Source of the DNA: an uncultured Nitrospirota bacterium
GTDB lineage: Bacteria > Nitrospirota > Nitrospiria > Nitrospirales > UBA8639
Assembly: GCA_937139405.1 (NCBI GenBank)
Contig: CAKZPV010000025.1
Location: 62,001 to 126,000, forward strand
Length of the DNA stretch: 64,000 nt
Direction of reading: 5' to 3'
Under the pieces are notes generated by a model, which did not search any database, was not told the origin of the DNA, and saw only the letters and a list, made by a program, of their open reading frames with translations. The position numbers were made by a program, and so were the translations under genes. Below, one piece after another: positions 1 to 64,000 of the stretch (positions are counted from its first letter, which is position 1; every line of letters starts with the position of its first letter).

Positions 1-1122
1 TGGCCTGTTTTTGGGCCGTTTCCTGAGCCCCTGCGTACAGGCGAATCATGGTATTCATGATCTGGGCGTGATCCTCTCGGGTGACTTTACCAATAACCCG
101 TTGTTTTAAACGGGATAAAGAGCCAAACGGATCAATCATGCGATCATGAAGATAAAGCTGCCCCTCAGTGATGTACCCCGTGTTGTCCGGCACGGGATGG
201 GTAACATCATTTCCGGGCATCGTGGTAACCGTAAGAATGGTCACGGACCCTGCTCCTTTGAAATCGCAAGCTTTTTCATACCGTTTGGCAAGCTGAGTGT
301 AGAGATCACCCAAATATCCGCGATTTGAAGGAATATGCTCCAAGGCAAGCCCGATTTCCTTCATGGCATCCGCATACGCTGTCATATCCGTAAGCAACAC
401 CAGGACTCGTTTTCCTTCTTCCACAGCGAACCGTTCGGCAACCGCCAAAGCCATATCAGGGACGAGCAATCTTTCAACTATGGGGTCGGAGGCCAAATTG
501 ACAAACATCACGGTTCGATGGAAAACCCCTTGTTCCTCAAAAGTCGATCGGAAAAAATAGAAATCGTCGAAGATTATCCCTAAGCCACCAAAGACCACGA
601 TATCCGCGTCTGCTTGAAAACCAATACGGGCTAGTAGTTCATTATGGGGTTCGCCCGGGATGGTAAAGATCGGAATTTTTTGACTTTCCACCAGGCTGTT
701 AAACAGATCAATCATCGGAATATCTGTGTGAATCATGGTTTGAGGCATCACCCGCATGATGGGATTGACTGTAGGCCCAGCGATAGTGATTTTTGGTTCA
801 GCCAAAAGATCCGGCCCTGCATCAATAGGTTTACCAGACCCTCGAAAAATTCGTCCCAAAATATTAGGAGAATATGTAACTTGCATAGGAGTGCCCAAAA
901 ATCGCACGGTCGATCCCGTCGAAAAACCTTTAGCCCCCGCGAACAGTTGTAAGCTGGCGACCTCTCTATTCAACTCAATCACACAAGCCATCGATCGTTC
1001 GCCGTTGATATTTTCGACGATCCCGAGTTCCCCCAACGGAATATTGGGTGCGCGTACACGCAGTATATCCCCGACAATACCCAGGATTCGTGTGTGCCGA
1101 TACAGGTCTTGACTCAACGTAA
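1..1122 (-). CDS. atpB: V/A-type ATP synthase subunit B, 3' end truncated by window edge
   Basis: Reverse translation reads ...LSQDLYRHTRILGIVGDILRVRAP...GRIFRGSGKPIDAGP...PMIDLFNSLVESQKIPIFTIPGEPHNELLARI...; V-type subunit B signatures. No stop in window, start codon uncertain (possible TTG). Confidence 0.85.
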
Positions 1123-1228
1123 TAAAATCCTTTTGAGCATCTGGTTCTTCAAAGAACGGTCTCTATAAAAAGAAAGCCCCTGATTGAAGGCATAGACCCA
1201 TATCCGTATGAACATTGCAGGCTTGGAT

Positions 1229-2425
1229 CTATCCATCATTGCTTCTTATGGTCGAACGGTAAAGGACAAACATTCCTGTTACAGCAGATAAGGTCGAACC
1301 TGTTAGGATAGCGAATCGGGAAGATTGGAGGAGGCTAGGTTCAGCGAATGCCAGTGAAGAAACAAAAAGGCTCATAGTGAAGCCAATTCCTCCCAACAAC
1401 GCGACTCCATAGAGCTGCGACCAACTTATTTCATCAGGTAGCTGTGCCAATCTAAGTTGCACGGCAATCCATGCGGCAACAAATATTCCGAGTTGCTTGC
1501 CAAGAAACAACCCAGTCATGATTCCAGCCGATGACTTGTTGAAGAGCGTTTCAAGCTGAGCACCCGAAAAAGAGACACCAGAATTGAAGAAGGCAAATAA
1601 GGGAACCACGCACAAAAACCCCCAAGGCCGCAATTGTCTCTCTGTTTCACCAAGTGGAGAATAGCCTGCTCGACCTGGAACACGTAATGGAACCGCTAGT
1701 CCGATAAGCACGCCAACCAACGCCGGCTCAATCCCGGCCTTCAACGTCGAGACCCAGAGAAATAAACCAATGAAAACGTAGCCAGCAGGTCTGACAATAT
1801 TAAAAATGTTGAGACCCACCAATGCTGTTCCCCCAATTGCAGCCAGAGTTAAAGGAAAAAGAGCCAGTTCTTGACCATAGAAAAGCCCAATGATGAAGAC
1901 GGCTCCAATATCATCAAAGACAGCCACGGCCATGAGGAAAACCTTGAGACTATGAGGTATTCGGGCATTGAAAAATGACAAGATTCCGAGGGCTAGCACG
2001 ATGTCGGTTGCGGTTGGAATAGCCCACCCACGAAGTAACATGGGATCAGTCCAATTGATGGTTGAATAGATAGCCGCAGGAAGAGCCATCCCTCCGAGAG
2101 CAGCGAGGCCCGGAAGGGCGAAAAGAGCCGGAGTCCTGAGTTGCCCTTCCAGCAGTTCACGCTTGATTTCCAGGCCTACTAAAAGAAAAAAAATAACCAT
2201 GAGCCCTTCGTTGATCCATACAACGAGTGGCTCATCAATTATTAATGGACCAAACCGAACGTGAACAGGGGTATGGTGAATTATTTGATAAATTGGCTGA
2301 AAAGGCGAATTGGCCGCTGTAAGTGCCAGCGCCATAGCGCCGATCATAAGGAGCCCAGCCGTCCGCTCAGACCGAAACTGATGGTCTTTACTTTTCATTT
2401 CGTTATCCTTAGGGTCCCGTATCAA
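1229..2425 (-). CDS. nhaA: Na+/H+ antiporter NhaA
   Basis: 398 aa, motifs MVIFFLLVGLEIKRELLEGQL, WAIPTATDIVLALGILSF, AVFDDIGAVFIIGLFY. Confidence 0.95.
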   Translation of the reverse strand: MIRDPKDNEMKSKDHQFRSERTAGLLMIGAMALALTAANSPFQPIYQIIHHTPVHVRFGPLIIDEPLVVWINEGLMVIFFLLVGLEIKRELLEGQLRTPALFALPGLAALGGMALPAAIYSTINWTDPMLLRGWAIPTATDIVLALGILSFFNARIPHSLKVFLMAVAVFDDIGAVFIIGLFYGQELALFPLTLAAIGGTALVGLNIFNIVRPAGYVFIGLFLWVSTLKAGIEPALVGVLIGLAVPLRVPGRAGYSPLGETERQLRPWGFLCVVPLFAFFNSGVSFSGAQLETLFNKSSAGIMTGLFLGKQLGIFVAAWIAVQLRLAQLPDEISWSQLYGVALLGGIGFTMSLFVSSLAFAEPSLLQSSRFAILTGSTLSAVTGMFVLYRSTIRSNDG

Positions 2426-2485
2426 CTCTACCGGAACAGCTCTATAACCACAGACGCCAGGCCTCAGAATCTAATTGAAAATACA

Positions 2486-2821
2486 TCATTGGTCCATTTG
2501 CTGTTCCGTATGTAATTTCGCCAGAGCTTGAGCTTCTTCGGCTGCCTTGGAGTATCTCTCCGACAAATTGCGGCAATGTTGCACAAGCGCAGAATTTTGT
2601 TTTGGCTTGGTCATTCGCTGCTCGTAGCTTTTTGCCATTTGTCTCATTTCTTCAGCCCGCGCACGGAGAGTAACCGCTTCTTGTTCGTACCAAGTAGACA
2701 ACCCTGCATGATCGTTTTGGTGCACCATTTGGGTGGGAGGAACAGAACCGGTCGTACAGCCGACCAGTATGAGCACCAATACCGCTGCCGCTAACATTTT
2801 CCAGCTTGATTTGTTCTTCAT
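2486..2821 (-). CDS. small lipoprotein of unknown function (MKNKSSWKMLAAAVLVLILVGCTTG...)
   Basis: Lipobox VGC; start reassigned from the 3016 ORF start to the Met before the signal peptide; paralogue at 24894..25268. Confidence 0.75.
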   Translation of the reverse strand: MKNKSSWKMLAAAVLVLILVGCTTGSVPPTQMVHQNDHAGLSTWYEQEAVTLRARAEEMRQMAKSYEQRMTKPKQNSALVQHCRNLSERYSKAAEEAQALAKLHTEQQMDQ

Positions 2822-2945
2822 GCTGCACCCCCGGAAAAGATGATGGCCCTTCCCTTTTACATTCACGCCCAAACTTAAGGGCCTAAGCAATTTGGTCGAT
2901 TTCTTCACGAATCGCAGAAAGACCCTCGCAGTTTGAATATCTTTT

Positions 2946-4799
2946 TCAAATATAGGCATTGGCTGCATACTGTTGAACCATCCGATGCGTGTTGAAAAAG
3001 GACGCGTTGAAAGCAATGGATTGGCGCATCACATCAATCCATTTGTCCCTGTCGTGATAAAACATGGGCACGATCACGGTGCGCAATTTCTGATACAGTT
3101 CCTGAGCATCTTCTTGGTCGCCTGTTTTCGGTTGGGCGGTAGGTCCAGTTGCTGGCCCGATGGACCACCCCGTCACACCCTCGATGTGACCTTCAATCCA
3201 CCATCCATCTAGCACGCTAAAATTTGGTATTCCATTATGGACGGCTTTCATCCCTGAGGTTCCCGAAGCCTCCATGGGTCGATGGGGAGTGTTCAGCCAA
3301 AGGTCAACCCCGGAAGTGAGAAGTTTGGCTAACTCGATGTCATAATTCTCAAGATAAGCGATTGACACGTCGTTCTTGAGCTCCCGCGCAAACTGGACTA
3401 CCCGCCGAATCATATCCTTTCCCCCGCCATCACGAGGATGAGCTTTGCCCCCAAAGACGATTTGTATTGGTCCGACCGTTTTGGAAATTTCTGCCAACTG
3501 ATCAGGATTGAAAAAGATCAGATCGGCCCGTTTGTACGGCGTCGCTCTTCGTGCGAAACCCAGGGTCAGCACATCGTTGTTGAAGGATAGTTGGGTGCGT
3601 CGGTTGACTTCCTCAATGAGCCAGGCTTTGGCTTCCACATGGGCATCCCAAACTTCTAGTTTCGAAATGCTAATCGCATGCCGAAGCCCAAACGGGTCAT
3701 TCCTCCATCCTGAAATGTATCGATCATACAAAGCTTTGAAGCTTTCACAGGTCCATGTGACGGAATGAACCCCATTGGTTATGGAATCGATTAGGTAACC
3801 TGGAAACATCTCTTGGGCGACTTCCCCATGCCTCTTGGCTACACCATTGATATAATCGCTCATATTCAAGGCAAGATACGTCATATTTAGCTCGTCTTTG
3901 CCCCCGAGCATTTGAAGGAGTTCCAAAGGCAAGGGTTCCTTCCATACTTGTTTCACGAGATCGTAGGAAAAACGGTCGTGGCCAGCAGAAACAGGGGTGT
4001 GGGTAGTAAAAATACATTTCTTGCGTATAGCGGAAAAGTCCCAGTCCGAAGCTCCACGACTCCCATGTTCCTCTAAAAGCTTTATGGCCAGAAAGGCTGC
4101 GTGTCCTTCATTCATATGGAAACGCTCAAGTTCGGTGTATCCTAACGCGCGAAGTATGCGCACGCCTGCAAGACCCAACACGATTTCTTGGGCTATCCGA
4201 TACCGTTCGTCCCCACCATAAAGCCAGTCGGTCAACTCACAATCAAATATTGAATTTCCACTTACATTGGTATCGAGAAGAATGAGGGGAATCGTATAAC
4301 CGGTGGCGCCGATAATGTCATATTGCCAGGCTTGAACGATAACTATTCGATCTTCGATAGGCACATGCGTCGTCACTTGAAGACGACGAGCAAAGCAAGA
4401 GGGATCCCAAGTCATGGGCAGTTCTTGCTGGTTGCCCCATTCATCCAGTTTCTGGTCGAAATACCCATTGGCATACAACAAGCTGACACCTACCGTCGGA
4501 ATTTTAAGGTCGGCACAAGACTTTAAGGTATCACCAGCCAAGATCCCCAAACCCCCACTATAGATGGGCAGGTTGGAATCCACTCCCACCTCCATCGAGA
4601 AATAGGCAATTCGTCGAGAGATTTCGCCCAGATCCGAGATGGAAGAATCCAGTCTCGCCACAAACCTTTCCGGATTTTCTAAGAAGCCATGCTGGCAAAG
4701 GTCGGAACAAAAATACCATGCCTCTCCTTGATAGCTCATTGTAAGACTATTATCTTCGTCCACCATCATGCCGCAAACCGGGTCCTTGAACATATTCAT
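2946..4799 (-). CDS. glgP: YHS-domain / alpha-glucan phosphorylase fusion
   Basis: N-terminal DPVCGMMVDEDNS...YQGEAWYFCSDLCQHGFLENPERF (YHS) followed by phosphorylase motifs RIAYFSMEVGVDSNLPIYSGGLGILAGD, HMNEGHAAFLAIKLL, TPHRPMEASGTSGMKAVHNG. Confidence 0.92.
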   Translation of the reverse strand: MNMFKDPVCGMMVDEDNSLTMSYQGEAWYFCSDLCQHGFLENPERFVARLDSSISDLGEISRRIAYFSMEVGVDSNLPIYSGGLGILAGDTLKSCADLKIPTVGVSLLYANGYFDQKLDEWGNQQELPMTWDPSCFARRLQVTTHVPIEDRIVIVQAWQYDIIGATGYTIPLILLDTNVSGNSIFDCELTDWLYGGDERYRIAQEIVLGLAGVRILRALGYTELERFHMNEGHAAFLAIKLLEEHGSRGASDWDFSAIRKKCIFTTHTPVSAGHDRFSYDLVKQVWKEPLPLELLQMLGGKDELNMTYLALNMSDYINGVAKRHGEVAQEMFPGYLIDSITNGVHSVTWTCESFKALYDRYISGWRNDPFGLRHAISISKLEVWDAHVEAKAWLIEEVNRRTQLSFNNDVLTLGFARRATPYKRADLIFFNPDQLAEISKTVGPIQIVFGGKAHPRDGGGKDMIRRVVQFARELKNDVSIAYLENYDIELAKLLTSGVDLWLNTPHRPMEASGTSGMKAVHNGIPNFSVLDGWWIEGHIEGVTGWSIGPATGPTAQPKTGDQEDAQELYQKLRTVIVPMFYHDRDKWIDVMRQSIAFNASFFNTHRMVQQYAANAYI

Positions 4800-5198
4800 A
4801 TTGCGCCCTTTCTTCCCCTAATCATTCAATCTTTGCTTCGCCCTACAAATTATTCTTTCATATCGGACTCAGGATCTTAGTTGAACTTCCCCTACAACAT
4901 TTAGACCAGCAGTACCATGGTCCACGCCAAAAGGTTTATCAGCTTGGGTCCTTTTGCCTCGATCCACGTGCCACACAAAAACGAGGTTCCGCGGGCTGCG
5001 CAGAAACTTTGCTTCCTTCACCATATTAGCCACGCAGTTCCCTATCAGAACTGTGCAGCCAAATAAATAAATCACGACCCTTTGCAGAGTAAGTCCCCGC
5101 TTGAACTGTTCATCATCGCCCACCCCTCAGAGAACTACAATGCCTATCGTCGTAGATCAGTCGGCCGAATTGGCCGCCCTCCACTTGCACTTTCTGCT

Positions 5199-6044
5199 TC
5201 ATTTGAGCTCCGGGCTGAGAATGATCGGAAGCCCTTCTTCTCCTGTGGGTATGAAAATGAACTTGGCATTGGGATTGTCAAAGGCCTTGAACTGGAGAAA
5301 TTTTGTCGTCAGAGTCTGATCGATGATCTTCTGAGCCTCCGCCTGGCCACCCGCTCGAATTTTCTGGGCCTCGGCTTCTGCTCTGGCCATAATTTCAAGG
5401 GCATCCCCTTCGCCCTTGGCCTTTTCTCTGGCAATGGCGGCATCCTTCGTGGAAATCGCTAATTCGAATTCCTTCTGGATCTTCTCCTGTTCTTTTGTCA
5501 GTTTGGTTTCGATCGCCCGAAGCATGCCAGGGGTGAATTCAATATGGTCAATGGTCACATTATCCAGCTCAAGATGTTTTCCCTTTATGCGCTCCTTCAG
5601 TTGCTCCAGGATCCCGCCCTCAATTCCCTGGCTCTTCTCTGGAATCTCCACCATGATAAACTCAGACATGAAACTTCGGACCACGGTGAGAAACTCGGGT
5701 TTAATTATTCTTTTGTAATACTCCGGCCCAATCTCCAACGCTAACTGATAAACTTCCTCATCCACCGGCCTGGCGATGACAGAGGCATCCACCCGAATGT
5801 GCAAATCATCCTTCGTTAGAACATCGATTCGTTCTGTAAAAGTCTGCCACTGGACCGTGAAGGTGCGAACATCGTTCCAAGGTAGGTGCCAGTAAAAACC
5901 CTCTCGGAGGGGTTCCTCGCTCAGCCCAAAAGTCAGCGGCCGCCACCGAAGCCCCGCTTCCCCGGGGTCGACCATAGATCCGCAGCCTGTAAGCCATAAT
6001 GCAGCAACCGCGAACAGCATGATAAACCTGAATCTCTTTTTCAT
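5199..6044 (-). CDS. SPFH/prohibitin-family (Band 7) protein
   Basis: Signal peptide/lipobox LTGCGS, prohibitin-like fold: LTKDDLHIRVDASVIARP...EKAKGEGDALEIMARAEAEAQKIRAGGQAEAQKI. Confidence 0.85.
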   Translation of the reverse strand: MKKRFRFIMLFAVAALWLTGCGSMVDPGEAGLRWRPLTFGLSEEPLREGFYWHLPWNDVRTFTVQWQTFTERIDVLTKDDLHIRVDASVIARPVDEEVYQLALEIGPEYYKRIIKPEFLTVVRSFMSEFIMVEIPEKSQGIEGGILEQLKERIKGKHLELDNVTIDHIEFTPGMLRAIETKLTKEQEKIQKEFELAISTKDAAIAREKAKGEGDALEIMARAEAEAQKIRAGGQAEAQKIIDQTLTTKFLQFKAFDNPNAKFIFIPTGEEGLPIILSPELK

Positions 6045-6219
6045 GGGACTAACCTCTCAAGTAATGTGTTTCAGCCTTTCTCAAGGGGAGGGATCAACGA
6101 AATGTTTCATGCCTCAGGACAGTGGCTATCCATTCCAAGAACCTCCAATAAAACATGAGTGCTTTTTAAAAAAAGCAAAGAAATTCCCCCATAAAGTTCC
6201 CCAGATATCAGTAGTTACA

Positions 6220-6366
6220 TCATTCATTGCCAAGTCTCTCGGCCACGCCGCGTTCAACGACCGGCAAGTTTTTTGACACCGTATGCGCGCAAGCCATGAG
6301 AGCTACGACCAAGCAAAGCCCAAAGAATCCAATCACCCACTGTCCCATGAAAGGACGACACACCAT
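6220..6366 (-). CDS. possible 48-aa membrane-anchored small protein
   Basis: ORF read by hand: MVCRPFMGQWVIGFFGLCLVVALMACAHTVSKNLPVVERGVAERLGNE; hydrophobic segment plus possible lipobox. No homology seen. Confidence 0.35.
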   Translation of the reverse strand: MVCRPFMGQWVIGFFGLCLVVALMACAHTVSKNLPVVERGVAERLGNE

Positions 6367-6438
6367 GGTCATACCCTCTTATTCAAACCCCAGGTTCGGG
6401 CCGATTACGCCAAGTAACGTTTAGCAGGGATGGTGGTT

Positions 6439-6636
6439 TCACGGTTTTCGGTTTTCAAAATCCTTCATGTAGAGATTGGGATCTTGGTCAAATGTTTCCT
6501 TACATTCTTTGGCGCAGAAGTAATATTCCCGCCCGTTGTAATCGCTGGTAAAGTTAGCTTCTTTCATGTCGATCCACATTCCACACACTCGGTCCATTTC
6601 TTGTTGTGTAGCCATGATGACCTCCTTGTAAACCAT
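6439..6636 (-). CDS. YHS domain protein
   Basis: 65 aa, DRVCGMWIDMKEANFTSDYNGREYYFCAKECKETFDQDPNLY. Confidence 0.88.
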   Translation of the reverse strand: MVYKEVIMATQQEMDRVCGMWIDMKEANFTSDYNGREYYFCAKECKETFDQDPNLYMKDFENRKP

Positions 6637-7518
6637 TCATTTCCCAGCCAGAACTGCCAGAACAGGGCAAGGCGCTTCCCTCAGCACTCGCTCGGTTGTG
6701 CTGCCACGAAGCGCATCCAAAAATCCGTGATGCCCCTGTGTGGCCATGACAATGAGATCGGGCGAGCGGTCTTCTGCAATTTTGAGGATTTGTTCAACCA
6801 CACTACCAGTAGAGACAAGAGTTTCCCATTTCCAATCATGCCCCTTCGAGTAGTGATAAGATGCAAGCGTGTTATGAGAACCTGCATGCACGATCGTTAA
6901 TTCCGTTCCATGACCATTAAACAAGTGGACAAGGCCGGAGGCTGCATCAATGGCCGCTTGAGGAGATGGCTGTTGGTCAACAGGGATAAGAATTCGTTGT
7001 AAGCTCATCTCTCCATCCTTGAGGGACACAAATTCCTTTTTCCCCTGCGGGATGAAAAGAGTCATTTGTCCTGCTCCACGAGCAACAGGTTCCGCTACTG
7101 CTTGATGCAACCACCGGTCAATCCCTTTTTGTTGATGGGTGGCCAAAACAATAAGATCTGTTTCATGTTTTTCCAAGTAATTTACAATCGAAGCGACAGG
7201 GTCATGTTTAAAACTTTGAATTTTCCGGATACCTAGTTCCAGTTTTTTCACTTCCTCACGTGAACTGCCTTCTGGTAGAATTTTCCAGCGAACCAACAAA
7301 TTCCGAACACCAGGAAATTCGGTCCACTCCTCCTCATCCCGCTGTTGGTGAACATGAAAAAGGTTCAAGTTGGCTTTTGCCGCTAACGCGATCTTCAGTG
7401 CGTGCGCAAAAGCGATCTCACTGTTCTCAGTAAAATCTGAGGGGTGAAAGATGTTTTTCAAAAACAATCTGTTGATATCATTTGTGACAATTGGCACTTT
7501 TGTCTTCTCCATATTCAA
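6637..7518 (-). CDS. tandem universal stress protein (UspA) domains
   Basis: Two Usp repeats, second ends DLIVMATQGHHGFLDALRGSTTERVLREAPCPVLAV. Confidence 0.92.
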   Translation of the reverse strand: MNMEKTKVPIVTNDINRLFLKNIFHPSDFTENSEIAFAHALKIALAAKANLNLFHVHQQRDEEEWTEFPGVRNLLVRWKILPEGSSREEVKKLELGIRKIQSFKHDPVASIVNYLEKHETDLIVLATHQQKGIDRWLHQAVAEPVARGAGQMTLFIPQGKKEFVSLKDGEMSLQRILIPVDQQPSPQAAIDAASGLVHLFNGHGTELTIVHAGSHNTLASYHYSKGHDWKWETLVSTGSVVEQILKIAEDRSPDLIVMATQGHHGFLDALRGSTTERVLREAPCPVLAVLAGK

Positions 7519-7589
7519 ATACTCATTAGAAAATAAGAATTCATTGAAATTCTCTCTTGGAACTACTGTTCCATCTTGTCTTTACAGAC

Positions 7590-7961
7590 TTATTGAAATA
7601 TTCGCCAACATTTACTGGCCAACTCGTCCTGGACTATCGGTTTGATGAGAAAGTCCATCGCTCCCTTTAAGAGTCCTTTGAGCAGTTCCGATCGATGGCC
7701 ATTAGCCGACATGACGATCACGGGCGGACTTGGAGAAGAGTTTCCTAATCTTTCCAGCATGGTCATGCCTCCCATGACCGGCATATTTAAATCCAGTAAC
7801 ACGCCATCGACGGATTGACTTTGAAGAGCTTCAAGCCCTTCTTTTCCATTGCCAGCCGTGAGAACATCGTAGCCCAGGGCATTCAGACGGTCCTCAAGAA
7901 ATAAGAGAACGTCCTTATCATCGTCGACAACAAGAATGGATTTTCGGTTTTTCATGAACAC
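7590..7961 (-). CDS. single-domain response regulator receiver protein
   Basis: SILVVDDDKDVLLFLEDRL...GVLLDLNMPVMGG...VIVMSANG...FLIKPI. Confidence 0.9.
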   Translation of the reverse strand: MFMKNRKSILVVDDDKDVLLFLEDRLNALGYDVLTAGNGKEGLEALQSQSVDGVLLDLNMPVMGGMTMLERLGNSSPSPPVIVMSANGHRSELLKGLLKGAMDFLIKPIVQDELASKCWRIFQ

Positions 7962-7998
7962 ATTTTTCCTTTATGTCATCTAATTAGCACTCCCATTA

Positions 7999-8649
7999 CT
8001 AAATAGGCTGGAAACCAAGGAAGTGCTTCCAATGGGCCATGCTCGGGAAAAACATGGGAACGGATTTTTGATAGTTCCGGTATTCTGTTCCAAACTTTTC
8101 CATCATTTCCTGTTCTTCCTTCTTGGCCAGTCGGTAGTAGGCCCACACCACAATCGGAAACAAGGCGACGGTTGGAATCGTTGGCCAGTGAATGAGTTGT
8201 CCAAAGATCGCCAGGAAAATCCCGGTATACTGAGGATGCCTGACTAATCCGTAGAGTCCATTTGTGGCGAGTCGCTTGGCTTGTGTGGCCTGATAGACTT
8301 CACGCCATCCTTCAATCAATAGTGAAATCCCAAAAAAGACAATGGCATATCCGAATAACATTTCCAGCATGGCCCCGGTATGGCCCCACCCGAATAGGGT
8401 TGCCCACAAGTGTCCACTCTGATGCAGCCAAGGAATATCAAATCCCAGGAATCCGCTTAGTAAATAAATGGTGAGGGGAAAGCCGTACATTTCAGCGTAC
8501 AAGGCGATAATAAATGCCTGAATCAGCCCCGCGCGTGCCCATTCACGCCAGCACTGCGGGGCTACGTACCGGTATAGAATCCACGACGCGATTATCACCA
8601 TGACGGCGGTGAATTCCCATGTTCCTCCAGCCGATACGTCATGTTGCAT
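7999..8649 (-). CDS. isoprenylcysteine carboxylmethyltransferase-like membrane protein
   Basis: Multi-TM with LATNGLYGLVRHPQYTGIFLAIFGQLIHWPT and YRLAKKEEQEMMEKFGTEYRNYQKSVPMFFP. Confidence 0.85.
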   Translation of the reverse strand: MQHDVSAGGTWEFTAVMVIIASWILYRYVAPQCWREWARAGLIQAFIIALYAEMYGFPLTIYLLSGFLGFDIPWLHQSGHLWATLFGWGHTGAMLEMLFGYAIVFFGISLLIEGWREVYQATQAKRLATNGLYGLVRHPQYTGIFLAIFGQLIHWPTIPTVALFPIVVWAYYRLAKKEEQEMMEKFGTEYRNYQKSVPMFFPSMAHWKHFLGFQPI

Positions 8650-8744
8650 AATTCTTCTCCGTAATTCCCTTGCAAGTTTTCACCAATTCCCCTACCTCCT
8701 TTGCAACTGTTTTGGGAAATTTCTTTTCCCCCTTCGCCCGATTC

Positions 8745-9026
8745 CTATTCCTGGTCGCCTTTACGAGAGCTACATTTTTTAAGGAAAAAATTATAAACGG
8801 GCACATACACTAAACCTGCGTAGGCCCCATACAAAAAGCTTTCCACCAGTCCAACAAAAAAGAGAGGAAAACTTCCCCACTTATAAGCAGGGAGCACCAT
8901 TTCTAAAAAGTCATGCATGTGTAGACTATGGGGAGTGAGAAGACCATAGATCACACAGATGGTGAACGAAAGGGCGCAGAAAGTTGCCAAAGACCACGTC
9001 ACGACAAAAAGGTTTAGGGTTCTCAT
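8745..9026 (-). CDS. DUF5676-like small membrane protein
   Basis: 93 aa, FLEMVLPAYKWGSFPLFFVGLVESFLYGAYAGLVYVPVYNFF. Confidence 0.7.
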   Translation of the reverse strand: MRTLNLFVVTWSLATFCALSFTICVIYGLLTPHSLHMHDFLEMVLPAYKWGSFPLFFVGLVESFLYGAYAGLVYVPVYNFFLKKCSSRKGDQE

Positions 9027-9154
9027 TTCTGGTTGCTCCCATCAGGAGGGGTTTTCTCTCCATGCCCTCCATGACTGTGATGTGAAAAATGACACCAGAA
9101 CATCAGAACGGCCACTACAATAAAAAACACATTTTCTTGGAGGAATTCGATCAT
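9023..9154 (-). CDS. 43-aa His-rich single-TM protein (DUF2933-like)
   Basis: Hand-read ORF MIEFLQENVFFIVVAVLMFWCHFSHHSHGGHGEKTPPDGSNQK, stop overlaps the ATG of the downstream DUF5676-like gene (ATGA). Confidence 0.6.
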   Translation of the reverse strand: MIEFLQENVFFIVVAVLMFWCHFSHHSHGGHGEKTPPDGSNQK

Positions 9155-9191
9155 TTCACATTTCCTTGGTTATAAATTCTCATAAAAAGAT

Positions 9192-9917
9192 TCATTTTTT
9201 TGCCTTACGGGGTCTAACATTTAACAAATATTCATGTGCGCTTAGCGCCGCTTTGGCTCCTTCGCCTATCGCGATGATGACCAGCTTGCCAAAGGCATTG
9301 GTGACATCCCCAGCAGCAAAGACTCCTTCGCAGGAAGTTGAACAATCCGGACGAATTTGGATTTCGCCGCGACTATTCAGATCGACAAGCGAGGACACTG
9401 TCTCAGTATTGGGCATCCATCCCAATTCAATAAAACTTCCTCCAACAGGAAAATATTGTTCTTCTCCACTCTCTTGATTTTTTACTTGTACTCCGGCCAC
9501 CCTCTGTTCTCCTGGCACACCAAAGAAACGACGGCGCATACCGGTCGTAATAATTAAGGCAGTAGCCTCATACTGTTCCCCCCCCCTTTTGGCTTGAACT
9601 TTCAAGTGGTCCCCACAATGTTGAACAGTTTTCACCTCAGCAATCCGGTGTTTAAGGTAATCGTGTTGAAGCAATTGGTCTTGAAATCTAAAAATCAACT
9701 CTCCACCCGAAATGAATTCATACCCCACGTTGTTTTTGCTCTTCGAGCCCTTAACGGTCTGGCCTCCAAGGTTGGGTGAGATCAGTAAAGCTTGCATCCC
9801 CAACAGGGAAGCATACACCGCTGCCGTGAGACCGGCCGGGCCACCGCCAATGATGATCAGGTCGTACCGAATTGGTTTGGGCACCCTATCTCCCGGGCGT
9901 GGGATGACCGCCTCCAT
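9192..9917 (-). CDS. thioredoxin-reductase-like flavoprotein lacking the NADPH/CxxC domain
   Basis: IIGGGPAGLTAAVYASLLG and CEGVFAAGDVTNAFGKLVIIAIGEGAKAALSAHEYL present, but FGVPGEQRVAG runs directly to VQVKNQESGEEQYFPVGGSFIELGWMPNTE. Confidence 0.82.
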   Translation of the reverse strand: MEAVIPRPGDRVPKPIRYDLIIIGGGPAGLTAAVYASLLGMQALLISPNLGGQTVKGSKSKNNVGYEFISGGELIFRFQDQLLQHDYLKHRIAEVKTVQHCGDHLKVQAKRGGEQYEATALIITTGMRRRFFGVPGEQRVAGVQVKNQESGEEQYFPVGGSFIELGWMPNTETVSSLVDLNSRGEIQIRPDCSTSCEGVFAAGDVTNAFGKLVIIAIGEGAKAALSAHEYLLNVRPRKAKK

Positions 9918-10001
9918 TATCGCCCCTTGCCTCCACGGCGAGAAAACGTTCCCCCGTCTTCACCGTTGCTCTTACCCCTCTCTCTACTTATAATTTGGCT
10001 C

Positions 10002-10862
10002 ATGAAGGTTCTCGTAGTTTCTCGCCATAGAAGAGCAAAGCAGAGTTATTTCAGTTTGGTGGTATTCCTTGTTTTGCTTGTGACTGGTTGTGCTGGCTCA
10101 CCCATATTTTCTCGACCGGTCTACCAAGATCCGATTCTTATCGTGCGGCTCGATAGCCCTTTGTATAAAGCACGAGGACACAAGGGCGCCAACAGTCATC
10201 CCATTACCTTCACGGTGCAAGATCTTCAGTCGATTTTGCAGTCCATGAACATCCAAAGGGAGATGAGTTTTCTTAATTTCTATGTCTTCCGACAGGACAC
10301 CATCCCTCAGCCTGTCTTTTCCTCTGACATCGCGAAGCTTCTTGCTCCTCACATAACAACAGCCTTCGCTAAAGCACAGCCTGAGGATATCGTGGTCTTT
10401 GTTATGAACCGCCCTAGAGAAGATGGCATACCGGTCATCACTTCTGGGGGCCTTTTTGTCAAAGGGGAGCAACTCACGTTTGTCCTCACGCATGTGGAGA
10501 CGCCTATGGCATTGGAACGGAAGCGAAAGCAAGTCCAGGAAAATCCACTCAAACCGCTGAGTGACCCCGATTTCCACTTTGTGGTCGATCCGTCTCAAAC
10601 GATCCTCACGCCAACCGACGCCTCGGATTTTCTCCCAGGGAGACCCTCCGCGCGCGCTGTTTCGATCCATTACAAAGCTTTATTGACTCATTCCCCAGAC
10701 CCTTCCCTCCCTCTCAAAGGTGATTCTGATCATCTGTCTTCCTCTCCTCCGGCCACAGTTGAGGAGAAACTTCGTCAACTCAAATCATGGCATCAGCAAG
10801 GCCTGATCAGTGAAAAAGAGTATCGGAAAAAGCGCGAAGAGATTCTGGAGGCCTTCCAATAA
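10002..10862 (+). CDS. lipoprotein with C-terminal SHOCT domain
   Basis: Start reassigned to ATG before MKVLVVSRHRRAKQSYFSLVVFLVLLVTGCAG; C-term EEKLRQLKSWHQQGLISEKEYRKKREEIL. Confidence 0.8.
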   Translation: MKVLVVSRHRRAKQSYFSLVVFLVLLVTGCAGSPIFSRPVYQDPILIVRLDSPLYKARGHKGANSHPITFTVQDLQSILQSMNIQREMSFLNFYVFRQDTIPQPVFSSDIAKLLAPHITTAFAKAQPEDIVVFVMNRPREDGIPVITSGGLFVKGEQLTFVLTHVETPMALERKRKQVQENPLKPLSDPDFHFVVDPSQTILTPTDASDFLPGRPSARAVSIHYKALLTHSPDPSLPLKGDSDHLSSSPPATVEEKLRQLKSWHQQGLISEKEYRKKREEILEAFQ

Positions 10863-10913
10863 TAACCCGTTCTCATCAACCAGGCCTGAGAGACTCCTTG
10901 TCTCGCACCACTT

Positions 10914-12122
10914 TTACAGCCCTATCTGAAAACCAACCATGTACCGCTCTTCGCTATTTGTGGCACTACTGTTTGGACCAGAAAAACTATAGACTCCCAA
11001 TCCCTCGCCGCTCACTTTGTCAAATTCCGCTATCAATCTTATATTCGGAATCAGATAGTAGGTGACATTGGCCGAAACTTGTGTTCCATTGGCCGTAGAT
11101 GGATTGTTGGGGCTTCCTCCTACAGGGGAGGTATCCTGTAATTCAAAGCGTCCATCCAGAAACAATTTTCCCGGGAGAATTTCCACGATCGCTTCTGCCA
11201 AATAGTTTCGACGTTGTTGCCGGTTCACGCCTCCAATGTCCCAATTATGGTAATACCCGAGAATTAATTCTACTGGCTCATACCACAGGTTCAGAGTGGC
11301 TTCGAGTTGTTGCCGTGTTCGGCCATCGATAATAGGCGAGGGGTTATCGGAATTGTCTTTGGTATTGATATATCGAATTCCCAGAACCTGATCTGCAATG
11401 GTATAAGTTGACCAAATGTAGAACCCCGCCAACTTCTTATCCAAATTAACGGCTGGAGTATTAGCCCCGGATTCCCGCTCGTCGTTGACGATTCCTCCCG
11501 CGTACCGCAGTCGCCGCCAAGCGCCATTCACTTCCACGCCGGTCACATTAAAGGTAATCGGCGAAAGATACCGTTGAAAGGTGAGCCGCCGTTTCTGGGA
11601 GAGATAGTAATTTTCATTCAGCATGATTCCCCCTCGAAGATTGAGGAGGCTTCCTGGGAACAGATCATCAAATTGGAGCCAGGCTTGCTCCGTGCCAAAT
11701 TCCTCACCATCAGCCACTTCTTGTGCAAACTCCAACAAGTAGCCCACTTTGGGCGCCGCTGTCCCGGCAACCATCAGTTCGACTTCTTCGAGCTCAAACG
11801 CACTTTTGGTGCTTAATCGTGCTCCGGTTACAGGATCATCTGTGTGGCTAATCCGTAGCCGCCCCACGGCCAGCGCCGAGATCGGCAGGGTATTCTGATC
11901 CCAAATGTAGGTCCCCTCTTCACGGGGAAGTCGAAAGCCTCGTTGTTTAAAATCCATGCCAAACGGGTTCAATCGAGGAAATGCCGAATGACATTCATTA
12001 CATGGCAAGCCATGCAGACGGGAAAAAGATGGAACCGCTAAAGCTAGATTAGGTGGAGCCAGAATTGCCAGGCTGACAGAAATCGTCCCTAGCGTCATCA
12101 TGGTGAGCAAAAATTTTCTCAT
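10914..12122 (-). CDS. predicted outer-membrane cytochrome-porin (Cyc2-like: one CXXCH followed by beta-barrel)
   Basis: Signal peptide, VPSFSRLHGLPCNECHSAFPRLNPFGMDFKQRGFRLP then about 340 aa of alternating strands ending in aromatic-rich RYMVGFQIGL. Confidence 0.7.
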   Translation of the reverse strand: MRKFLLTMMTLGTISVSLAILAPPNLALAVPSFSRLHGLPCNECHSAFPRLNPFGMDFKQRGFRLPREEGTYIWDQNTLPISALAVGRLRISHTDDPVTGARLSTKSAFELEEVELMVAGTAAPKVGYLLEFAQEVADGEEFGTEQAWLQFDDLFPGSLLNLRGGIMLNENYYLSQKRRLTFQRYLSPITFNVTGVEVNGAWRRLRYAGGIVNDERESGANTPAVNLDKKLAGFYIWSTYTIADQVLGIRYINTKDNSDNPSPIIDGRTRQQLEATLNLWYEPVELILGYYHNWDIGGVNRQQRRNYLAEAIVEILPGKLFLDGRFELQDTSPVGGSPNNPSTANGTQVSANVTYYLIPNIRLIAEFDKVSGEGLGVYSFSGPNSSATNSEERYMVGFQIGL

Positions 12123-12144
12123 GGTACGCTCCTTATTACTTGGG

Positions 12145-12651
12145 TCATTGAGCAAAGGTCCGCATGTAGGCGATCACTTGCCAACGTTGTTCTTCTGTGA
12201 GGTGTTTGGCATGGCCTCGCATCTTGGTTCGGCGTTTCCCCTCAGAAATTTCCCAAAACCACTGGGCATCGCTTTTTTGAGCTTCTTGAGGATTGGAAAG
12301 CTCCGGCGCCCCTTTTCCTTTCCGGGTAGGTTTGCCATCAATGCCGTGACACCCCGCGCAGTTGACGTCGGAATTCTCGGTGCCTTCATAAATTGCCTTT
12401 CCAGCAGCAAGCACATTCGGATCCGTCCGCCATCCTTTAGGCATCTGTTTGTCTTTGTATTCAGGGGGAATCGCCGGAGCGGATTCTTTGGGTTTTTTCT
12501 CGTCTTCCGAAAACCCGAACAGCGGGAAGGCCTCAACTGGATAGAACATGACCATGGTCATAACCACAATCATGAGGGTAATACCTCTTCTTAGGATCTG
12601 GAGACTGGTTCCTAAGACGACCTCGCGAAAAAAAGTTGATTGAATCCTCAT
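12145..12651 (-). CDS. monohaem cytochrome c
   Basis: CAGCHGIDGKPTRKGKGAPELS...KMRGHAKHLTEEQRWQVIAYMRTFA. Confidence 0.9.
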   Translation of the reverse strand: MRIQSTFFREVVLGTSLQILRRGITLMIVVMTMVMFYPVEAFPLFGFSEDEKKPKESAPAIPPEYKDKQMPKGWRTDPNVLAAGKAIYEGTENSDVNCAGCHGIDGKPTRKGKGAPELSNPQEAQKSDAQWFWEISEGKRRTKMRGHAKHLTEEQRWQVIAYMRTFAQ

Positions 12652-12685
12652 CCGTTACACCTCCGCATTGGATCAGTTCGTGGTG

Positions 12686-14002
12686 TTACTTTTTCAAAGT
12701 CAGCATATAGTTAGTCAGGTCGCTCAACTCTTCTTCGTTGAGCCCGTATTCCGGCATTTCTGAATTGGGGACGACCGCTTGGGGATTCTTGAAATGCTGA
12801 AGCAACCAGTCCCGGCTGCGAGTATCTCCGACATAGGACAGATCAGGTGCAAAGGCCTCCCCTTCCCCATGGATACGATGGCACCCTGCACAGTCGAGTT
12901 CCTGATAGAGGGCTTTCCCTCGCAGGACTGATGGATCGCTTGTAGGAAGGGAAGCCACTTCATAAAGAGACAAACTTAAAAAGGTAAAGACCACCAATAA
13001 AAAACCAGCGCCGGCTCCCATGACAATTGGGCGAGAAACCGGACGCCTTCCCTGTCGACGATCCAGCCAGGGAAGGGCGAAGAGCCCCAGGAAAAACAGA
13101 ATAGGGAGCACCACCGTTCCCACAATTTCTAGCGGTCCCTCCAAATACTTGAGGAGCTGGTAATAGAAAAGAAAATACCATTCCGGAACCGGAGTAAAAC
13201 TTGTATCGGAAGGATTAGCTGGATCAGACAAAGGTGCTGGAACCAACAGAGCCAGGCTGGCAATGAGCGTAAACGCCACGCCAATAGCCACAGCATCCAT
13301 GGCTACTTGTTTGGGCCAAAAAGGTTCACTAATGTGGGCTGCCTGTGCTGCATCCCATGGCCCAGCCGGACCTACTCGCCGCAATATGAAGAGATGCAAC
13401 ACTACAAGGGTCATTAAAAGCCACGGGAGAAATAAGGTATGGAGCGCAAAAAATCGAGTGAGAGTCATGGCACCAAGATTTTGGCCACCACGGATGACTC
13501 GGATCAGGACATCTCCAATAACAGGAAGCGTCCCAACCATGTTGATTCCGACTTGGGTCGCCCAATAGGCCCGCTGATCCCAAGGAAGGAGGTATCCACT
13601 GAATCCAAACGCTAACGTCAGGATCAGGAGCACGACGCCAACCACCCACAACAGTTCACGTGGCTTTTTGTACGCGCCGTACAAAAACACTTGCAGGATG
13701 TGCAGTCCAATGGCCACCATCATGCCACTGGCACCCCAATGATGGAGTCCGCGGATGAATGAGCCGAACTCCACGTCATCCATGATGTACTGAATGCTCA
13801 TATAGGCATGTTCCGTCGAAGGCGAGTAATAGATTGACAGAAACATGCCGGTGACCATTTGGAGCAAAAAGAAAAATAAGGTGATGCTGCCAAAAATGTA
13901 GATCCAACTTGCTCCACCGGGAATCGGCTCATCCAAAAGAGCCACTCGGATGGGACCAAGATTCAGACGGTTGTCAAGCCACTGAACGATTTGACGACCC
14001 AC
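12686..14002 (-). CDS. cytochrome b of a bc-type complex fused to C-terminal cytochrome c
   Basis: RGLHHWGASGMMVAIGLHILQVFLYGAYKKPRE...GYLLPWDQRAYWATQVG...PVPEWYFLFYYQLLKYL... then CAGCHRIHGEGEAFAPDLS. Confidence 0.94.
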   Translation of the reverse strand: MGRQIVQWLDNRLNLGPIRVALLDEPIPGGASWIYIFGSITLFFFLLQMVTGMFLSIYYSPSTEHAYMSIQYIMDDVEFGSFIRGLHHWGASGMMVAIGLHILQVFLYGAYKKPRELLWVVGVVLLILTLAFGFSGYLLPWDQRAYWATQVGINMVGTLPVIGDVLIRVIRGGQNLGAMTLTRFFALHTLFLPWLLMTLVVLHLFILRRVGPAGPWDAAQAAHISEPFWPKQVAMDAVAIGVAFTLIASLALLVPAPLSDPANPSDTSFTPVPEWYFLFYYQLLKYLEGPLEIVGTVVLPILFFLGLFALPWLDRRQGRRPVSRPIVMGAGAGFLLVVFTFLSLSLYEVASLPTSDPSVLRGKALYQELDCAGCHRIHGEGEAFAPDLSYVGDTRSRDWLLQHFKNPQAVVPNSEMPEYGLNEEELSDLTNYMLTLKK

Positions 14003-14029
14003 ACACCACCTCTAGCCTTAAGGTTATTT

Positions 14030-14542
14030 TTACAATTCTATCTTTGCGGGAGTCCCCGCCTTAAACTCTTTGTAAATAACCAATAGCCGTCCATTTTCAA
14101 TTTTTACTGGGAGCGTATCTAAGGGGCGGGGAGCAGGTCCCCCCAGAACTTTGCCATCCAAGTGGAAGTAACTATTGTGGCAGGGGCAGTAGAATTGTCG
14201 CTGATCGCCTTCCCACCGATAACCGCAGCCCAAATGGGTACACAGAGGAGAAAAGACTGAAATCGCTCCTTGGCCATCTTTGACAGCCCACACTGACTTT
14301 TTGGTCGTTGTTTTCTGCCACCCATCCGTAACGGAATGAATGCAGTCGATTTCCTTGGGGGACCCCGGTTCAAGTTCTGCTACTGGTCCGACATCATGCC
14401 AACTCAGTTTCTGCCGTTTGAGGGCAGGTAGAATCGTATAGCCGACAAGCGGGATTCCCACGGCTCCACCTATCATCGCCGCTATAACTCCGCCCACCCA
14501 TCCAAGAAATGTTCGGCGGCCTTCGCCTTCAGAAGCGTCCAT
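14030..14542 (-). CDS. Rieske iron-sulfur protein
   Basis: CTHLGCGYRWEGDQRQFYCPCHNSYFHLDGKVLGGPAPRPLD; alternative start at 14566. Confidence 0.94.
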   Translation of the reverse strand: MDASEGEGRRTFLGWVGGVIAAMIGGAVGIPLVGYTILPALKRQKLSWHDVGPVAELEPGSPKEIDCIHSVTDGWQKTTTKKSVWAVKDGQGAISVFSPLCTHLGCGYRWEGDQRQFYCPCHNSYFHLDGKVLGGPAPRPLDTLPVKIENGRLLVIYKEFKAGTPAKIEL

Positions 14543-14665
14543 GAGATCTCCTTTATCGGATTCCACTCCACATCAATCATTGGACTGTTTCATTCATTCT
14601 CTTCTTTCATTCATATAAGTCGCTTTGAGCCTTTTCCCGCGACCTCCCATGTGGGGAGAACAAGG

Positions 14666-14881
14666 TTATTTTTTCGGCTCAACTTCCAGAATCTCTCGCT
14701 CCGCTTGCAGCCAGTGAGCGAAGTCCTGCCCATGGCAACAACCCTCTTGCTCATACAGCTCATAGGCCCGCTGGGCGATGCAGGCTTGAAGATCATCGCC
14801 TTCTGATGGGTCCTGACTACGAGGGGTTATGTCTGGCACTTCCACGTTCTGATGTTTTTTTTTAAACAGTTGCTGCTTCAT
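14666..14881 (-). CDS. DUF2934-like small protein
   Basis: IAQRAYELYEQEGCCHGQDFAHWLQAEREI. Confidence 0.75.
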   Translation of the reverse strand: MKQQLFKKKHQNVEVPDITPRSQDPSEGDDLQACIAQRAYELYEQEGCCHGQDFAHWLQAEREILEVEPKK

Positions 14882-14917
14882 GATGATGCTCCTCCTTACT
14901 TTAAATTTGCTGTCTCT

Positions 14918-15922
14918 CTAAACTGAGATGTGCTTCTTAACGGAAACACAGGTGCTGCGAACTTTTACTCTACTTGCGTCTACGCCTGACAGACCTGAGA
15001 GGAGCCTCAAAGGGAACGCGGGTTCCTTGCCGATCTTCAGCAGCGTCTCGACAATTCGTTCCGGCTTACCCCAGTCGCTCCATAGAACGCCATTCAGTTG
15101 AATCATGGCTACATGTTCTGGGACTTGCTGGAGCAACCCTGAGGAAAAGTTTCTTGCGGGCATGACCCGATAGATGGCATCTAAAACGTTGCCTTCTTCC
15201 GGGCCTCCTATCGCCTCACACAGCCGCTCAAAAAGTGGCATCATTTCAGGAAAACAGCGCCAGCCCAGCTCCCACAGTTTTTCTAACTTGGCAGCCAAAA
15301 TGAGGGTATTCCATACGGCTCCAGAATCCATCGCTCGACTGGCTTGAACAAAATCCGGTTTTTCCAGAAATGCCTGTACGGCCCGCACGTGGCAAGAGGT
15401 AGACTGATTGAGTGTGGGCCCTGGTTGAATCCACCCATATTCCAACTCAAGGCAATCCGGTTGTACGCCAAGCAGGACCAGTCGCCAGGGTTGTCTTTCC
15501 GCCGCCTGCACAGCAAACTGCACCACTTCCAAGAATCGGTTTTCCGGATAGACAAAGTGGTCGGATGGGTATAAGACTACCGTCGCTTCCGGATCGCGCG
15601 CACGGATGTATGCGAGAGGAAGAAATATTCCAGCCGCCGTGTCACGGTTCTGTGGCTGACGTAAGACTTTGATCCCCGGTACTCCGTCAAACTGAGTCCA
15701 AGGTTCACTCCCATGACCATGAGCAACCACGGTCACCATCTGATCGGGAGTCGTGAGTTTGGCTGCCCGGTGGAGGGTATGCTGAAACATGGACCGGGTT
15801 CCCACAAATGTACAATACTGTTTTGGCCTGTGCCGCCCCAGCCAGGATTGCACCAACGGCCTGACACGCTCTCCTTCACCTCCTGCTAGAACAATTGCCC
15901 AAGGTTTATGTGGGGAATTCAT
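14918..15922 (-). CDS. mannose-1-phosphate guanylyltransferase-like nucleotidyltransferase
   Basis: PWAIVLAGGEGERVRPLVQSWLGRHRPKQYCTFVG...VVLYPSDHFVYPENRF...; start reassigned to MNSPHKPW. Confidence 0.88.
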   Translation of the reverse strand: MNSPHKPWAIVLAGGEGERVRPLVQSWLGRHRPKQYCTFVGTRSMFQHTLHRAAKLTTPDQMVTVVAHGHGSEPWTQFDGVPGIKVLRQPQNRDTAAGIFLPLAYIRARDPEATVVLYPSDHFVYPENRFLEVVQFAVQAAERQPWRLVLLGVQPDCLELEYGWIQPGPTLNQSTSCHVRAVQAFLEKPDFVQASRAMDSGAVWNTLILAAKLEKLWELGWRCFPEMMPLFERLCEAIGGPEEGNVLDAIYRVMPARNFSSGLLQQVPEHVAMIQLNGVLWSDWGKPERIVETLLKIGKEPAFPLRLLSGLSGVDASRVKVRSTCVSVKKHISV

Positions 15923-16117
15923 CAGATCCCTCCCTGTTTCACGATATAATCCGTGTTCATAAATGGATAAAAAAGACCCTTTCCCAGCTCCCGATCTTCC
16001 CGCCCTCAACCAACACAAACACCTGGCCTCACTTATTGGGCCATAATCTCCAGCAATATTGCTCCCTTATGCCACACCGAAGGTCTTTAACTCCGATTCA
16101 ACAAAATCAATCATATT

Positions 16118-16147
16118 TAAGACGTTAAAGCCCTCACTGCATTACAG
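16118..16147 (-). promoter_or_regulatory. predicted ECF-type promoter, copy A
   Basis: Minus strand CTGTAATGC-AGTGAGGGCTTTAA-CGTCTTA; identical spacing to copies B and C. Confidence 0.6.
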
Positions 16148-16763
16148 CTGGTCTGATTACGATTGGGGTGACGTGAGGTTCTGTCCCGTCGACACAATCA
16201 CAGTCCATGAATCCCCGTTCATGACAACAAGTCTGGCAGGAATTCGTTAATGCAGACTTGAGAGCCCGCCTCGCTCGATGTAGACGCACTCGCACAAGGT
16301 TGTGCGTGACCCCCAAATCCTGTGCTACTTGTTCGCGTGATTCTCCACGAAGATCAATCCGCCCTAGCATATGAAGGTACTCAGGCTTGAGCGTGGGCAA
16401 AACCTTTGTAAAACAGGTGCAAATTTTCTCGGGATCATGCTCCGTGGTGTCATCCTGTTCGCCCAGCCATCGGATGTACTCTGATTCGAATCGTCGGCGT
16501 CGGTTTTCGTATCGAAAAAAATCAGACAACGTGCTATTGAGAACTCGATAGAGCCACGCGATGACCCTCTCCGGATTTCTTATGGTGGAAGTGCCGGTGA
16601 GGGCTCGAAGACAGAATTGTTGAAAGATTTCTTCAGAACAATCCGAATTGCTTACCCGTCGTTGGAGAAAAGATAGAAATTGTTTGCGATTCTGAATCAG
16701 TGCCCCTTCCACGAGTGCCTTCCTTTTACTCGACTCGCCATTGACCATCGATGCCACGCTCAT
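16134..16763 (-). CDS. ECF-type RNA polymerase sigma factor with Cys-rich C-terminal tail
   Basis: sigma2 (FQQFCLRALTG...RVIAWLYRVLNSTLSDFFRYENRRR), sigma4 (RGESREQVAQDLGVTHNLVRVRLHRARRAL), tail SCQTCCHERGFMDCDCVDGTEPH. Confidence 0.88.
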   Translation of the reverse strand: MSVASMVNGESSKRKALVEGALIQNRKQFLSFLQRRVSNSDCSEEIFQQFCLRALTGTSTIRNPERVIAWLYRVLNSTLSDFFRYENRRRRFESEYIRWLGEQDDTTEHDPEKICTCFTKVLPTLKPEYLHMLGRIDLRGESREQVAQDLGVTHNLVRVRLHRARRALKSALTNSCQTCCHERGFMDCDCVDGTEPHVTPIVIRPAVMQ

Positions 16764-16967
16764 TGTATGCCTCACTAGGTGAATGATTATTGTTTCTGTA
16801 TGCCAAATTTCTTTGAAGCTTGGCCCTTTGTTTCTCTGAGTCCCCCTTTGTAGAAGGGTGTTCTCATGTGTTGCGCTCTAAAATGGTGAAATTGGATACA
16901 CCTTGACGGATAAACCCAGAAAGACGACGCAGTTCTGGATTCTTAGAGAGCTAAGCTGTTGAAGAAC

Positions 16968-17333
16968 TCAATTGAGCAGAGAAGAAAAGCGAAGGAACAG
17001 CAAAGGATAGGAAGTAGGAGTGAGCGCATGCGCTTTGAAAAGTTTTTTGAAATTACGAGATAGGAACAAGTCGGACCAACTCCCGAGGGTTTCTAACGTG
17101 TCACCCTGAAGCAGGACCACGGAGAATCGCTTGGACTCCTCATTAGAGTTTTTGAACTCATCCGGGCACTCGCTATTTTGGGATGATGAATGGTGGGAAG
17201 TTGGTTGAGAAGGTTGTGTATCGCTTGCAGAGGCTGGCATGGCGCAGAATAGACCACCCACCCCACAGACAAAAAAGGTGAAGAGTAAAAAATAAGTAAG
17301 AAGGAATTTAATCTGTTTCGTTTGAGGTTTCAT
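16968..17333 (-). CDS. small secreted Cys/His/Ser-rich protein (leader family 1)
   Basis: Signal peptide then CGVGGLFCAMPASASDTQPSQPTSHHSSSQNSECPDE; paralogous to 37521..37910. Confidence 0.7.
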   Translation of the reverse strand: MKPQTKQIKFLLTYFLLFTFFVCGVGGLFCAMPASASDTQPSQPTSHHSSSQNSECPDEFKNSNEESKRFSVVLLQGDTLETLGSWSDLFLSRNFKKLFKAHALTPTSYPLLFLRFSSLLN

Positions 17334-17966
17334 GGGAATTGTAGGCTTGAGTGATACGTTTTGAATTTATTCAGAGTACAAGTCTTCCTATTAATGTAGC
17401 AAATCAAAAGCCATTATTAAAAATACAAAAAAAACAGATACATGGACAATTACATCATTACGAATAGGCGTCCGCTATGTCGCATTTCTCCGCAATGGGG
17501 AAATCCCGACATGTCCCTAATTGCCACACAAAGTTCATAGTCCTCTTAAAGAAGGAACCCTTGGCTGTATTTGCCACTGCCTAAGTGTAGAAAATTTTAG
17601 GAGCATTGACAGTTTATGGTTCTACAACCAGGAGGTGATAACATACGCTCCTGACCTTCCACCGAGGCCATGGGAAGCTAACACGTCCTGACTACAGTGG
17701 CCTCTATAGAGCTCGTGCACGGTATTGGAAAGTACAGCACCAACGCTCTACTCGTACCTTTTTCTTGCTGGATCAAATTTTTGGGATTCGCCATTTTCCA
17801 TACACCCAATTTAACTTTGATGCCTTTTCGCTCGTCTACATTTTCTGGCTGCTTCTGCCTGCAGGCGTTATCACGCTGACGTGGGGACCATCCTTTCTGA
17901 TAAATTCATCGTCTTGATAAAGCGGCCCACTCGATAAATGAAATCGTTCACGCATATCTAAGGTGG

Positions 17967-19307
17967 CTAACGCATCAATGCGGCCGTATCGCGGCGAAAG
18001 TAATATTGAATGATGCGGCCAAGTTCCCCACGTGCGTCGTCCCCTTTTAAGCCATGGAATCGGTCGTAGACCTCCCGTGCGATCCCGGCGAACAAGTCCA
18101 ACAACTGCGGGTCGAAGTGCTCTCCTCGTCCCTTTTCCAGGATCTCCATTGTGTCGTCGAATGATATCGGTTTCTTGTAGGGTCGCCGTGATGTCAAGGC
18201 ATCAAATACGTCCACGATAGCAAAAATTCGTGCGTTAAGCGGTATGGCGTCCCTGGCGAGACCGCTAGGGTATCCACTGCCATCGTATTTCTCGTGATGC
18301 GCGCCGACGACATCCTGAGCTTCGGCCAACCAAAGGGCTCGGCCCGTAATATCCAGGCCATGCTGCACGTGGCTTTTCATGATCTCAAACTCCTCCTCGT
18401 CCAGGCTCCCGGGCTTTAGCAGCACATTGTCACGAATACCGAGTTTTCCGACATCATGCAGCAACGCTCCTTTGATCAGAGCCTGAATTTGCGCGTTGTC
18501 GAGGCCAACCACCTCCGCCAGCTTGATCGAATACACCGTCACACGATAATTATGGGTATCGGTATCGCAGTCACGCTTTGCAATCGCTCCACCGAGGACC
18601 TGGATCGTCTCCAGATTGGCGTCCAGCAGGCGGTCAGTCAGTCCGCTTAGACGGCTGAGCAGCCGCGAGACGACTGGGTACAGTATCAGACCAGTCACCA
18701 GAATCCCTGTGAACACGTGCAAAACCGTACGCCAGATGTTCGCTTGCAATCGAGCCTGCTCACTCGCAGATAGCGCAAAAATGCCATCAAGCCATGCACG
18801 AATCTCTCCGTGCTTGTTGATTAGCGCAATCTGTATAGCAACGTACGGACGGTCGCCAAGTCGTGTGCTTGCGACCACGTGATTGTCCGATTCGGGCGAT
18901 CGGAAGCCGGCCGCAGCCACCGCTTGGCGGATCTTGTCCAGGCTAATAAAGCTTGTATCTTTTAAGTGAGCAAGCTCCAAGCCATCGACGTCATGCACTC
19001 GTGCATAGACAAACCGTCCCTGCTCAAGCACCTGTTCACCATTTCCGGCCATGAATGCAGCCAGTGAATCCTGCAGGGCCCCTGGTTTGAGCAAGCCGAC
19101 CTGATCGAGTTGGTCGCGGACCGCGACATTCCAGTGGGCGGCTGTGGCACGGGCCAGCACGACGATGGCTTCTTCCATTCGTTGGCGTTCCGTAATCGCG
19201 GTGATTGCCGCGAACACAGTCCCAAGCAGAATCGCGGTCATACCGACACGAAGCGCAATGGCACGCCGAACGGATCTGCGGAAATTAGCTAAATTCATGG
19301 GCATCAC
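17967..19307 (-). CDS. membrane-bound HD-GYP domain phosphodiesterase
   Basis: LIKGALLHDVGKLGIRDNVLLKPGSLDEEEFEIMKSHVQHG...HHEKYDGSGYPSGLARDAIPLNARIFAIVDVFDALTS. Confidence 0.93.
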   Translation of the reverse strand: MMPMNLANFRRSVRRAIALRVGMTAILLGTVFAAITAITERQRMEEAIVVLARATAAHWNVAVRDQLDQVGLLKPGALQDSLAAFMAGNGEQVLEQGRFVYARVHDVDGLELAHLKDTSFISLDKIRQAVAAAGFRSPESDNHVVASTRLGDRPYVAIQIALINKHGEIRAWLDGIFALSASEQARLQANIWRTVLHVFTGILVTGLILYPVVSRLLSRLSGLTDRLLDANLETIQVLGGAIAKRDCDTDTHNYRVTVYSIKLAEVVGLDNAQIQALIKGALLHDVGKLGIRDNVLLKPGSLDEEEFEIMKSHVQHGLDITGRALWLAEAQDVVGAHHEKYDGSGYPSGLARDAIPLNARIFAIVDVFDALTSRRPYKKPISFDDTMEILEKGRGEHFDPQLLDLFAGIAREVYDRFHGLKGDDARGELGRIIQYYFRRDTAALMR

Positions 19308-19499
19308 GCTTCAGCCGTTTCCTACTGGTTACTTTCAATACCTCTCAGGATCAAAAAGTTAAAGACAGTGCTGTTTTAAAGACAGCATTTAATTGTACAT
19401 GGGTCGAATAAGGTAAATGCGTCTTCGCATTTCCGTATGCCCATCAAGCCGGTCTCGTCTTGGTGAGCCATTATCTCCCAATAATTCTGCGCCTCAATA

Positions 19500-20321
19500 T
19501 TAATGATGTTTATACATCCCGGCCTGTTTGATATCCGGCCACGAGGTCGTCTGATGACATAAAAAACACTGATCTACTCGAGCCCGTGGTTGCCCAGCCA
19601 CTTTTTGCGAAATCATGGTGAAATGCATCATATAGTGACTGGGCGGTGCCTGGTGGCAGTGGGCGCAATCTCTTGAGTCACCGGGGGGGTGCTGGAATTC
19701 TGGAAGAGACCACGCTTGCGTGGCATGACATGCCGCACAATCCTGGCCAAAGAGGTCAAAATGTCGATCATCGTTTTTATGACACGTGGCACAGTTCAAA
19801 ATAGCTTCTTCTGGTGCCACGTGACGGTTGGTCAGAGGTGAAGCCCGCAGACTGTCCGAATGTTCCAGCCAATTCGTCAAATGCCAGCGCACCCTTCCTG
19901 CTGCACCGAGGGAATCCTCATTACTCGGGAGGCTGAACAAGCCGATCTTGGCGAGAGCCCGATGATCCATATTCGTCGGCTTCCGAACGTGTCCTTGATG
20001 TTCGAGATGACATGGTCGACACTCCTGTACGTTGGCATGAAAGGCCGTCGGCTGACGCTGTAAGAGTGATTCCTCTGTGGCATGGCAAAGAATACACTTC
20101 GTCGAGTCCACACCCATGATGGCGGTATGGCAAGCTGCACAGTTCTGTTCCAAAGAGGCATGGACAATGGATAATTCGCCTGGATTAACCAATCGCTGCC
20201 AAGTGTTCGCAGCCATCGGAGTGCCCATGCGTGCGTAGAATAGACCCACGAACACAAGTGACACGATGATGATTACACCAAAGACTCGCAAGCCCATTGT
20301 TGACCACCATCCACGTTTCAT
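19500..20321 (-). CDS. multihaem c-type cytochrome (7 CXXCH)
   Basis: CAACH, CILCH, CRPCH, CATCH, CAACH, CAHCH, CFLCH; start at ATG overlapping upstream stop (ATGA). Confidence 0.9.
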   Translation of the reverse strand: MKRGWWSTMGLRVFGVIIIVSLVFVGLFYARMGTPMAANTWQRLVNPGELSIVHASLEQNCAACHTAIMGVDSTKCILCHATEESLLQRQPTAFHANVQECRPCHLEHQGHVRKPTNMDHRALAKIGLFSLPSNEDSLGAAGRVRWHLTNWLEHSDSLRASPLTNRHVAPEEAILNCATCHKNDDRHFDLFGQDCAACHATQAWSLPEFQHPPGDSRDCAHCHQAPPSHYMMHFTMISQKVAGQPRARVDQCFLCHQTTSWPDIKQAGMYKHH

Positions 20322-21082
20322 GAGAACCAACGCAACCCAAAGTGAATGGCTGCCCAAATATGGAGGAGGAGAAGCGCATACAGCACGGCCGATAACGTGA
20401 TGTGAATCTTCAGCCACAAGGTAAACATGTGTTTGATGGTGTCGTGCGTTTTGATGGCGTATTCCACGTCAGCAATCGCATCAGAAAGTCGAATCGCACG
20501 GAGACCGATGGACATCGTGTCCGTCTCTTGTTCCGGTACGCTAAAAAATGGCCTTCCCAACAGTCGTGAAAAAAATCCCGTAAAGGGTTGAAGTTGGACC
20601 GCTTTATCCGCGCAGCAGGTTCGCAGTCGTTCCAGCGTTTCGTGATACGAGGAATTCAACCCGTCGAGTATCGAACGTTTTTCTTTAATTTCTTGAGAGA
20701 TCCGACCCATGAGATAGCGACCGGTGAATCCGCTCAAGACGACGATGATGGTCATGCTGGTTAAGGCAATTCCCAATGGACTAACAAACTTATGGCCCGT
20801 ATGGAACAGCACAAGAATAGGGCCCACGACTCCGGCATAGATGTGCCAGGCGAGTAGCGTACGCATCGACACCCAACGAGTCACAATCTGTTTGAGCGAT
20901 TTCACGCGTTTGATGACAAGGTACGCTAGCGGAACAAGCATAAGTGTCGCCCCGCTCACGCCAAGCACCCCACCCCACAAACTCCCGGCAAAACGTGGTG
21001 ACCGGTGGATAAGAAAGCCCAGCCAGAAAAGGGAAAGAAAGAGCACCAGACCGCCAATTATGACCGCTTCACGTTCCTTCAT
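20318..21082 (-). CDS. multi-TM cytochrome b-like membrane protein
   Basis: TM segments with His pairs: LLAWHIYAGVVGPILVLFHTGHKF, LWLKIHITLSAVLYALLLLHIWAAIHFG. Confidence 0.75.
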   Translation of the reverse strand: MKEREAVIIGGLVLFLSLFWLGFLIHRSPRFAGSLWGGVLGVSGATLMLVPLAYLVIKRVKSLKQIVTRWVSMRTLLAWHIYAGVVGPILVLFHTGHKFVSPLGIALTSMTIIVVLSGFTGRYLMGRISQEIKEKRSILDGLNSSYHETLERLRTCCADKAVQLQPFTGFFSRLLGRPFFSVPEQETDTMSIGLRAIRLSDAIADVEYAIKTHDTIKHMFTLWLKIHITLSAVLYALLLLHIWAAIHFGLRWFS

Positions 21083-21097
21083 TAGTTCGCAACTTCT

Positions 21098-23161
21098 TTA
21101 GGCATCGACCGCCAGGTTGCTGGTGGATTTGGCTTGACATGCGAGGATCATCCCGGCGACTTTATCGTCCGGATCCAGGCCATCCTCGACCTCCATGATC
21201 ACCGATCCTGATAGGAGTTTCACTTTGCATACCCCGCACGAGCCAGTCCGGCAGGAATAGTCGATATCGACGGCAACACGTTCCGACGCTTCCAGTACCG
21301 TCTCATCCGGCAGGAGTTCCGTCGACTTATCCGCTCTTTGAAAAGTGACCCTCCCGGTTTTCGCGGCTGGCGTCGCTGGTCGCGCTCGCTCGCGTTCCGC
21401 GACCCTGGCCTGCGGTTTCTGCTGCGAGCCAAAGTTTTCGGTGTGAATCATCTCCCCAGACGCGCCCAACTCAGCCAGCATCTGCTTCACAGCATCCATC
21501 ATAGGCGGCGCCCCGCAAAGATGAATCCATTGTGCGGATAGGTCGGGTACCCACTGCGCGAGTAAATCCTTGCTAATCCGTCCGCGATGGCACCCGTCCA
21601 CTTCCTTGTCTAGACGGCTCATGGCAACAAAGACGTGTAAGTTTGGATGACGTTCTTGAAGCTTCTTCAATTCGGATGCAAAAATGAAGTGCTCGGGATC
21701 ACGACAAGCCGCGATGAAGTAGATGTCGCCGTCCCAACCCATGTCGGTCAAGGCACAGGTGATACTCATCATCGGCGTGATACCAACGCCCCCGGAGATG
21801 AGTACGACACTGTCCGCTTCCTTCCCCGTAAACACAAACTTCCCACTGGGTGCCTGAACTTCGAGGGTGTCGCCTTCCTTCACGACGTCGTGCAGATAGC
21901 GCGAACCAGCACCGTGCTCTTCACGCTTGACTGTGATCTCGCAGTAGTATCCTTGGGTAGGGGAAGAGGAGATGGTATAGCTCCGCCGAATCGACCTATC
22001 GCCGGTCGGCAAGGTGAGCGTGAGGAATTGACCCGGCAGATAACTGAAGGGAATGCCACCACCATGACAGGCCACGAGCCGGAAGGTCTTAACGTCCACG
22101 GTTTCCTGGTAGATTTGGGCGACCCGAAGCCTGCATAATTTCTTCTTAGCGACGGGCAAGAGTCCCGTCGAGATGTCGGGCCGATCTGTTGGCTTTTCTT
22201 CGGTAGCGCACACATCGTTCGACACATCGCAGCACTCGGCAGGAGCTGTGGCCTGATTCTTCGCCTCTTGTGACGCGGGCGGGTGGGCGGATGTAGCTCG
22301 GGAATTGGCAGGAGTATCTCCTGCTTCCGATGATTTCATTTCTGTAGCCGTAGCTTCGGGTTTCCCCGGAGCGGCGACTGGTGCAAGATTCGCCGGGCCG
22401 GAATCCCCAGCAAGCCGTTTTAGGAGTGCGGCCGCGCGACGCATTTTGAAAAAATAGAGAAAGAGGATGCCCACCGCGAACGCGATCAGGAGCACCATCA
22501 TATAGAAATGAAACCATGACAGTCCTAGAATCCCATGAGCCTGCAGGCGCTCCTGAGGGGGAAGCAGGTTCATTTCCTGCTTGAACCAATGGAGAGCCAC
22601 ATTGCGCGGTGGCGTGCCTTCTTCTAGAGCTCGATGGGCCGCCAGACCGCTTTCGAATTGAGACAACCCTTCGTGCAGCTTCCTGGTGGCCTCTTGCATG
22701 GCTATAAAATCGTTGGTTGGAGCTGACTGGGATAATGATTTCAGCCCTTCCGCCATCAAGCCAGTCCCTTGCTTCATGCGTTCATGTGCCTGTTGTTGCA
22801 CCTCAGCACGTTGTTCAATAGGCAAATCAGGAAGGCTCATGAGGCTGGGATATAAGGCCTTGGGTTTGGGAGCACCCATCTTTTCCATCATCTTGTCCAT
22901 GCCCCCGCCCATCATGCCACCACCACCTGGGCCACCCATCATGCCGCCCGGACCACTGCCTCGATTATCAGAGCTGGCCTCTTGTCTTTCGCCGCCTGCG
23001 GCTTGGCTTGAGCTGTTGGCTTGATCCGGATGATGGCTCGCATGGTCCTCAGGGGAAGTTTGGGCATAACCAGGCCCCACCAGCATTAATAACCACGCAG
23101 CAATCACGGCTACAGCGAAATAACGCCGGGAATACGTTCTCGTAAGAGAGACCTCTGTCAT
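21098..23161 (-). CDS. membrane-anchored FNR-like oxidoreductase with plant-type [2Fe-2S] domain and Met/Gly-rich N-terminal segment
   Basis: GPGGMMGGPGGGGMMGGGMDKMMEKMG; TM GLSWFHFYMMVLLIAFAVGILFLYFF; FAD motif RRSYTISSSP; VLISGGVGITPMMS; YSCRTGSCGVCKVKLLSG. Confidence 0.88.
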   Translation of the reverse strand: MTEVSLTRTYSRRYFAVAVIAAWLLMLVGPGYAQTSPEDHASHHPDQANSSSQAAGGERQEASSDNRGSGPGGMMGGPGGGGMMGGGMDKMMEKMGAPKPKALYPSLMSLPDLPIEQRAEVQQQAHERMKQGTGLMAEGLKSLSQSAPTNDFIAMQEATRKLHEGLSQFESGLAAHRALEEGTPPRNVALHWFKQEMNLLPPQERLQAHGILGLSWFHFYMMVLLIAFAVGILFLYFFKMRRAAALLKRLAGDSGPANLAPVAAPGKPEATATEMKSSEAGDTPANSRATSAHPPASQEAKNQATAPAECCDVSNDVCATEEKPTDRPDISTGLLPVAKKKLCRLRVAQIYQETVDVKTFRLVACHGGGIPFSYLPGQFLTLTLPTGDRSIRRSYTISSSPTQGYYCEITVKREEHGAGSRYLHDVVKEGDTLEVQAPSGKFVFTGKEADSVVLISGGVGITPMMSITCALTDMGWDGDIYFIAACRDPEHFIFASELKKLQERHPNLHVFVAMSRLDKEVDGCHRGRISKDLLAQWVPDLSAQWIHLCGAPPMMDAVKQMLAELGASGEMIHTENFGSQQKPQARVAERERARPATPAAKTGRVTFQRADKSTELLPDETVLEASERVAVDIDYSCRTGSCGVCKVKLLSGSVIMEVEDGLDPDDKVAGMILACQAKSTSNLAVDA

Positions 23162-23361
23162 CACGACGCAATCTTGATCATATGGTTCATGGTGCCAAAG
23201 TCGGTAGGTCCAAGATGACGAAACTCTACCGACTTCGTTATAGCTCTTGACATAACAGTACTCCTTTCGCAATTTGAGGAAGTAGCCTTTTGAGAAGGAA
23301 GACCCTTTTCGCATTCGATCCCTTTCCCTCTCTCGCCCATAGTGCTCACCATCGCCGTTGG

Positions 23362-23697
23362 CTAGCGCATTTTATGAGGACCTTCCATGTGTCCCATACC
23401 CTTTGACCGCATGCCACGAGGACTTAATTGTCCGATACCCTTTTCAATCGGACACTGGCCTGTCTTGGCAACGACCGGACAATCTTTGGCTACCTTGCGT
23501 TGACACTCCTCGAGTGAAAGAGCCTTATCCGTCCTCAAACAAACCGCCATTTTCTGGTACATATCCGCCATATCTTCCCGCAACTCAGACGACAGGGCGG
23601 TTGTGGACGGTAACTTGTCTTCCCCGAAACTCAACGAAGAAAGACTCACCAAGAAACATACAAGGGCACCTGAAACAAGTTGTCTTTTAGTCAGCAT
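23362..23697 (-). CDS. small secreted Cys-containing protein
   Basis: Signal peptide MLTKRQLVSGALVCFLVSLSSLSFG; KMAVCLRTDKALSLEECQRKVAKDCPVV; C-term Met/His-rich GMRSKGMGHMEGPHKMR. Confidence 0.6.
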   Translation of the reverse strand: MLTKRQLVSGALVCFLVSLSSLSFGEDKLPSTTALSSELREDMADMYQKMAVCLRTDKALSLEECQRKVAKDCPVVAKTGQCPIEKGIGQLSPRGMRSKGMGHMEGPHKMR

Positions 23698-24053
23698 AGC
23701 ACCTACTCCTTTCATGGTTTAGTTGTTACTATCGATTAAAATTCTACGTCCACGACAAGGCTCGATGTTGAGCGTGCGTGAGAACGTTAGCGGCCTCCTC
23801 CTCCGTTCGGATAAAATTCATACGCCAGCAGGCTTATAGGTTCACGATCTCCACTGTTCAGGTTTGCATTTGAGCAGCATGAGGTTGTGCAGCACCCGAC
23901 CATCAGGAAGGCACTCGCTCAGCCTGCGCGATACGGTGCTACCGTCATTACCTTCCCAATGTTCTAGGAAGAATGACTCGCCGAAAATCGACTAGCAATC
24001 CAAGTGCTTCCATCCACTCAAAAGGGCTATGCCAAATTTGTAGAGTTTCCAAA

Positions 24054-24869
24054 TTACTCCTGTTCAGACCCCTGATTCTTAGATTGTGGCGGTCCCGTAC
24101 CAAGTAAAACCTGTCTTTGCTGCCCGGTAAGAACTTGAGCGGCCTCACCTACTGCACGAAAAAAATTCAGTCTTTGATCTCCCTTCAACTTTTCGATTTG
24201 CCGAATTTTTGGTTCGATTTGCTGGATTAGGGGTTGATCCGAACTGGTCAGTTGCCACAGCTCTTGCTCCGCTTGCTCAACCTGCCGATCAAAGGTTGCT
24301 TGCGCGAGTAAGGCTTGTTCTTTAATTTGATTAATGGCCATTTCCTGTTGAGGGGCCAGGGTGATATGGTCTTGGTGATCAAGAAAAAAATCAGTCCCGC
24401 CTATATGATAGAGATGAGAAGCACCAGGAAAGCCAGGAAGCGCTGACCGGGACAGGGCTCGCCTCTGCATTCTGCCTTTTCCCATCTTCCCCATCATGCC
24501 TCCGTCACCTTTTTTCATACCCCGCGGTTTTTTCCCAGATTTCATACCCGAGTCGGATGGACCACAGCCTCCTACTCCACACCCCATCGGACTCATGCCC
24601 ATCTGAGTTTTCACCATAGGCACAGACCCTCGGTGCTCTTGTTCGAGGGCGGCTTCCAGACGGGCAATCTCCCCACGCAGTTCCACCAACTGCTGACTGG
24701 TGGTCAGGGTGGTATCGGTAGCCCGATGGCCTTGGGGTGGTTGAGAGCCAAATGGCGTATTTTGACTATATCCCGGTGACAGAGGGGCAAGCCCGAGAAT
24801 TATGAAAGCAATGACCAATGAGGATCGGAAACTCCTTTTGCCCACAATATGATTATTCAAAGATCGCAT
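24054..24869 (-). CDS. CpxP/Spy-like periplasmic protein with Met/Gly/Lys-rich region
   Basis: Signal peptide, MGCGVGGCGPSDSGMKSGKKPRGMKKGDGGMMGKMGKGRMQRR, helical LAPQQEMAINQIKEQALLAQATFDRQVEQAEQELWQL. Confidence 0.7.
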   Translation of the reverse strand: MRSLNNHIVGKRSFRSSLVIAFIILGLAPLSPGYSQNTPFGSQPPQGHRATDTTLTTSQQLVELRGEIARLEAALEQEHRGSVPMVKTQMGMSPMGCGVGGCGPSDSGMKSGKKPRGMKKGDGGMMGKMGKGRMQRRALSRSALPGFPGASHLYHIGGTDFFLDHQDHITLAPQQEMAINQIKEQALLAQATFDRQVEQAEQELWQLTSSDQPLIQQIEPKIRQIEKLKGDQRLNFFRAVGEAAQVLTGQQRQVLLGTGPPQSKNQGSEQE

Positions 24870-24893
24870 GGTTATTTCCTCCTGTTTATTTAA

Positions 24894-25268
24894 TTAAAAA
24901 GAAAACAGTTTAAAATCCTCTGGCACTTGAGTGTTCCTGGAGCTACTTAAGGGATGCTGGGCATGAACTTTGGCCAAGGCTTCCGCATCTTCGGCAGCCT
25001 TCGCGTAACGCTCAACCAAGTTTTCACAATGTCGAGTTAATTCAGATAAATAGGGTGATCTGATCTGATGCTTTCGATATTCAGCCGCCATCTCACGCAT
25101 TACTTCTGCTTTTGCTCGCAATGTTGCTGACTCCGTCAGATACCATACTTTCAAACCGGAGTGATCACGGCGTTCCACCAATTCTTTCGGTTGACTCGAA
25201 GCGCACCCGACAAGAAGCGAGAGAGCGACGAAGAACATTACTGGAAACCATCTCAAATCTTGTTTCAT
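24894..25268 (-). CDS. small lipoprotein, paralogue of 2486..2821
   Basis: MKQDLRWFPVMFFVALSLLVGCASSQ...RDHSGLKVWYLTESATLRAKAEVMREMAAEYR...HCENLVERYAKAAEDAEALAKVHAQ. Confidence 0.75.
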   Translation of the reverse strand: MKQDLRWFPVMFFVALSLLVGCASSQPKELVERRDHSGLKVWYLTESATLRAKAEVMREMAAEYRKHQIRSPYLSELTRHCENLVERYAKAAEDAEALAKVHAQHPLSSSRNTQVPEDFKLFSF

Positions 25269-25338
25269 TGTGGACCTGCTTTGTCGTTTGACTGAACGCG
25301 TTGTGATGGACACCTCCGTCCTCTCCCCAGAGATAAAA

Positions 25339-25692
25339 CTACGTACCCTTTAATTCTTCAATGAGCCAGTTCTGAAATTCTTCATGAGTTTTCAGTCTTT
25401 TGAATACGACTTTGGCGGTTTCAGGGTGATGCTCGAAATGTGCCGCAAGGATTTTAGAGAGCTGTTGGTTCCCACTCGGACTCAAGCTGACTTTTTCTAA
25501 AATCTGATGGACAAATTCTTCATCGGCGGCCCCTCGTTCAATGAGCTCTGCCCGAAGAGAGGCATCCACCAACGCACGGTCAAGCAAGGAGACCTTTGTG
25601 GATGGTGCCGAGTCGCCGCAGGCCGTCAGCACGACGGTGAGGACAGCACTCATTCCCGTCAACCTCATATACTTCAGCAGTCGACTGCTCAT
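25339..25692 (-). CDS. small lipoprotein of unknown function
   Basis: MSSRLLKYMRLTGMSAVLTVVLTACGDSAPSTKVSLLDRALVDASLRAELIERGAADEEFVHQIL. Confidence 0.65.
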   Translation of the reverse strand: MSSRLLKYMRLTGMSAVLTVVLTACGDSAPSTKVSLLDRALVDASLRAELIERGAADEEFVHQILEKVSLSPSGNQQLSKILAAHFEHHPETAKVVFKRLKTHEEFQNWLIEELKGT

Positions 25693-25760
25693 ACGCCCCC
25701 CTTTCCTTCCTGGCTTGACGTGCGCAAAGATTTTCGGTTTTTAGCAGATTCAATCATTTC

Positions 25761-25790
25761 TAAGACGGTATTGCCTTCGTCGCATTACAG
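25761..25790 (-). promoter_or_regulatory. predicted ECF-type promoter, copy B
   Basis: Minus strand CTGTAATGC-GACGAAGGCAATAC-CGTCTTA, upstream of 25692 gene. Confidence 0.65.
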
Positions 25791-25841
25791 TCTCCGTAGC
25801 AGCCATAGATAAAAACACTCGATAGAACCTTTTTTTCGCAT

Positions 25842-26750
25842 TTAGAACCATAGCCGGACTCCCACCACGAATCGAATCTGACTCGTGTCTCCGTCCTCCT
25901 GCCGTACGAGTGTTGCGGTCTCGCCAAAACTTCTGTCCAGGGACACTCCCACGTAGGGGGCAAACTCCCGTCGAATTTCATAGCGCAGGCGCGCGCCCCC
26001 TTCGACGTTATTGAGCCCAGAGCCGGTCGTGAATTTTTTGACGCGTTGTATGGCCGCATTGGTTTCAAAGCGAAGCTGGAGGATCAGTCGTTGACTCAAG
26101 AACAGGTCCTTGGTCCCTGTTAAGCGCGCGGATACGTGGCCGCGATGACTCACGAAAAGGGCGGACTCGACTTCGTAGTTATAGGGAACCAGTCCTTGTA
26201 GTCCAATCACCGCCAGCCCCCGTGTCACATTACGATCCTCAAACGACTGCGTTTCGAGGCGACCGCCGACTTGAAAGTCGTAATATTGTTGAAAGAAACG
26301 TCCGTAGAGTAGTTGAGAATCCACGTCGTAATCCGCTTTAAAGGCGCTGTTCTTCTGCCCTTCGGTTTTAAACCAGAGGCGGTCGTAGTCCCCGCCATAC
26401 CAGCCTTCGATGTCCCACCGGTAGTCGTTCGCACTTGCTGACCCGCCTGTTTTCGGACGGTATTCAAGAACGTCGGCGAGAAAAAAGAAGTGGTTCTGCT
26501 GATCCTCGACCGGACTGGGCCAGTCAGGCTGGGAAGCGACGTTTGACACAGTGTCCCCGTGTTCTGTGGATGTACGCGCTTGAGTTCCCGGCTGCATCTC
26601 TGCATACATCATGGGCATCGGGTGAGTGGGTGCAACCAAGGAGGGCGATGGGCCGGGGATCAACTGGGCGGACGCAACCAAAACGTCGAGTCCCATGCTC
26701 AGAGAACTTAGCACGGCCAGTAAAAGAACAGCTCGATGAGGCGCGCTCAT
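25842..26750 (-). CDS. copB: copper resistance protein B (outer membrane)
   Basis: DVLEYRPKTG...WDIEGWYGGDYDRLWFKTEGQ...LYGRFFQQYYDFQVGGRLETQSF...RLRYEIRREFAPYVGVSLDRSFGET...VGVRLWF. Confidence 0.93.
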   Translation of the reverse strand: MSAPHRAVLLLAVLSSLSMGLDVLVASAQLIPGPSPSLVAPTHPMPMMYAEMQPGTQARTSTEHGDTVSNVASQPDWPSPVEDQQNHFFFLADVLEYRPKTGGSASANDYRWDIEGWYGGDYDRLWFKTEGQKNSAFKADYDVDSQLLYGRFFQQYYDFQVGGRLETQSFEDRNVTRGLAVIGLQGLVPYNYEVESALFVSHRGHVSARLTGTKDLFLSQRLILQLRFETNAAIQRVKKFTTGSGLNNVEGGARLRYEIRREFAPYVGVSLDRSFGETATLVRQEDGDTSQIRFVVGVRLWF

Positions 26751-28603
26751 GATCGCATCTCCGTCTCCTTGTCAGTCACCTCGACGATCCGAAACATCCC
26801 CGCTTCCATATGAAGGAGCAAATGGCAGTGAAACGCCCACCGTCCTGGCGCGTCAGCAGTGATCGCCACGGAGACCCGTTCAGCCGGTTTGACGACCACC
26901 GTGTGTTTACGCGGCAGGTAGGCACCCGTGCCGTTCTCAAGGTGCATCCACATGCCGTGCAGGTGTAAGGGATGTTCCATCATCGTGTCGTTCACGAAGG
27001 TCCAGCGCAAACGCTCGCCGTACCGAAACTGAATGGGGTCTTTGGCCTCTGAAAACTTCTTCCCGTCGAACGACCACATATAGCGCTCCATATGGCCAGT
27101 GAGGTGGAGTTCAATCTCACGCTCCGGCTCTCGTTGATCGGGATAGGGAGCAAGGCTTTTCAAATCGGTATAGACCAACACGCGTCGGTCGCTATCTTCC
27201 AGTCCTCTCCCGGGTTCCCCACTACGATTCTGCGAATACTCCGTCACACTTTGATTGCCGGTCCCGTGATCATCGGGACCATGCCGGACAGGCTCCGCGC
27301 CGGGAATCATCGAGTGATATGGATCATCTATCGGCATGTCTGACATCTTGTTCATGTCCTGTATCCCGGGCATTGTCATTCTCTGGTGGGTCGAGTGGGT
27401 TTCGTCATCGCGAGCCGGCTCGTCCATACCTCCCATGTTCATGTCGGCCATGTTCTTCCCTTCCATGCTCATGCCCATATCAGCCATGGTGCGGAACGGC
27501 CTCGGACGACGTTTGGGAAGCGGAGCACTCATGCCTGCGCGCGGAGCCAACGTGCCGCGTGCGTATCCGCTTCGATCCATCGTCTCAGCAAAGATGGTGT
27601 AGGCGCGATCCTGGGTAGGATTGACGATCACGTCGTAGGTTTCCGCCGGTCCAATGCGAAATTCGTCCACCACGACGGGCTGCACGTTTTGACCATCTGC
27701 CTGTATGACGGTCATGGTCAGATCAGGCAAGCGCACATCGAAGAAGCTCATCGCCCCCGCATTGATGATACGCAACCGGACTCGGTCACCCGGATGAAAG
27801 TGCCCCGTCCAATTGCTCTCAGGTGACAAGCCGTTCATTAAATAGGTATAGGCGTAGCCGGTAACGTCCGCGAAGTCCGTTGGGTCCATCCGCATGCCGT
27901 CCCACATAAAATAACTCTGTAATGTAGGCCACAAACCCTTTCGGCCTAGATCGGTAAAGAACTCGTGAGCGTCACGCTTCTGAAAGTTATAGTAGCTGGG
28001 TAATTTTTTGAGATTAGCGAAGACCGCCTCTGGCGAGTCGAAGGTCCAATCCGAGAGCACGATCACGTAGTCACGGGTATACGGATATGGCTCCGGTTCT
28101 ATCGGATCAATAATGATTGGTCCGTAGACTCCCAATTGCTCTTGTGCTCCGGAATGGCTGTGGTACCAGTAGGTGCCGCTTTGTCGAATCGGGTAGCGGT
28201 AGGTAAAAGTTGAGGCGGGCTTGATGCCAGCGAAGCTGACGCCGGGCACGCCATCCATGTCTGGCGGAAGAATCAATCCATGCCAATGAATCGAGGTATC
28301 TTCTTTCAAACGGTTAATAACGTTGAAGGTGACGGTTTGGCCTTCCTGCAGGCGGATCAAGGGGCCAGGTACGGTGCCATTGATAGTCTTGGCCATTCCA
28401 AGTTGTTCTCCAATTCGAAACGGAGTCTGGTCGATCATTAACTCAATGGCCGTTCCGTCCAACTGTGCGAGAGATGGCGCTCCCGTCATCGCCCTTGCCC
28501 AAACATAGGGTGGAATAAGGTGTGCCATGGCCGCCGTCAGCCCGAGCGTACCCACGCGTTGCAGCAACGCACGGCGGGTTAGTCTGGTGTTGCGACTGTC
28601 CAT
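26747..28603 (-). CDS. copA: CopA-type multicopper oxidase
   Basis: Twin-arginine signal; Cu ligand motifs SIHWHGLILPPDMDGVPGVSF, GTYWYHSHSGAQEQLGVYGP, EHPLHLHGMWMHLENG, WAFHCHLLLHMEAGMFRIVEV; Met-rich insert. Confidence 0.96.
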   Translation of the reverse strand: MDSRNTRLTRRALLQRVGTLGLTAAMAHLIPPYVWARAMTGAPSLAQLDGTAIELMIDQTPFRIGEQLGMAKTINGTVPGPLIRLQEGQTVTFNVINRLKEDTSIHWHGLILPPDMDGVPGVSFAGIKPASTFTYRYPIRQSGTYWYHSHSGAQEQLGVYGPIIIDPIEPEPYPYTRDYVIVLSDWTFDSPEAVFANLKKLPSYYNFQKRDAHEFFTDLGRKGLWPTLQSYFMWDGMRMDPTDFADVTGYAYTYLMNGLSPESNWTGHFHPGDRVRLRIINAGAMSFFDVRLPDLTMTVIQADGQNVQPVVVDEFRIGPAETYDVIVNPTQDRAYTIFAETMDRSGYARGTLAPRAGMSAPLPKRRPRPFRTMADMGMSMEGKNMADMNMGGMDEPARDDETHSTHQRMTMPGIQDMNKMSDMPIDDPYHSMIPGAEPVRHGPDDHGTGNQSVTEYSQNRSGEPGRGLEDSDRRVLVYTDLKSLAPYPDQREPEREIELHLTGHMERYMWSFDGKKFSEAKDPIQFRYGERLRWTFVNDTMMEHPLHLHGMWMHLENGTGAYLPRKHTVVVKPAERVSVAITADAPGRWAFHCHLLLHMEAGMFRIVEVTDKETEMRS

Positions 28604-28725
28604 ATTTATCCTCCAAATTTTTATGTCGCGGGATGTCGACGCCTGTCTTCCAATAGATTTCTTACACTCTCTTTTCTTTTAATCCTTTCGAATAAACAAA
28701 TATTTGCCTCACGCTTGCTAGGCGA

Positions 28726-30090
28726 TTATGCGATGCCGTACGCCAGCATGGCATCTGCTACCTTCACGAAACCGGCAACGTTCGCACCCCTGACATAGTC
28801 CAATTGCCTCTCCCCCTCCTCACCGTACTGGACACACTGTTGATGGATATGCGCCATGATGTCCTGTAGCCGTTGATCAACGTCTTCACGCGTCCATGGG
28901 AGACGGAGGGCATTTTGACTTTGTTCTAGACCGGATACCGCTACGCCCCCCGCATTGGCAGCCTTGCCCGGCGCAAACAAGATACCTGCTTCACGAAAAT
29001 AATGGACGGCCCCCAATGTGCTAGGCATATTGGCACCTTCGGCCACGAGTTGAATGCCGTTCGTAACCAACAGCTTCGCGTCTGCTTCATCCAGTTCATT
29101 TTGTGTCGCACAGGGGAAAGCCAAATCTGCCACAATCGCCCAAGGCCGCTGACCCGCATAAAACGTCGCCGTTGGATACCGTTCGGTGTATTCATTAATC
29201 CGACCTCGCCGTTCCATTTTGAGGGATATCACCCAAGCCAGCTTGCTTTGGTCAATGCCCTCCGGGTCGTAGATGAATCCACTGGAGTCAGATAGGGTTA
29301 AGACCTTCGCCCCTTCCTGGACCAACTTTTCCGCACAATACAAGGCCACGTTGCCAGAACCGGAAATGATAGCGGTTTTGTTTGAAAGGGATTCATGGCG
29401 TCGGGCCAACATATGTTTGCTGAAATACACCACTCCATAGCCCGTGGCCTCCGTACGGATCAAGCTGCCGCCAAAGGCCAGTCCTTTCCCGGTTAGCACG
29501 CCCGTAAAGCGGTTTTGTAGGCGTTTGTACTGGCCAAATAAATAGCTGATCTCACGCGCACCGACCCCGATATCGCCGGCGGGTACATCGGTATCTTCAC
29601 CGATATGCCGGGACAGTTCCGTCATGAGCGACTGGCAAAACCGCATCACTTCTCGGTCGCTTCTGCCCTTAGGATTGAAGTTACTGCCGCCCTTGGCCCC
29701 TCCCATAGGCAAACCGGTTAAGGCGTTTTTATATACTTGTTCAAAACCCAAGAATTTCAGCACACTCTGGGTGACACTGGGATGAAAGCGCATGCCACCT
29801 TTATAGGGACCAATCGCATTATTGAATTGCACGCGCCAGGCGCGGTTGCAGCAGATGGCACCTTCATCGTTTTCCCAACATACTCGGAAGATGACAATGC
29901 GGTCGGGCTCAGTCATACGTTCCAAAATATGTGCATCACTGTATTTGGGATGTAAGCGGACATAGGGCATGACCATCTCGGTAAATTCCTGAACAGCCTG
30001 GTGAAATTCATACTCGGCGGGATTGCGTTCCTGGATACCCACATTAAAGCTGTCGATTTGTGTTTGGTCGTCTTCGGTTAATACTGTCAC
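28726..30090 (-). CDS. gdhA: NADP-type glutamate dehydrogenase
   Basis: NAIGPYKGGMRFHPSVTQSVLKFLGFEQVYKNALTGLPMGGAKGGSNFNPKGRSDREVMRFCQSLMTEL. Confidence 0.96.
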   Translation of the reverse strand: MTVLTEDDQTQIDSFNVGIQERNPAEYEFHQAVQEFTEMVMPYVRLHPKYSDAHILERMTEPDRIVIFRVCWENDEGAICCNRAWRVQFNNAIGPYKGGMRFHPSVTQSVLKFLGFEQVYKNALTGLPMGGAKGGSNFNPKGRSDREVMRFCQSLMTELSRHIGEDTDVPAGDIGVGAREISYLFGQYKRLQNRFTGVLTGKGLAFGGSLIRTEATGYGVVYFSKHMLARRHESLSNKTAIISGSGNVALYCAEKLVQEGAKVLTLSDSSGFIYDPEGIDQSKLAWVISLKMERRGRINEYTERYPTATFYAGQRPWAIVADLAFPCATQNELDEADAKLLVTNGIQLVAEGANMPSTLGAVHYFREAGILFAPGKAANAGGVAVSGLEQSQNALRLPWTREDVDQRLQDIMAHIHQQCVQYGEEGERQLDYVRGANVAGFVKVADAMLAYGIA

Positions 30091-30496
30091 GGTATATTCT
30101 CCTTAAGCGGTAACGTAGACCATTTGCTTGTCTAAGTATGTCGTGCGGGATTCAACCAGCGCTCGACAACGAGCCGCATTATTGTCAGTCATGAACGAGT
30201 CAACTGAAATAGCTGTCACTGTGCACCATGTATCTTAGATATACGTAATGAACTCATTTTCTCCATAAGGCAGGTGGCACCTCGCGACTTGAAATGCATT
30301 CTCCAGTTCTCTCCAGAAATCCCACGTTATGTGGGGCTTCCGCAACGAAACATACGCCTAAAGGTCTGCCAGTCAGAAGCCAATACACAACATCCTAACT
30401 CCTGTGAATTGAGTTACCATCCCCATCTCGGTTGAATCCCTTTAACCACAGTAACCTTTCTAAACTGAGGTTTCCATAAAACAGATCATTCTTACT

Positions 30497-30526
30497 TAAG
30501 GCGCTAAAAGTCCCCTCGCATTACAG
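30497..30526 (-). promoter_or_regulatory. predicted ECF-type promoter, copy C
   Basis: Minus strand CTGTAATGC-GAGGGGACTTTTAG-CGCCTTA. Confidence 0.6.
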
Positions 30527-30545
30527 TGGATTGGGTAAAAAAAGT

Positions 30546-31154
30546 TCAATGCCCTTGTAACCCGTGCGTACATTCGCAGTTCATAAAACCGTGTTCATGG
30601 CAGGTCTTACAGCAAGACCTAAGGAGGACTTGTTTGAGGGCCTGTCGAGCTCGATGTAAACGCACTCGCACAAGGTTATCGGTGATTCGCAGATCACGTG
30701 CGACACTTGCATGTGATTCCCCACTAAGATCAATTCTTTGAAGGATCTCGGAATACTCAGCTTTAAGCGTCGGGAGGAGCTTATAGAGGCACAAACATAC
30801 TGTGACAGGATTTACATCTAATTCTTGTACATGGTCGGATTCCTGACGAGTATATTCGGCCTCCCCTTGACGTCTCTTTGCTTCACTACGATAGAAGTCC
30901 GTCAACGTGCTGTTCAGCACCCTATACAACCAAGCAACCACGCTTTCAGGATTTTTGAGAGCGCCTCCCTTATTGAGAGCCTTAATACAGAATTGCTGGA
31001 GTATTTCCTCGGCCAATTCTTTATTTTCTACCCGGCGGGTGAGAAATTGAAGGAAATTCTTACGATTTTGTACAAGGGCCGTCTTTAGAATTGGGTCCAC
31101 TTGGGGTTGGCCCGAAAGAGTTGAAGATTTCGATACCGCTTTATTGGTAGTCAT
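30546..31154 (-). CDS. ECF-type RNA polymerase sigma factor with Cys-rich C-terminal tail (paralogue of 16134..16763)
   Basis: LVQNRKNFLQFLTRRVENKELAEEILQQFCIKALNKG...VVAWLYRVLNSTLTDFYR...; tail RSCCKTCHEHGFMNCECTHGLQGH. Confidence 0.9.
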   Translation of the reverse strand: MTTNKAVSKSSTLSGQPQVDPILKTALVQNRKNFLQFLTRRVENKELAEEILQQFCIKALNKGGALKNPESVVAWLYRVLNSTLTDFYRSEAKRRQGEAEYTRQESDHVQELDVNPVTVCLCLYKLLPTLKAEYSEILQRIDLSGESHASVARDLRITDNLVRVRLHRARQALKQVLLRSCCKTCHEHGFMNCECTHGLQGH

Positions 31155-31220
31155 TCTAAGAATTGTCTTTTAGTAAACTTTAATCTGTGAAATGACTGCT
31201 TTACATTGAATCAGTGTCTA

Positions 31221-31661
31221 TTAATGTTGATGCCCCATGTGCCCGTCAGAAGCGGGTTCCGGATCAGCTGATTCGACATTGCCATATTTTCGAAAAGGCG
31301 GAGCATTCCAAATCACGGGATGGCCGGGTGCCAAGTTGGCTGCTTTAATAAAGTGGGGCCTCGCTGCTGCTACCGGGCCTTTCCGATAGAGCGCTACACC
31401 CAAATTGTAATGGGCCTCTGCGAGTTTTGGCTGGGCTTGCACGGCTTCCTCGTATTTCCCGATCGCCGCCGTCCACTGATGCTCAGCAAACAGTTGATTG
31501 CCTTCGACGAGTCGTTGTGCAGCCAATGAATTGGCATTTTTAGGTGGAAGCAATGGTGCGTCTTTTTTAGAATGCGATGGGCTTGCACATCCTCCTATCG
31601 CAAGCACCACGAGTAGAAATGTCGCCCCTCTCCAGATAGTTGTGTTCGTCGCGTGAATCAT
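31221..31661 (-). CDS. TPR lipoprotein with His-rich C-terminus
   Basis: Lipobox IGGCAS; LAEAHYNLGVALYRKGPVAAARPHFIKAANLAPGHPVIWNAPPFRKYGN...DGHMGHQH. Confidence 0.8.
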   Translation of the reverse strand: MIHATNTTIWRGATFLLVVLAIGGCASPSHSKKDAPLLPPKNANSLAAQRLVEGNQLFAEHQWTAAIGKYEEAVQAQPKLAEAHYNLGVALYRKGPVAAARPHFIKAANLAPGHPVIWNAPPFRKYGNVESADPEPASDGHMGHQH

Positions 31662-31678
31662 TACTCGTCACTCCTTCC

Positions 31679-34600
31679 TTACAATTCATGGTGTTCAGTT
31701 TCTGGCTGTTCTTCCAACCCAGACATGGAAGACATTTTCTTTAACTCCCATCCTCTCCAGATGATGTAAATGGCTGGTAGCACGAGCAGCGTGAGCAGCA
31801 AGGTTGTCACCATCCCCCCAATCATCGGAGCCGCAATGCGTTTTGTGACATCGGCCCCACTGCCATGGGTCCACATAATGGGAAGTAATCCGGCTATCGT
31901 CGAGCCGACCGTCATCGTGATAGGTCGAACTCTCCTCACACTCCCTTCTACCACCGTGTCAATCAAATCTTTCATCGTGGTCAGACGGCCTTCGGTTCGC
32001 CCATGCGTATACGCCTGATCCAAATAGGCAATCATGATAATCCCAATCTCAGCGGCCACTCCCACTAAGGCGATAATCCCCACCCAGACGGCGACACTCA
32101 GGTCGTAGTCGAGAAGGTACAATGACCAGATGGCCCCGATAGCGGCAAAGGGCACCGAGAGAAGCACGATGAGGCTCCTAGCGATGGATTGAAAATTCAG
32201 ATACAGCAGTAAAAAGACAATGAGAAGGGTCAGGGGCACCACATACATCAGGCGAGCTTTGGCCCGTTGCATATATTCATATTGCCCGCTCCAATTTAAG
32301 TGATAGCCTTGAGGCATCGGCACCTGTTGGGCAACGATTTGTTGCGCTTCCTGGACATAACTGCCAAGATCGCGGCCAGCCACATCGACATAGACATACC
32401 CGACTAACAGCGATCCTTCGCTTTTCACCACGGTGGGGCCCTTCACTAAATTCACATCAGCAAGCTGTGTGATGGGAATCTGTTGCCCGGTGGAGGTTGA
32501 GACCAACACGCGTTGGAGATCTTCCAGCGAATTCCGAAAGGAACGCGAATAGCGGAGATTCACTGGGAACCGCTCCCGCCCTTCGATTGTTGTGGAGATA
32601 TTCGTTCCCCCGATCGCCGATTCGATGACCCGCTCCACATCGCTGACCAGCAAGCCATAGCGGGCTATTTCCTCCCGCTTCACCTTGAAATAGACGTAAT
32701 ACCCGTCCCCGGTTCGCTCCGCAAAAATGTTACGGGTGCCCGGGACATCGCGGAGAGCGTTCTCCAACTCCCCGCCAATCTGTTGGATTTCATCCAAATC
32801 ACTTCCGTATATTTTGATCCCGAGTGGCGTGCGAATGCCAGTCGTGAGCATGTCCAGACGTCCTTTGATCGGCATGGTCCACGCATTCGCTAGTCCCGGA
32901 ATTTGGAGCGCCTGATCTAACTCATTCTCTAACTTCTCGACAGTCATACCCGGCCGCCATTGTTCCTCAGGTTTGAGATTAATAATGGTTTCGATCATGG
33001 TCAGCGGAGCGGGATCGGTTGCCGTTCTGGCCCGACCCGCCTTTCCAAACACACTTTCCACCTCTGGGAATTGCTTGATTATCTGATCGGTCACTTTTAG
33101 TGCTCGTTGCATTTCCGTGATGGAAGCACCGGGCAACGTCACGGGCATGTACATCAATGTGCCCTCATACAATGGGGGCATAAACTCAGAGCCTAGTTTC
33201 ATAAAGGTGGGCATGGTGGCCACGAGCCCGAGAACTGCTAGAAGAACCATCGTTTTTCGGAAATGAAAGACAAATCGAGCGATGGGGCGATACCCGGCAA
33301 CCAGCAAACGAGCGATGGGATTCTGGGCTTCACTGGCAATCTTGCCTCGTACCAACAGCACCATCAGAAGTGGAACCACCGTAATGGACAACAACGCCGC
33401 AAACCCCATGGAAAAAGTCTTCGTATACGCCAATGGGCGAAATAGTCGGCCTTCCTGAGCTTCTAAGGTAAACACGGGTAAGAAGGAAACAGTGATAATC
33501 AGAAGGGAAAAGAAGAGTGGCTTGCCGACTTCTTTGGCCGCCTCAATGATAAGGCTGACTCGATCGGTGTCTTTCCCCCCTCGTTCGAGTTTCTTGTGCG
33601 CGTTTTCCACCATCACAATCGCGCCATCCACCATAGCCCCAATGGCAATGGCAATTCCGCCGAGAGACATGATATTGGAGCTGACCCCCAGGTAGTACAT
33701 GGCGGTGATGGCCATCAAGATGGCTAACGGGAGGGTTAGAATGGCCACCAAGGCACTGCGAACGTGAAAGAGGAAGAGAATCGTAATGAGACTCACGATA
33801 ATGCTTTCCTCAATGAGCTTCTCCTTCAATGTCGACACTGCGCGAAGAATCAAATCCGAGCGATCATAGGTCGGAATGATCTGGACGCCTTTAGGAAGAG
33901 CAGGAGTTATCTCCGTGATCTTCGCCTTGACGCGCTCAATGACATCCAAGGTGCTTTCCCCAAACCGGACGACCACGATGCCACCCACCACTTCCCCGGT
34001 CCCATTCAGCTCGGTGAGCCCTCGCCGCAGATCAGGCCCTAATTCCACACGGGCTATATCCTTGAGGAGAATGGGAGTGCCTTGCGCATCCGTCCCGACC
34101 GCTACTTGCTCAAGGTCGGTTACGGATTCAATGTAACCTCGGCCCCATACCATGTATTCTCGTCCGGTAAATTCCACTACACGGCCGCCCACGTCATTGT
34201 TACTCATTCGAATCGCATGCATGACTTTGTCCAACGAGAGGTTGTAGGCTTGGATGGCATTGGGCTCCACGTTCACCTGGTACTGCTGCACATACCCCCC
34301 AATACTCGCCACATCCGATACACCAGGGACGGCCTTGAGCCAGTACCGGATATACCAATCTTGCAAAGTGCGTAACTCGGCCAAATCTAATTGGCCAAGG
34401 GTATCAATCACTGCATATTCAAAGCCCCACCCTACGCCGGTGGCATCGGGGCCAAGCGTGGGCGTGATCCCGGCAGGCAAGGCTTTCATTCCCTCATTCA
34501 TGTATTCCAGAATTCGGCTGCGGGCCCAGTACATGTCGGTGCCATCTTCAAAAATGACATAGATAAAGGAGAGGCCAAAAAAGGAATAGCCCCGGACCAC

Positions 34601-34840
34601 TTTGACTTTAGGGGCGCCCAACATCGTCGTGACAATCGGATAGGTCACCTGGTCCTCTACGAGCTGCGGCGCCTGGCCTGGCCATTCCGTGAAAATAATC
34701 ACCTGCACATCGGACAAGTCCGGAATGGCATCCAATGGCATCACCCGCATGACCCAGACGCCCCAGGCAACGAGGAACGCGACGATCAGCAGGACGACAA
34801 ATCGATTTCTCGCGCTGTATTCGATAATTTTCTCAATCAC
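31679..34840 (-). CDS. cusA: CusA-type heavy-metal RND efflux pump (Cu/Ag class)
   Basis: 1053 aa; AIAIGAMVDGAIVMVENAHKK, IGGTNISTTIEGRERFPVNLRY, GSEFMPPLYEGTLMYMPVTLPG. Confidence 0.95.
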   Translation of the reverse strand: MIEKIIEYSARNRFVVLLIVAFLVAWGVWVMRVMPLDAIPDLSDVQVIIFTEWPGQAPQLVEDQVTYPIVTTMLGAPKVKVVRGYSFFGLSFIYVIFEDGTDMYWARSRILEYMNEGMKALPAGITPTLGPDATGVGWGFEYAVIDTLGQLDLAELRTLQDWYIRYWLKAVPGVSDVASIGGYVQQYQVNVEPNAIQAYNLSLDKVMHAIRMSNNDVGGRVVEFTGREYMVWGRGYIESVTDLEQVAVGTDAQGTPILLKDIARVELGPDLRRGLTELNGTGEVVGGIVVVRFGESTLDVIERVKAKITEITPALPKGVQIIPTYDRSDLILRAVSTLKEKLIEESIIVSLITILFLFHVRSALVAILTLPLAILMAITAMYYLGVSSNIMSLGGIAIAIGAMVDGAIVMVENAHKKLERGGKDTDRVSLIIEAAKEVGKPLFFSLLIITVSFLPVFTLEAQEGRLFRPLAYTKTFSMGFAALLSITVVPLLMVLLVRGKIASEAQNPIARLLVAGYRPIARFVFHFRKTMVLLAVLGLVATMPTFMKLGSEFMPPLYEGTLMYMPVTLPGASITEMQRALKVTDQIIKQFPEVESVFGKAGRARTATDPAPLTMIETIINLKPEEQWRPGMTVEKLENELDQALQIPGLANAWTMPIKGRLDMLTTGIRTPLGIKIYGSDLDEIQQIGGELENALRDVPGTRNIFAERTGDGYYVYFKVKREEIARYGLLVSDVERVIESAIGGTNISTTIEGRERFPVNLRYSRSFRNSLEDLQRVLVSTSTGQQIPITQLADVNLVKGPTVVKSEGSLLVGYVYVDVAGRDLGSYVQEAQQIVAQQVPMPQGYHLNWSGQYEYMQRAKARLMYVVPLTLLIVFLLLYLNFQSIARSLIVLLSVPFAAIGAIWSLYLLDYDLSVAVWVGIIALVGVAAEIGIIMIAYLDQAYTHGRTEGRLTTMKDLIDTVVEGSVRRVRPITMTVGSTIAGLLPIMWTHGSGADVTKRIAAPMIGGMVTTLLLTLLVLPAIYIIWRGWELKKMSSMSGLEEQPETEHHEL

Positions 34841-34856
34841 GAAAGGGGTTCCTTCT

Positions 34857-36146
34857 TCACGGTTGCATGTCCGTCATGGGCGTTGATTGTTCGGCGTTCT
34901 TTTTCTTTCCCATATCCATGCCCGGCATCATCATTTCCGTGGCCGCTTTCAGGTTACTTTCCGAATCCACAAGGAAGTTACCCCTCGTGACCACCAATTC
35001 TCCCGCCTGGATTCCTTCAAGAATTTCATACGCCTCCCGCGTCCGCACACCCACCGTAACCTTGCGTGGCTCGAACATGCCTTGGCCTTGATCAATAAAC
35101 ACGAGTTGTTCGGTGCCCGAATCGAGGACAGCCGTAATCGGAACCACTAAGCGCTTCCCACGAGGAATCCGTAAGTCCACGTTGGCAAACATACCTGGCT
35201 TGATTTTCCATCCAGGATTCGGCAATTCAAATCGAACCTTCACCGTTCTGGTCTTGGTTTCCAGAACCGGGTACACATAGGTCACCTTGCCTGTGAATGT
35301 TTGCCCTGGGAAATATGACAGGGTCATCGTGGCTTGCTGACCCAGTTCCACAAGAGGGATTTCATATTCATATACATCCGCAAGGACCCACACCGTTGAT
35401 AAATCAGCCAACGCGTAGAGTTCCATGGCCGGCATCACGTGCATGCCTTCACGAACGGCCATGTGCAGCACATAGCCTGAGCTTGGGGCATGGAGGGGCA
35501 AGGTCCGAAGAACTTTCCCAGTCTTCTCCAACTCTCGAATATGGTCGGGCGTAATATCCCAGAGGGAAAATCGCTGGCGGGTGACTTCCAGCAGCGACTT
35601 GGCGTTTTGTGCAATCTCTGGAAATTCGCTGTCCCCAAGAGATTTGACGGCTTTTAAGGCCAACAAATATTCTTCTTGGGTGGAGACGAGTTCGGGACTA
35701 TACATTTCAAACAGTTTTTGATCTTTTTGGACTTGTTCACCCGTAAACTTCACGTACAGGTCCTGCACCCACCCCTCAAGCTTCGTGTGCATGTGAGTCA
35801 GGCGTCTTTCGTCAACTTCGACCTGGCCCACGGTGCGGATCGTGTGCGTCAAGTCTCGAATGGTGGCAGGTTCAGTCTTGACCCCAATCAGTTGTTGCTT
35901 TTGCGAACTGACCATCACGCCCTTGTTCTGAGCGGTGCTATGCGAGGTTTTTGGGGCCTGAGTTATTGGCGGGGATAAAACCGTTTTCCCTTCTGTGGTT
36001 TGCCCTTGATGCAAGGGCAGGGACAGCTTTTCCGTAAACCACCAATAGGCACTAATCCCCACCGCGACAATCAGGATAAGGAGTCCTATCAAGCGTAAAC
36101 GGCTTCGCCCTTTTGTGGTCAGGTCTGATAGGTACATCGGTCTCAT
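34857..36146 (-). CDS. cusB: CusB-type periplasmic adaptor
   Basis: RRLTHMHTKLEGWVQDLYVKFTGEQVQKDQKLFEMYSPELVSTQEEYLLAL. Confidence 0.93.
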   Translation of the reverse strand: MRPMYLSDLTTKGRSRLRLIGLLILIVAVGISAYWWFTEKLSLPLHQGQTTEGKTVLSPPITQAPKTSHSTAQNKGVMVSSQKQQLIGVKTEPATIRDLTHTIRTVGQVEVDERRLTHMHTKLEGWVQDLYVKFTGEQVQKDQKLFEMYSPELVSTQEEYLLALKAVKSLGDSEFPEIAQNAKSLLEVTRQRFSLWDITPDHIRELEKTGKVLRTLPLHAPSSGYVLHMAVREGMHVMPAMELYALADLSTVWVLADVYEYEIPLVELGQQATMTLSYFPGQTFTGKVTYVYPVLETKTRTVKVRFELPNPGWKIKPGMFANVDLRIPRGKRLVVPITAVLDSGTEQLVFIDQGQGMFEPRKVTVGVRTREAYEILEGIQAGELVVTRGNFLVDSESNLKAATEMMMPGMDMGKKKNAEQSTPMTDMQP

Positions 36147-36152
36147 GAGATG

Positions 36153-37427
36153 TTAGTCCTTCGCCACAGCGTATTCGTGTAAGGGTTGTGCAATCACTTC
36201 TTCGATTCTGGCGATGGCAATTTCGTGGTCGGTGGTTTGGCGGTGCAGGTCCAATTCGTCTTGCTGCAGGTTGAGCACATTGTCGAGCATGGTCAGAAAA
36301 TCCACTTTGCCGACTCCATACCCGGCCATCGATGATTCAAGGGCCAACGACGCTTGAGGAATAATGGCTCCTCCAATCAGTTTCACCAAACGTGCCGCTC
36401 GTTGGACTCGGACAAAATTGTCCTTCATTCGAAACAAGGCGTCTTGTAACACCGCATCATAGTTCTTCCGCGCGCCTTCCAAGTTCGCGAGCGCTTCTTT
36501 TTCTCCATAGCGTTGTTTGGTGGAATAGTAGAGCGGCACCTTTATTCCGAACATGCCAAACGCATCGGTCAGCTCATCTGAGAGAAATGACTGCATCACT
36601 CCGAGACTCACAATAAAGTCCGGGTAATATTCTCGCTGGGCTAAAGCCAGGGATGATTGACTTTTTTCAATGCCATACGCCTGAACTTGAAGGAGCGGGG
36701 ACTGTTGCTTGACCAGGTTGATGAGTTCTTCAAGGCTATAGGGTAAAGACGTCAGAGTCGGTTCTTCGGGTTTGCCAAGAGGCATGGTCGGCGGTCGATT
36801 GAGAATCCGATTGAGTTCGGCCGTGATCGTGTGTCGTTCCTGTTCCAAGCTGGTCAACCGCTCCATTTCTCTAGAAAGCTCGACTTGTGCCCGGAAGACA
36901 TCTTGCTGAATCCCTTTGCCCACCTGGTATCGCACTTCCGCAGTTTTCTCCAGCTCTTTGAGAATCATAAGATTTTTGTTCACGACCTCAATGGATTCGT
37001 GAACGAAGTGAAGATTGAAATACGCGACCTTCAACTGGGCGATGACCCGAAGTTGAACGGCTTTGTACGCCTTGCTGACTTGATCGGCGGTTTTGGACGC
37101 GACTTCTCCTTTTAGACCCAGCTTTCCAGGAAACGGAAACTGTTGTTGAACTTGGAACCTGCCTTCTCTCATGATGTCAGGGCCGCGGTAGCCGAAACCC
37201 ATGATTGGATCAGGCAGGGATTGGACTTGAGGGATCGTTGCTTTTACGGCGTCCCACCGCTGTTTGGTTGCCTGGATTTCTGGATTCCGCTGAAAGGCTT
37301 CCTCAATGAGCGTTTGAAGTTTCAAGGGAGGCTCAGCGCCTAGAACCGGCAAACCTGGGACGAAAGACAGCAACAGCCATATGGTAAAGATTCGTAGGTA
37401 TGAACGTTGGAGCTGAAAAGATTCCAT
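36153..37427 (-). CDS. CusC/TolC-type outer membrane efflux protein
   Basis: LIEEAFQRNPEIQATKQRW...LKVAYFNLHFVHESIEVVNKNL; OEP family heptad patterns. Confidence 0.9.
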   Translation of the reverse strand: MESFQLQRSYLRIFTIWLLLSFVPGLPVLGAEPPLKLQTLIEEAFQRNPEIQATKQRWDAVKATIPQVQSLPDPIMGFGYRGPDIMREGRFQVQQQFPFPGKLGLKGEVASKTADQVSKAYKAVQLRVIAQLKVAYFNLHFVHESIEVVNKNLMILKELEKTAEVRYQVGKGIQQDVFRAQVELSREMERLTSLEQERHTITAELNRILNRPPTMPLGKPEEPTLTSLPYSLEELINLVKQQSPLLQVQAYGIEKSQSSLALAQREYYPDFIVSLGVMQSFLSDELTDAFGMFGIKVPLYYSTKQRYGEKEALANLEGARKNYDAVLQDALFRMKDNFVRVQRAARLVKLIGGAIIPQASLALESSMAGYGVGKVDFLTMLDNVLNLQQDELDLHRQTTDHEIAIARIEEVIAQPLHEYAVAKD

Positions 37428-37520
37428 AATGCCCCCCTAACATGATGACGGAACTAGTCAACATGAGCTCGGAAACACGGTTGGTTTCCGGGCCCTTTGG
37501 CAATCAACTGTTAGGGAAAC

Positions 37521-37910
37521 TCAATTCAGAAAAACAGAGAAGAGAATAAACAGAAGAGGATGGGTGGTGGAGTGGGGTGTCCTTTCATTACCTAGAAACT
37601 TGAAAAGACCGAAGCGAGGTATGTCGTGTAGCCATGAAACAGTCGCAACGGAAAGAACTTCAACAGAGACATCATCATTTTCAAAAGTTCCTGCAGAAGT
37701 AGTCAGTTGTTCTGGGCACTCTCCCGTGGTTTGGGAAGAGGAGGAATGGTGAGAAGATGGTTGAGAATGGTGGTGGGTATCGGCTGCGGAAGCCGGCATT
37801 GGGCAATACATACTACCCACCCCACATACCACAAAGGCAAAAATGACCAGCGGAACAAACTTTGTCAATTTTGATAGGAGTTGTTGGTTCATGTGTAGAA
37901 TTGGGACCAT
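37521..37910 (-). CDS. small secreted Cys/His/Ser-rich protein (leader family 1)
   Basis: VVCGVGSMYCPMPASAADTHHHSQPSSHHSSSSQTTGECPE...HPLLFILFSVFLN; matches 16968..17333. Confidence 0.72.
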   Translation of the reverse strand: MVPILHMNQQLLSKLTKFVPLVIFAFVVCGVGSMYCPMPASAADTHHHSQPSSHHSSSSQTTGECPEQLTTSAGTFENDDVSVEVLSVATVSWLHDIPRFGLFKFLGNERTPHSTTHPLLFILFSVFLN

Positions 37911-38236
37911 CTTGTCCCTCTAGATTTCGTATTTAGCCTAACCTTCTTTCGTAGAAATGTAAAGCAAACTTGATACCATTACATTGATGTTGAAAAATTT
38001 CAACGTGTTATAGACGTGCTCTTCTCCTAATAAAGAAGGGAATAATTCAAACTGTGGCAAATTACCCCTTTGGTTAAACACATTATCCTGACCTCTTCAA
38101 CCTTAGGTGCATCTCATGACACGCTTTCTCCACAATAACTGTTTCCTTTCCTGTGCCCCTCTATTGTACCCATGTCTGTAAAGGACAAAATGGTCGCAGG
38201 CACGATTCCCGCAATCATGTGAGTGGCAATGCTCGA

Positions 38237-39289
38237 TTATTGATGTGCTGTTTGAAGGAAATACACTCTGGTTCTATTGGCAAATGCCACCAGTGACAGC
38301 ATGACAGGAACTTCAACCAATACCCCGACTACCGTGGCCAATGCTGCGCCGGAGTGCAGGCCAAATAAACTAATGGCCACAGCCACGGCCAATTCAAAGA
38401 AATTGGACGTACCGATAAGAGCTGCAGGTGCAGCGATGTTGTGCGGTACGTTCCACAGGTAAGACCACCCATAGGCAAAGAAGAAAATACCATAGCTCTG
38501 TATCAACAAAGGCACGGCAATCAGTCCTATAACAAGCGGCTGGTCAAGAATAGTCTGTGCCTGAAACCCAAACAGCAGTACAACAGTCGCCAGCAGACCA
38601 ATGATTGAATACGGCTCAAGGTGGTTCGCAAACCGTTTTAACGTGTCTCCGTTACCGTCCCTTTTGATAAGTGTGTGACGGGTTATATAGCCGGCCACCA
38701 GTGGAATAACAACATAAAGAACAACGGACAGCAGCAGGGTTTCCCAAGGCACGACAATATCAGTTAAGCCGAGTAAAAAGGCTGCTATAGGGGCAAAGGC
38801 AAACACCATGATGAGATCATTGATTGATACCTGCACGAGCGTATAGCCAGCATCACCTCGCGTCAGCTGGCTCCACACAAATACCATCGCCGTGCATGGA
38901 GCAACGCCAAGCAGGATCATTCCTGCTATGTATTCTTTGGCTGTGTGAGGCTCTACTACACCAGCAAACACATGCTCGAAAAACAGAATGCCCAAGGCCG
39001 CCATTGAAAAAGGTTTAATCAGCCAGTTGACAACCAGTGTGATACAGAGGCCGCGCGGCCTGCGCCCAAGGTCTTTCAGGCTTGAAAAATCCACTTGCGT
39101 CATCATCGGATAAATCATTACCCAGATGAACACCGCCACGATGAAGTTGACGTTGGCATATTCCAGATCAGCCACCACCTGGAAAAGTGAGGGAAACGCA
39201 TTGCCCAGCCCCAAACCTGTCAGGATACACAGTCCGACCCAAAGGCTTAAATAGCGGCCAAACACACCAAGGGGCGATTGTTCACTCAT
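38237..39289 (-). CDS. arsB: ACR3-family arsenite efflux transporter
   Basis: [15 protein letters not shown]...[42 protein letters not shown]...[46 protein letters not shown]. Confidence 0.95.
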
Positions 39290-39711
39290 GGCAACAGTTC
39301 TTTTTCAATACGGGTTTGAAGCAAAACGAAGGCTTCGTCGAAGGCCGCGTTGATTTCTTCCTCAGTGCCTGTCGCTTGAGCTGGGTCAGGTATACTCCAG
39401 TGCAGTTTCGCAGGGTTGCCGGGAAAGAGAGGGCAGCTTTCGCCTGCCGCTTGATCGCACACAGTTATCACTATGTCAAAATTCATCCCGGCAAACTCAC
39501 CCCACGATTTACTACGCGGCTGACCGGGGTCAATACCATGACGCCTGAGCGTTTCAATGGATAGAGGATGGACTTGGCCTGTCGGGCAACTTCCTGCACT
39601 GAAAGCCCGATAACATCCTTTGCCAAGATGATGTAGCAACATCTCAGCCAAAATCGAACGGCAGGAATTGCCAGTACAGACAAACAACACCTTTTGAAGT
39701 GTATTAGCCAT
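39286..39711 (-). CDS. arsC: thioredoxin-type arsenate reductase (LMW-PTPase fold)
   Basis: [23 protein letters not shown]...[21 protein letters not shown]...[12 protein letters not shown]. Confidence 0.94.
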
Positions 39712-40084
39712 TCGCCGTAGCTTTATTCTTCGGCTTGCAACAATCGACTAGTTCAATAATTGAACAGCCCTTCTTTTTATCCTGGCGAATATTGGCCACC
39801 TCTCTACTGCAACAGTCGTTGACCAGAAAACCAATTAAATCGCGCATCATGTCAAAATTGGCCAGGTAAATGATGGATCGCCCTTCACGGCGTGAACTGA
39901 CAATACCCGCTTGGGAGAGGTGGTTGAGGTGAAAGGAAAGCGTGTTCTGCGGTGTGCCAAGCTCTTCACTGATGGCTCCAGCCGGAAGCCCATCCGGTCC
40001 CGCTTGGACCAGCAAGCGAAAGGCTCTCAGGCGTGTTTCTTGAGACAATGCGTCAAAGACTATAGTGCTTTTTTCAATATCCAT
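39704..40084 (-). CDS. arsR: ArsR-family transcriptional repressor
   Basis: wHTH: ALSQETRLRAFRLLVQAGPDGLPAGAISEELGTPQNTLSFHLNHLSQAGIVSSRREGRSIIYLANF; start reassigned to MDIEKS. Confidence 0.92.
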   Translation of the reverse strand: MDIEKSTIVFDALSQETRLRAFRLLVQAGPDGLPAGAISEELGTPQNTLSFHLNHLSQAGIVSSRREGRSIIYLANFDMMRDLIGFLVNDCCSREVANIRQDKKKGCSIIELVDCCKPKNKATANG

Positions 40085-40103
40085 ATTTCTAGATATATGG
40101 ATA
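40078..40103. promoter_or_regulatory. inverted repeat, probable ArsR operator
   Basis: TATCCATAT-TTCTAGAT-ATATGGATA: perfect 9-bp arms, 8-bp loop; overlaps arsR start codon. Confidence 0.6.
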
Positions 40104-40206
40104 CATAGGACAATGTCAAGCAAATCGCTTCATACAGGCTTTCAAAGGAACAAGCAGCCCATTGAAAAGAGGGTTGCTGCTCCTGAATAGGTGGGCATGG
40201 TACTTC

Positions 40207-43200
40207 TTAATATTTTCTGAAATGTAGTTTTAACTCTCTCTTTCGCCAGATTAAATATAATGATGGAATAACTAATAGCGTCAAAATGGTCGCGGTCACC
40301 ATTCCACCAATCATAGGAGCGGCAATGCGTTTCATCACATCTGCCCCAGTCCCATGGCTCCACATGATGGGTAATAATCCTAAAAAGATCGCGGAGGCCG
40401 TCATGATTTTTGGCCGTACTCGACGCACGGAACCCTCGACCACCGCCTCACGAAGATCGCTCAACGACTGAAGCTGGTTCTCCGTTTGCCGCCGGGCACA
40501 GGCTTCATCCAAGAACATAATCATAATCACACCAGTTTCAGCGGCAACCCCTGCCAAGGCGATCAGTCCAACCCAGACGGCGACGCTGAGATGGTATCCC
40601 AGAAAATTCAGATACCAGATTGCGCCGACTAAGGAAAACGGAACCGAGAGAAGAACCAGCAGGCATCGAGGTATAGATCGAAAATTAAGGTACAACAACA
40701 CGAAAATGAAAAAGAGGGTTAAAGGAATGACGATCTGAAGTTGCTGCTGCGCCCGTTCAAGATATTGGTATTGGCCTGCCCATTGCAATGAATATCCAGC
40801 AGGAAGTTTAACGTGCTCTTGAACCAGAGCTTTGGCTTTCTGGACATAGCTTCCCAGGTCTTGGCCAGCCACATCCACAAACACAATACTGGCAAGGGAG
40901 CCGTTCTCATCCCGAATGGATGAGGGACCAGTTGTCTTTGAGATGTGGGACAGTTGTGCGAGTGGAATATGCTCGCCTTGGGATGTCGTCACGAGAACAC
41001 GGTTGAGGGCCTCGACATCCTGACGGAGTTCGCGTGGGTAACGCACATTAATGGGATACCGTTCCCGTCCTTCCACAGTCCAGGTAACATTTTTTCCGCC
41101 AATAGCAGATTCGATGACATCTTGCACATCGGCCACGGTCAGCCCGTATCGAGCCGCTGCCACACGGTTCACGTCGATGTCCAAATAGTATCCTCCGGTG
41201 ACCCGCTCGGCATAGGCACTTCGTGTTCCGTCAAGTGATTGCAGGAGGCCTTCTATCTGTAAACCCAACCGTTCCAGGTCCTGTAACTGGGGGCCTAAGA
41301 TTTTAATACCCAAACTGCTTCGGATGCCGGTAGCCAGCATTTCGGTTCTCGTTTGAATCGGCATCCACCAAATGTTCGGCATGCCAGGCATCCTGACCCG
41401 CTGATCCATTTCGGCAATGAGTGTGTCCCATGTCATACCTGGCCGCCAATCTTCCTGGGGCTTGAGTGTCACCAAAGTTTCAGCCATATTTAAGGGGGCC
41501 GGATCAGTGGCGGTTCGTGCGCGGCCCATTTTCCCAAACACCCGATCAACTTCGGGAAACTCCTTTAACAATCGATCTTGGGTTTGAAGAATCTGGCTGG
41601 CCTTCTGAACAGACAGGCCTGGAAGGGTGGTGGGCATATATAACATGGTGCCTTCGTTCAGAGGGGGCATGAATTCAGACCCAAGCTTTTCATAAAGCGG
41701 CCACACCAGGATCATGCCTCCTATCGCAAGACCTACCACTAGCCATCTGAATCGCAACACCGTCTTGACCAGAGGGGTATAGATCCACATAAGAAAGCGG
41801 TTCACAGGATTGCGACGTTCCGAGGTGACCCGACCACGAATGAACCAGCACATCAACAAGGGCGCTAAGGTGATCGAGACAAGCGAGGCAAAAAACATGG
41901 CAAAGGTCTTGGTATAAGCGAGGGGTGTAAACAGCCGACCTTCTTGCGCTTCCAAGGTAAATATGGGCAGAAAGGATACGGTGATGATCAGCAAGGAAAA
42001 AAAGAGGGGCTTGCCTACTTCCTGGGCTGCACGAATAATAACCTCCTCTCGTGACCCTTTTCGGCCCTGGATTTCCCATTCTTCTAATCGCCGATGCGCA
42101 TTTTCTACCATGACAATGACCGCATCGACCATGGCCCCAATCGCGATCGCGATGCCCGACAGGGACATCACATTCGAGCTGATCCCCAAGTAATACATGG
42201 CAATAAACGAGAGCACCACGGATACTGGGATCAGAAATATCGGGACGAAGGCAGATCGAACGTGAAAGAGAAAAACAAGGCTGACTAAGCTGACGACGAT
42301 GCTAATTTCAACAAGTTTTTCCTTTAAGGTATCGACGGCTCGCAGGATCAAGTCCGATCGATCATACACGGGGACCACCTGAATGCCTTCGGGAATAGAC
42401 GGGGCAACGTCTTGTAACTTCTGTTTCACCCGATCAATCACGTCGAGAGCATTTTCGCCATACCGCATGATGACGATCCCCCCCACTACCTCTCCTGTGC
42501 CATCCAACTCCGCGATGCCTCGCCGCATATCCGGACCGATGGTGACATGCGCGACATCACGGACGGTAATCGGTGTCCCCTGTTGATCCGTCCCGACTGG
42601 GATCACTCGGATATCATCGAGAGATGTGATATACCCCCGCCCTCGTACCATATATTCTCGTTCGCTGGCTTCAATCACCCGTCCTCCGACTTCGTTATTA
42701 CTACGGCGGATTGCCTTGATGACCTCGGAAATGCCAATGCCATAGCCTTGTAATTTTACTGGGTCCACCTGCACTTGATACTGCTTCACGAACCCGCCAA
42801 TAGAAGCCACCTCTGCGACACCTGGCACGCTTTGTAGCCAATAGCGCAGCGACCAATCCTGAAACGATCGAAGGTCGGCTAAACTGTGTTGGCCGTTTTC
42901 ACTCACCAAGGCATATTGAAAGACCCAGCCAACCCCTGTGGCATCGGGACCGAGCATCGGCGAAACGCCTTCTGGCAATTTATCCGTCACCCCTTGCAGA
43001 TATTCCACAACACGACTTCTCGCCCAGTACATGTCGGTCCCATCTTGAAACACGATGTAGACAAAGGAGAGACCCAGAAAGGATTGCCCTCGAACATATT
43101 TGATGTTCGGGGCTCCCAACATAGAGGTCACAAGGGGATAGGTGATTTGATCCTCGACCAGGTCCGGACTGCGTCCGGGCCATTCGGTGAACACAATCAC

Positions 43201-43338
43201 TTGGGCATCCGACAAATCAGGCAGGGCATCAAGCGGCGTGCGCGCCATCACCCAGATTCCCCAGCCCATGAGAAAGAAAACCAATAATCCCACCAGAAAA
43301 CCATTGCGGGCGCTCCACCCAATAATTCGTTCAATCAT
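40207..43338 (-). CDS. cusA: CusA-type heavy-metal RND efflux pump, second copy
   Basis: 1043 aa; AIAIGAMVDAVIVMVENAHRRLEEWE, GSEFMPPLNEGTMLYMPTTLPGLS. Confidence 0.95.
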   Translation of the reverse strand: MIERIIGWSARNGFLVGLLVFFLMGWGIWVMARTPLDALPDLSDAQVIVFTEWPGRSPDLVEDQITYPLVTSMLGAPNIKYVRGQSFLGLSFVYIVFQDGTDMYWARSRVVEYLQGVTDKLPEGVSPMLGPDATGVGWVFQYALVSENGQHSLADLRSFQDWSLRYWLQSVPGVAEVASIGGFVKQYQVQVDPVKLQGYGIGISEVIKAIRRSNNEVGGRVIEASEREYMVRGRGYITSLDDIRVIPVGTDQQGTPITVRDVAHVTIGPDMRRGIAELDGTGEVVGGIVIMRYGENALDVIDRVKQKLQDVAPSIPEGIQVVPVYDRSDLILRAVDTLKEKLVEISIVVSLVSLVFLFHVRSAFVPIFLIPVSVVLSFIAMYYLGISSNVMSLSGIAIAIGAMVDAVIVMVENAHRRLEEWEIQGRKGSREEVIIRAAQEVGKPLFFSLLIITVSFLPIFTLEAQEGRLFTPLAYTKTFAMFFASLVSITLAPLLMCWFIRGRVTSERRNPVNRFLMWIYTPLVKTVLRFRWLVVGLAIGGMILVWPLYEKLGSEFMPPLNEGTMLYMPTTLPGLSVQKASQILQTQDRLLKEFPEVDRVFGKMGRARTATDPAPLNMAETLVTLKPQEDWRPGMTWDTLIAEMDQRVRMPGMPNIWWMPIQTRTEMLATGIRSSLGIKILGPQLQDLERLGLQIEGLLQSLDGTRSAYAERVTGGYYLDIDVNRVAAARYGLTVADVQDVIESAIGGKNVTWTVEGRERYPINVRYPRELRQDVEALNRVLVTTSQGEHIPLAQLSHISKTTGPSSIRDENGSLASIVFVDVAGQDLGSYVQKAKALVQEHVKLPAGYSLQWAGQYQYLERAQQQLQIVIPLTLFFIFVLLYLNFRSIPRCLLVLLSVPFSLVGAIWYLNFLGYHLSVAVWVGLIALAGVAAETGVIMIMFLDEACARRQTENQLQSLSDLREAVVEGSVRRVRPKIMTASAIFLGLLPIMWSHGTGADVMKRIAAPMIGGMVTATILTLLVIPSLYLIWRKRELKLHFRKY

Positions 43339-44684
43339 TGGGCGTCTTCCCCTTCTCCTTTTTCCATATCCAACTTCATTCCGCTCATATCCATACTTTT
43401 CATGTCCATCTCGCCCATCTGGGCCTGTTCCATTTTGACCCCGCCCATCCCCAAGGCTCCCATCATGTTACTGGTGGACATGAGGCGACTTTCCGAATCC
43501 AATAAAAAAGTGCCCGACGTGACGATGCGCTCACCTTCTTTCAATCCATGGGTCACCTCGAAGAAGGAACCGACCTTTGGCCCAAGTGTGACTTCCCGCG
43601 GTTCAAATATCCCTTTCTCTTGTGCAACAAACACGACTTGTCGGAGTCCGGAATCGAGCACGGCCTCGTCCGGTATGGCTAAACTAAGGCCTCGATCCAC
43701 TTGAATGAGAACGGTGCCATACATGTCAGGTTTGAGCCGAATGTGAGGATTAAGGAATTCTAGCCGTACCTGTATGGTGCGGGACGCTTTGTTGAGATAG
43801 GGATAGATATAGGTCACACGTCCAGAAAAGGTTTCCCCTGGCAAGCCTTCCAAGGTGAGATTGGCTGGCTGTCCTGTCTGGATAAAAGGCAATTCATATT
43901 CATAGACATCAGCTTGCACCCAAATGGTGGAGAGATTGGCAATGGTATACATCGTCGTCTCAGGTTGAACGAACATCCCCTGAAATGCGGTTTTGTCGAT
44001 CACATGGCCATTGATGGGAGAAAATATCGTCACGGAGTTGTTTGGGGCTCCTTGAACCTCCAAATCCTCAATTTGGTTATCAGTAAACGTCCAGAGGCGT
44101 AACCGATCCCGTGCAGCATCAACGACTTGTTGGGCCTGGTGATGGACATCAGGGAGTGGACTTTCTTGAATATTTTCTAACGCTTGCAAGGCCAGCAGAT
44201 ATTCCTCCTGTGTGGCCACCAACTCAGGACTGTACAGGGTAAAAAGCGGCTGGCCTTTTTGAACAGCCTTGCCGACAAAATCGACGTAGAGGGTTTCGAT
44301 CCAACCTGAAATGCGAAGGTTGACATGGGAAATGCGCTGTTCGTTATATGTCACCCGCCCGGTGGCTCGAACGGTCGTGGAAAGACGATGGTTCTCCACC
44401 AGTGCGGTTTGCACCCCAATCATTTGTTGTTTGAGAGAGGACACCATCGGGGAGGCCTGCACAGGCTGTATCGCAGCGTGATCTGACAGGGTTTTCATTT
44501 CCATCCCTGCCATCTTCTGCATGTGTTGAGTAGGAGGCTGAGAAACCTCTGTCACACCGCCAAGGGGGTTCAGCCCCAGCTTTTCGTTGACCCACCATCC
44601 ACTCCCAACAAGGGCCACAATCCCAAGGGCTATCGCCATCCAACGGATTAGACTCCGAGAGCGGTCTTGTATCGTCATGAGCAC
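43335..44684 (-). CDS. cusB: CusB-type periplasmic adaptor, second copy
   Basis: QRISHVNLRISGWIETLYVDFVGKAVQKGQPLFTLYSPELVATQEEYLLALQAL; Met-rich C-term MGEMDMKSMDMSGMKLDMEKG. Confidence 0.93.
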   Translation of the reverse strand: MLMTIQDRSRSLIRWMAIALGIVALVGSGWWVNEKLGLNPLGGVTEVSQPPTQHMQKMAGMEMKTLSDHAAIQPVQASPMVSSLKQQMIGVQTALVENHRLSTTVRATGRVTYNEQRISHVNLRISGWIETLYVDFVGKAVQKGQPLFTLYSPELVATQEEYLLALQALENIQESPLPDVHHQAQQVVDAARDRLRLWTFTDNQIEDLEVQGAPNNSVTIFSPINGHVIDKTAFQGMFVQPETTMYTIANLSTIWVQADVYEYELPFIQTGQPANLTLEGLPGETFSGRVTYIYPYLNKASRTIQVRLEFLNPHIRLKPDMYGTVLIQVDRGLSLAIPDEAVLDSGLRQVVFVAQEKGIFEPREVTLGPKVGSFFEVTHGLKEGERIVTSGTFLLDSESRLMSTSNMMGALGMGGVKMEQAQMGEMDMKSMDMSGMKLDMEKGEGEDAQ

Positions 44685-44694
44685 ACCTCCCTTT

Positions 44695-45981
44695 TCACAA
44701 TTCCGTCCCGACGACTCGTTCTAGTTTTGCCAGTAACTGTTCCCAATCAACGACCGTTCGGACTAATTCCAACTGATAGGTGAGCAAGGCACGATCCGCT
44801 TCGATGAGATCCAAAAAGTCCGTGCGATCGGTGCGATATCCAGCAATCGCCGCCCTCAAGGTGAGCTTGGCCTGCGGCAACACGGTAGTCTTATATAGGT
44901 TGAGAACATTTTTCTTTGCCTCTATTTGCGCCAAGAGATCTTGAATCTGGAACCGGGTCTGGTTTTCTAAGGTTCGTTTCTTAAACTGTGCGACTTCCCG
45001 GTGCGCCATAGCTTCTCGAACGCCAGCCTCGTATTTCGGCTTCGTCCAAAACGCAAACGGCAGGTTGATGGACACAATACCTCCAAATCCATCTTCCGCA
45101 TTGCGGTTCTGCCAACGCTGCACCTCGACCCGAAGATGGGGATAGGTTTGGAGCTTAGCGAGTTTAATGGTTGAATCGAATTGCTCAACCACTAACGCGG
45201 CTTCCCGAATCTCAGGACGCTCCTGAAGTGCTTGTACTTGGAGAAGTTCCAAGGAGAGAACCCTGGCGAAACCTCCAGGGACTACCGGGAGTCCTAATGG
45301 GGCGTTAGGCTCACGGTTGAGAATGGTGTTGAGGTGAGCCTGTGCCGACTCTTTTTGTTGTTCGAGAATGGGGAGATGCTGAAACCACTTCGACTGTTCG
45401 ACCTGGGCTTTCAGCACATCGACTTGAGTCCCTTTGCCGACACGGAACTTGGCCGTCGCAGCCTCAAAAAATTGCTTGAGACGTTTGGCTTCCTGATGAT
45501 GAATCTCAATGGCTTGGTGGGCATAAAACCATTCATAATAGGCCTCCTTCACTGCCGCAATAATTTCCCGTTTCTTCCCTGCCAAGCGTTGTTCAGCTTG
45601 TTTCATCACCTTTTCAGCAATGTGTTCTTGCTGAGATAAGGTTCCTGGAAAGGGAAATTGTTGGGCCAGGCCATAGATGGTTCTGTTTGACCGAGTCACA
45701 TTCAACGAATTCGGCGTGTTCCACAGTCGAACCGTGAATTCCGGATCATCCAAGGCCTTGCTTTGGGGAACTCGCTCCTGCATGGCTTTGACTTGGGCTT
45801 GCTCAGCCACTAATTCCGGATTGTGTTGAAGGGCTTCTTGAATGAGCGGGCCAAGTTGTATGGTCTCTTTGCTTAAATTTTGTTCCCCTGCCCAAATGGG
45901 CCAGGCCAGGCCAAGTAAAAGGGTGCTGAGCAACACCCATTGCCGGCAAAATCTATTTGCTTGTTGCATATCGTTCTCCAA
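44695..45981 (-). CDS. CusC/TolC-type outer membrane efflux protein, second copy
   Basis: LIQEALQHNPELVAEQAQVKAMQERVPQ...FRVGKGTQVDVLKAQVEQSK; alternative start 45969. Confidence 0.9.
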   Translation of the reverse strand: MENDMQQANRFCRQWVLLSTLLLGLAWPIWAGEQNLSKETIQLGPLIQEALQHNPELVAEQAQVKAMQERVPQSKALDDPEFTVRLWNTPNSLNVTRSNRTIYGLAQQFPFPGTLSQQEHIAEKVMKQAEQRLAGKKREIIAAVKEAYYEWFYAHQAIEIHHQEAKRLKQFFEAATAKFRVGKGTQVDVLKAQVEQSKWFQHLPILEQQKESAQAHLNTILNREPNAPLGLPVVPGGFARVLSLELLQVQALQERPEIREAALVVEQFDSTIKLAKLQTYPHLRVEVQRWQNRNAEDGFGGIVSINLPFAFWTKPKYEAGVREAMAHREVAQFKKRTLENQTRFQIQDLLAQIEAKKNVLNLYKTTVLPQAKLTLRAAIAGYRTDRTDFLDLIEADRALLTYQLELVRTVVDWEQLLAKLERVVGTEL

Positions 45982-46124
45982 TCCGAACCAGCCGTTCTCC
46001 CCTTATGAAAAAAAGAGAGATAAAAAAAGCCAGGCTCGAAAATCTTTCCTGCGACAACAGAAAGATCGCCTTGTAAGTTCTTAAATCTGAACGTTAAGTG
46101 AGAAAAGGAAATGCGGGGAAGGTA

Positions 46125-46484
46125 TCAAATACGAAACACTGAAATGAGGACAAGGATATCCTTCGGGAGCACAAGATGCCCTCGTGCAGAAACGGGGAGA
46201 AATTGACTGCTTGTCACAGGGACTGGAACGAGAGAAGAAATGTTCCCGGCAAGAACAAAATTGGAAACCTCTGAGAAGGAAATATCTGGTCCGGCTTGGA
46301 CCGCGAGGGATTTAAACCCGTCACAAAATTTTGAAGCAGGCTCTTCTCCAGGTTTGGTGCAATCACTCCCCTGGCTCACTTTCATGCCGCCATAAATCGG
46401 CACCAGGCACGCGAACGCATTAAAACTAAATGAGAGGAACAGACCAAGAAGAAAAAGTGCAATTAGTTTTTGGGTTGGTCTCAC
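46125..46484 (-). CDS. small secreted Cys-containing protein (leader family 2)
   Basis: GTG start proposed; FACLVPIYGGMKVSQGSDCTKPGEEPASKFCDGFKSLAVQ...ILVLISVFRI; 119 aa, same length as paralogue 57767..58126. Confidence 0.65.
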   Translation of the reverse strand: MRPTQKLIALFLLGLFLSFSFNAFACLVPIYGGMKVSQGSDCTKPGEEPASKFCDGFKSLAVQAGPDISFSEVSNFVLAGNISSLVPVPVTSSQFLPVSARGHLVLPKDILVLISVFRI

Positions 46485-46650
46485 ATCATTAGTATAGTAC
46501 AATTCGGAAGTTCTTTCCAGGTAAGAAACAGTTGGGGTCCCTTTCCACCTACATAATATAATCATTTTAATTCCACACAAACTTTGATATGCTAAATAAA
46601 ATAGTATGAAAAACCGATATCTTTAGTGGTGTTTCTATAAAGGAATAGGA

Positions 46651-47115
46651 ATGGCGCACATATTATTAAGAATATGGCTGATACTCTGGGTTATTACTCT
46701 ACCCTTAGTCCACATCCATCCAGAAGCCGATCATGCACATGGAATGCCTGGTCATGTCCATGGCGGAACCTACCACACGGCTTTATCCAGCACCCCCATT
46801 TGTGCTTATGAAAACCATCAACATCATCATGATTCTTTCTCCCCAGAGGAAGCGTTTCCATCCCCTGATTCCCCAATACACCCTCCTCATGGACTTGAAC
46901 ATGACACCCTCACCTTTTCTGTTCTCAATTCGTCGATAGATCCCATTTTTGAAGAAAGTGTGTCATTTCCCACAAGTGATATAGCTGTTGCTTGTGAAAT
47001 GGAAACACCGAGTTTGTCTTTTGTTTTCGCCATTGACGCTTCCCCGCCGGCAACGCCATTTTCGATTTTAACCAACAGCCTTTCTCCTCGCGCTCCCCCC
47101 ATTCTCTCCGTGTAG
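46651..47115 (+). CDS. His-rich secreted protein preceding czcCBA, ending in ...PRAPPILSV
   Basis: Signal-anchor then HIHPEADHAHGMPGHVHGG, ENHQHHHDS; C-term LSPRAPP resembling metal-operon leader proteins. Confidence 0.65.
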   Translation: MAHILLRIWLILWVITLPLVHIHPEADHAHGMPGHVHGGTYHTALSSTPICAYENHQHHHDSFSPEEAFPSPDSPIHPPHGLEHDTLTFSVLNSSIDPIFEESVSFPTSDIAVACEMETPSLSFVFAIDASPPATPFSILTNSLSPRAPPILSV

Positions 47116-47337
47116 TTTCCTTTCGAGTTTCTGACTCGAATAAATCTTCAAAATTCTGAAATGGTACAAGTGGGGAAAATCATTTCCCTCTACCTTCTTT
47201 TACTTCTGTCTGGAATTCATTCGAGCAGGGTTCGATAGCCTCTCGGTAAAAGGTCCAGACAAAATGTCAATGTATTCAGAAGACTTGCCTGAAATTTTTC
47301 AGACAAAGTTTTGAATCTCCTGGCACTGGAGACAGAC

Positions 47338-48594
47338 ATGATGAAGCGAAAATATTTTGTATGCATAGTCTTTTCTTCCATTTTGTTTACCTTGCAGAGT
47401 CAGCCCGTCAATGCCGTGGAGTCGCTGACAGTCGAGCAGGCTGTCCGGACGGCTTTGGAGGGCAACCCGGATCTGCTGGTTGTCCGACAGGAACTGGAAG
47501 TCGCTCGAGGGCGGAAAGTGAATGCGTTTCTTTTTAACCGGTTTAATCCCAGCGTGAATGGCCAGGTCTGGAATCGAAATAATCCGGGATCAGGGAATGA
47601 ATCAGATTTTCAGGTCACACTATCCCAAGAAGTGGAGGTGGCCGGCCAACGTGGACTCCGAAGAGAGGCGGCCACTCGAACGGTGACCCGAGTCGAAGCT
47701 CAGGTCAAGGATCGCGAACGGCTTATCACGGGACAAGTGATGCGCGCCTTCTTCCAAGCTCTCACCTTGAAGAAACGCCTTGGATTACGGAAGGAAATCG
47801 AGACGTTAAACCGGCGAATCCGCGATGCGTCAGATGCGCGGTTTAAAGCGGGCGTGACTCCTATTATGGAGTCCAACTTGGCGGAAATCCGCTATGGCCA
47901 GTCTCGGAAGGCGACCTTCGTGGCCGAGGCCTCATTTCAAAATGCCTTACTGGACCTCCGCCGGTTGCTGGGGTGGGAGTCTGATCGCTCAATCGAATTG
48001 GACGGCCAACTCCGGAATTCACCCAAAGCAGTTCCCTTGGCTAACCTGCTCCAACGTGCACGGGCGCAACGGCCAGATCTTGTAGCTGCGAAAAGGGAAG
48101 TAGCCCGAGTGGAAGCGGCCATGGATCTGACCCGACGGCTCATCGTGCCGAATCCCACGATTCAAGGGTTTTATCAGACCGAGACTGAGGGGCCTGCGGG
48201 AGCGAGTAAGATGGTGGGCGGAGGGATCAGCATTCCCCTCCCCTTGTTCGATCGGAAGCAAGGCGAATTAGTGACGCAGGGTGGAGAGCTCAATCAAGGC
48301 CGACATCAAATTGTGGCCGTGATTAGGAATATCGAGCAAGAAGTCAAAACGGCTTTTCAAGGGTACGAAGCGGCTCGTCAATCCGTCGAGGTATTTGAAG
48401 CGGAGGTGCTCGATCGAATCGAAGAAAATTTCCGGTTTATCGAAATTGCCTACCGGGAGGGGAAAATTGGTTTATTGCAATTGATTGTGGTGCAAGATGA
48501 TCTGATCACCGCCCAACTTTCGTATGTGGATTCCCTAGGACAATTCCGTGCAGCAGAGACGAATTTAGCGCAAGCGGTTGGGGGACAGCCTTAA
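47338..48594 (+). CDS. czcC: CzcC-type outer membrane efflux protein
   Basis: TVEQAVRTALEGNPDLLVVRQELEVARGRKVNAFLFNRFNPSVNG...FRFIEIAYREGKIGLLQLIVVQDDL. Confidence 0.92.
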   Translation: MMKRKYFVCIVFSSILFTLQSQPVNAVESLTVEQAVRTALEGNPDLLVVRQELEVARGRKVNAFLFNRFNPSVNGQVWNRNNPGSGNESDFQVTLSQEVEVAGQRGLRREAATRTVTRVEAQVKDRERLITGQVMRAFFQALTLKKRLGLRKEIETLNRRIRDASDARFKAGVTPIMESNLAEIRYGQSRKATFVAEASFQNALLDLRRLLGWESDRSIELDGQLRNSPKAVPLANLLQRARAQRPDLVAAKREVARVEAAMDLTRRLIVPNPTIQGFYQTETEGPAGASKMVGGGISIPLPLFDRKQGELVTQGGELNQGRHQIVAVIRNIEQEVKTAFQGYEAARQSVEVFEAEVLDRIEENFRFIEIAYREGKIGLLQLIVVQDDLITAQLSYVDSLGQFRAAETNLAQAVGGQP

Positions 48595-48610
48595 GTTAAG
48601 AGGAAAATTT

Positions 48611-49876
48611 ATGAATAGTTCAAAATGGAAATATGTGCTCATCGTGCTCGTACTGTCGGGTGTAGGCTGCCAGGAGGGCCCGACGGCTCCTCCAACTGAA
48701 GGGACAGATGCGAAACAAGAACAGGGCCGTGAACCCGATGAACATGGCCATGAATCTGACGAACATGGGAAGGAAGACCAACATGAGGGTGAAGAGCACT
48801 CCGACGAGATCACCATTGCTCCCGAGGCGCTTGAAGGTCAAACCTTCCAGACAGTCGTCGTTGAACGACGAGTAGTCAGAGAAGGGATTCAGGCCACGGC
48901 CAATATTAAACCGAACGAGTATAAGCTCACTCATGTAAGTCCACGCATCGAGGGAAAAGCCGTCAAGGTTATCGCCGAACTTGGTGACCTGGTGACAATA
49001 GGCCAAACGCTGGCACAACTCGATAGCATTGAGTTGGGGTCAAAAAAGTCAGCTTTCCGACAAGCCCGAACGACCATGCGGGTGAACAAAACTAATTACG
49101 AGAGGGAAAAGCGGCTTTTCGAGCAACAAATCTCTTCGGAAAAAGATTATTTGGATGCACAAGGGGCCTACCAACAGAGTTTAGCCGCCTATCAAGCCGC
49201 GTTTGAAGCGCTCGAGCTCGTCGGGCTCTCTCACCAGGACATAGAAGCGATTATTGGGAGTAAGAGTGGACACCATCCTCTGTCCTCCTTTTCCCTGACG
49301 GCTCCCCAGGCAGGCACCATCATTGAGCGGCATATTAGCCCGGGAGAACTGGTCACTCCCAGAGATAAACTTTTTACCATTGCCGACCTGACCACGGTCT
49401 GGATTCTCCTCGATGTCTATGAAAAAGACTTGGCCGCTGTTCGTGTGGGAGCTGATGTCCGTATATCCGTAGATTCCTATCCGGGTGAGACCTTTCGTGG
49501 GGCCGTGATGTATTTGGGAAATCTCGTGAATCCGGACACCCGGACCGTGGAGGCCAGAGTAGAGATTCCCAACCCTGATGGTCGGCTGCGTCCAGGAATG
49601 TTCGCTCGATCGGCCATTACCAGTTCAGGGTCCCAAGGAAAAAAAGTTCTCGTGGTGCCCCAGGATGCCATTCAACACATCGAAGAAAAACCTGTAGCTT
49701 TCGTGGAGGAACAGGCGGGTACCTATGAGAAACGGGCGGTGACTCTTGGGTCTGAAGATAATCCTTACGTCGAAATTCTCGACGGTTTGAAGGAAGGCGA
49801 ACGAGTGGTGACCAAAGGGTCGTTCTATCTTAAGTCCGTCATGCTTGGGGAGAAACTCGGAGGGCATTCCCATTAA
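48611..49876 (+). CDS. czcB: CzcB-type periplasmic adaptor with acidic/His-rich N-terminal stretch
   Basis: Lipobox GVGCQE; EQGREPDEHGHESDEHGKEDQHEGEEHSDE; YKLTHVSPRIEGKAVKVIAELGDLVTIGQTLAQLDSIELG. Confidence 0.94.
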   Translation: MNSSKWKYVLIVLVLSGVGCQEGPTAPPTEGTDAKQEQGREPDEHGHESDEHGKEDQHEGEEHSDEITIAPEALEGQTFQTVVVERRVVREGIQATANIKPNEYKLTHVSPRIEGKAVKVIAELGDLVTIGQTLAQLDSIELGSKKSAFRQARTTMRVNKTNYEREKRLFEQQISSEKDYLDAQGAYQQSLAAYQAAFEALELVGLSHQDIEAIIGSKSGHHPLSSFSLTAPQAGTIIERHISPGELVTPRDKLFTIADLTTVWILLDVYEKDLAAVRVGADVRISVDSYPGETFRGAVMYLGNLVNPDTRTVEARVEIPNPDGRLRPGMFARSAITSSGSQGKKVLVVPQDAIQHIEEKPVAFVEEQAGTYEKRAVTLGSEDNPYVEILDGLKEGERVVTKGSFYLKSVMLGEKLGGHSH

Positions 49877-49921
49877 CAAGAGCGTAGGAATAATCTCTCC
49901 TCGGGAAAAGGATCCAATGCC

Positions 49922-52900
49922 ATGCTGAATCGAATCTTCGAGTTTGCGTTAGGAAATCGGTTTCTCATTCTGGTCTTTGTCGGGCTGATCATTGCGTCAG
50001 GGGTGTATTCGATGACCATCCTGCCTGTCGACGCGGTTCCGGATGTCACACCCAATCAAGTCCAGATCCTGACCAATGCTCCGGGCTTGGGGCCGGTTGA
50101 AGTCGAAAATTTTATTACGTTTCCGGTTGAAACAGCCATGTCCGGCTTGCCGGGGATTGAGCTGATTCGCTCGGTTTCGCGCTTCGGCCTGTCAGCCATC
50201 ACGATTTATTTCGATGAAGGCATGGACATCTACTTCTGCCGGCGACTGATTATGGAACGCCTGCCCCAGGCACGTGAAGCCATTCCTCCTGGGTTGGGGA
50301 CCCCGGAGATGGGTCCCATTTCTTCCGGCTTAGGAGAAATCTACCAGTTTGAGGTCAAGGGAGAGGGCTACTCGCTCATGGAATTGCGCACGATCCTCGA
50401 CTGGGATATTGCTTTCCAACTTCGGTCTGTCCCTGGCGTGATCGAGGTGAATACCTATGGTGGTGAATTGCAGACGTATGAAGTCCAACTCGACGCCTCG
50501 AAGCTGGTTTCTTACGATCTGGCGATCGGACAAATTTTTGAGGCCCTCGAGCAAAATAATGCGAATGCCGGAGGGGGCTATATTGAACATGCTCAAGAAC
50601 AGTATTTAATCCGCGGAGAAGGGCTCGTTCAAACCCTTCAGGATATTGAAAATATCGTCGTCGCCACTCGGAATGATGGCACCCCAATTTATATCCGGAA
50701 TCTCGGCAAGGCACAATTCGCGCCGATGGTTCGTCAAGGCGCGGTCACGCGAGATGGAAGAGGTGAAGTCGTGACCGGCATCGTGATGCTGCTGATCGGT
50801 GAAAATGGCAGGGTCGTCGTCAATCGGGTGAAAGACAAGCTCGAACAGATCCAGAAATCACTGCCCGAAGGGGTGACGATTGATGCATATTACGACCGCG
50901 TGGATTTGGTAAAAAAAACCATTAAAACCGTGGCCACGAATCTGACCGAGGGGGCCATCCTCGTCATTGCGGTTCTGCTGCTGCTCCTGGGAAATATCCG
51001 TGGTGGCCTCATCGTGGCCGTCGCGATCCCGCTATCCATGTTGGTGGCGTTCACGGGCATGGTGTCTGCCAAGATCTCCGGGAACCTGATGAGTTTGGGA
51101 GCGATTGACTTCGGTCTGATTGTTGATGGGTCGGTCGTCATGATTGAAAACATCGTGCGGCATATTGCCGAACGACGAGAAAAGACTCAACAATCCGGCC
51201 GCATGACCGCCGAGGAGATTCACGGAGTCATCCGGGAGTCGGGTCGAGAAGTGCTTCGTCCCATCTTCTTTGCCGTGGGAATCATTATTATCGTGTACCT
51301 GCCCATTCTCACACTCGAGGGTATTGAAGGTAAAATGTTTACGCCCATGGCCGTCACCGTCATTTTTGCTCTGGTGGCCTCCTTGGTATTGGCCTTCACG
51401 CTGACTCCCGTTCTCGCCAGTCTCTTTCTTCGGAAGGGTGTGAAAGAAGAAGAGACCTGGATTATCCGGCACATCAAACAGATCTATCGCCCCCTGTTGA
51501 CTCGGACCATGCACCACCCTGCCATTACCGGTGGGGTGGCCGCCGCACTGTTTGCCACAAGCCTGGGAGTGGCCTCTTTCATGGGGGCGGAGTTTATTCC
51601 CAAACTTGATGAAGGCTCGATCGCCCTTCAAGCCTGGCGTTTACCCAGCGTCTCACTGGAAGAATCCGTGAGGAATACGACCCGTATTGAACAGATTCTG
51701 AAAGTATTTCCGGAAGTGACTTCGGTGATTTCCAGGACAGGCCGTCCTGAAATCGCCACTGATCCCATGGGTGTGGAGATCAGTGATATCTATGTTTTAT
51801 TAAAACCCGATCATGAATGGACGACGGCGGGAACCAAGGAGGGACTCATCCAAGCCTACGACGCGGCTTTGAAAAAGGCGGTGCCGGGAACCAAATTCAG
51901 TTATTCACAACCCATCGAGCTTCGGGTTCAGGAACTGATCGCGGGCGTGCGATCCGAAATCGCCATTTCTATTTTTGGTGAGGACATGGATCAGCTCAAG
52001 ACTATTGGCGACCAGGTCGTGCAAGTGGTCTCAAAGGTACCGGGTGCCGCTGATACAAAGGCGGAGCAAGTCGCGGGTCTTCCTTATCTTCGGGTGATCA
52101 TCGATCGAGAAGCCATTGCGCGCTATGGGATCAACACGTCACAAGTTCTCGACACGGTCAGAGCCATAGGCGGTCGCACCGTCGGTCAAGTCGTGAAAGG
52201 AAATCGGCGGTTTTTCAATCAAGTTCGCTTTAGCCCAGAGGATCGGAAAAACTTCGACCAGATTCGAAATATTCGAGTCGCCGATCCACGAGGCCGGCTG
52301 ATTCCTATCACACAACTGGCTGACATTAAAATTGAGACGGGTCTGGCACAAATCAGTCGGGAGAATATTCACCGTCGGCTGTCGGTGGAGACCAACGTGC
52401 GAGGTCGCGACCTGGCCACTTTTGTCGCCGACGCCCAACAGGCCGTCGAGCAACAGGTGAAACTGCCTGAAGGGTATTGGATCGAATGGGGGGGGCAATT
52501 CGAGCAACTCCAGCGGGCCTCCATGCGGCTGGCGATCGTCGTGCCCTTGGCGCTGTTTTTAATCTTTGTGATGCTCTACACCATGTTCAATTCCGTCAGG
52601 CCCGCGGTCTTAATCTACTTGAATATTCCCTTAGCGGCCACAGGTGGCATCTTGGCACTGGCACTTCGTGGAATGCCCTTTTCCATCTCCGCGGGAATCG
52701 GCTTTATCGCGCTGTTCGGCGTGGCTGTCTTGAACGGGGTGGTGCTGATGTCCTATGTGCTAGATCTCCGGAAGAAAGGCCTTTCGGCTGAAGATGCGGC
52801 TTACCAAGGAGCCTTGATCCGAGTGCGCCCGGTCCTCATGACGGCCCTTGTCGCGAGTCTGGGATTTGTCCCGATGGCACTTTCCACGTCTGCCGGGGCT

Positions 52901-53056
52901 GAAGTGCAGCAGCCACTGGCCACAGTGGTCATCGGGGGGCTTGTCACCTCCACCGCCTTGACCCTTCTGGTGTTGCCCACACTGTATGTGTGGGAAGAAC
53001 GATGGCGCGAAGCGTGGAAAGGAAGGCGAACGGAACAATTGCCACGCTCTGATTAG
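49922..53056 (+). CDS. czcA: CzcA-type divalent-metal RND efflux pump
   Basis: 1044 aa; AIDFGLIVDGSVVMIENIVRHIAER, TPMAVTVIFALVASLVLAFTLTPVLASL. Confidence 0.96.
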   Translation: MLNRIFEFALGNRFLILVFVGLIIASGVYSMTILPVDAVPDVTPNQVQILTNAPGLGPVEVENFITFPVETAMSGLPGIELIRSVSRFGLSAITIYFDEGMDIYFCRRLIMERLPQAREAIPPGLGTPEMGPISSGLGEIYQFEVKGEGYSLMELRTILDWDIAFQLRSVPGVIEVNTYGGELQTYEVQLDASKLVSYDLAIGQIFEALEQNNANAGGGYIEHAQEQYLIRGEGLVQTLQDIENIVVATRNDGTPIYIRNLGKAQFAPMVRQGAVTRDGRGEVVTGIVMLLIGENGRVVVNRVKDKLEQIQKSLPEGVTIDAYYDRVDLVKKTIKTVATNLTEGAILVIAVLLLLLGNIRGGLIVAVAIPLSMLVAFTGMVSAKISGNLMSLGAIDFGLIVDGSVVMIENIVRHIAERREKTQQSGRMTAEEIHGVIRESGREVLRPIFFAVGIIIIVYLPILTLEGIEGKMFTPMAVTVIFALVASLVLAFTLTPVLASLFLRKGVKEEETWIIRHIKQIYRPLLTRTMHHPAITGGVAAALFATSLGVASFMGAEFIPKLDEGSIALQAWRLPSVSLEESVRNTTRIEQILKVFPEVTSVISRTGRPEIATDPMGVEISDIYVLLKPDHEWTTAGTKEGLIQAYDAALKKAVPGTKFSYSQPIELRVQELIAGVRSEIAISIFGEDMDQLKTIGDQVVQVVSKVPGAADTKAEQVAGLPYLRVIIDREAIARYGINTSQVLDTVRAIGGRTVGQVVKGNRRFFNQVRFSPEDRKNFDQIRNIRVADPRGRLIPITQLADIKIETGLAQISRENIHRRLSVETNVRGRDLATFVADAQQAVEQQVKLPEGYWIEWGGQFEQLQRASMRLAIVVPLALFLIFVMLYTMFNSVRPAVLIYLNIPLAATGGILALALRGMPFSISAGIGFIALFGVAVLNGVVLMSYVLDLRKKGLSAEDAAYQGALIRVRPVLMTALVASLGFVPMALSTSAGAEVQQPLATVVIGGLVTSTALTLLVLPTLYVWEERWREAWKGRRTEQLPRSD

Positions 53057-53125
53057 TCCTATTCAGTCAGGTTGAACCAGTAAGCCCCCTTGGGGCAAGC
53101 GTGGATTAAACCGAGATGGAAAACC

Positions 53126-53287
53126 ATGGACGATGGAATGCTGGGAATGGGATGGGGAAGTGGGCTTATATTAATGATCGCCTTCTGGATTCTAGGCATC
53201 TTGGGTATTGTCTTTTATGTCCTTGTAGAGATGAGTGGTGGGAGAAAAGTAAAGGGTAAGTTTCTCAAGAAACGGAGGCGGCATTAA
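53126..53287 (+). pseudogene. truncated SHOCT-type small membrane protein (paralogue of 59855..60241)
   Basis: MDDGMLGMGWGSGLILMIAFWILGILGIVFYVLVEMSGG then stop; SHOCT-like LKFLLERYTG continues in another frame at 53283 onward. Confidence 0.6.
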
Positions 53288-53453
53288 AATTTTTATTAGA
53301 ACGGTATACGGGTATGGCGGCCTCTTCATTTGTCTGCCCCATAGAAGAAACGATCCAAACTATCGAACTGTTAAGAGGAAGGGCTTTATCCTTTTATTTT
53401 ATTGAAATGATTTGGCCACTGATTTTTTAATCAAAGGATGGAGGGGAAACTCA

Positions 53454-53888
53454 ATGGAAATAAGAAGTATACAGTATATTTATTTGGCTAGCCTGTTGAT
53501 TTGGCTTTCTTTGGCAATGGGCTGCGCAGGGCATGGCCACCAGCATCTAGACGAGCCATTACCTCCACCAGTGTATGCTGCCCCTGAAACGGCTCAAGCC
53601 ATGAAAGAAGGGAACCGCTATTTCAAAGAAGGCTGGTGGACGGGGGCTGAAAAACAATACCGAATCGCCATCCAGGCCTTTCCATCAATGGCTGAAGCCC
53701 AGTATAACCTTGGGTTAACCTTGAATAAGCAGGGTGGTCGTTATCAAGAATCACGCGTTTATTTTAAAAACGCATTAAAACTGGAACCCCGCAATCCCGT
53801 GTATCGAAATGCCCCGCCCTTTCGTCGCTATGAAAATGCCACAACCAAACCCGAACCAGAGCCGGACTCTGACGGACACGGCCACTGA
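53454..53888 (+). CDS. TPR lipoprotein with His-rich C-terminus
   Basis: Lipobox MGCAG; AQYNLGLTLNKQGGRYQESRVYFKNALKLEPRNPVYRNAPPFRRYEN...PDSDGHGH. Confidence 0.82.
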   Translation: MEIRSIQYIYLASLLIWLSLAMGCAGHGHQHLDEPLPPPVYAAPETAQAMKEGNRYFKEGWWTGAEKQYRIAIQAFPSMAEAQYNLGLTLNKQGGRYQESRVYFKNALKLEPRNPVYRNAPPFRRYENATTKPEPEPDSDGHGH

Positions 53889-54014
53889 CCTATATGGTTG
53901 TCTTTAATTTTTATCTTGTCATTTAATTTTGGTACGGGCACAGACTCGAATTGTTTACGCGTAAGTTTAAATTGAATTCCGTAGCCAATTCAGCACACGG
54001 ATCGAAAAAGAAAG

Positions 54015-54392
54015 ATGACAAGCAAACACATAAAGATTTTACTCGTAGAAGACGATGAATCGAATCGACTGTGCCTCCGTGACTATCTCGAACAGGAAGG
54101 ATTTATCTGCCATGAGGCAGAAAACGGCGCTGAGGGGTTGGTTAAGCTGCAATCGGAAGCCTTTGACGTCGTGATCACCGATCTCAACATGCCCATCATG
54201 GATGGCTTTCAACTCCTTGATGCTCTAGCAAATAGTCCTTCCCTCAAGCGAATTCCCGTCCTGATCGTTACAGGGAAATCCTTCCCTGATGAAGTGAAAC
54301 AGAAGGCGCTCCATCCCTGTCTCATAGACATCTTACCCAAGCCTTATGACTTCCCAAAAATCTCTCGATCGCTCGCAGCCCTCTTCTCGTAA
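54015..54392 (+). CDS. single-domain response regulator receiver protein
   Basis: KILLVEDDESNRLCLRDYLE...DVVITDLNMPIMDGFQLLDAL...VLIVTGKS...LPKPYDF. Confidence 0.9.
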   Translation: MTSKHIKILLVEDDESNRLCLRDYLEQEGFICHEAENGAEGLVKLQSEAFDVVITDLNMPIMDGFQLLDALANSPSLKRIPVLIVTGKSFPDEVKQKALHPCLIDILPKPYDFPKISRSLAALFS

Positions 54393-54931
54393 GCAACGTC
54401 TAACAACACTTTGACGCGCTGGTAGTGATGATTTTATTCGTGCATTCTGGCAGATTTATTTCATGGGACAAATCTTGGTGGGACGGATAGCCGTGCTCTT
54501 TGCCTTACTAAGGGTACGACGCGTTTTCCTGTGAAAATGTACGCTAAGCGACCTGGATAAGGCTCTTATCGATGACGCATTCACTGTAGAGTAGGACATT
54601 TTCCCATTCAATGGGGCTCACCTACTCAAGTAAAGCGAGATCTGTGCCAACTTGCTCAGCAATCTCCTCAGCCACAACCCGACTGATTTCTGTTGCTTGC
54701 CAGTAAATGATGCAGGCCAAAATCACCAGAATGGCCAGGATGCTGAAGATCCAATGAAGACGAGGCCACTAGACCGAATGGGCAGCGTACTCACCTAGAC
54801 CGATTGAGGCCCGGCGGGACACAAGAAAACTGCCCACGACCAAAATAGGGCGATTCGTGGATCACCCGTTCGGGCTTTTCAATAGTCGCCCTCAGTTCAA
54901 GAAGATGTGGGTTAGGTCCTCATCGAATCCA

Positions 54932-55636
54932 TCAGTCTATTTCCCCGAGTCCCTTGCCATCGTGAGAAGCTCTGTCAAGAAGCAGTTCCTCGCGGAGACT
55001 GGCAACACCGGCCCGGCCGATGAAAACTTCCAATAAGGCGAGCGCACCACGAAGTCCAATGGCTGGCCCTATATCTGAGAGAATGCGTTCATCAACGATG
55101 AACGGCTCTGGGCACACCAGAGCTCCATAATCCGCTAGCCGTTCCGCGTTCTTGGCGCACAGGGAACAACTACCATTAGGGGACACGAAGGTTGTCGCTC
55201 GCCGACCTTTGAGCAATCCGGCTTCCCCAACGGCAAAAATGCCGGTACAGCTACTGGCAATCACACCACCCTGGGCATGCGTGCGGCGGATGATTGACAA
55301 AACCGGCTCTTGGTAAAGTTCTTCATAGCCTTCATCTGGCCATCCCCCGGGAATGATGACCGCATCCCATTCCTGCTGCGCGGCTGCCTCCAGGTCCAGA
55401 TCCCGCAAGACACGAAGACCATGCCGGGAACGAATGATCTCGTGAAACCCGCTGATCACAACTTGAATCTGAGGCAGATTAGGTAAGAGGAGCGTCCAGC
55501 CTGCGAGACTGGTATAGGGCGTCAATTCCACGTCCTCGAAGCCTTGCCCTACGAGCGCGAGGAACCGGTACTTGAGTGGGTCCTGGATCCCCTTCGGCAT
55601 AACAGAAAGCTTGCTTATGTCGGACAGCCCGAACAT
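54932..55636 (-). CDS. DJ-1/PfpI-family protein
   Basis: LVGQGFEDVELTPYTSLAGW...WDAVIIPGGWPDEGYEELYQEPVLSIIRRTHAQGGVIASSCTGIFAVGEAGLLKGRRATT. Confidence 0.9.
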   Translation of the reverse strand: MFGLSDISKLSVMPKGIQDPLKYRFLALVGQGFEDVELTPYTSLAGWTLLLPNLPQIQVVISGFHEIIRSRHGLRVLRDLDLEAAAQQEWDAVIIPGGWPDEGYEELYQEPVLSIIRRTHAQGGVIASSCTGIFAVGEAGLLKGRRATTFVSPNGSCSLCAKNAERLADYGALVCPEPFIVDERILSDIGPAIGLRGALALLEVFIGRAGVASLREELLLDRASHDGKGLGEID

Positions 55637-56829
55637 GGTGCCGCGTCTTTTCCCTGTGTCGGAATGGAGTCATCAGCCCGCTCTGGTGCGGCATCCTGAA
55701 CGAATGGTTCTCCTGTGAGAAATGCATGTTCAGCCCGAGCGAGTTCACGCCCCAGGTATGCCGCATGATCTAACCGCGAGATCCACTTGCTTTCAATGGC
55801 AGGCGTATAGACCTCAGGGGCCGTATGTCCTTGGATAACCCCATCTAGCAAACCCGTATTCTGGTAATGTTCAAGGAGCAAACATCCTCTGTGATGATCG
55901 ACATACACCACAAGGTACCCAGCCGGGTCAGGGATCATCCTTCTAGGTATATAGCCAGCGACTGGGGAAACGACCTCTGCGGAGACAAATGGCTCACTAG
56001 GACCGGGATTCCGATCAGAACACTCCTGCACCGTGGATTGAATGGTCGCTATATCACTCGTGCCGATCAAATCGATCACGTCAACTGTGCGGCGAAAGTG
56101 TTCCACAGCAGCCCGATCCACGTTTCGGATCACCGGGCGCTTGCCGTGTGCCTCTTGAATACGGGATCGTTCATCAAGGCCGTAACGAGCCAGTGCAACC
56201 AGGGACTGGCCTGGAAGGTGGCCGATGGCTTGCCGCGAGTCGGTGCCACAGACAACGAGAAACCGAATATACGGATTAGCCAGCACATTCCGGATTAGAC
56301 GTTCAATGCCAAGATTCTCTGTATGGAGGGTACCTACAACCGCAGCGGCTGGCCCAAGGTGCTGGGAGAGAGTACTCCTAAGGGCATCATCGGTAAGCGT
56401 ACACACGGCGACCGGCGCGTGATACCGGAGGACGGTATAGTTTCCCGGAAGTGGCGGCCACCCGGCGCGAACTTCGACCGCGTCCGTCGGGCAAATATCA
56501 AGGGATGTATCTCCGCTCACCTGTGCGACAGCGTTGACTGCGAGCGCCGGATAGCAGACTTGACACCCCAGACATTCGTATTGAAATGGAAGGAGTGATG
56601 CAGTTGCGGCCTTGAGGACCGAGGCCAATTCAGGTGAACGTTCGGTGGACGGAACCGCTCGCTCAATGGTTTGAAGGGATTGGTGGAGACAGCCGCAGGG
56701 CCAGCACTTTTTCGCCTTTGTCGCCTCATGGAGTTGTGCCGTGACTTCACCAAAAACCGTCTCTCGCGCATCAGGCTTCACGGGAATCCTCAACAAGACA
56801 GACTCCACGGTGGAGAAGTGCGGGCACAC
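55615..56829 (-). CDS. MtrA-like / DUF4346 protein with N-terminal Cys-rich region
   Basis: CWPCGCLH, YECLGCQVCYPALAVN; GNYTVLRYHAPVAVCTLTDDALR, LGIERLIRNVLANPYIRFLVVCGTDSR...GHLPGQSLVAL; C-term YLVVYVDHHRGCLLLEHY. Start may be internal. Confidence 0.78.
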   Translation of the reverse strand: MCPHFSTVESVLLRIPVKPDARETVFGEVTAQLHEATKAKKCWPCGCLHQSLQTIERAVPSTERSPELASVLKAATASLLPFQYECLGCQVCYPALAVNAVAQVSGDTSLDICPTDAVEVRAGWPPLPGNYTVLRYHAPVAVCTLTDDALRSTLSQHLGPAAAVVGTLHTENLGIERLIRNVLANPYIRFLVVCGTDSRQAIGHLPGQSLVALARYGLDERSRIQEAHGKRPVIRNVDRAAVEHFRRTVDVIDLIGTSDIATIQSTVQECSDRNPGPSEPFVSAEVVSPVAGYIPRRMIPDPAGYLVVYVDHHRGCLLLEHYQNTGLLDGVIQGHTAPEVYTPAIESKWISRLDHAAYLGRELARAEHAFLTGEPFVQDAAPERADDSIPTQGKDAAPCSGCPT

Positions 56830-57115
56830 AGGGGTCCACGATGCGGTAATAGATGTGGTTCCCCTCGCGCCGTGTCGACAGAATCTTGCGGTCTGCTAGG
56901 CGTTGCAGTTGGTTGGAAATCGCTTGAGGTGTCATTCCAAGCCGCTCCCCAAGATCGGTTACACAAAGTTCCCCAGCCTGCACCAGGGCATGCAGGAGAC
57001 GAAGCCGCGTGTCGCTAGCCAGGATCGTAAAGAGGTCTCTGAGCTCGGCGGCTTCTTGCAAACTGAGCAAAGGCCGTTGCCGAAGAGAGGGTTTTCGGAA
57101 AACCTGTTGAAGCAT
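56771..57115 (-). CDS. ArsR/SmtB-family metal-sensing repressor
   Basis: LFTILASDTRLRLLHALVQAGELCVTDLGERLGMTPQAISNQLQRLADRKILSTRREGNHIYYRI. Confidence 0.92.
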   Translation of the reverse strand: MLQQVFRKPSLRQRPLLSLQEAAELRDLFTILASDTRLRLLHALVQAGELCVTDLGERLGMTPQAISNQLQRLADRKILSTRREGNHIYYRIVDPCVPALLHRGVCLVEDSREA

Positions 57116-57140
57116 AACCTACCTCCTCTCAATATCAATA

Positions 57141-57160
57141 ATTACACAGTATAGTGTAAT
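57141..57160. promoter_or_regulatory. perfect inverted repeat, probable operator for the 56771..57115 repressor
   Basis: ATTACAC-AGTATA-GTGTAAT, 26 bp upstream of the repressor start. Confidence 0.65.
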
Positions 57161-57499
57161 AGAGGTCGGGGACAAAGGCAAGCGAAGCGGTATCCAGCCT
57201 AGGGTAGTAAGTCTGACAATCATGTTGTAATTTGGCTGGAATTGGTTGTCTTTTTACTTTGGTGATATTTGCCGTTTTATTAACGTCGTCCGAGCCGATC
57301 TTTGCAGAACGAGCTTCCTTTGTCTGGTCTTTTTTCGCAACAACGGTTATCGCGTAAATATCAATGAGGAGGGGTGAAAATTGCGATGTTGCAATAAAGC
57401 CTGTTTTTGCAACGCGTATGACGCTCAATTCCGGGCGCCTTCTTAAATAAGCTAGAGCAACCCCTTACCGTACATTTTCGCAAGAATACGCGTCGTACC

Positions 57500-57606
57500 C
57501 TGTCATCGGCGGCTTGGTCACGTCCACGGACTTGACCCTTCTTGTTATGTCTAAACTGTATGTGTGGGAAGAACGATGGCGGGAAACTTGGAAACGACGG
57601 GTCTAG
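57500..57606 (+). pseudogene. relic of czcA 3' end
   Basis: VIGGLVTSTDLTLLVMSKLYVWEERWRETWKRRV* aligns with CzcA C-term VIGGLVTSTALTLLVLPTLYVWEERWREAWKGRR at 52926..53030. Confidence 0.85.
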
Positions 57607-57766
57607 AGAAACCCTGAGAGTATTCGTTGAAGAACCTCGACCTTCCATGCGGGGCTTTCTGGCAGTGTTAGGAATCTATCAAAACAGTACCAAAAGAGAG
57701 GTACTTCCCGATTGATGTATGGGGAATTGGCATGTAAAATGATCTTTTAAAGGAACCTCCTATTCT

Positions 57767-58126
57767 ATGAATTCTAGTCGCGCCATTCTCGCCACCCTAC
57801 TTGCGGTTTTATTCTTCCTTACTAGCTTGAGTGCTTATGGTTGCCTGGTGCCTATAAACGGCGATAAGTCTTCTCTTCTGGGAATTGACTGCCTAAGGCC
57901 CAGCGAAGAAGTGCCGCAGCCATTTTGTGACACTTTTAAGATCGCTGTTGTTCACAAAACTTCCGAAGTAAGCCCAACCACCGCAAGTGATTTTTTGCCA
58001 ACTTGTGGTGACCCCTCTCTCATGTGGTGCCTCAAAGTTGTGAGTGCGTATCACCGTTCTACTGCTTTTGGCTCTTATGCTCCTTCCCCTGACATTCTTC
58101 TCCTGATCTCTGTGCTTCGCATTTGA
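57767..58126 (+). CDS. small secreted Cys-containing protein (leader family 2)
   Basis: YGCLVPINGDKSSLLGIDCLRPSEEVPQPFCDTFKI...ILLLISVLRI, paralogue of 46125..46484. Confidence 0.7.
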   Translation: MNSSRAILATLLAVLFFLTSLSAYGCLVPINGDKSSLLGIDCLRPSEEVPQPFCDTFKIAVVHKTSEVSPTTASDFLPTCGDPSLMWCLKVVSAYHRSTAFGSYAPSPDILLLISVLRI

Positions 58127-58380
58127 TACCCCTTCCCTTCGATTTGTTTATGCACTAATTCCCCAATCACAAATTCTTAGCGCCATTTCTCTTGATGGCG
58201 ATGAAAACAGACAGCCTTTTGGGGGTAACACCCAATAGTGGAAGTTTTTGAGCCAAGAATGAATGTGGCGTTTGCCGTAATTAGGAGAGATGGGCCCATC
58301 TAAAGGTCGTTTGTCGACCTCTAATAAAGTGAATTTCACTGGAAGTCGGCGCCAAGCCTTTTTAGAAGAGAGAACATGCA

Positions 58381-59604
58381 ATGAAAAAGCGATTTTGGCT
58401 GTTCCTACTCATCATCCCATTGTTTTATGGCGGAGCATGCCAAGAAAACCCTGTGGAAAATTCTTCCCAAACTTCAGAAGTCGCTGGGGAGGGGGGCACT
58501 CTGGAAAGTCCCTATCTTGAAGAACCTGGCCAGAATCAGATCTCACTTCCACTCGAGGCTTTAAAAGGACAGACCTTTCAAACTGCGCTTGTTAGAAGGC
58601 AAACGGTTCTACCGGAAGTTAAAGTGACAGCCAGCATTGAGCCAAACCAATACAAGCTTGCCAAGATCAGCCCTCGAATCGAAGGGAAAGCCATCCAAGT
58701 TATCGTTGAACTTGGAGACCTGGTTCAAGCGGGCCAAACTCTGGCGCTTCTCGATAGCCTTGAGCTGGGACAAAAAAAAGCGGAGTTTCTCCAAGTACGG
58801 GTGAATCTCAAACTTGCCCGGCGAAATTTTGAACGGGAGCAACGGCTTTTCATACAACGCATCTCCTCGGAGAAAGATTTTCTAGACGCCAAAGGCGAAT
58901 TTGAAAGGAACGTTGCTGCCTTCCGGGCCGCCCGCGAAGGTTTACGGATGATTGGGGTCCCCGAAGAGGTCATCAAGGAAATGCAGTGGGATGGCAAGAA
59001 TCATCCCCTCTCATATTTCCATCTTACCGCTCCGTTTGCGGGAACCATTGTAGACCGGAACATCACCATGGGAGAGGTGATTCGACCAACGGACGTCCCT
59101 TTCACCCTGGCCGATTTGACCACCGTCTGGGTGTCATTGGACATTTTTGAGAAGGATCTCGCTCATATTTCAGAAGGGTTGAAGATCCGGATCATGGTGG
59201 ATGCTTACCCCAACGAATGGATTGAAGGTACCCTGACCCACCTTATGAATGTGCTGGATCCGGACACCCGAACCGTTCATGCTCACGCGGAGATTGAAAA
59301 CCGTAGCGGTCGTCTCCGGCCCGGCATGTTTGCCACTGTTGGCATTAAGATCCCTTCATCGAACAAGCAACAAAGCCTGGTGGTTCCCCAAACAGGCATT
59401 CAGCAAATCCAGGAGAAGGCGATGGCTTTTGTAGAGATAGAGCCAGGGACCTACGCAGTTCGGAAGGTGATTCTCGGGACGCCGGTACCGCCTGACATCG
59501 AAGTCCTCCAAGGCTTACAAGAAGGGGAACGAGTCACCACGGAGGGATCGTTTTACCTCAAATCCATTTTGCTAGCGGAGACCATCGGGGCCGATTCGGA
59601 TTAG
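58381..59604 (+). CDS. czcB: CzcB-type periplasmic adaptor, second copy (no adjacent intact czcA or czcC)
   Basis: YKLAKISPRIEGKAIQVIVELGDLVQAGQTLALLDSLELGQKKAEFLQ; strongly similar to 48611..49876. Confidence 0.93.
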   Translation: MKKRFWLFLLIIPLFYGGACQENPVENSSQTSEVAGEGGTLESPYLEEPGQNQISLPLEALKGQTFQTALVRRQTVLPEVKVTASIEPNQYKLAKISPRIEGKAIQVIVELGDLVQAGQTLALLDSLELGQKKAEFLQVRVNLKLARRNFEREQRLFIQRISSEKDFLDAKGEFERNVAAFRAAREGLRMIGVPEEVIKEMQWDGKNHPLSYFHLTAPFAGTIVDRNITMGEVIRPTDVPFTLADLTTVWVSLDIFEKDLAHISEGLKIRIMVDAYPNEWIEGTLTHLMNVLDPDTRTVHAHAEIENRSGRLRPGMFATVGIKIPSSNKQQSLVVPQTGIQQIQEKAMAFVEIEPGTYAVRKVILGTPVPPDIEVLQGLQEGERVTTEGSFYLKSILLAETIGADSD

Positions 59605-59854
59605 GTTGCTTCCACATGGGATCTTAGCCGAACCGAAAAGTTCCTCGGTGCGCTTAACGCCCCTATAGGGGAAAAATTGCGGAGTAACTGGGTATCACAA
59701 ACACTCGGGTATTTCCTCAGGGGAAACGGAGAGGCCGATCTGGCAGAACAAATGAAAATATAGGCTTGTTAAAAGTGAACCCTGTGCAATGGCTGCTCTT
59801 AGAGTTTTTCATACATGATAAGGCAAGAAACATTAAATTATAGGGGGGGATGTC

Positions 59855-60241
59855 ATGCACGATTGGATGCCGGGAATGGGTTGGGGGTTCGGTCCTCTTC
59901 TTATGATCGTGTTCTGGATTCTGGTTATCCTGGGAATTGGGTACTTTGTCATGGTGCTGGTGAGCCGTGAGAGGAAGGAGTCAGTTCCTCAAGAAAGGGA
60001 GCCCCCTTTGGAAATTTTGAAAAAACGGTATGCTCGTGGAGAGATGAACAAGGAAGAGTTCGAGACAAAGCGGAAGGATCTTGATAAAGAATTGGCAAAG
60101 AAAAATCTAGATCGGGCCTGTTCTGAAGCCACTGCCAATATCACAAAAGGTCGAGTTGGATCAAGAGACAACCAACCGGCCTTTTTGCGAAGAATTTACA
60201 CGACCCTAAAAAAGATGAAATTTGACAGAGACTTCTCATGA
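59855..60241 (+). CDS. small membrane protein with SHOCT domain
   Basis: MHDWMPGMGWGFGPLLMIVFWILVILGIGYFVMV...LEILKKRYARGEMNKEEFETKRKDL. Confidence 0.85.
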   Translation: MHDWMPGMGWGFGPLLMIVFWILVILGIGYFVMVLVSRERKESVPQEREPPLEILKKRYARGEMNKEEFETKRKDLDKELAKKNLDRACSEATANITKGRVGSRDNQPAFLRRIYTTLKKMKFDRDFS

Positions 60242-60257
60242 GCAAATCTCTAACTAA

Positions 60258-62195
60258 ATGATGGACACCTCGGTCATGCCAAAAAAAGAGAATCACCAAG
60301 ATGGATTTGAAGGTCAATGGTGGGAATACCCCATCCTGCGAAATGCCCTCATGGCTGGAGTGTTGGCGGGGGTTGGATTTGTCCTAGCCCACGCGGGGTT
60401 TATTTCAGAGCAGGTAGAACTGGCTTTTTATTTTGTGGCGATTCCACTGGGTGGCTACCATTGGGCTCGGGAGGCCGTTGAGGAACTCTTTACAGAGGGT
60501 GAGATTGGAATCGATCTCTTGATGCTTGCCGCTACGGTGGGTTCCGGTCTCCTGGGACTCTGGGATGAAGCAGCCTTTCTTGTTTTTCTTTATGGAGCGG
60601 CTGAGGGATTGGAGGAGTATACCTACGCCCGCACCCGCTCGGCGATCCGTGCTCTTCTGGATTTGGCTCCGAAAGAGGCGCACCTTCTCCGAGAGGGCCA
60701 GGAAGTCACAATTGCGGCTGAGGAGTTGCGGCCTGGCGACCGATTCCTTGTACGACCTGGCGAATCCATTCCAACTGATGGCACCGTGAAGTCTGGAACG
60801 TCAAGCCTCGATGAATCCGCCTTGACCGGCGAATCTATTCCGGTGGACAAAGAACCCGGCATGCTCGTGTTTGCTGGTACGCTGAACCTTCAAGGGGCTC
60901 TAGGGGTGGAGGCGACGGCTGCGTTCCAAGATAATACCTTAGCCAAAATCATTCATCTTGTTGAGGAGGCTCAAGAACGGAAAGGAAAAACGCAGCAGTG
61001 GATCGAGCGGTTTGGACGCCGTTACAGCCCAGTAGTCCTCGGTACGTCCCTTCTGTTTCTCGTCATCCCTTGGGTTTTGGGACTCCCCTATGGCGAATGG
61101 GCGGTTCGAGCTGTCGTTCTGCTCGTTGCGGCGGCTCCTTGTGCCCTGGTGATGTCCATGCCCGTGGCCATGGCCGCCGGCATTGGTTCTGCTGGCCGAC
61201 AAGGTATCTTGATTAAGGGCGGTGCGCACTTAGAGCATCTCGGGGCCATTCGGACGATCGCCTTTGACAAAACCGGAACCCTCACTCAGGGAGTTCCCAT
61301 GGTAACCGACGTCGTCCCTTTTACCGGTTCCCCAGAAGAATTACTGGCGCTGGCTGCAGGGGTTGAATATGCTTCCGCACACCCTCTGGCCAGGGCCATC
61401 GTTGATCGAGCAAGATCTCAGGGTGTAATCCCTGCCGAGGTACGAGACTTCGAATCCCTCACCGGAACGGGAGCCAAAGCCCTTGTTGAACAAACAGTCT
61501 GGCATGTTGGGAAGTTGGATCTCTTTAAAAAGTTAGGTGCCAGGTTGGGGAAGAATGAAGACACGGTCAAACAGTTTCAGGCACAGGGGAAGACGGTCGT
61601 GTTGGTTGGCAATGGTGACAATGTTCGTGGCTTACTTGCCCTTCAAGATCGCATACGTCCTGCGATGAAGGACGTGATCCGCGAACTTCACACAATGGGT
61701 GTCCGGGTCGTGATGCTCACTGGCGATCATGCACTTGCCGCCGAGGCGGTCGCTCGCGCGCTGGACATTGATGATGTTCGGGCAAACCTGAGTCCTGAGG
61801 ATAAGGTGCGGGTTGTGCAGGAACTCGAACAGCGATTTGGAGCCGTCCTCATGGTCGGTGATGGGATCAATGATGCTCCGGCTTTGGCGGCAGCAACCTG
61901 TGGTATGGCGATGGGAGCGATCGGCAGTGATGCGGCGATCGAGGCGGCAGATATCGCCCTCATGTCTGAGGATCTGGGAAAAGTCGCTCACGCGTTGCGG
62001 CTTGGTCGTCGAGTCCGTAGGATCAGTCGCCAGAACATTGTATTTTCTCTCATTCTCCTCGCCATTCTTATTCCTTCGGCCCTACTGGGAGTCTTGAGCG
62101 TCGGGGCTGCCGTCTTCATCCATGAGGTCAGCGAGCTTCTGGCTGTGGCGAACGGGTTAAGGGTGCGGAGGCCACTGCACTTGTCGGCCTCATAG
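60258..62195 (+). CDS. P1B-type heavy-metal-transporting ATPase lacking HMA domain, APC in place of CPC/SPC
   Basis: DESALTGESIPVDKEPG, AAAPCALVMSMPVAMAAGIG, FDKTGTLTQG, HPLARAIVDRA, MVGDGINDAPALAAA, C-term VFIHEVSELLAVANGLR. Confidence 0.93.
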   Translation: MMDTSVMPKKENHQDGFEGQWWEYPILRNALMAGVLAGVGFVLAHAGFISEQVELAFYFVAIPLGGYHWAREAVEELFTEGEIGIDLLMLAATVGSGLLGLWDEAAFLVFLYGAAEGLEEYTYARTRSAIRALLDLAPKEAHLLREGQEVTIAAEELRPGDRFLVRPGESIPTDGTVKSGTSSLDESALTGESIPVDKEPGMLVFAGTLNLQGALGVEATAAFQDNTLAKIIHLVEEAQERKGKTQQWIERFGRRYSPVVLGTSLLFLVIPWVLGLPYGEWAVRAVVLLVAAAPCALVMSMPVAMAAGIGSAGRQGILIKGGAHLEHLGAIRTIAFDKTGTLTQGVPMVTDVVPFTGSPEELLALAAGVEYASAHPLARAIVDRARSQGVIPAEVRDFESLTGTGAKALVEQTVWHVGKLDLFKKLGARLGKNEDTVKQFQAQGKTVVLVGNGDNVRGLLALQDRIRPAMKDVIRELHTMGVRVVMLTGDHALAAEAVARALDIDDVRANLSPEDKVRVVQELEQRFGAVLMVGDGINDAPALAAATCGMAMGAIGSDAAIEAADIALMSEDLGKVAHALRLGRRVRRISRQNIVFSLILLAILIPSALLGVLSVGAAVFIHEVSELLAVANGLRVRRPLHLSAS

Positions 62196-62203
62196 GAAAA
62201 ACG

Positions 62204-62674
62204 ATGCAAACTATTGAACTATTAAAAGTTTTGGCCAGCCTGTTGATTTGGCTTCCTTTGGTAATGGGTTGCGCAGGGCATGACCACCAACATCTAGACG
62301 AGCCTTTACCTCCACTTGTGTATGCTGACCCTGAAACGGCTCAAGCCATGAAGGAAGGAAACCGCTATTTTAAAGAAGGGTGGTGGACAGGGGCTGAAAA
62401 ACAATACCGAATCGCCATCCTGGCCTTTCCAGCAATGGCTGAAGCCCACTATAACCTTGGGTTAACCCTTAATAAGCAGGGTGGTCGTTATCAAGAATCA
62501 CGCGATCATTTTACGAGGGCATTAAAAAACGAATTTCATTGGCTTCCTTATTCAAAAAGGGCTCAACACTTGAGAATACTTTCAGTCTCATTGACGCGCC
62601 TGTTGAATTGGAGGGCATGGGACGGTTCCGAAAGAACAAAACACACAACAATCACCTGCTTTTGGCTTCAATGA
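62204..62674 (+). pseudogene. 3'-disrupted TPR lipoprotein (copy of 53454..53888)
   Basis: Near-identical to 53454 gene until ...ALKNE at about 62530, then unrelated sequence overlapping the convergent mer-type genes. Confidence 0.75.
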
Positions 62675-62785
62675 AGCTTGGCACTCTTGGCATTCGTAAT
62701 ATACCTGGCAAGCATCAATCGGCATGATTTCCGTTTTTTGAAATCCACACTTCGGGCATTCCAATATCGAGTGTAAAGAGATCAT
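62588..62785 (-). CDS. small Cys-rich mer-associated protein (GDCCVFCSFGTVPCPPIQ)
   Basis: MISLHSILECPKCGFQKTEIMPIDACQVYYECQECQASLKPKAGDCCVFCSFGTVPCPPIQQARQ; start reassigned from 62962. Confidence 0.85.
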   Translation of the reverse strand: MISLHSILECPKCGFQKTEIMPIDACQVYYECQECQASLKPKAGDCCVFCSFGTVPCPPIQQARQ

Positions 62786-63180
62786 ACCGAATTCTTCAGA
62801 TACTCGAAAATAACGGGTTGGAGAAAATCCCACAGGGCAGATAAACCGACAAACACCGTGGCCAGACCGAGCATCGTGAAGGTCGTCCATCCTGCTTTGG
62901 AAGTGGCACATGAGGCATCCGTTTGGCACGTGGCCCGATTCCGGCGAATGGCCAGAACCCATCCAATCACCAGGGTCAATAGAGCGGCTGTTAGGAAATA
63001 GGGCCTGAAAATGGCCAGTTCACGGCTGAGCCATGCGCTGCCGATCCCTGACGAAGCCAGCAGGAATGGCAGGATGCAGCAGGACTTGGCGGCCAAAGCA
63101 CCAAGTCCTGAAAACACACTGATCCCTGCAAAGAATCCTGCTTTGGGCGGAGAAATGTTAGTGGGTTTCTTCGTGTTCAT
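62782..63180 (-). CDS. merT: MerT-type mercuric ion transporter
   Basis: FSGLGALAAKSCCILPFLLASSGIGSAWLSRELAIFRPYFLTAALLTLVIGWVLAIRR. Confidence 0.88.
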   Translation of the reverse strand: MNTKKPTNISPPKAGFFAGISVFSGLGALAAKSCCILPFLLASSGIGSAWLSRELAIFRPYFLTAALLTLVIGWVLAIRRNRATCQTDASCATSKAGWTTFTMLGLATVFVGLSALWDFLQPVIFEYLKNSV

Positions 63181-63204
63181 TGAAACCCTTTTCCGGGCTC
63201 ACGA

Positions 63205-63468
63205 TTAGGGTTGCCCCACTCCCGCCTGGCGTAGTTCTTTTTCATGAGGCCCCTGAGCTGTACAACAAGACGCCACCTGGCCATCTATAACCACAGTAGG
63301 GAGGGTCCGAATGCCAAGCTCCTTGGCGCGGCTGGCCACAGTCTGGTTTTTCATGTCTAGAACTTTGACATCACATGAGGAACAGGCCAGCCGGTGAACA
63401 AGAGCGATCGTCTCTTTACAGATTGGACACCCGGCGCTGAAAATTTCTATTTGTCGTGTAGCCGTCAT
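63205..63468 (-). CDS. thioredoxin-fold mer-associated protein
   Basis: QIEIFSAGCPICKETIALVHRLACSSCDVKVLDM...ELGIRTLPTVVIDGQVASCC. Confidence 0.82.
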   Translation of the reverse strand: MTATRQIEIFSAGCPICKETIALVHRLACSSCDVKVLDMKNQTVASRAKELGIRTLPTVVIDGQVASCCTAQGPHEKELRQAGVGQP

Positions 63469-63470
63469 GG

Positions 63471-63878
63471 TTAGTCCTCCTTTTCTTTCTGGGTTTCAAA
63501 ACAATCAATAATCGGGCAGTCATTCAGAGGACCGCTTCCCTTGCAGGCAGCGGCTAGTTGTTCAAGGGAACGTTTCATTTTCTGAAGATCTTTAATGCGC
63601 CCATGAATCGTGGAGATTTTGGCTTCCGCTTTTTGTTTGACATCAGCACAGGTTGCTCTGGGGTCAGTTTGCCAAGAGAGGAGTTCCGTTATTTCGGTTA
63701 AGGAAAACCCCAGTTCCTGTGCTCGTTTGATAAAACGAATTCTGGCTATCGCTTCATGGGGATACTCCCGGTATCCTCCCGAAGTACGAAGTGGTTGCGA
63801 GATTAACCCCTTTCGCTCATAAAAGCGGATGGTTTCAACATTGACCCCGGCGCGTTTGGCGACTTGACCGATTCTCAT
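63471..63878 (-). CDS. merR: MerR-family (mercury-type) regulator
   Basis: MRIGQVAKRAGVNVETIRFYERKGLISQP...; Cys positions TCADVK and ACKGSGPLNDCPIIDC consistent with metal-binding Cys residues. Confidence 0.9.
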   Translation of the reverse strand: MRIGQVAKRAGVNVETIRFYERKGLISQPLRTSGGYREYPHEAIARIRFIKRAQELGFSLTEITELLSWQTDPRATCADVKQKAEAKISTIHGRIKDLQKMKRSLEQLAAACKGSGPLNDCPIIDCFETQKEKED

Positions 63879-63884
63879 AAGCAT

Positions 63885-63916
63885 AGGATACACTCCGTAC
63901 CATGGTACGGAGTCAA
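63885..63916 (-). promoter_or_regulatory. MerR-type operator/promoter
   Basis: Minus strand TTGACT-CCGTACCATGGTACGGAGTG-TATCCT; perfect palindrome ACTCCGTACCATGGTACGGAGT inside a 20-bp spacer. Confidence 0.85.
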
Positions 63917-64000
63917 GAAAGAAGGTTATCTAAATGGGAAAAGAGTGAATTATCCTGTTAAGACGAGTATCTCGCCGAAATCAGAAAGGGGGAGCTTGCT

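Follow-up and report, generated by a model that had tools for sequence, protein, structure and literature searches.

Putative promoters of CorE-like ECF sigma factors in a copper island of an uncultured Nitrospirota bacterium

CorE and CorE2 of Myxococcus xanthus belong to the former ECF44 sigma factor group, which is now placed within ECF238. Proteins of the CorE-like (former ECF44) type are recognized by a CxC linker motif together with a C-terminus rich in Cys (PMC8999054; PMC3107203). In M. xanthus, CorE controls cuoB, copA, copB and an HMA gene, and its promoter motif, defined from four M. xanthus promoters, has AAC in the −35 element and a G in the −10 element that is 16–18 nt away (PMC3107203). 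Cys189 is the main copper-activation residue of CorE; it is found in 11 of 21 CorE-like members and hence is not a defining residue. The Cd/Zn specificity of CorE2 is set by an additional Cys (PMC9023288). NIDE1902 is a CorE-like sigma of Candidatus Nitrospira defluvii, and Phenylobacterium zucineum HLK1 is named in the 2011 list of CorE-like proteins (PMC3107203).

The window analyzed here is a stretch of 64,000 nucleotides from an uncultured Nitrospirota bacterium. It has two sigma genes on the minus strand. Sigma 1 (positions 16134..16775) displays CTC in the linker and CQTCC-x7-CDC at the C-terminal end; sigma 2 (30546..31154) displays CLC in the linker and CCKTC-x7-CEC at the C-terminal end. 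Both show Sigma70_r2 and Sigma70_r4_2 above the Pfam cut-off and consist of regions 2 and 4 only. As the CxC linker and the Cys-rich tail are the marks of the former ECF44, both are CorE-like ECF sigma factors. Alignment of 12 homologues shows that C120 and C122 of the linker are invariant, as are C181, C185, C193 and C195 (sigma 2 numbering), which gives six invariant cysteines. In NCBIfam, TIGR02959 (SigZ) ranks as one of the top two models for each protein, but membership in that family was rejected: the scores are 87.7 and 90.7 bits (i.e. 88–91), far under the cut-off of 168.65.

Like CorE and CorE2, the window sigmas combine sigma2 and sigma4 domains with the CxC linker and the Cys-rich C-terminus, and they lie in a copper cluster with no linked anti-sigma gene; the neighbours encode a TPR lipoprotein, a small exported protein, a nucleotidyltransferase and GdhA. 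Unlike the M. xanthus case, there are two sigma genes in one cluster, and the putative targets include the nucleotidyltransferase, a DUF2934 protein and lipoproteins. The sensor region also differs from that of CorE. Both window sigmas have Phe at the position equivalent to Cys189 and carry an extra adjacent Cys (CC-x2-C or C-x2-CC), and thus copper is deduced from the surrounding genes and not from the sensor. NIDE1902 shares the phylum and the sigma family with the window proteins. Other Nitrospira members mostly display HGCLNCTC, whereas the window subclade displays GFMNC or GFMDC, and the genes behind the site in those members encode CopZ, a CopA-type ATPase or DUF4396 proteins.

A pattern search of the window finds three minus-strand matches to TGTAATGC-N14-CGYCTTA, at positions 16118–16146, 25761–25789 and 30497–30525. 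An earlier note on this DNA had described three elements at these places, and its account of their letters and coordinates, of the N14 spacing, of the CGTC and CGCC variants and of the AT-rich tails is accurate. No match was found in 100 dinucleotide shuffles of the window. The genome-wide searches for the motif are likewise pattern searches. The genome-wide scan suggested by the earlier note finds these three as the only exact copies in the 4.46 Mb genome; they are not scattered, and all lie within one copper island. Allowing up to two mismatches adds three sites in the whole genome, each with two mismatches; a control search with the pattern reversed yields 15. CTGTAA-N17-CGTCT is a better way to write the core: local ancestry accounts for the additional GC and TTA letters and for the likeness of the spacers among the window copies. 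In this form the core agrees with the CorE motif of M. xanthus as the latter is described in words: AAC is present in the −35 element and the G of the −10 element is at about the same distance.

The first element, P1, spans positions 16118..16147 of the minus strand, with CTGTAA at 16147–16142, N17, CGTCT at 16124–16120, and TTA. It overlaps the last codons and the stop codon of sigma 1. Behind it is the putative P1 target at positions 14918..15922 (minus strand), an NTP_transferase paralogue that is similar to mannose-1-phosphate guanylyltransferase, followed by a gene for a small DUF2934 protein (14666..14881, minus strand), which recurs downstream of the promoter in relatives. Seven of seven genomes having the nucleotidyltransferase at 81% identity or more contain the promoter, and there is a partial eighth. 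According to the tree, five genomes have a sigma 1-type gene beside P1 and two have a sigma 2-type gene. Thus the link between promoter and gene outlives a swap of the sigma. A hairpin-like GGCC and short-ORF pattern in the P1 leader was rejected, as it is missing in a related genome (G012). Searches of the leaders of the elements against Rfam gave no structured or known RNA.

A gene for a small exported His/Cys protein precedes sigma 1. This protein (16968–17333) has a His/Cys-rich paralogue that precedes the cus operon (37521–37910); both are on the minus strand, and neither has a Pfam match. A further open reading frame, at positions 2946–4799 of the minus strand, is a fusion of a YHS domain with a carbohydrate phosphorylase, and in relatives it follows the unit of sigma, promoter and DUF2934 gene. 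This position is a hint that the metal response includes a carbohydrate branch.

The second element, P-lipo, spans positions 25761..25790 (minus strand), with CTGTAA at 25790–25785, N17, CGTCT at 25767–25763, and TTA. It is situated about 50 nt after copB, which encodes an outer-membrane copper resistance protein (25842..26750), and about 70 nt before the ATG of a small lipoprotein gene (25339..25692); copB in turn follows the copA multicopper oxidase gene (26747..28603). A second lipoprotein (24894..25313) and a Met/His-rich exported protein (24054..24869) are encoded further on in the putative P-lipo operon, and all these genes are on the minus strand. The earlier note had placed this copy after copB and upstream of a lipoprotein/CpxP-like operon. 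The placement is right, but the "CpxP-like" label finds no backing in Pfam: the Met/His-rich protein has no match even at E 0.1. The small lipoprotein shows no Pfam family above the cut-off.

P-lipo is found in five of the six genomes that have the lipoprotein. In two of these a further sigma gene, sigma 3, is located between copB and the promoter, and in three copB is followed by P-lipo with no sigma gene. In the two sigma-bearing loci (L181 and L182; G012:C114 and G044:C2), the space between copB and the promoter is filled precisely by a block of about 860 nt, composed of the 3′ tail of a TPR gene and sigma 3. The TPR tail at the start of the block comes from the gene found ahead of sigma 2 in the window, and the other end of the block is reached about 7 nt short of CTGTAA. 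The block has the appearance of a part of the TPR-sigma locus that was duplicated or moved, with an edge at the promoter. The idea that P-lipo was orphaned by loss of a sigma was considered and set aside. Sigma 3 is no less likely to have been gained than lost, since the sigma-free form is present in three genomes and the stray TPR tail is present in two. A genome of a different genus (G043, locus L179) has a P-lipo spacer identical to that of the window and a lipoprotein with 89% identity, which suggests that marine Nitrospirales have exchanged the copper island.

The third element, P2, spans positions 30497..30526 (minus strand), with CTGTAA at 30526–30521, N17, a deviant −10 of CGCCT, and TTA. 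It begins about 20 nt past the stop codon of sigma 2; here and at P1 the earlier note was correct in placing two copies at the 3′ ends of Cys-tail sigma genes. Sigma 2 is the last gene behind cusCBA (the CusA/CusB-type RND exporter, 31679–36146) and the TPR lipoprotein gene (31221..31661, minus strand), which is just upstream of it. The next gene after P2 is gdhA (NADP glutamate dehydrogenase, 28726..30090, minus strand), at a distance of about 400 nt. The leader between them (30090–30490) has no Rfam match and no terminator-like site. P2 is not conserved in relatives, and the CGCC change occurs in none of the 53 TGTAA-N17-CGTC sites recovered from 80 loci (see below). In one relative (G012) gdhA is directly behind the TPR gene, with neither the site nor the 400-nt leader, and at the sister sigma of another (G043, L069) the downstream site keeps CCGTC and has lost the −35. 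Because of the CGCC, the long leader and the lack of conservation, the standing of P2 and of gdhA is doubtful. The earlier note had proposed a regulon that joins copper-related genes, the nucleotidyltransferase and gdhA; the copper link stands, and the case for gdhA is weak. If the elements are promoters, the balance tilts slightly toward P1 and P-lipo being the working copies, with P2 a decaying or inactive copy and gdhA outside the regulon. The features just listed for P2 and its two relatives agree with this; against it, the other eight core letters of P2, its TTA and its AT-rich tail are intact and the leader contains no terminator-like site.

Within the genus, the slightly looser pattern TGTAAY-N16-CGYCTTA gives nine sites in 21 genomes as compared with three control hits, and all nine map either to CorE-like sigma 3′ ends or to the gap between copB and the lipoprotein gene. 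For less closely related CorE-like sigmas within the genus (about 45% identity), the sites behind the sigma stop codon are of the CTGTAAGAAT or CTGTAATAAT type, with the same 17-nt gap to CGTCT. Most of these precede a copZ-like HMA gene, and one precedes a DUF4396-like gene. The loosened 11-base word alone, searched genome-wide in the genus, is at chance level (26 hits vs 24 in the control), and therefore it is informative only in the context of a sigma or copper gene; its use as a genome-wide predictor of the regulon was rejected. Footprinting among relatives shows both boxes to be 100% identical, with 44–49% identity in the upstream flank and 36–64% in the downstream flank; the rows were selected by presence of the nine-letter core, so that only the contrast with the flanks is informative.

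A wider set of 80 CorE-like loci, drawn from several phyla in a species-level genome collection, was oriented on the sigma gene, and all words of the form 5-mer/gap/4-mer were counted over 540 nt that span the sigma stop codon and the region behind it, with no motif supplied. The top word is TGTAA-17-CGTC (with its overlapping CTGTAA and GTCT forms), which is present in 53 of the 80 loci and in none on the reverse strand. Gaps of 10–16 and 18–24 give 0 to 3 loci each, and random segments of the same loci give a mean of 1.2 loci and a maximum of 5 in 500 draws. Relaxing single letters of the nine core positions adds two sites only. Among 34 non-redundant sites the preceding C is found in 32 and the following T in all 34. 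The spacer is not fixed over these sites, and a conserved spacer as a functional element was thus rejected. Twenty-seven loci are without the strict word within 500 nt downstream; in a few of these the word, or a close variant of it, is located upstream, and in two a downstream stretch matches at 10/11 positions. Sphingomonad members without the downstream word carry it upstream of the sigma, and a Roseovarius plasmid has it on both sides.

Most loci have the site between −36 and +276 relative to the sigma stop codon, and in relatives this stop codon can itself be the TAA of TGTAA. The genes behind the sites include those for P1B ATPases with YHS/HMA domains, a free HMA protein, multicopper oxidase, cupredoxin, and YHS and DUF4396 proteins. 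Elsewhere some sites are followed by non-copper genes, e.g. for a phasin or further sigma factors, and on a plasmid of P. zucineum HLK1 the word of the CorE-like sigma is before a universal stress protein gene. Sequences from the nearest relatives do not count as independent; the argument relies on the distribution across phyla, the differing neighbours and distances, and the fixed spacing. Two loci (L079 and L175) contain decayed CorE-like sigma genes, with frame breaks or stop codons, and an intact CTGTAA-N17-CGTCT just downstream. A Candidatus Manganitrophus plasmid has tandem promoter words 56 nt apart behind a CorE-like sigma (L220:4197 and 4253).

The three elements are very probably −35/−10 promoters (aCTGTAAy-N16-cCGTCT) of the adjoining CorE-like metal-responsive sigmas, which would fire the next copper operons. 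The motif, its spacing, the sigma family, the linkage and the conservation are established at the level of sequence. The two boxes stand at a fixed spacing and are conserved upstream of target genes, as in ECF-type promoters; the promoter reading of the earlier note, and its connection of the motif with sigma and copper genes, are borne out by co-occurrence over the family and by footprinting. An operator for a copper-responsive DNA-binding protein would also precede copper genes in metal-linked clusters, as these sites do. The word is however bipartite and asymmetric, with a fixed 17-nt spacing and no dyad, and it was recovered with the sigma family as the sole anchor, in phyla where the neighbouring genes differ. 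CGTC is moreover a common ECF −10. An operator is therefore highly improbable.

Only slightly less improbable is that the motif is part of the 3′ untranslated region of the sigma gene, or was inherited with a duplicated sigma module, and is not a promoter. Two of the three copies are at sigma 3′ ends, a sigma is also present at the place of the third in two relatives, and the edge of the block with the TPR tail and sigma 3 coincides with the motif. This qualifies the statement of the earlier note that the motif is not just a shared sigma 3′ UTR, although the statement holds for the three genomes in which the motif precedes the lipoprotein gene with no sigma. In addition, other family members have the motif upstream of the sigma or of unrelated genes, its distance to the sigma stop codon varies widely, and between phyla the two boxes are conserved and the spacer is not.

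Under the promoter reading, a metal, most likely copper, would bind the Cys-rich C-terminus of sigma 1 or sigma 2, and the metal-bound sigma would join RNA polymerase and direct it to CTGTAA-N17-CGTCT, with transcripts expected to start about 6–9 nt after the −10. P1 would serve the genes for the nucleotidyltransferase and the DUF2934 protein, P-lipo would serve the lipoprotein operon from position 25692, after copAB, and P2 possibly gdhA-copA-copB. Sigma 2, separated by a 67-nt gap, probably rides on the cusCBA-TPR transcript. As P1 overlaps the end of sigma 1 and the TAA can serve as the sigma stop codon, the sigma gene is physically joined to the target promoter. As the boxes are identical, cross-talk between the sigmas is expected. 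It is conceivable, if on the whole doubtful, that three further features hold together: a relay, in which a copper operon closes with the gene of a metal-sensing sigma whose stop codon overlaps or adjoins the promoter read by that very sigma, so that successive copper operons are chained; recombination at the promoter sequence that swaps sigma modules while the promoters stay fixed; and sensing by the window subclade, which lacks Cys189 and has an extra Cys, of another metal, or of another copper redox state, than CorE.

A CorE-type system is already known from M. xanthus, and the family-wide promoter rule is a useful extension of it. CTGTAA-N17-CGTCT, usually just 3′ of the sigma gene, is found in Nitrospirota, Alphaproteobacteria, Bdellovibrionota and others. 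With this rule, the genes targeted by the metal-sensing family can be read out directly, both in uncultured nitrite oxidisers and in other organisms.
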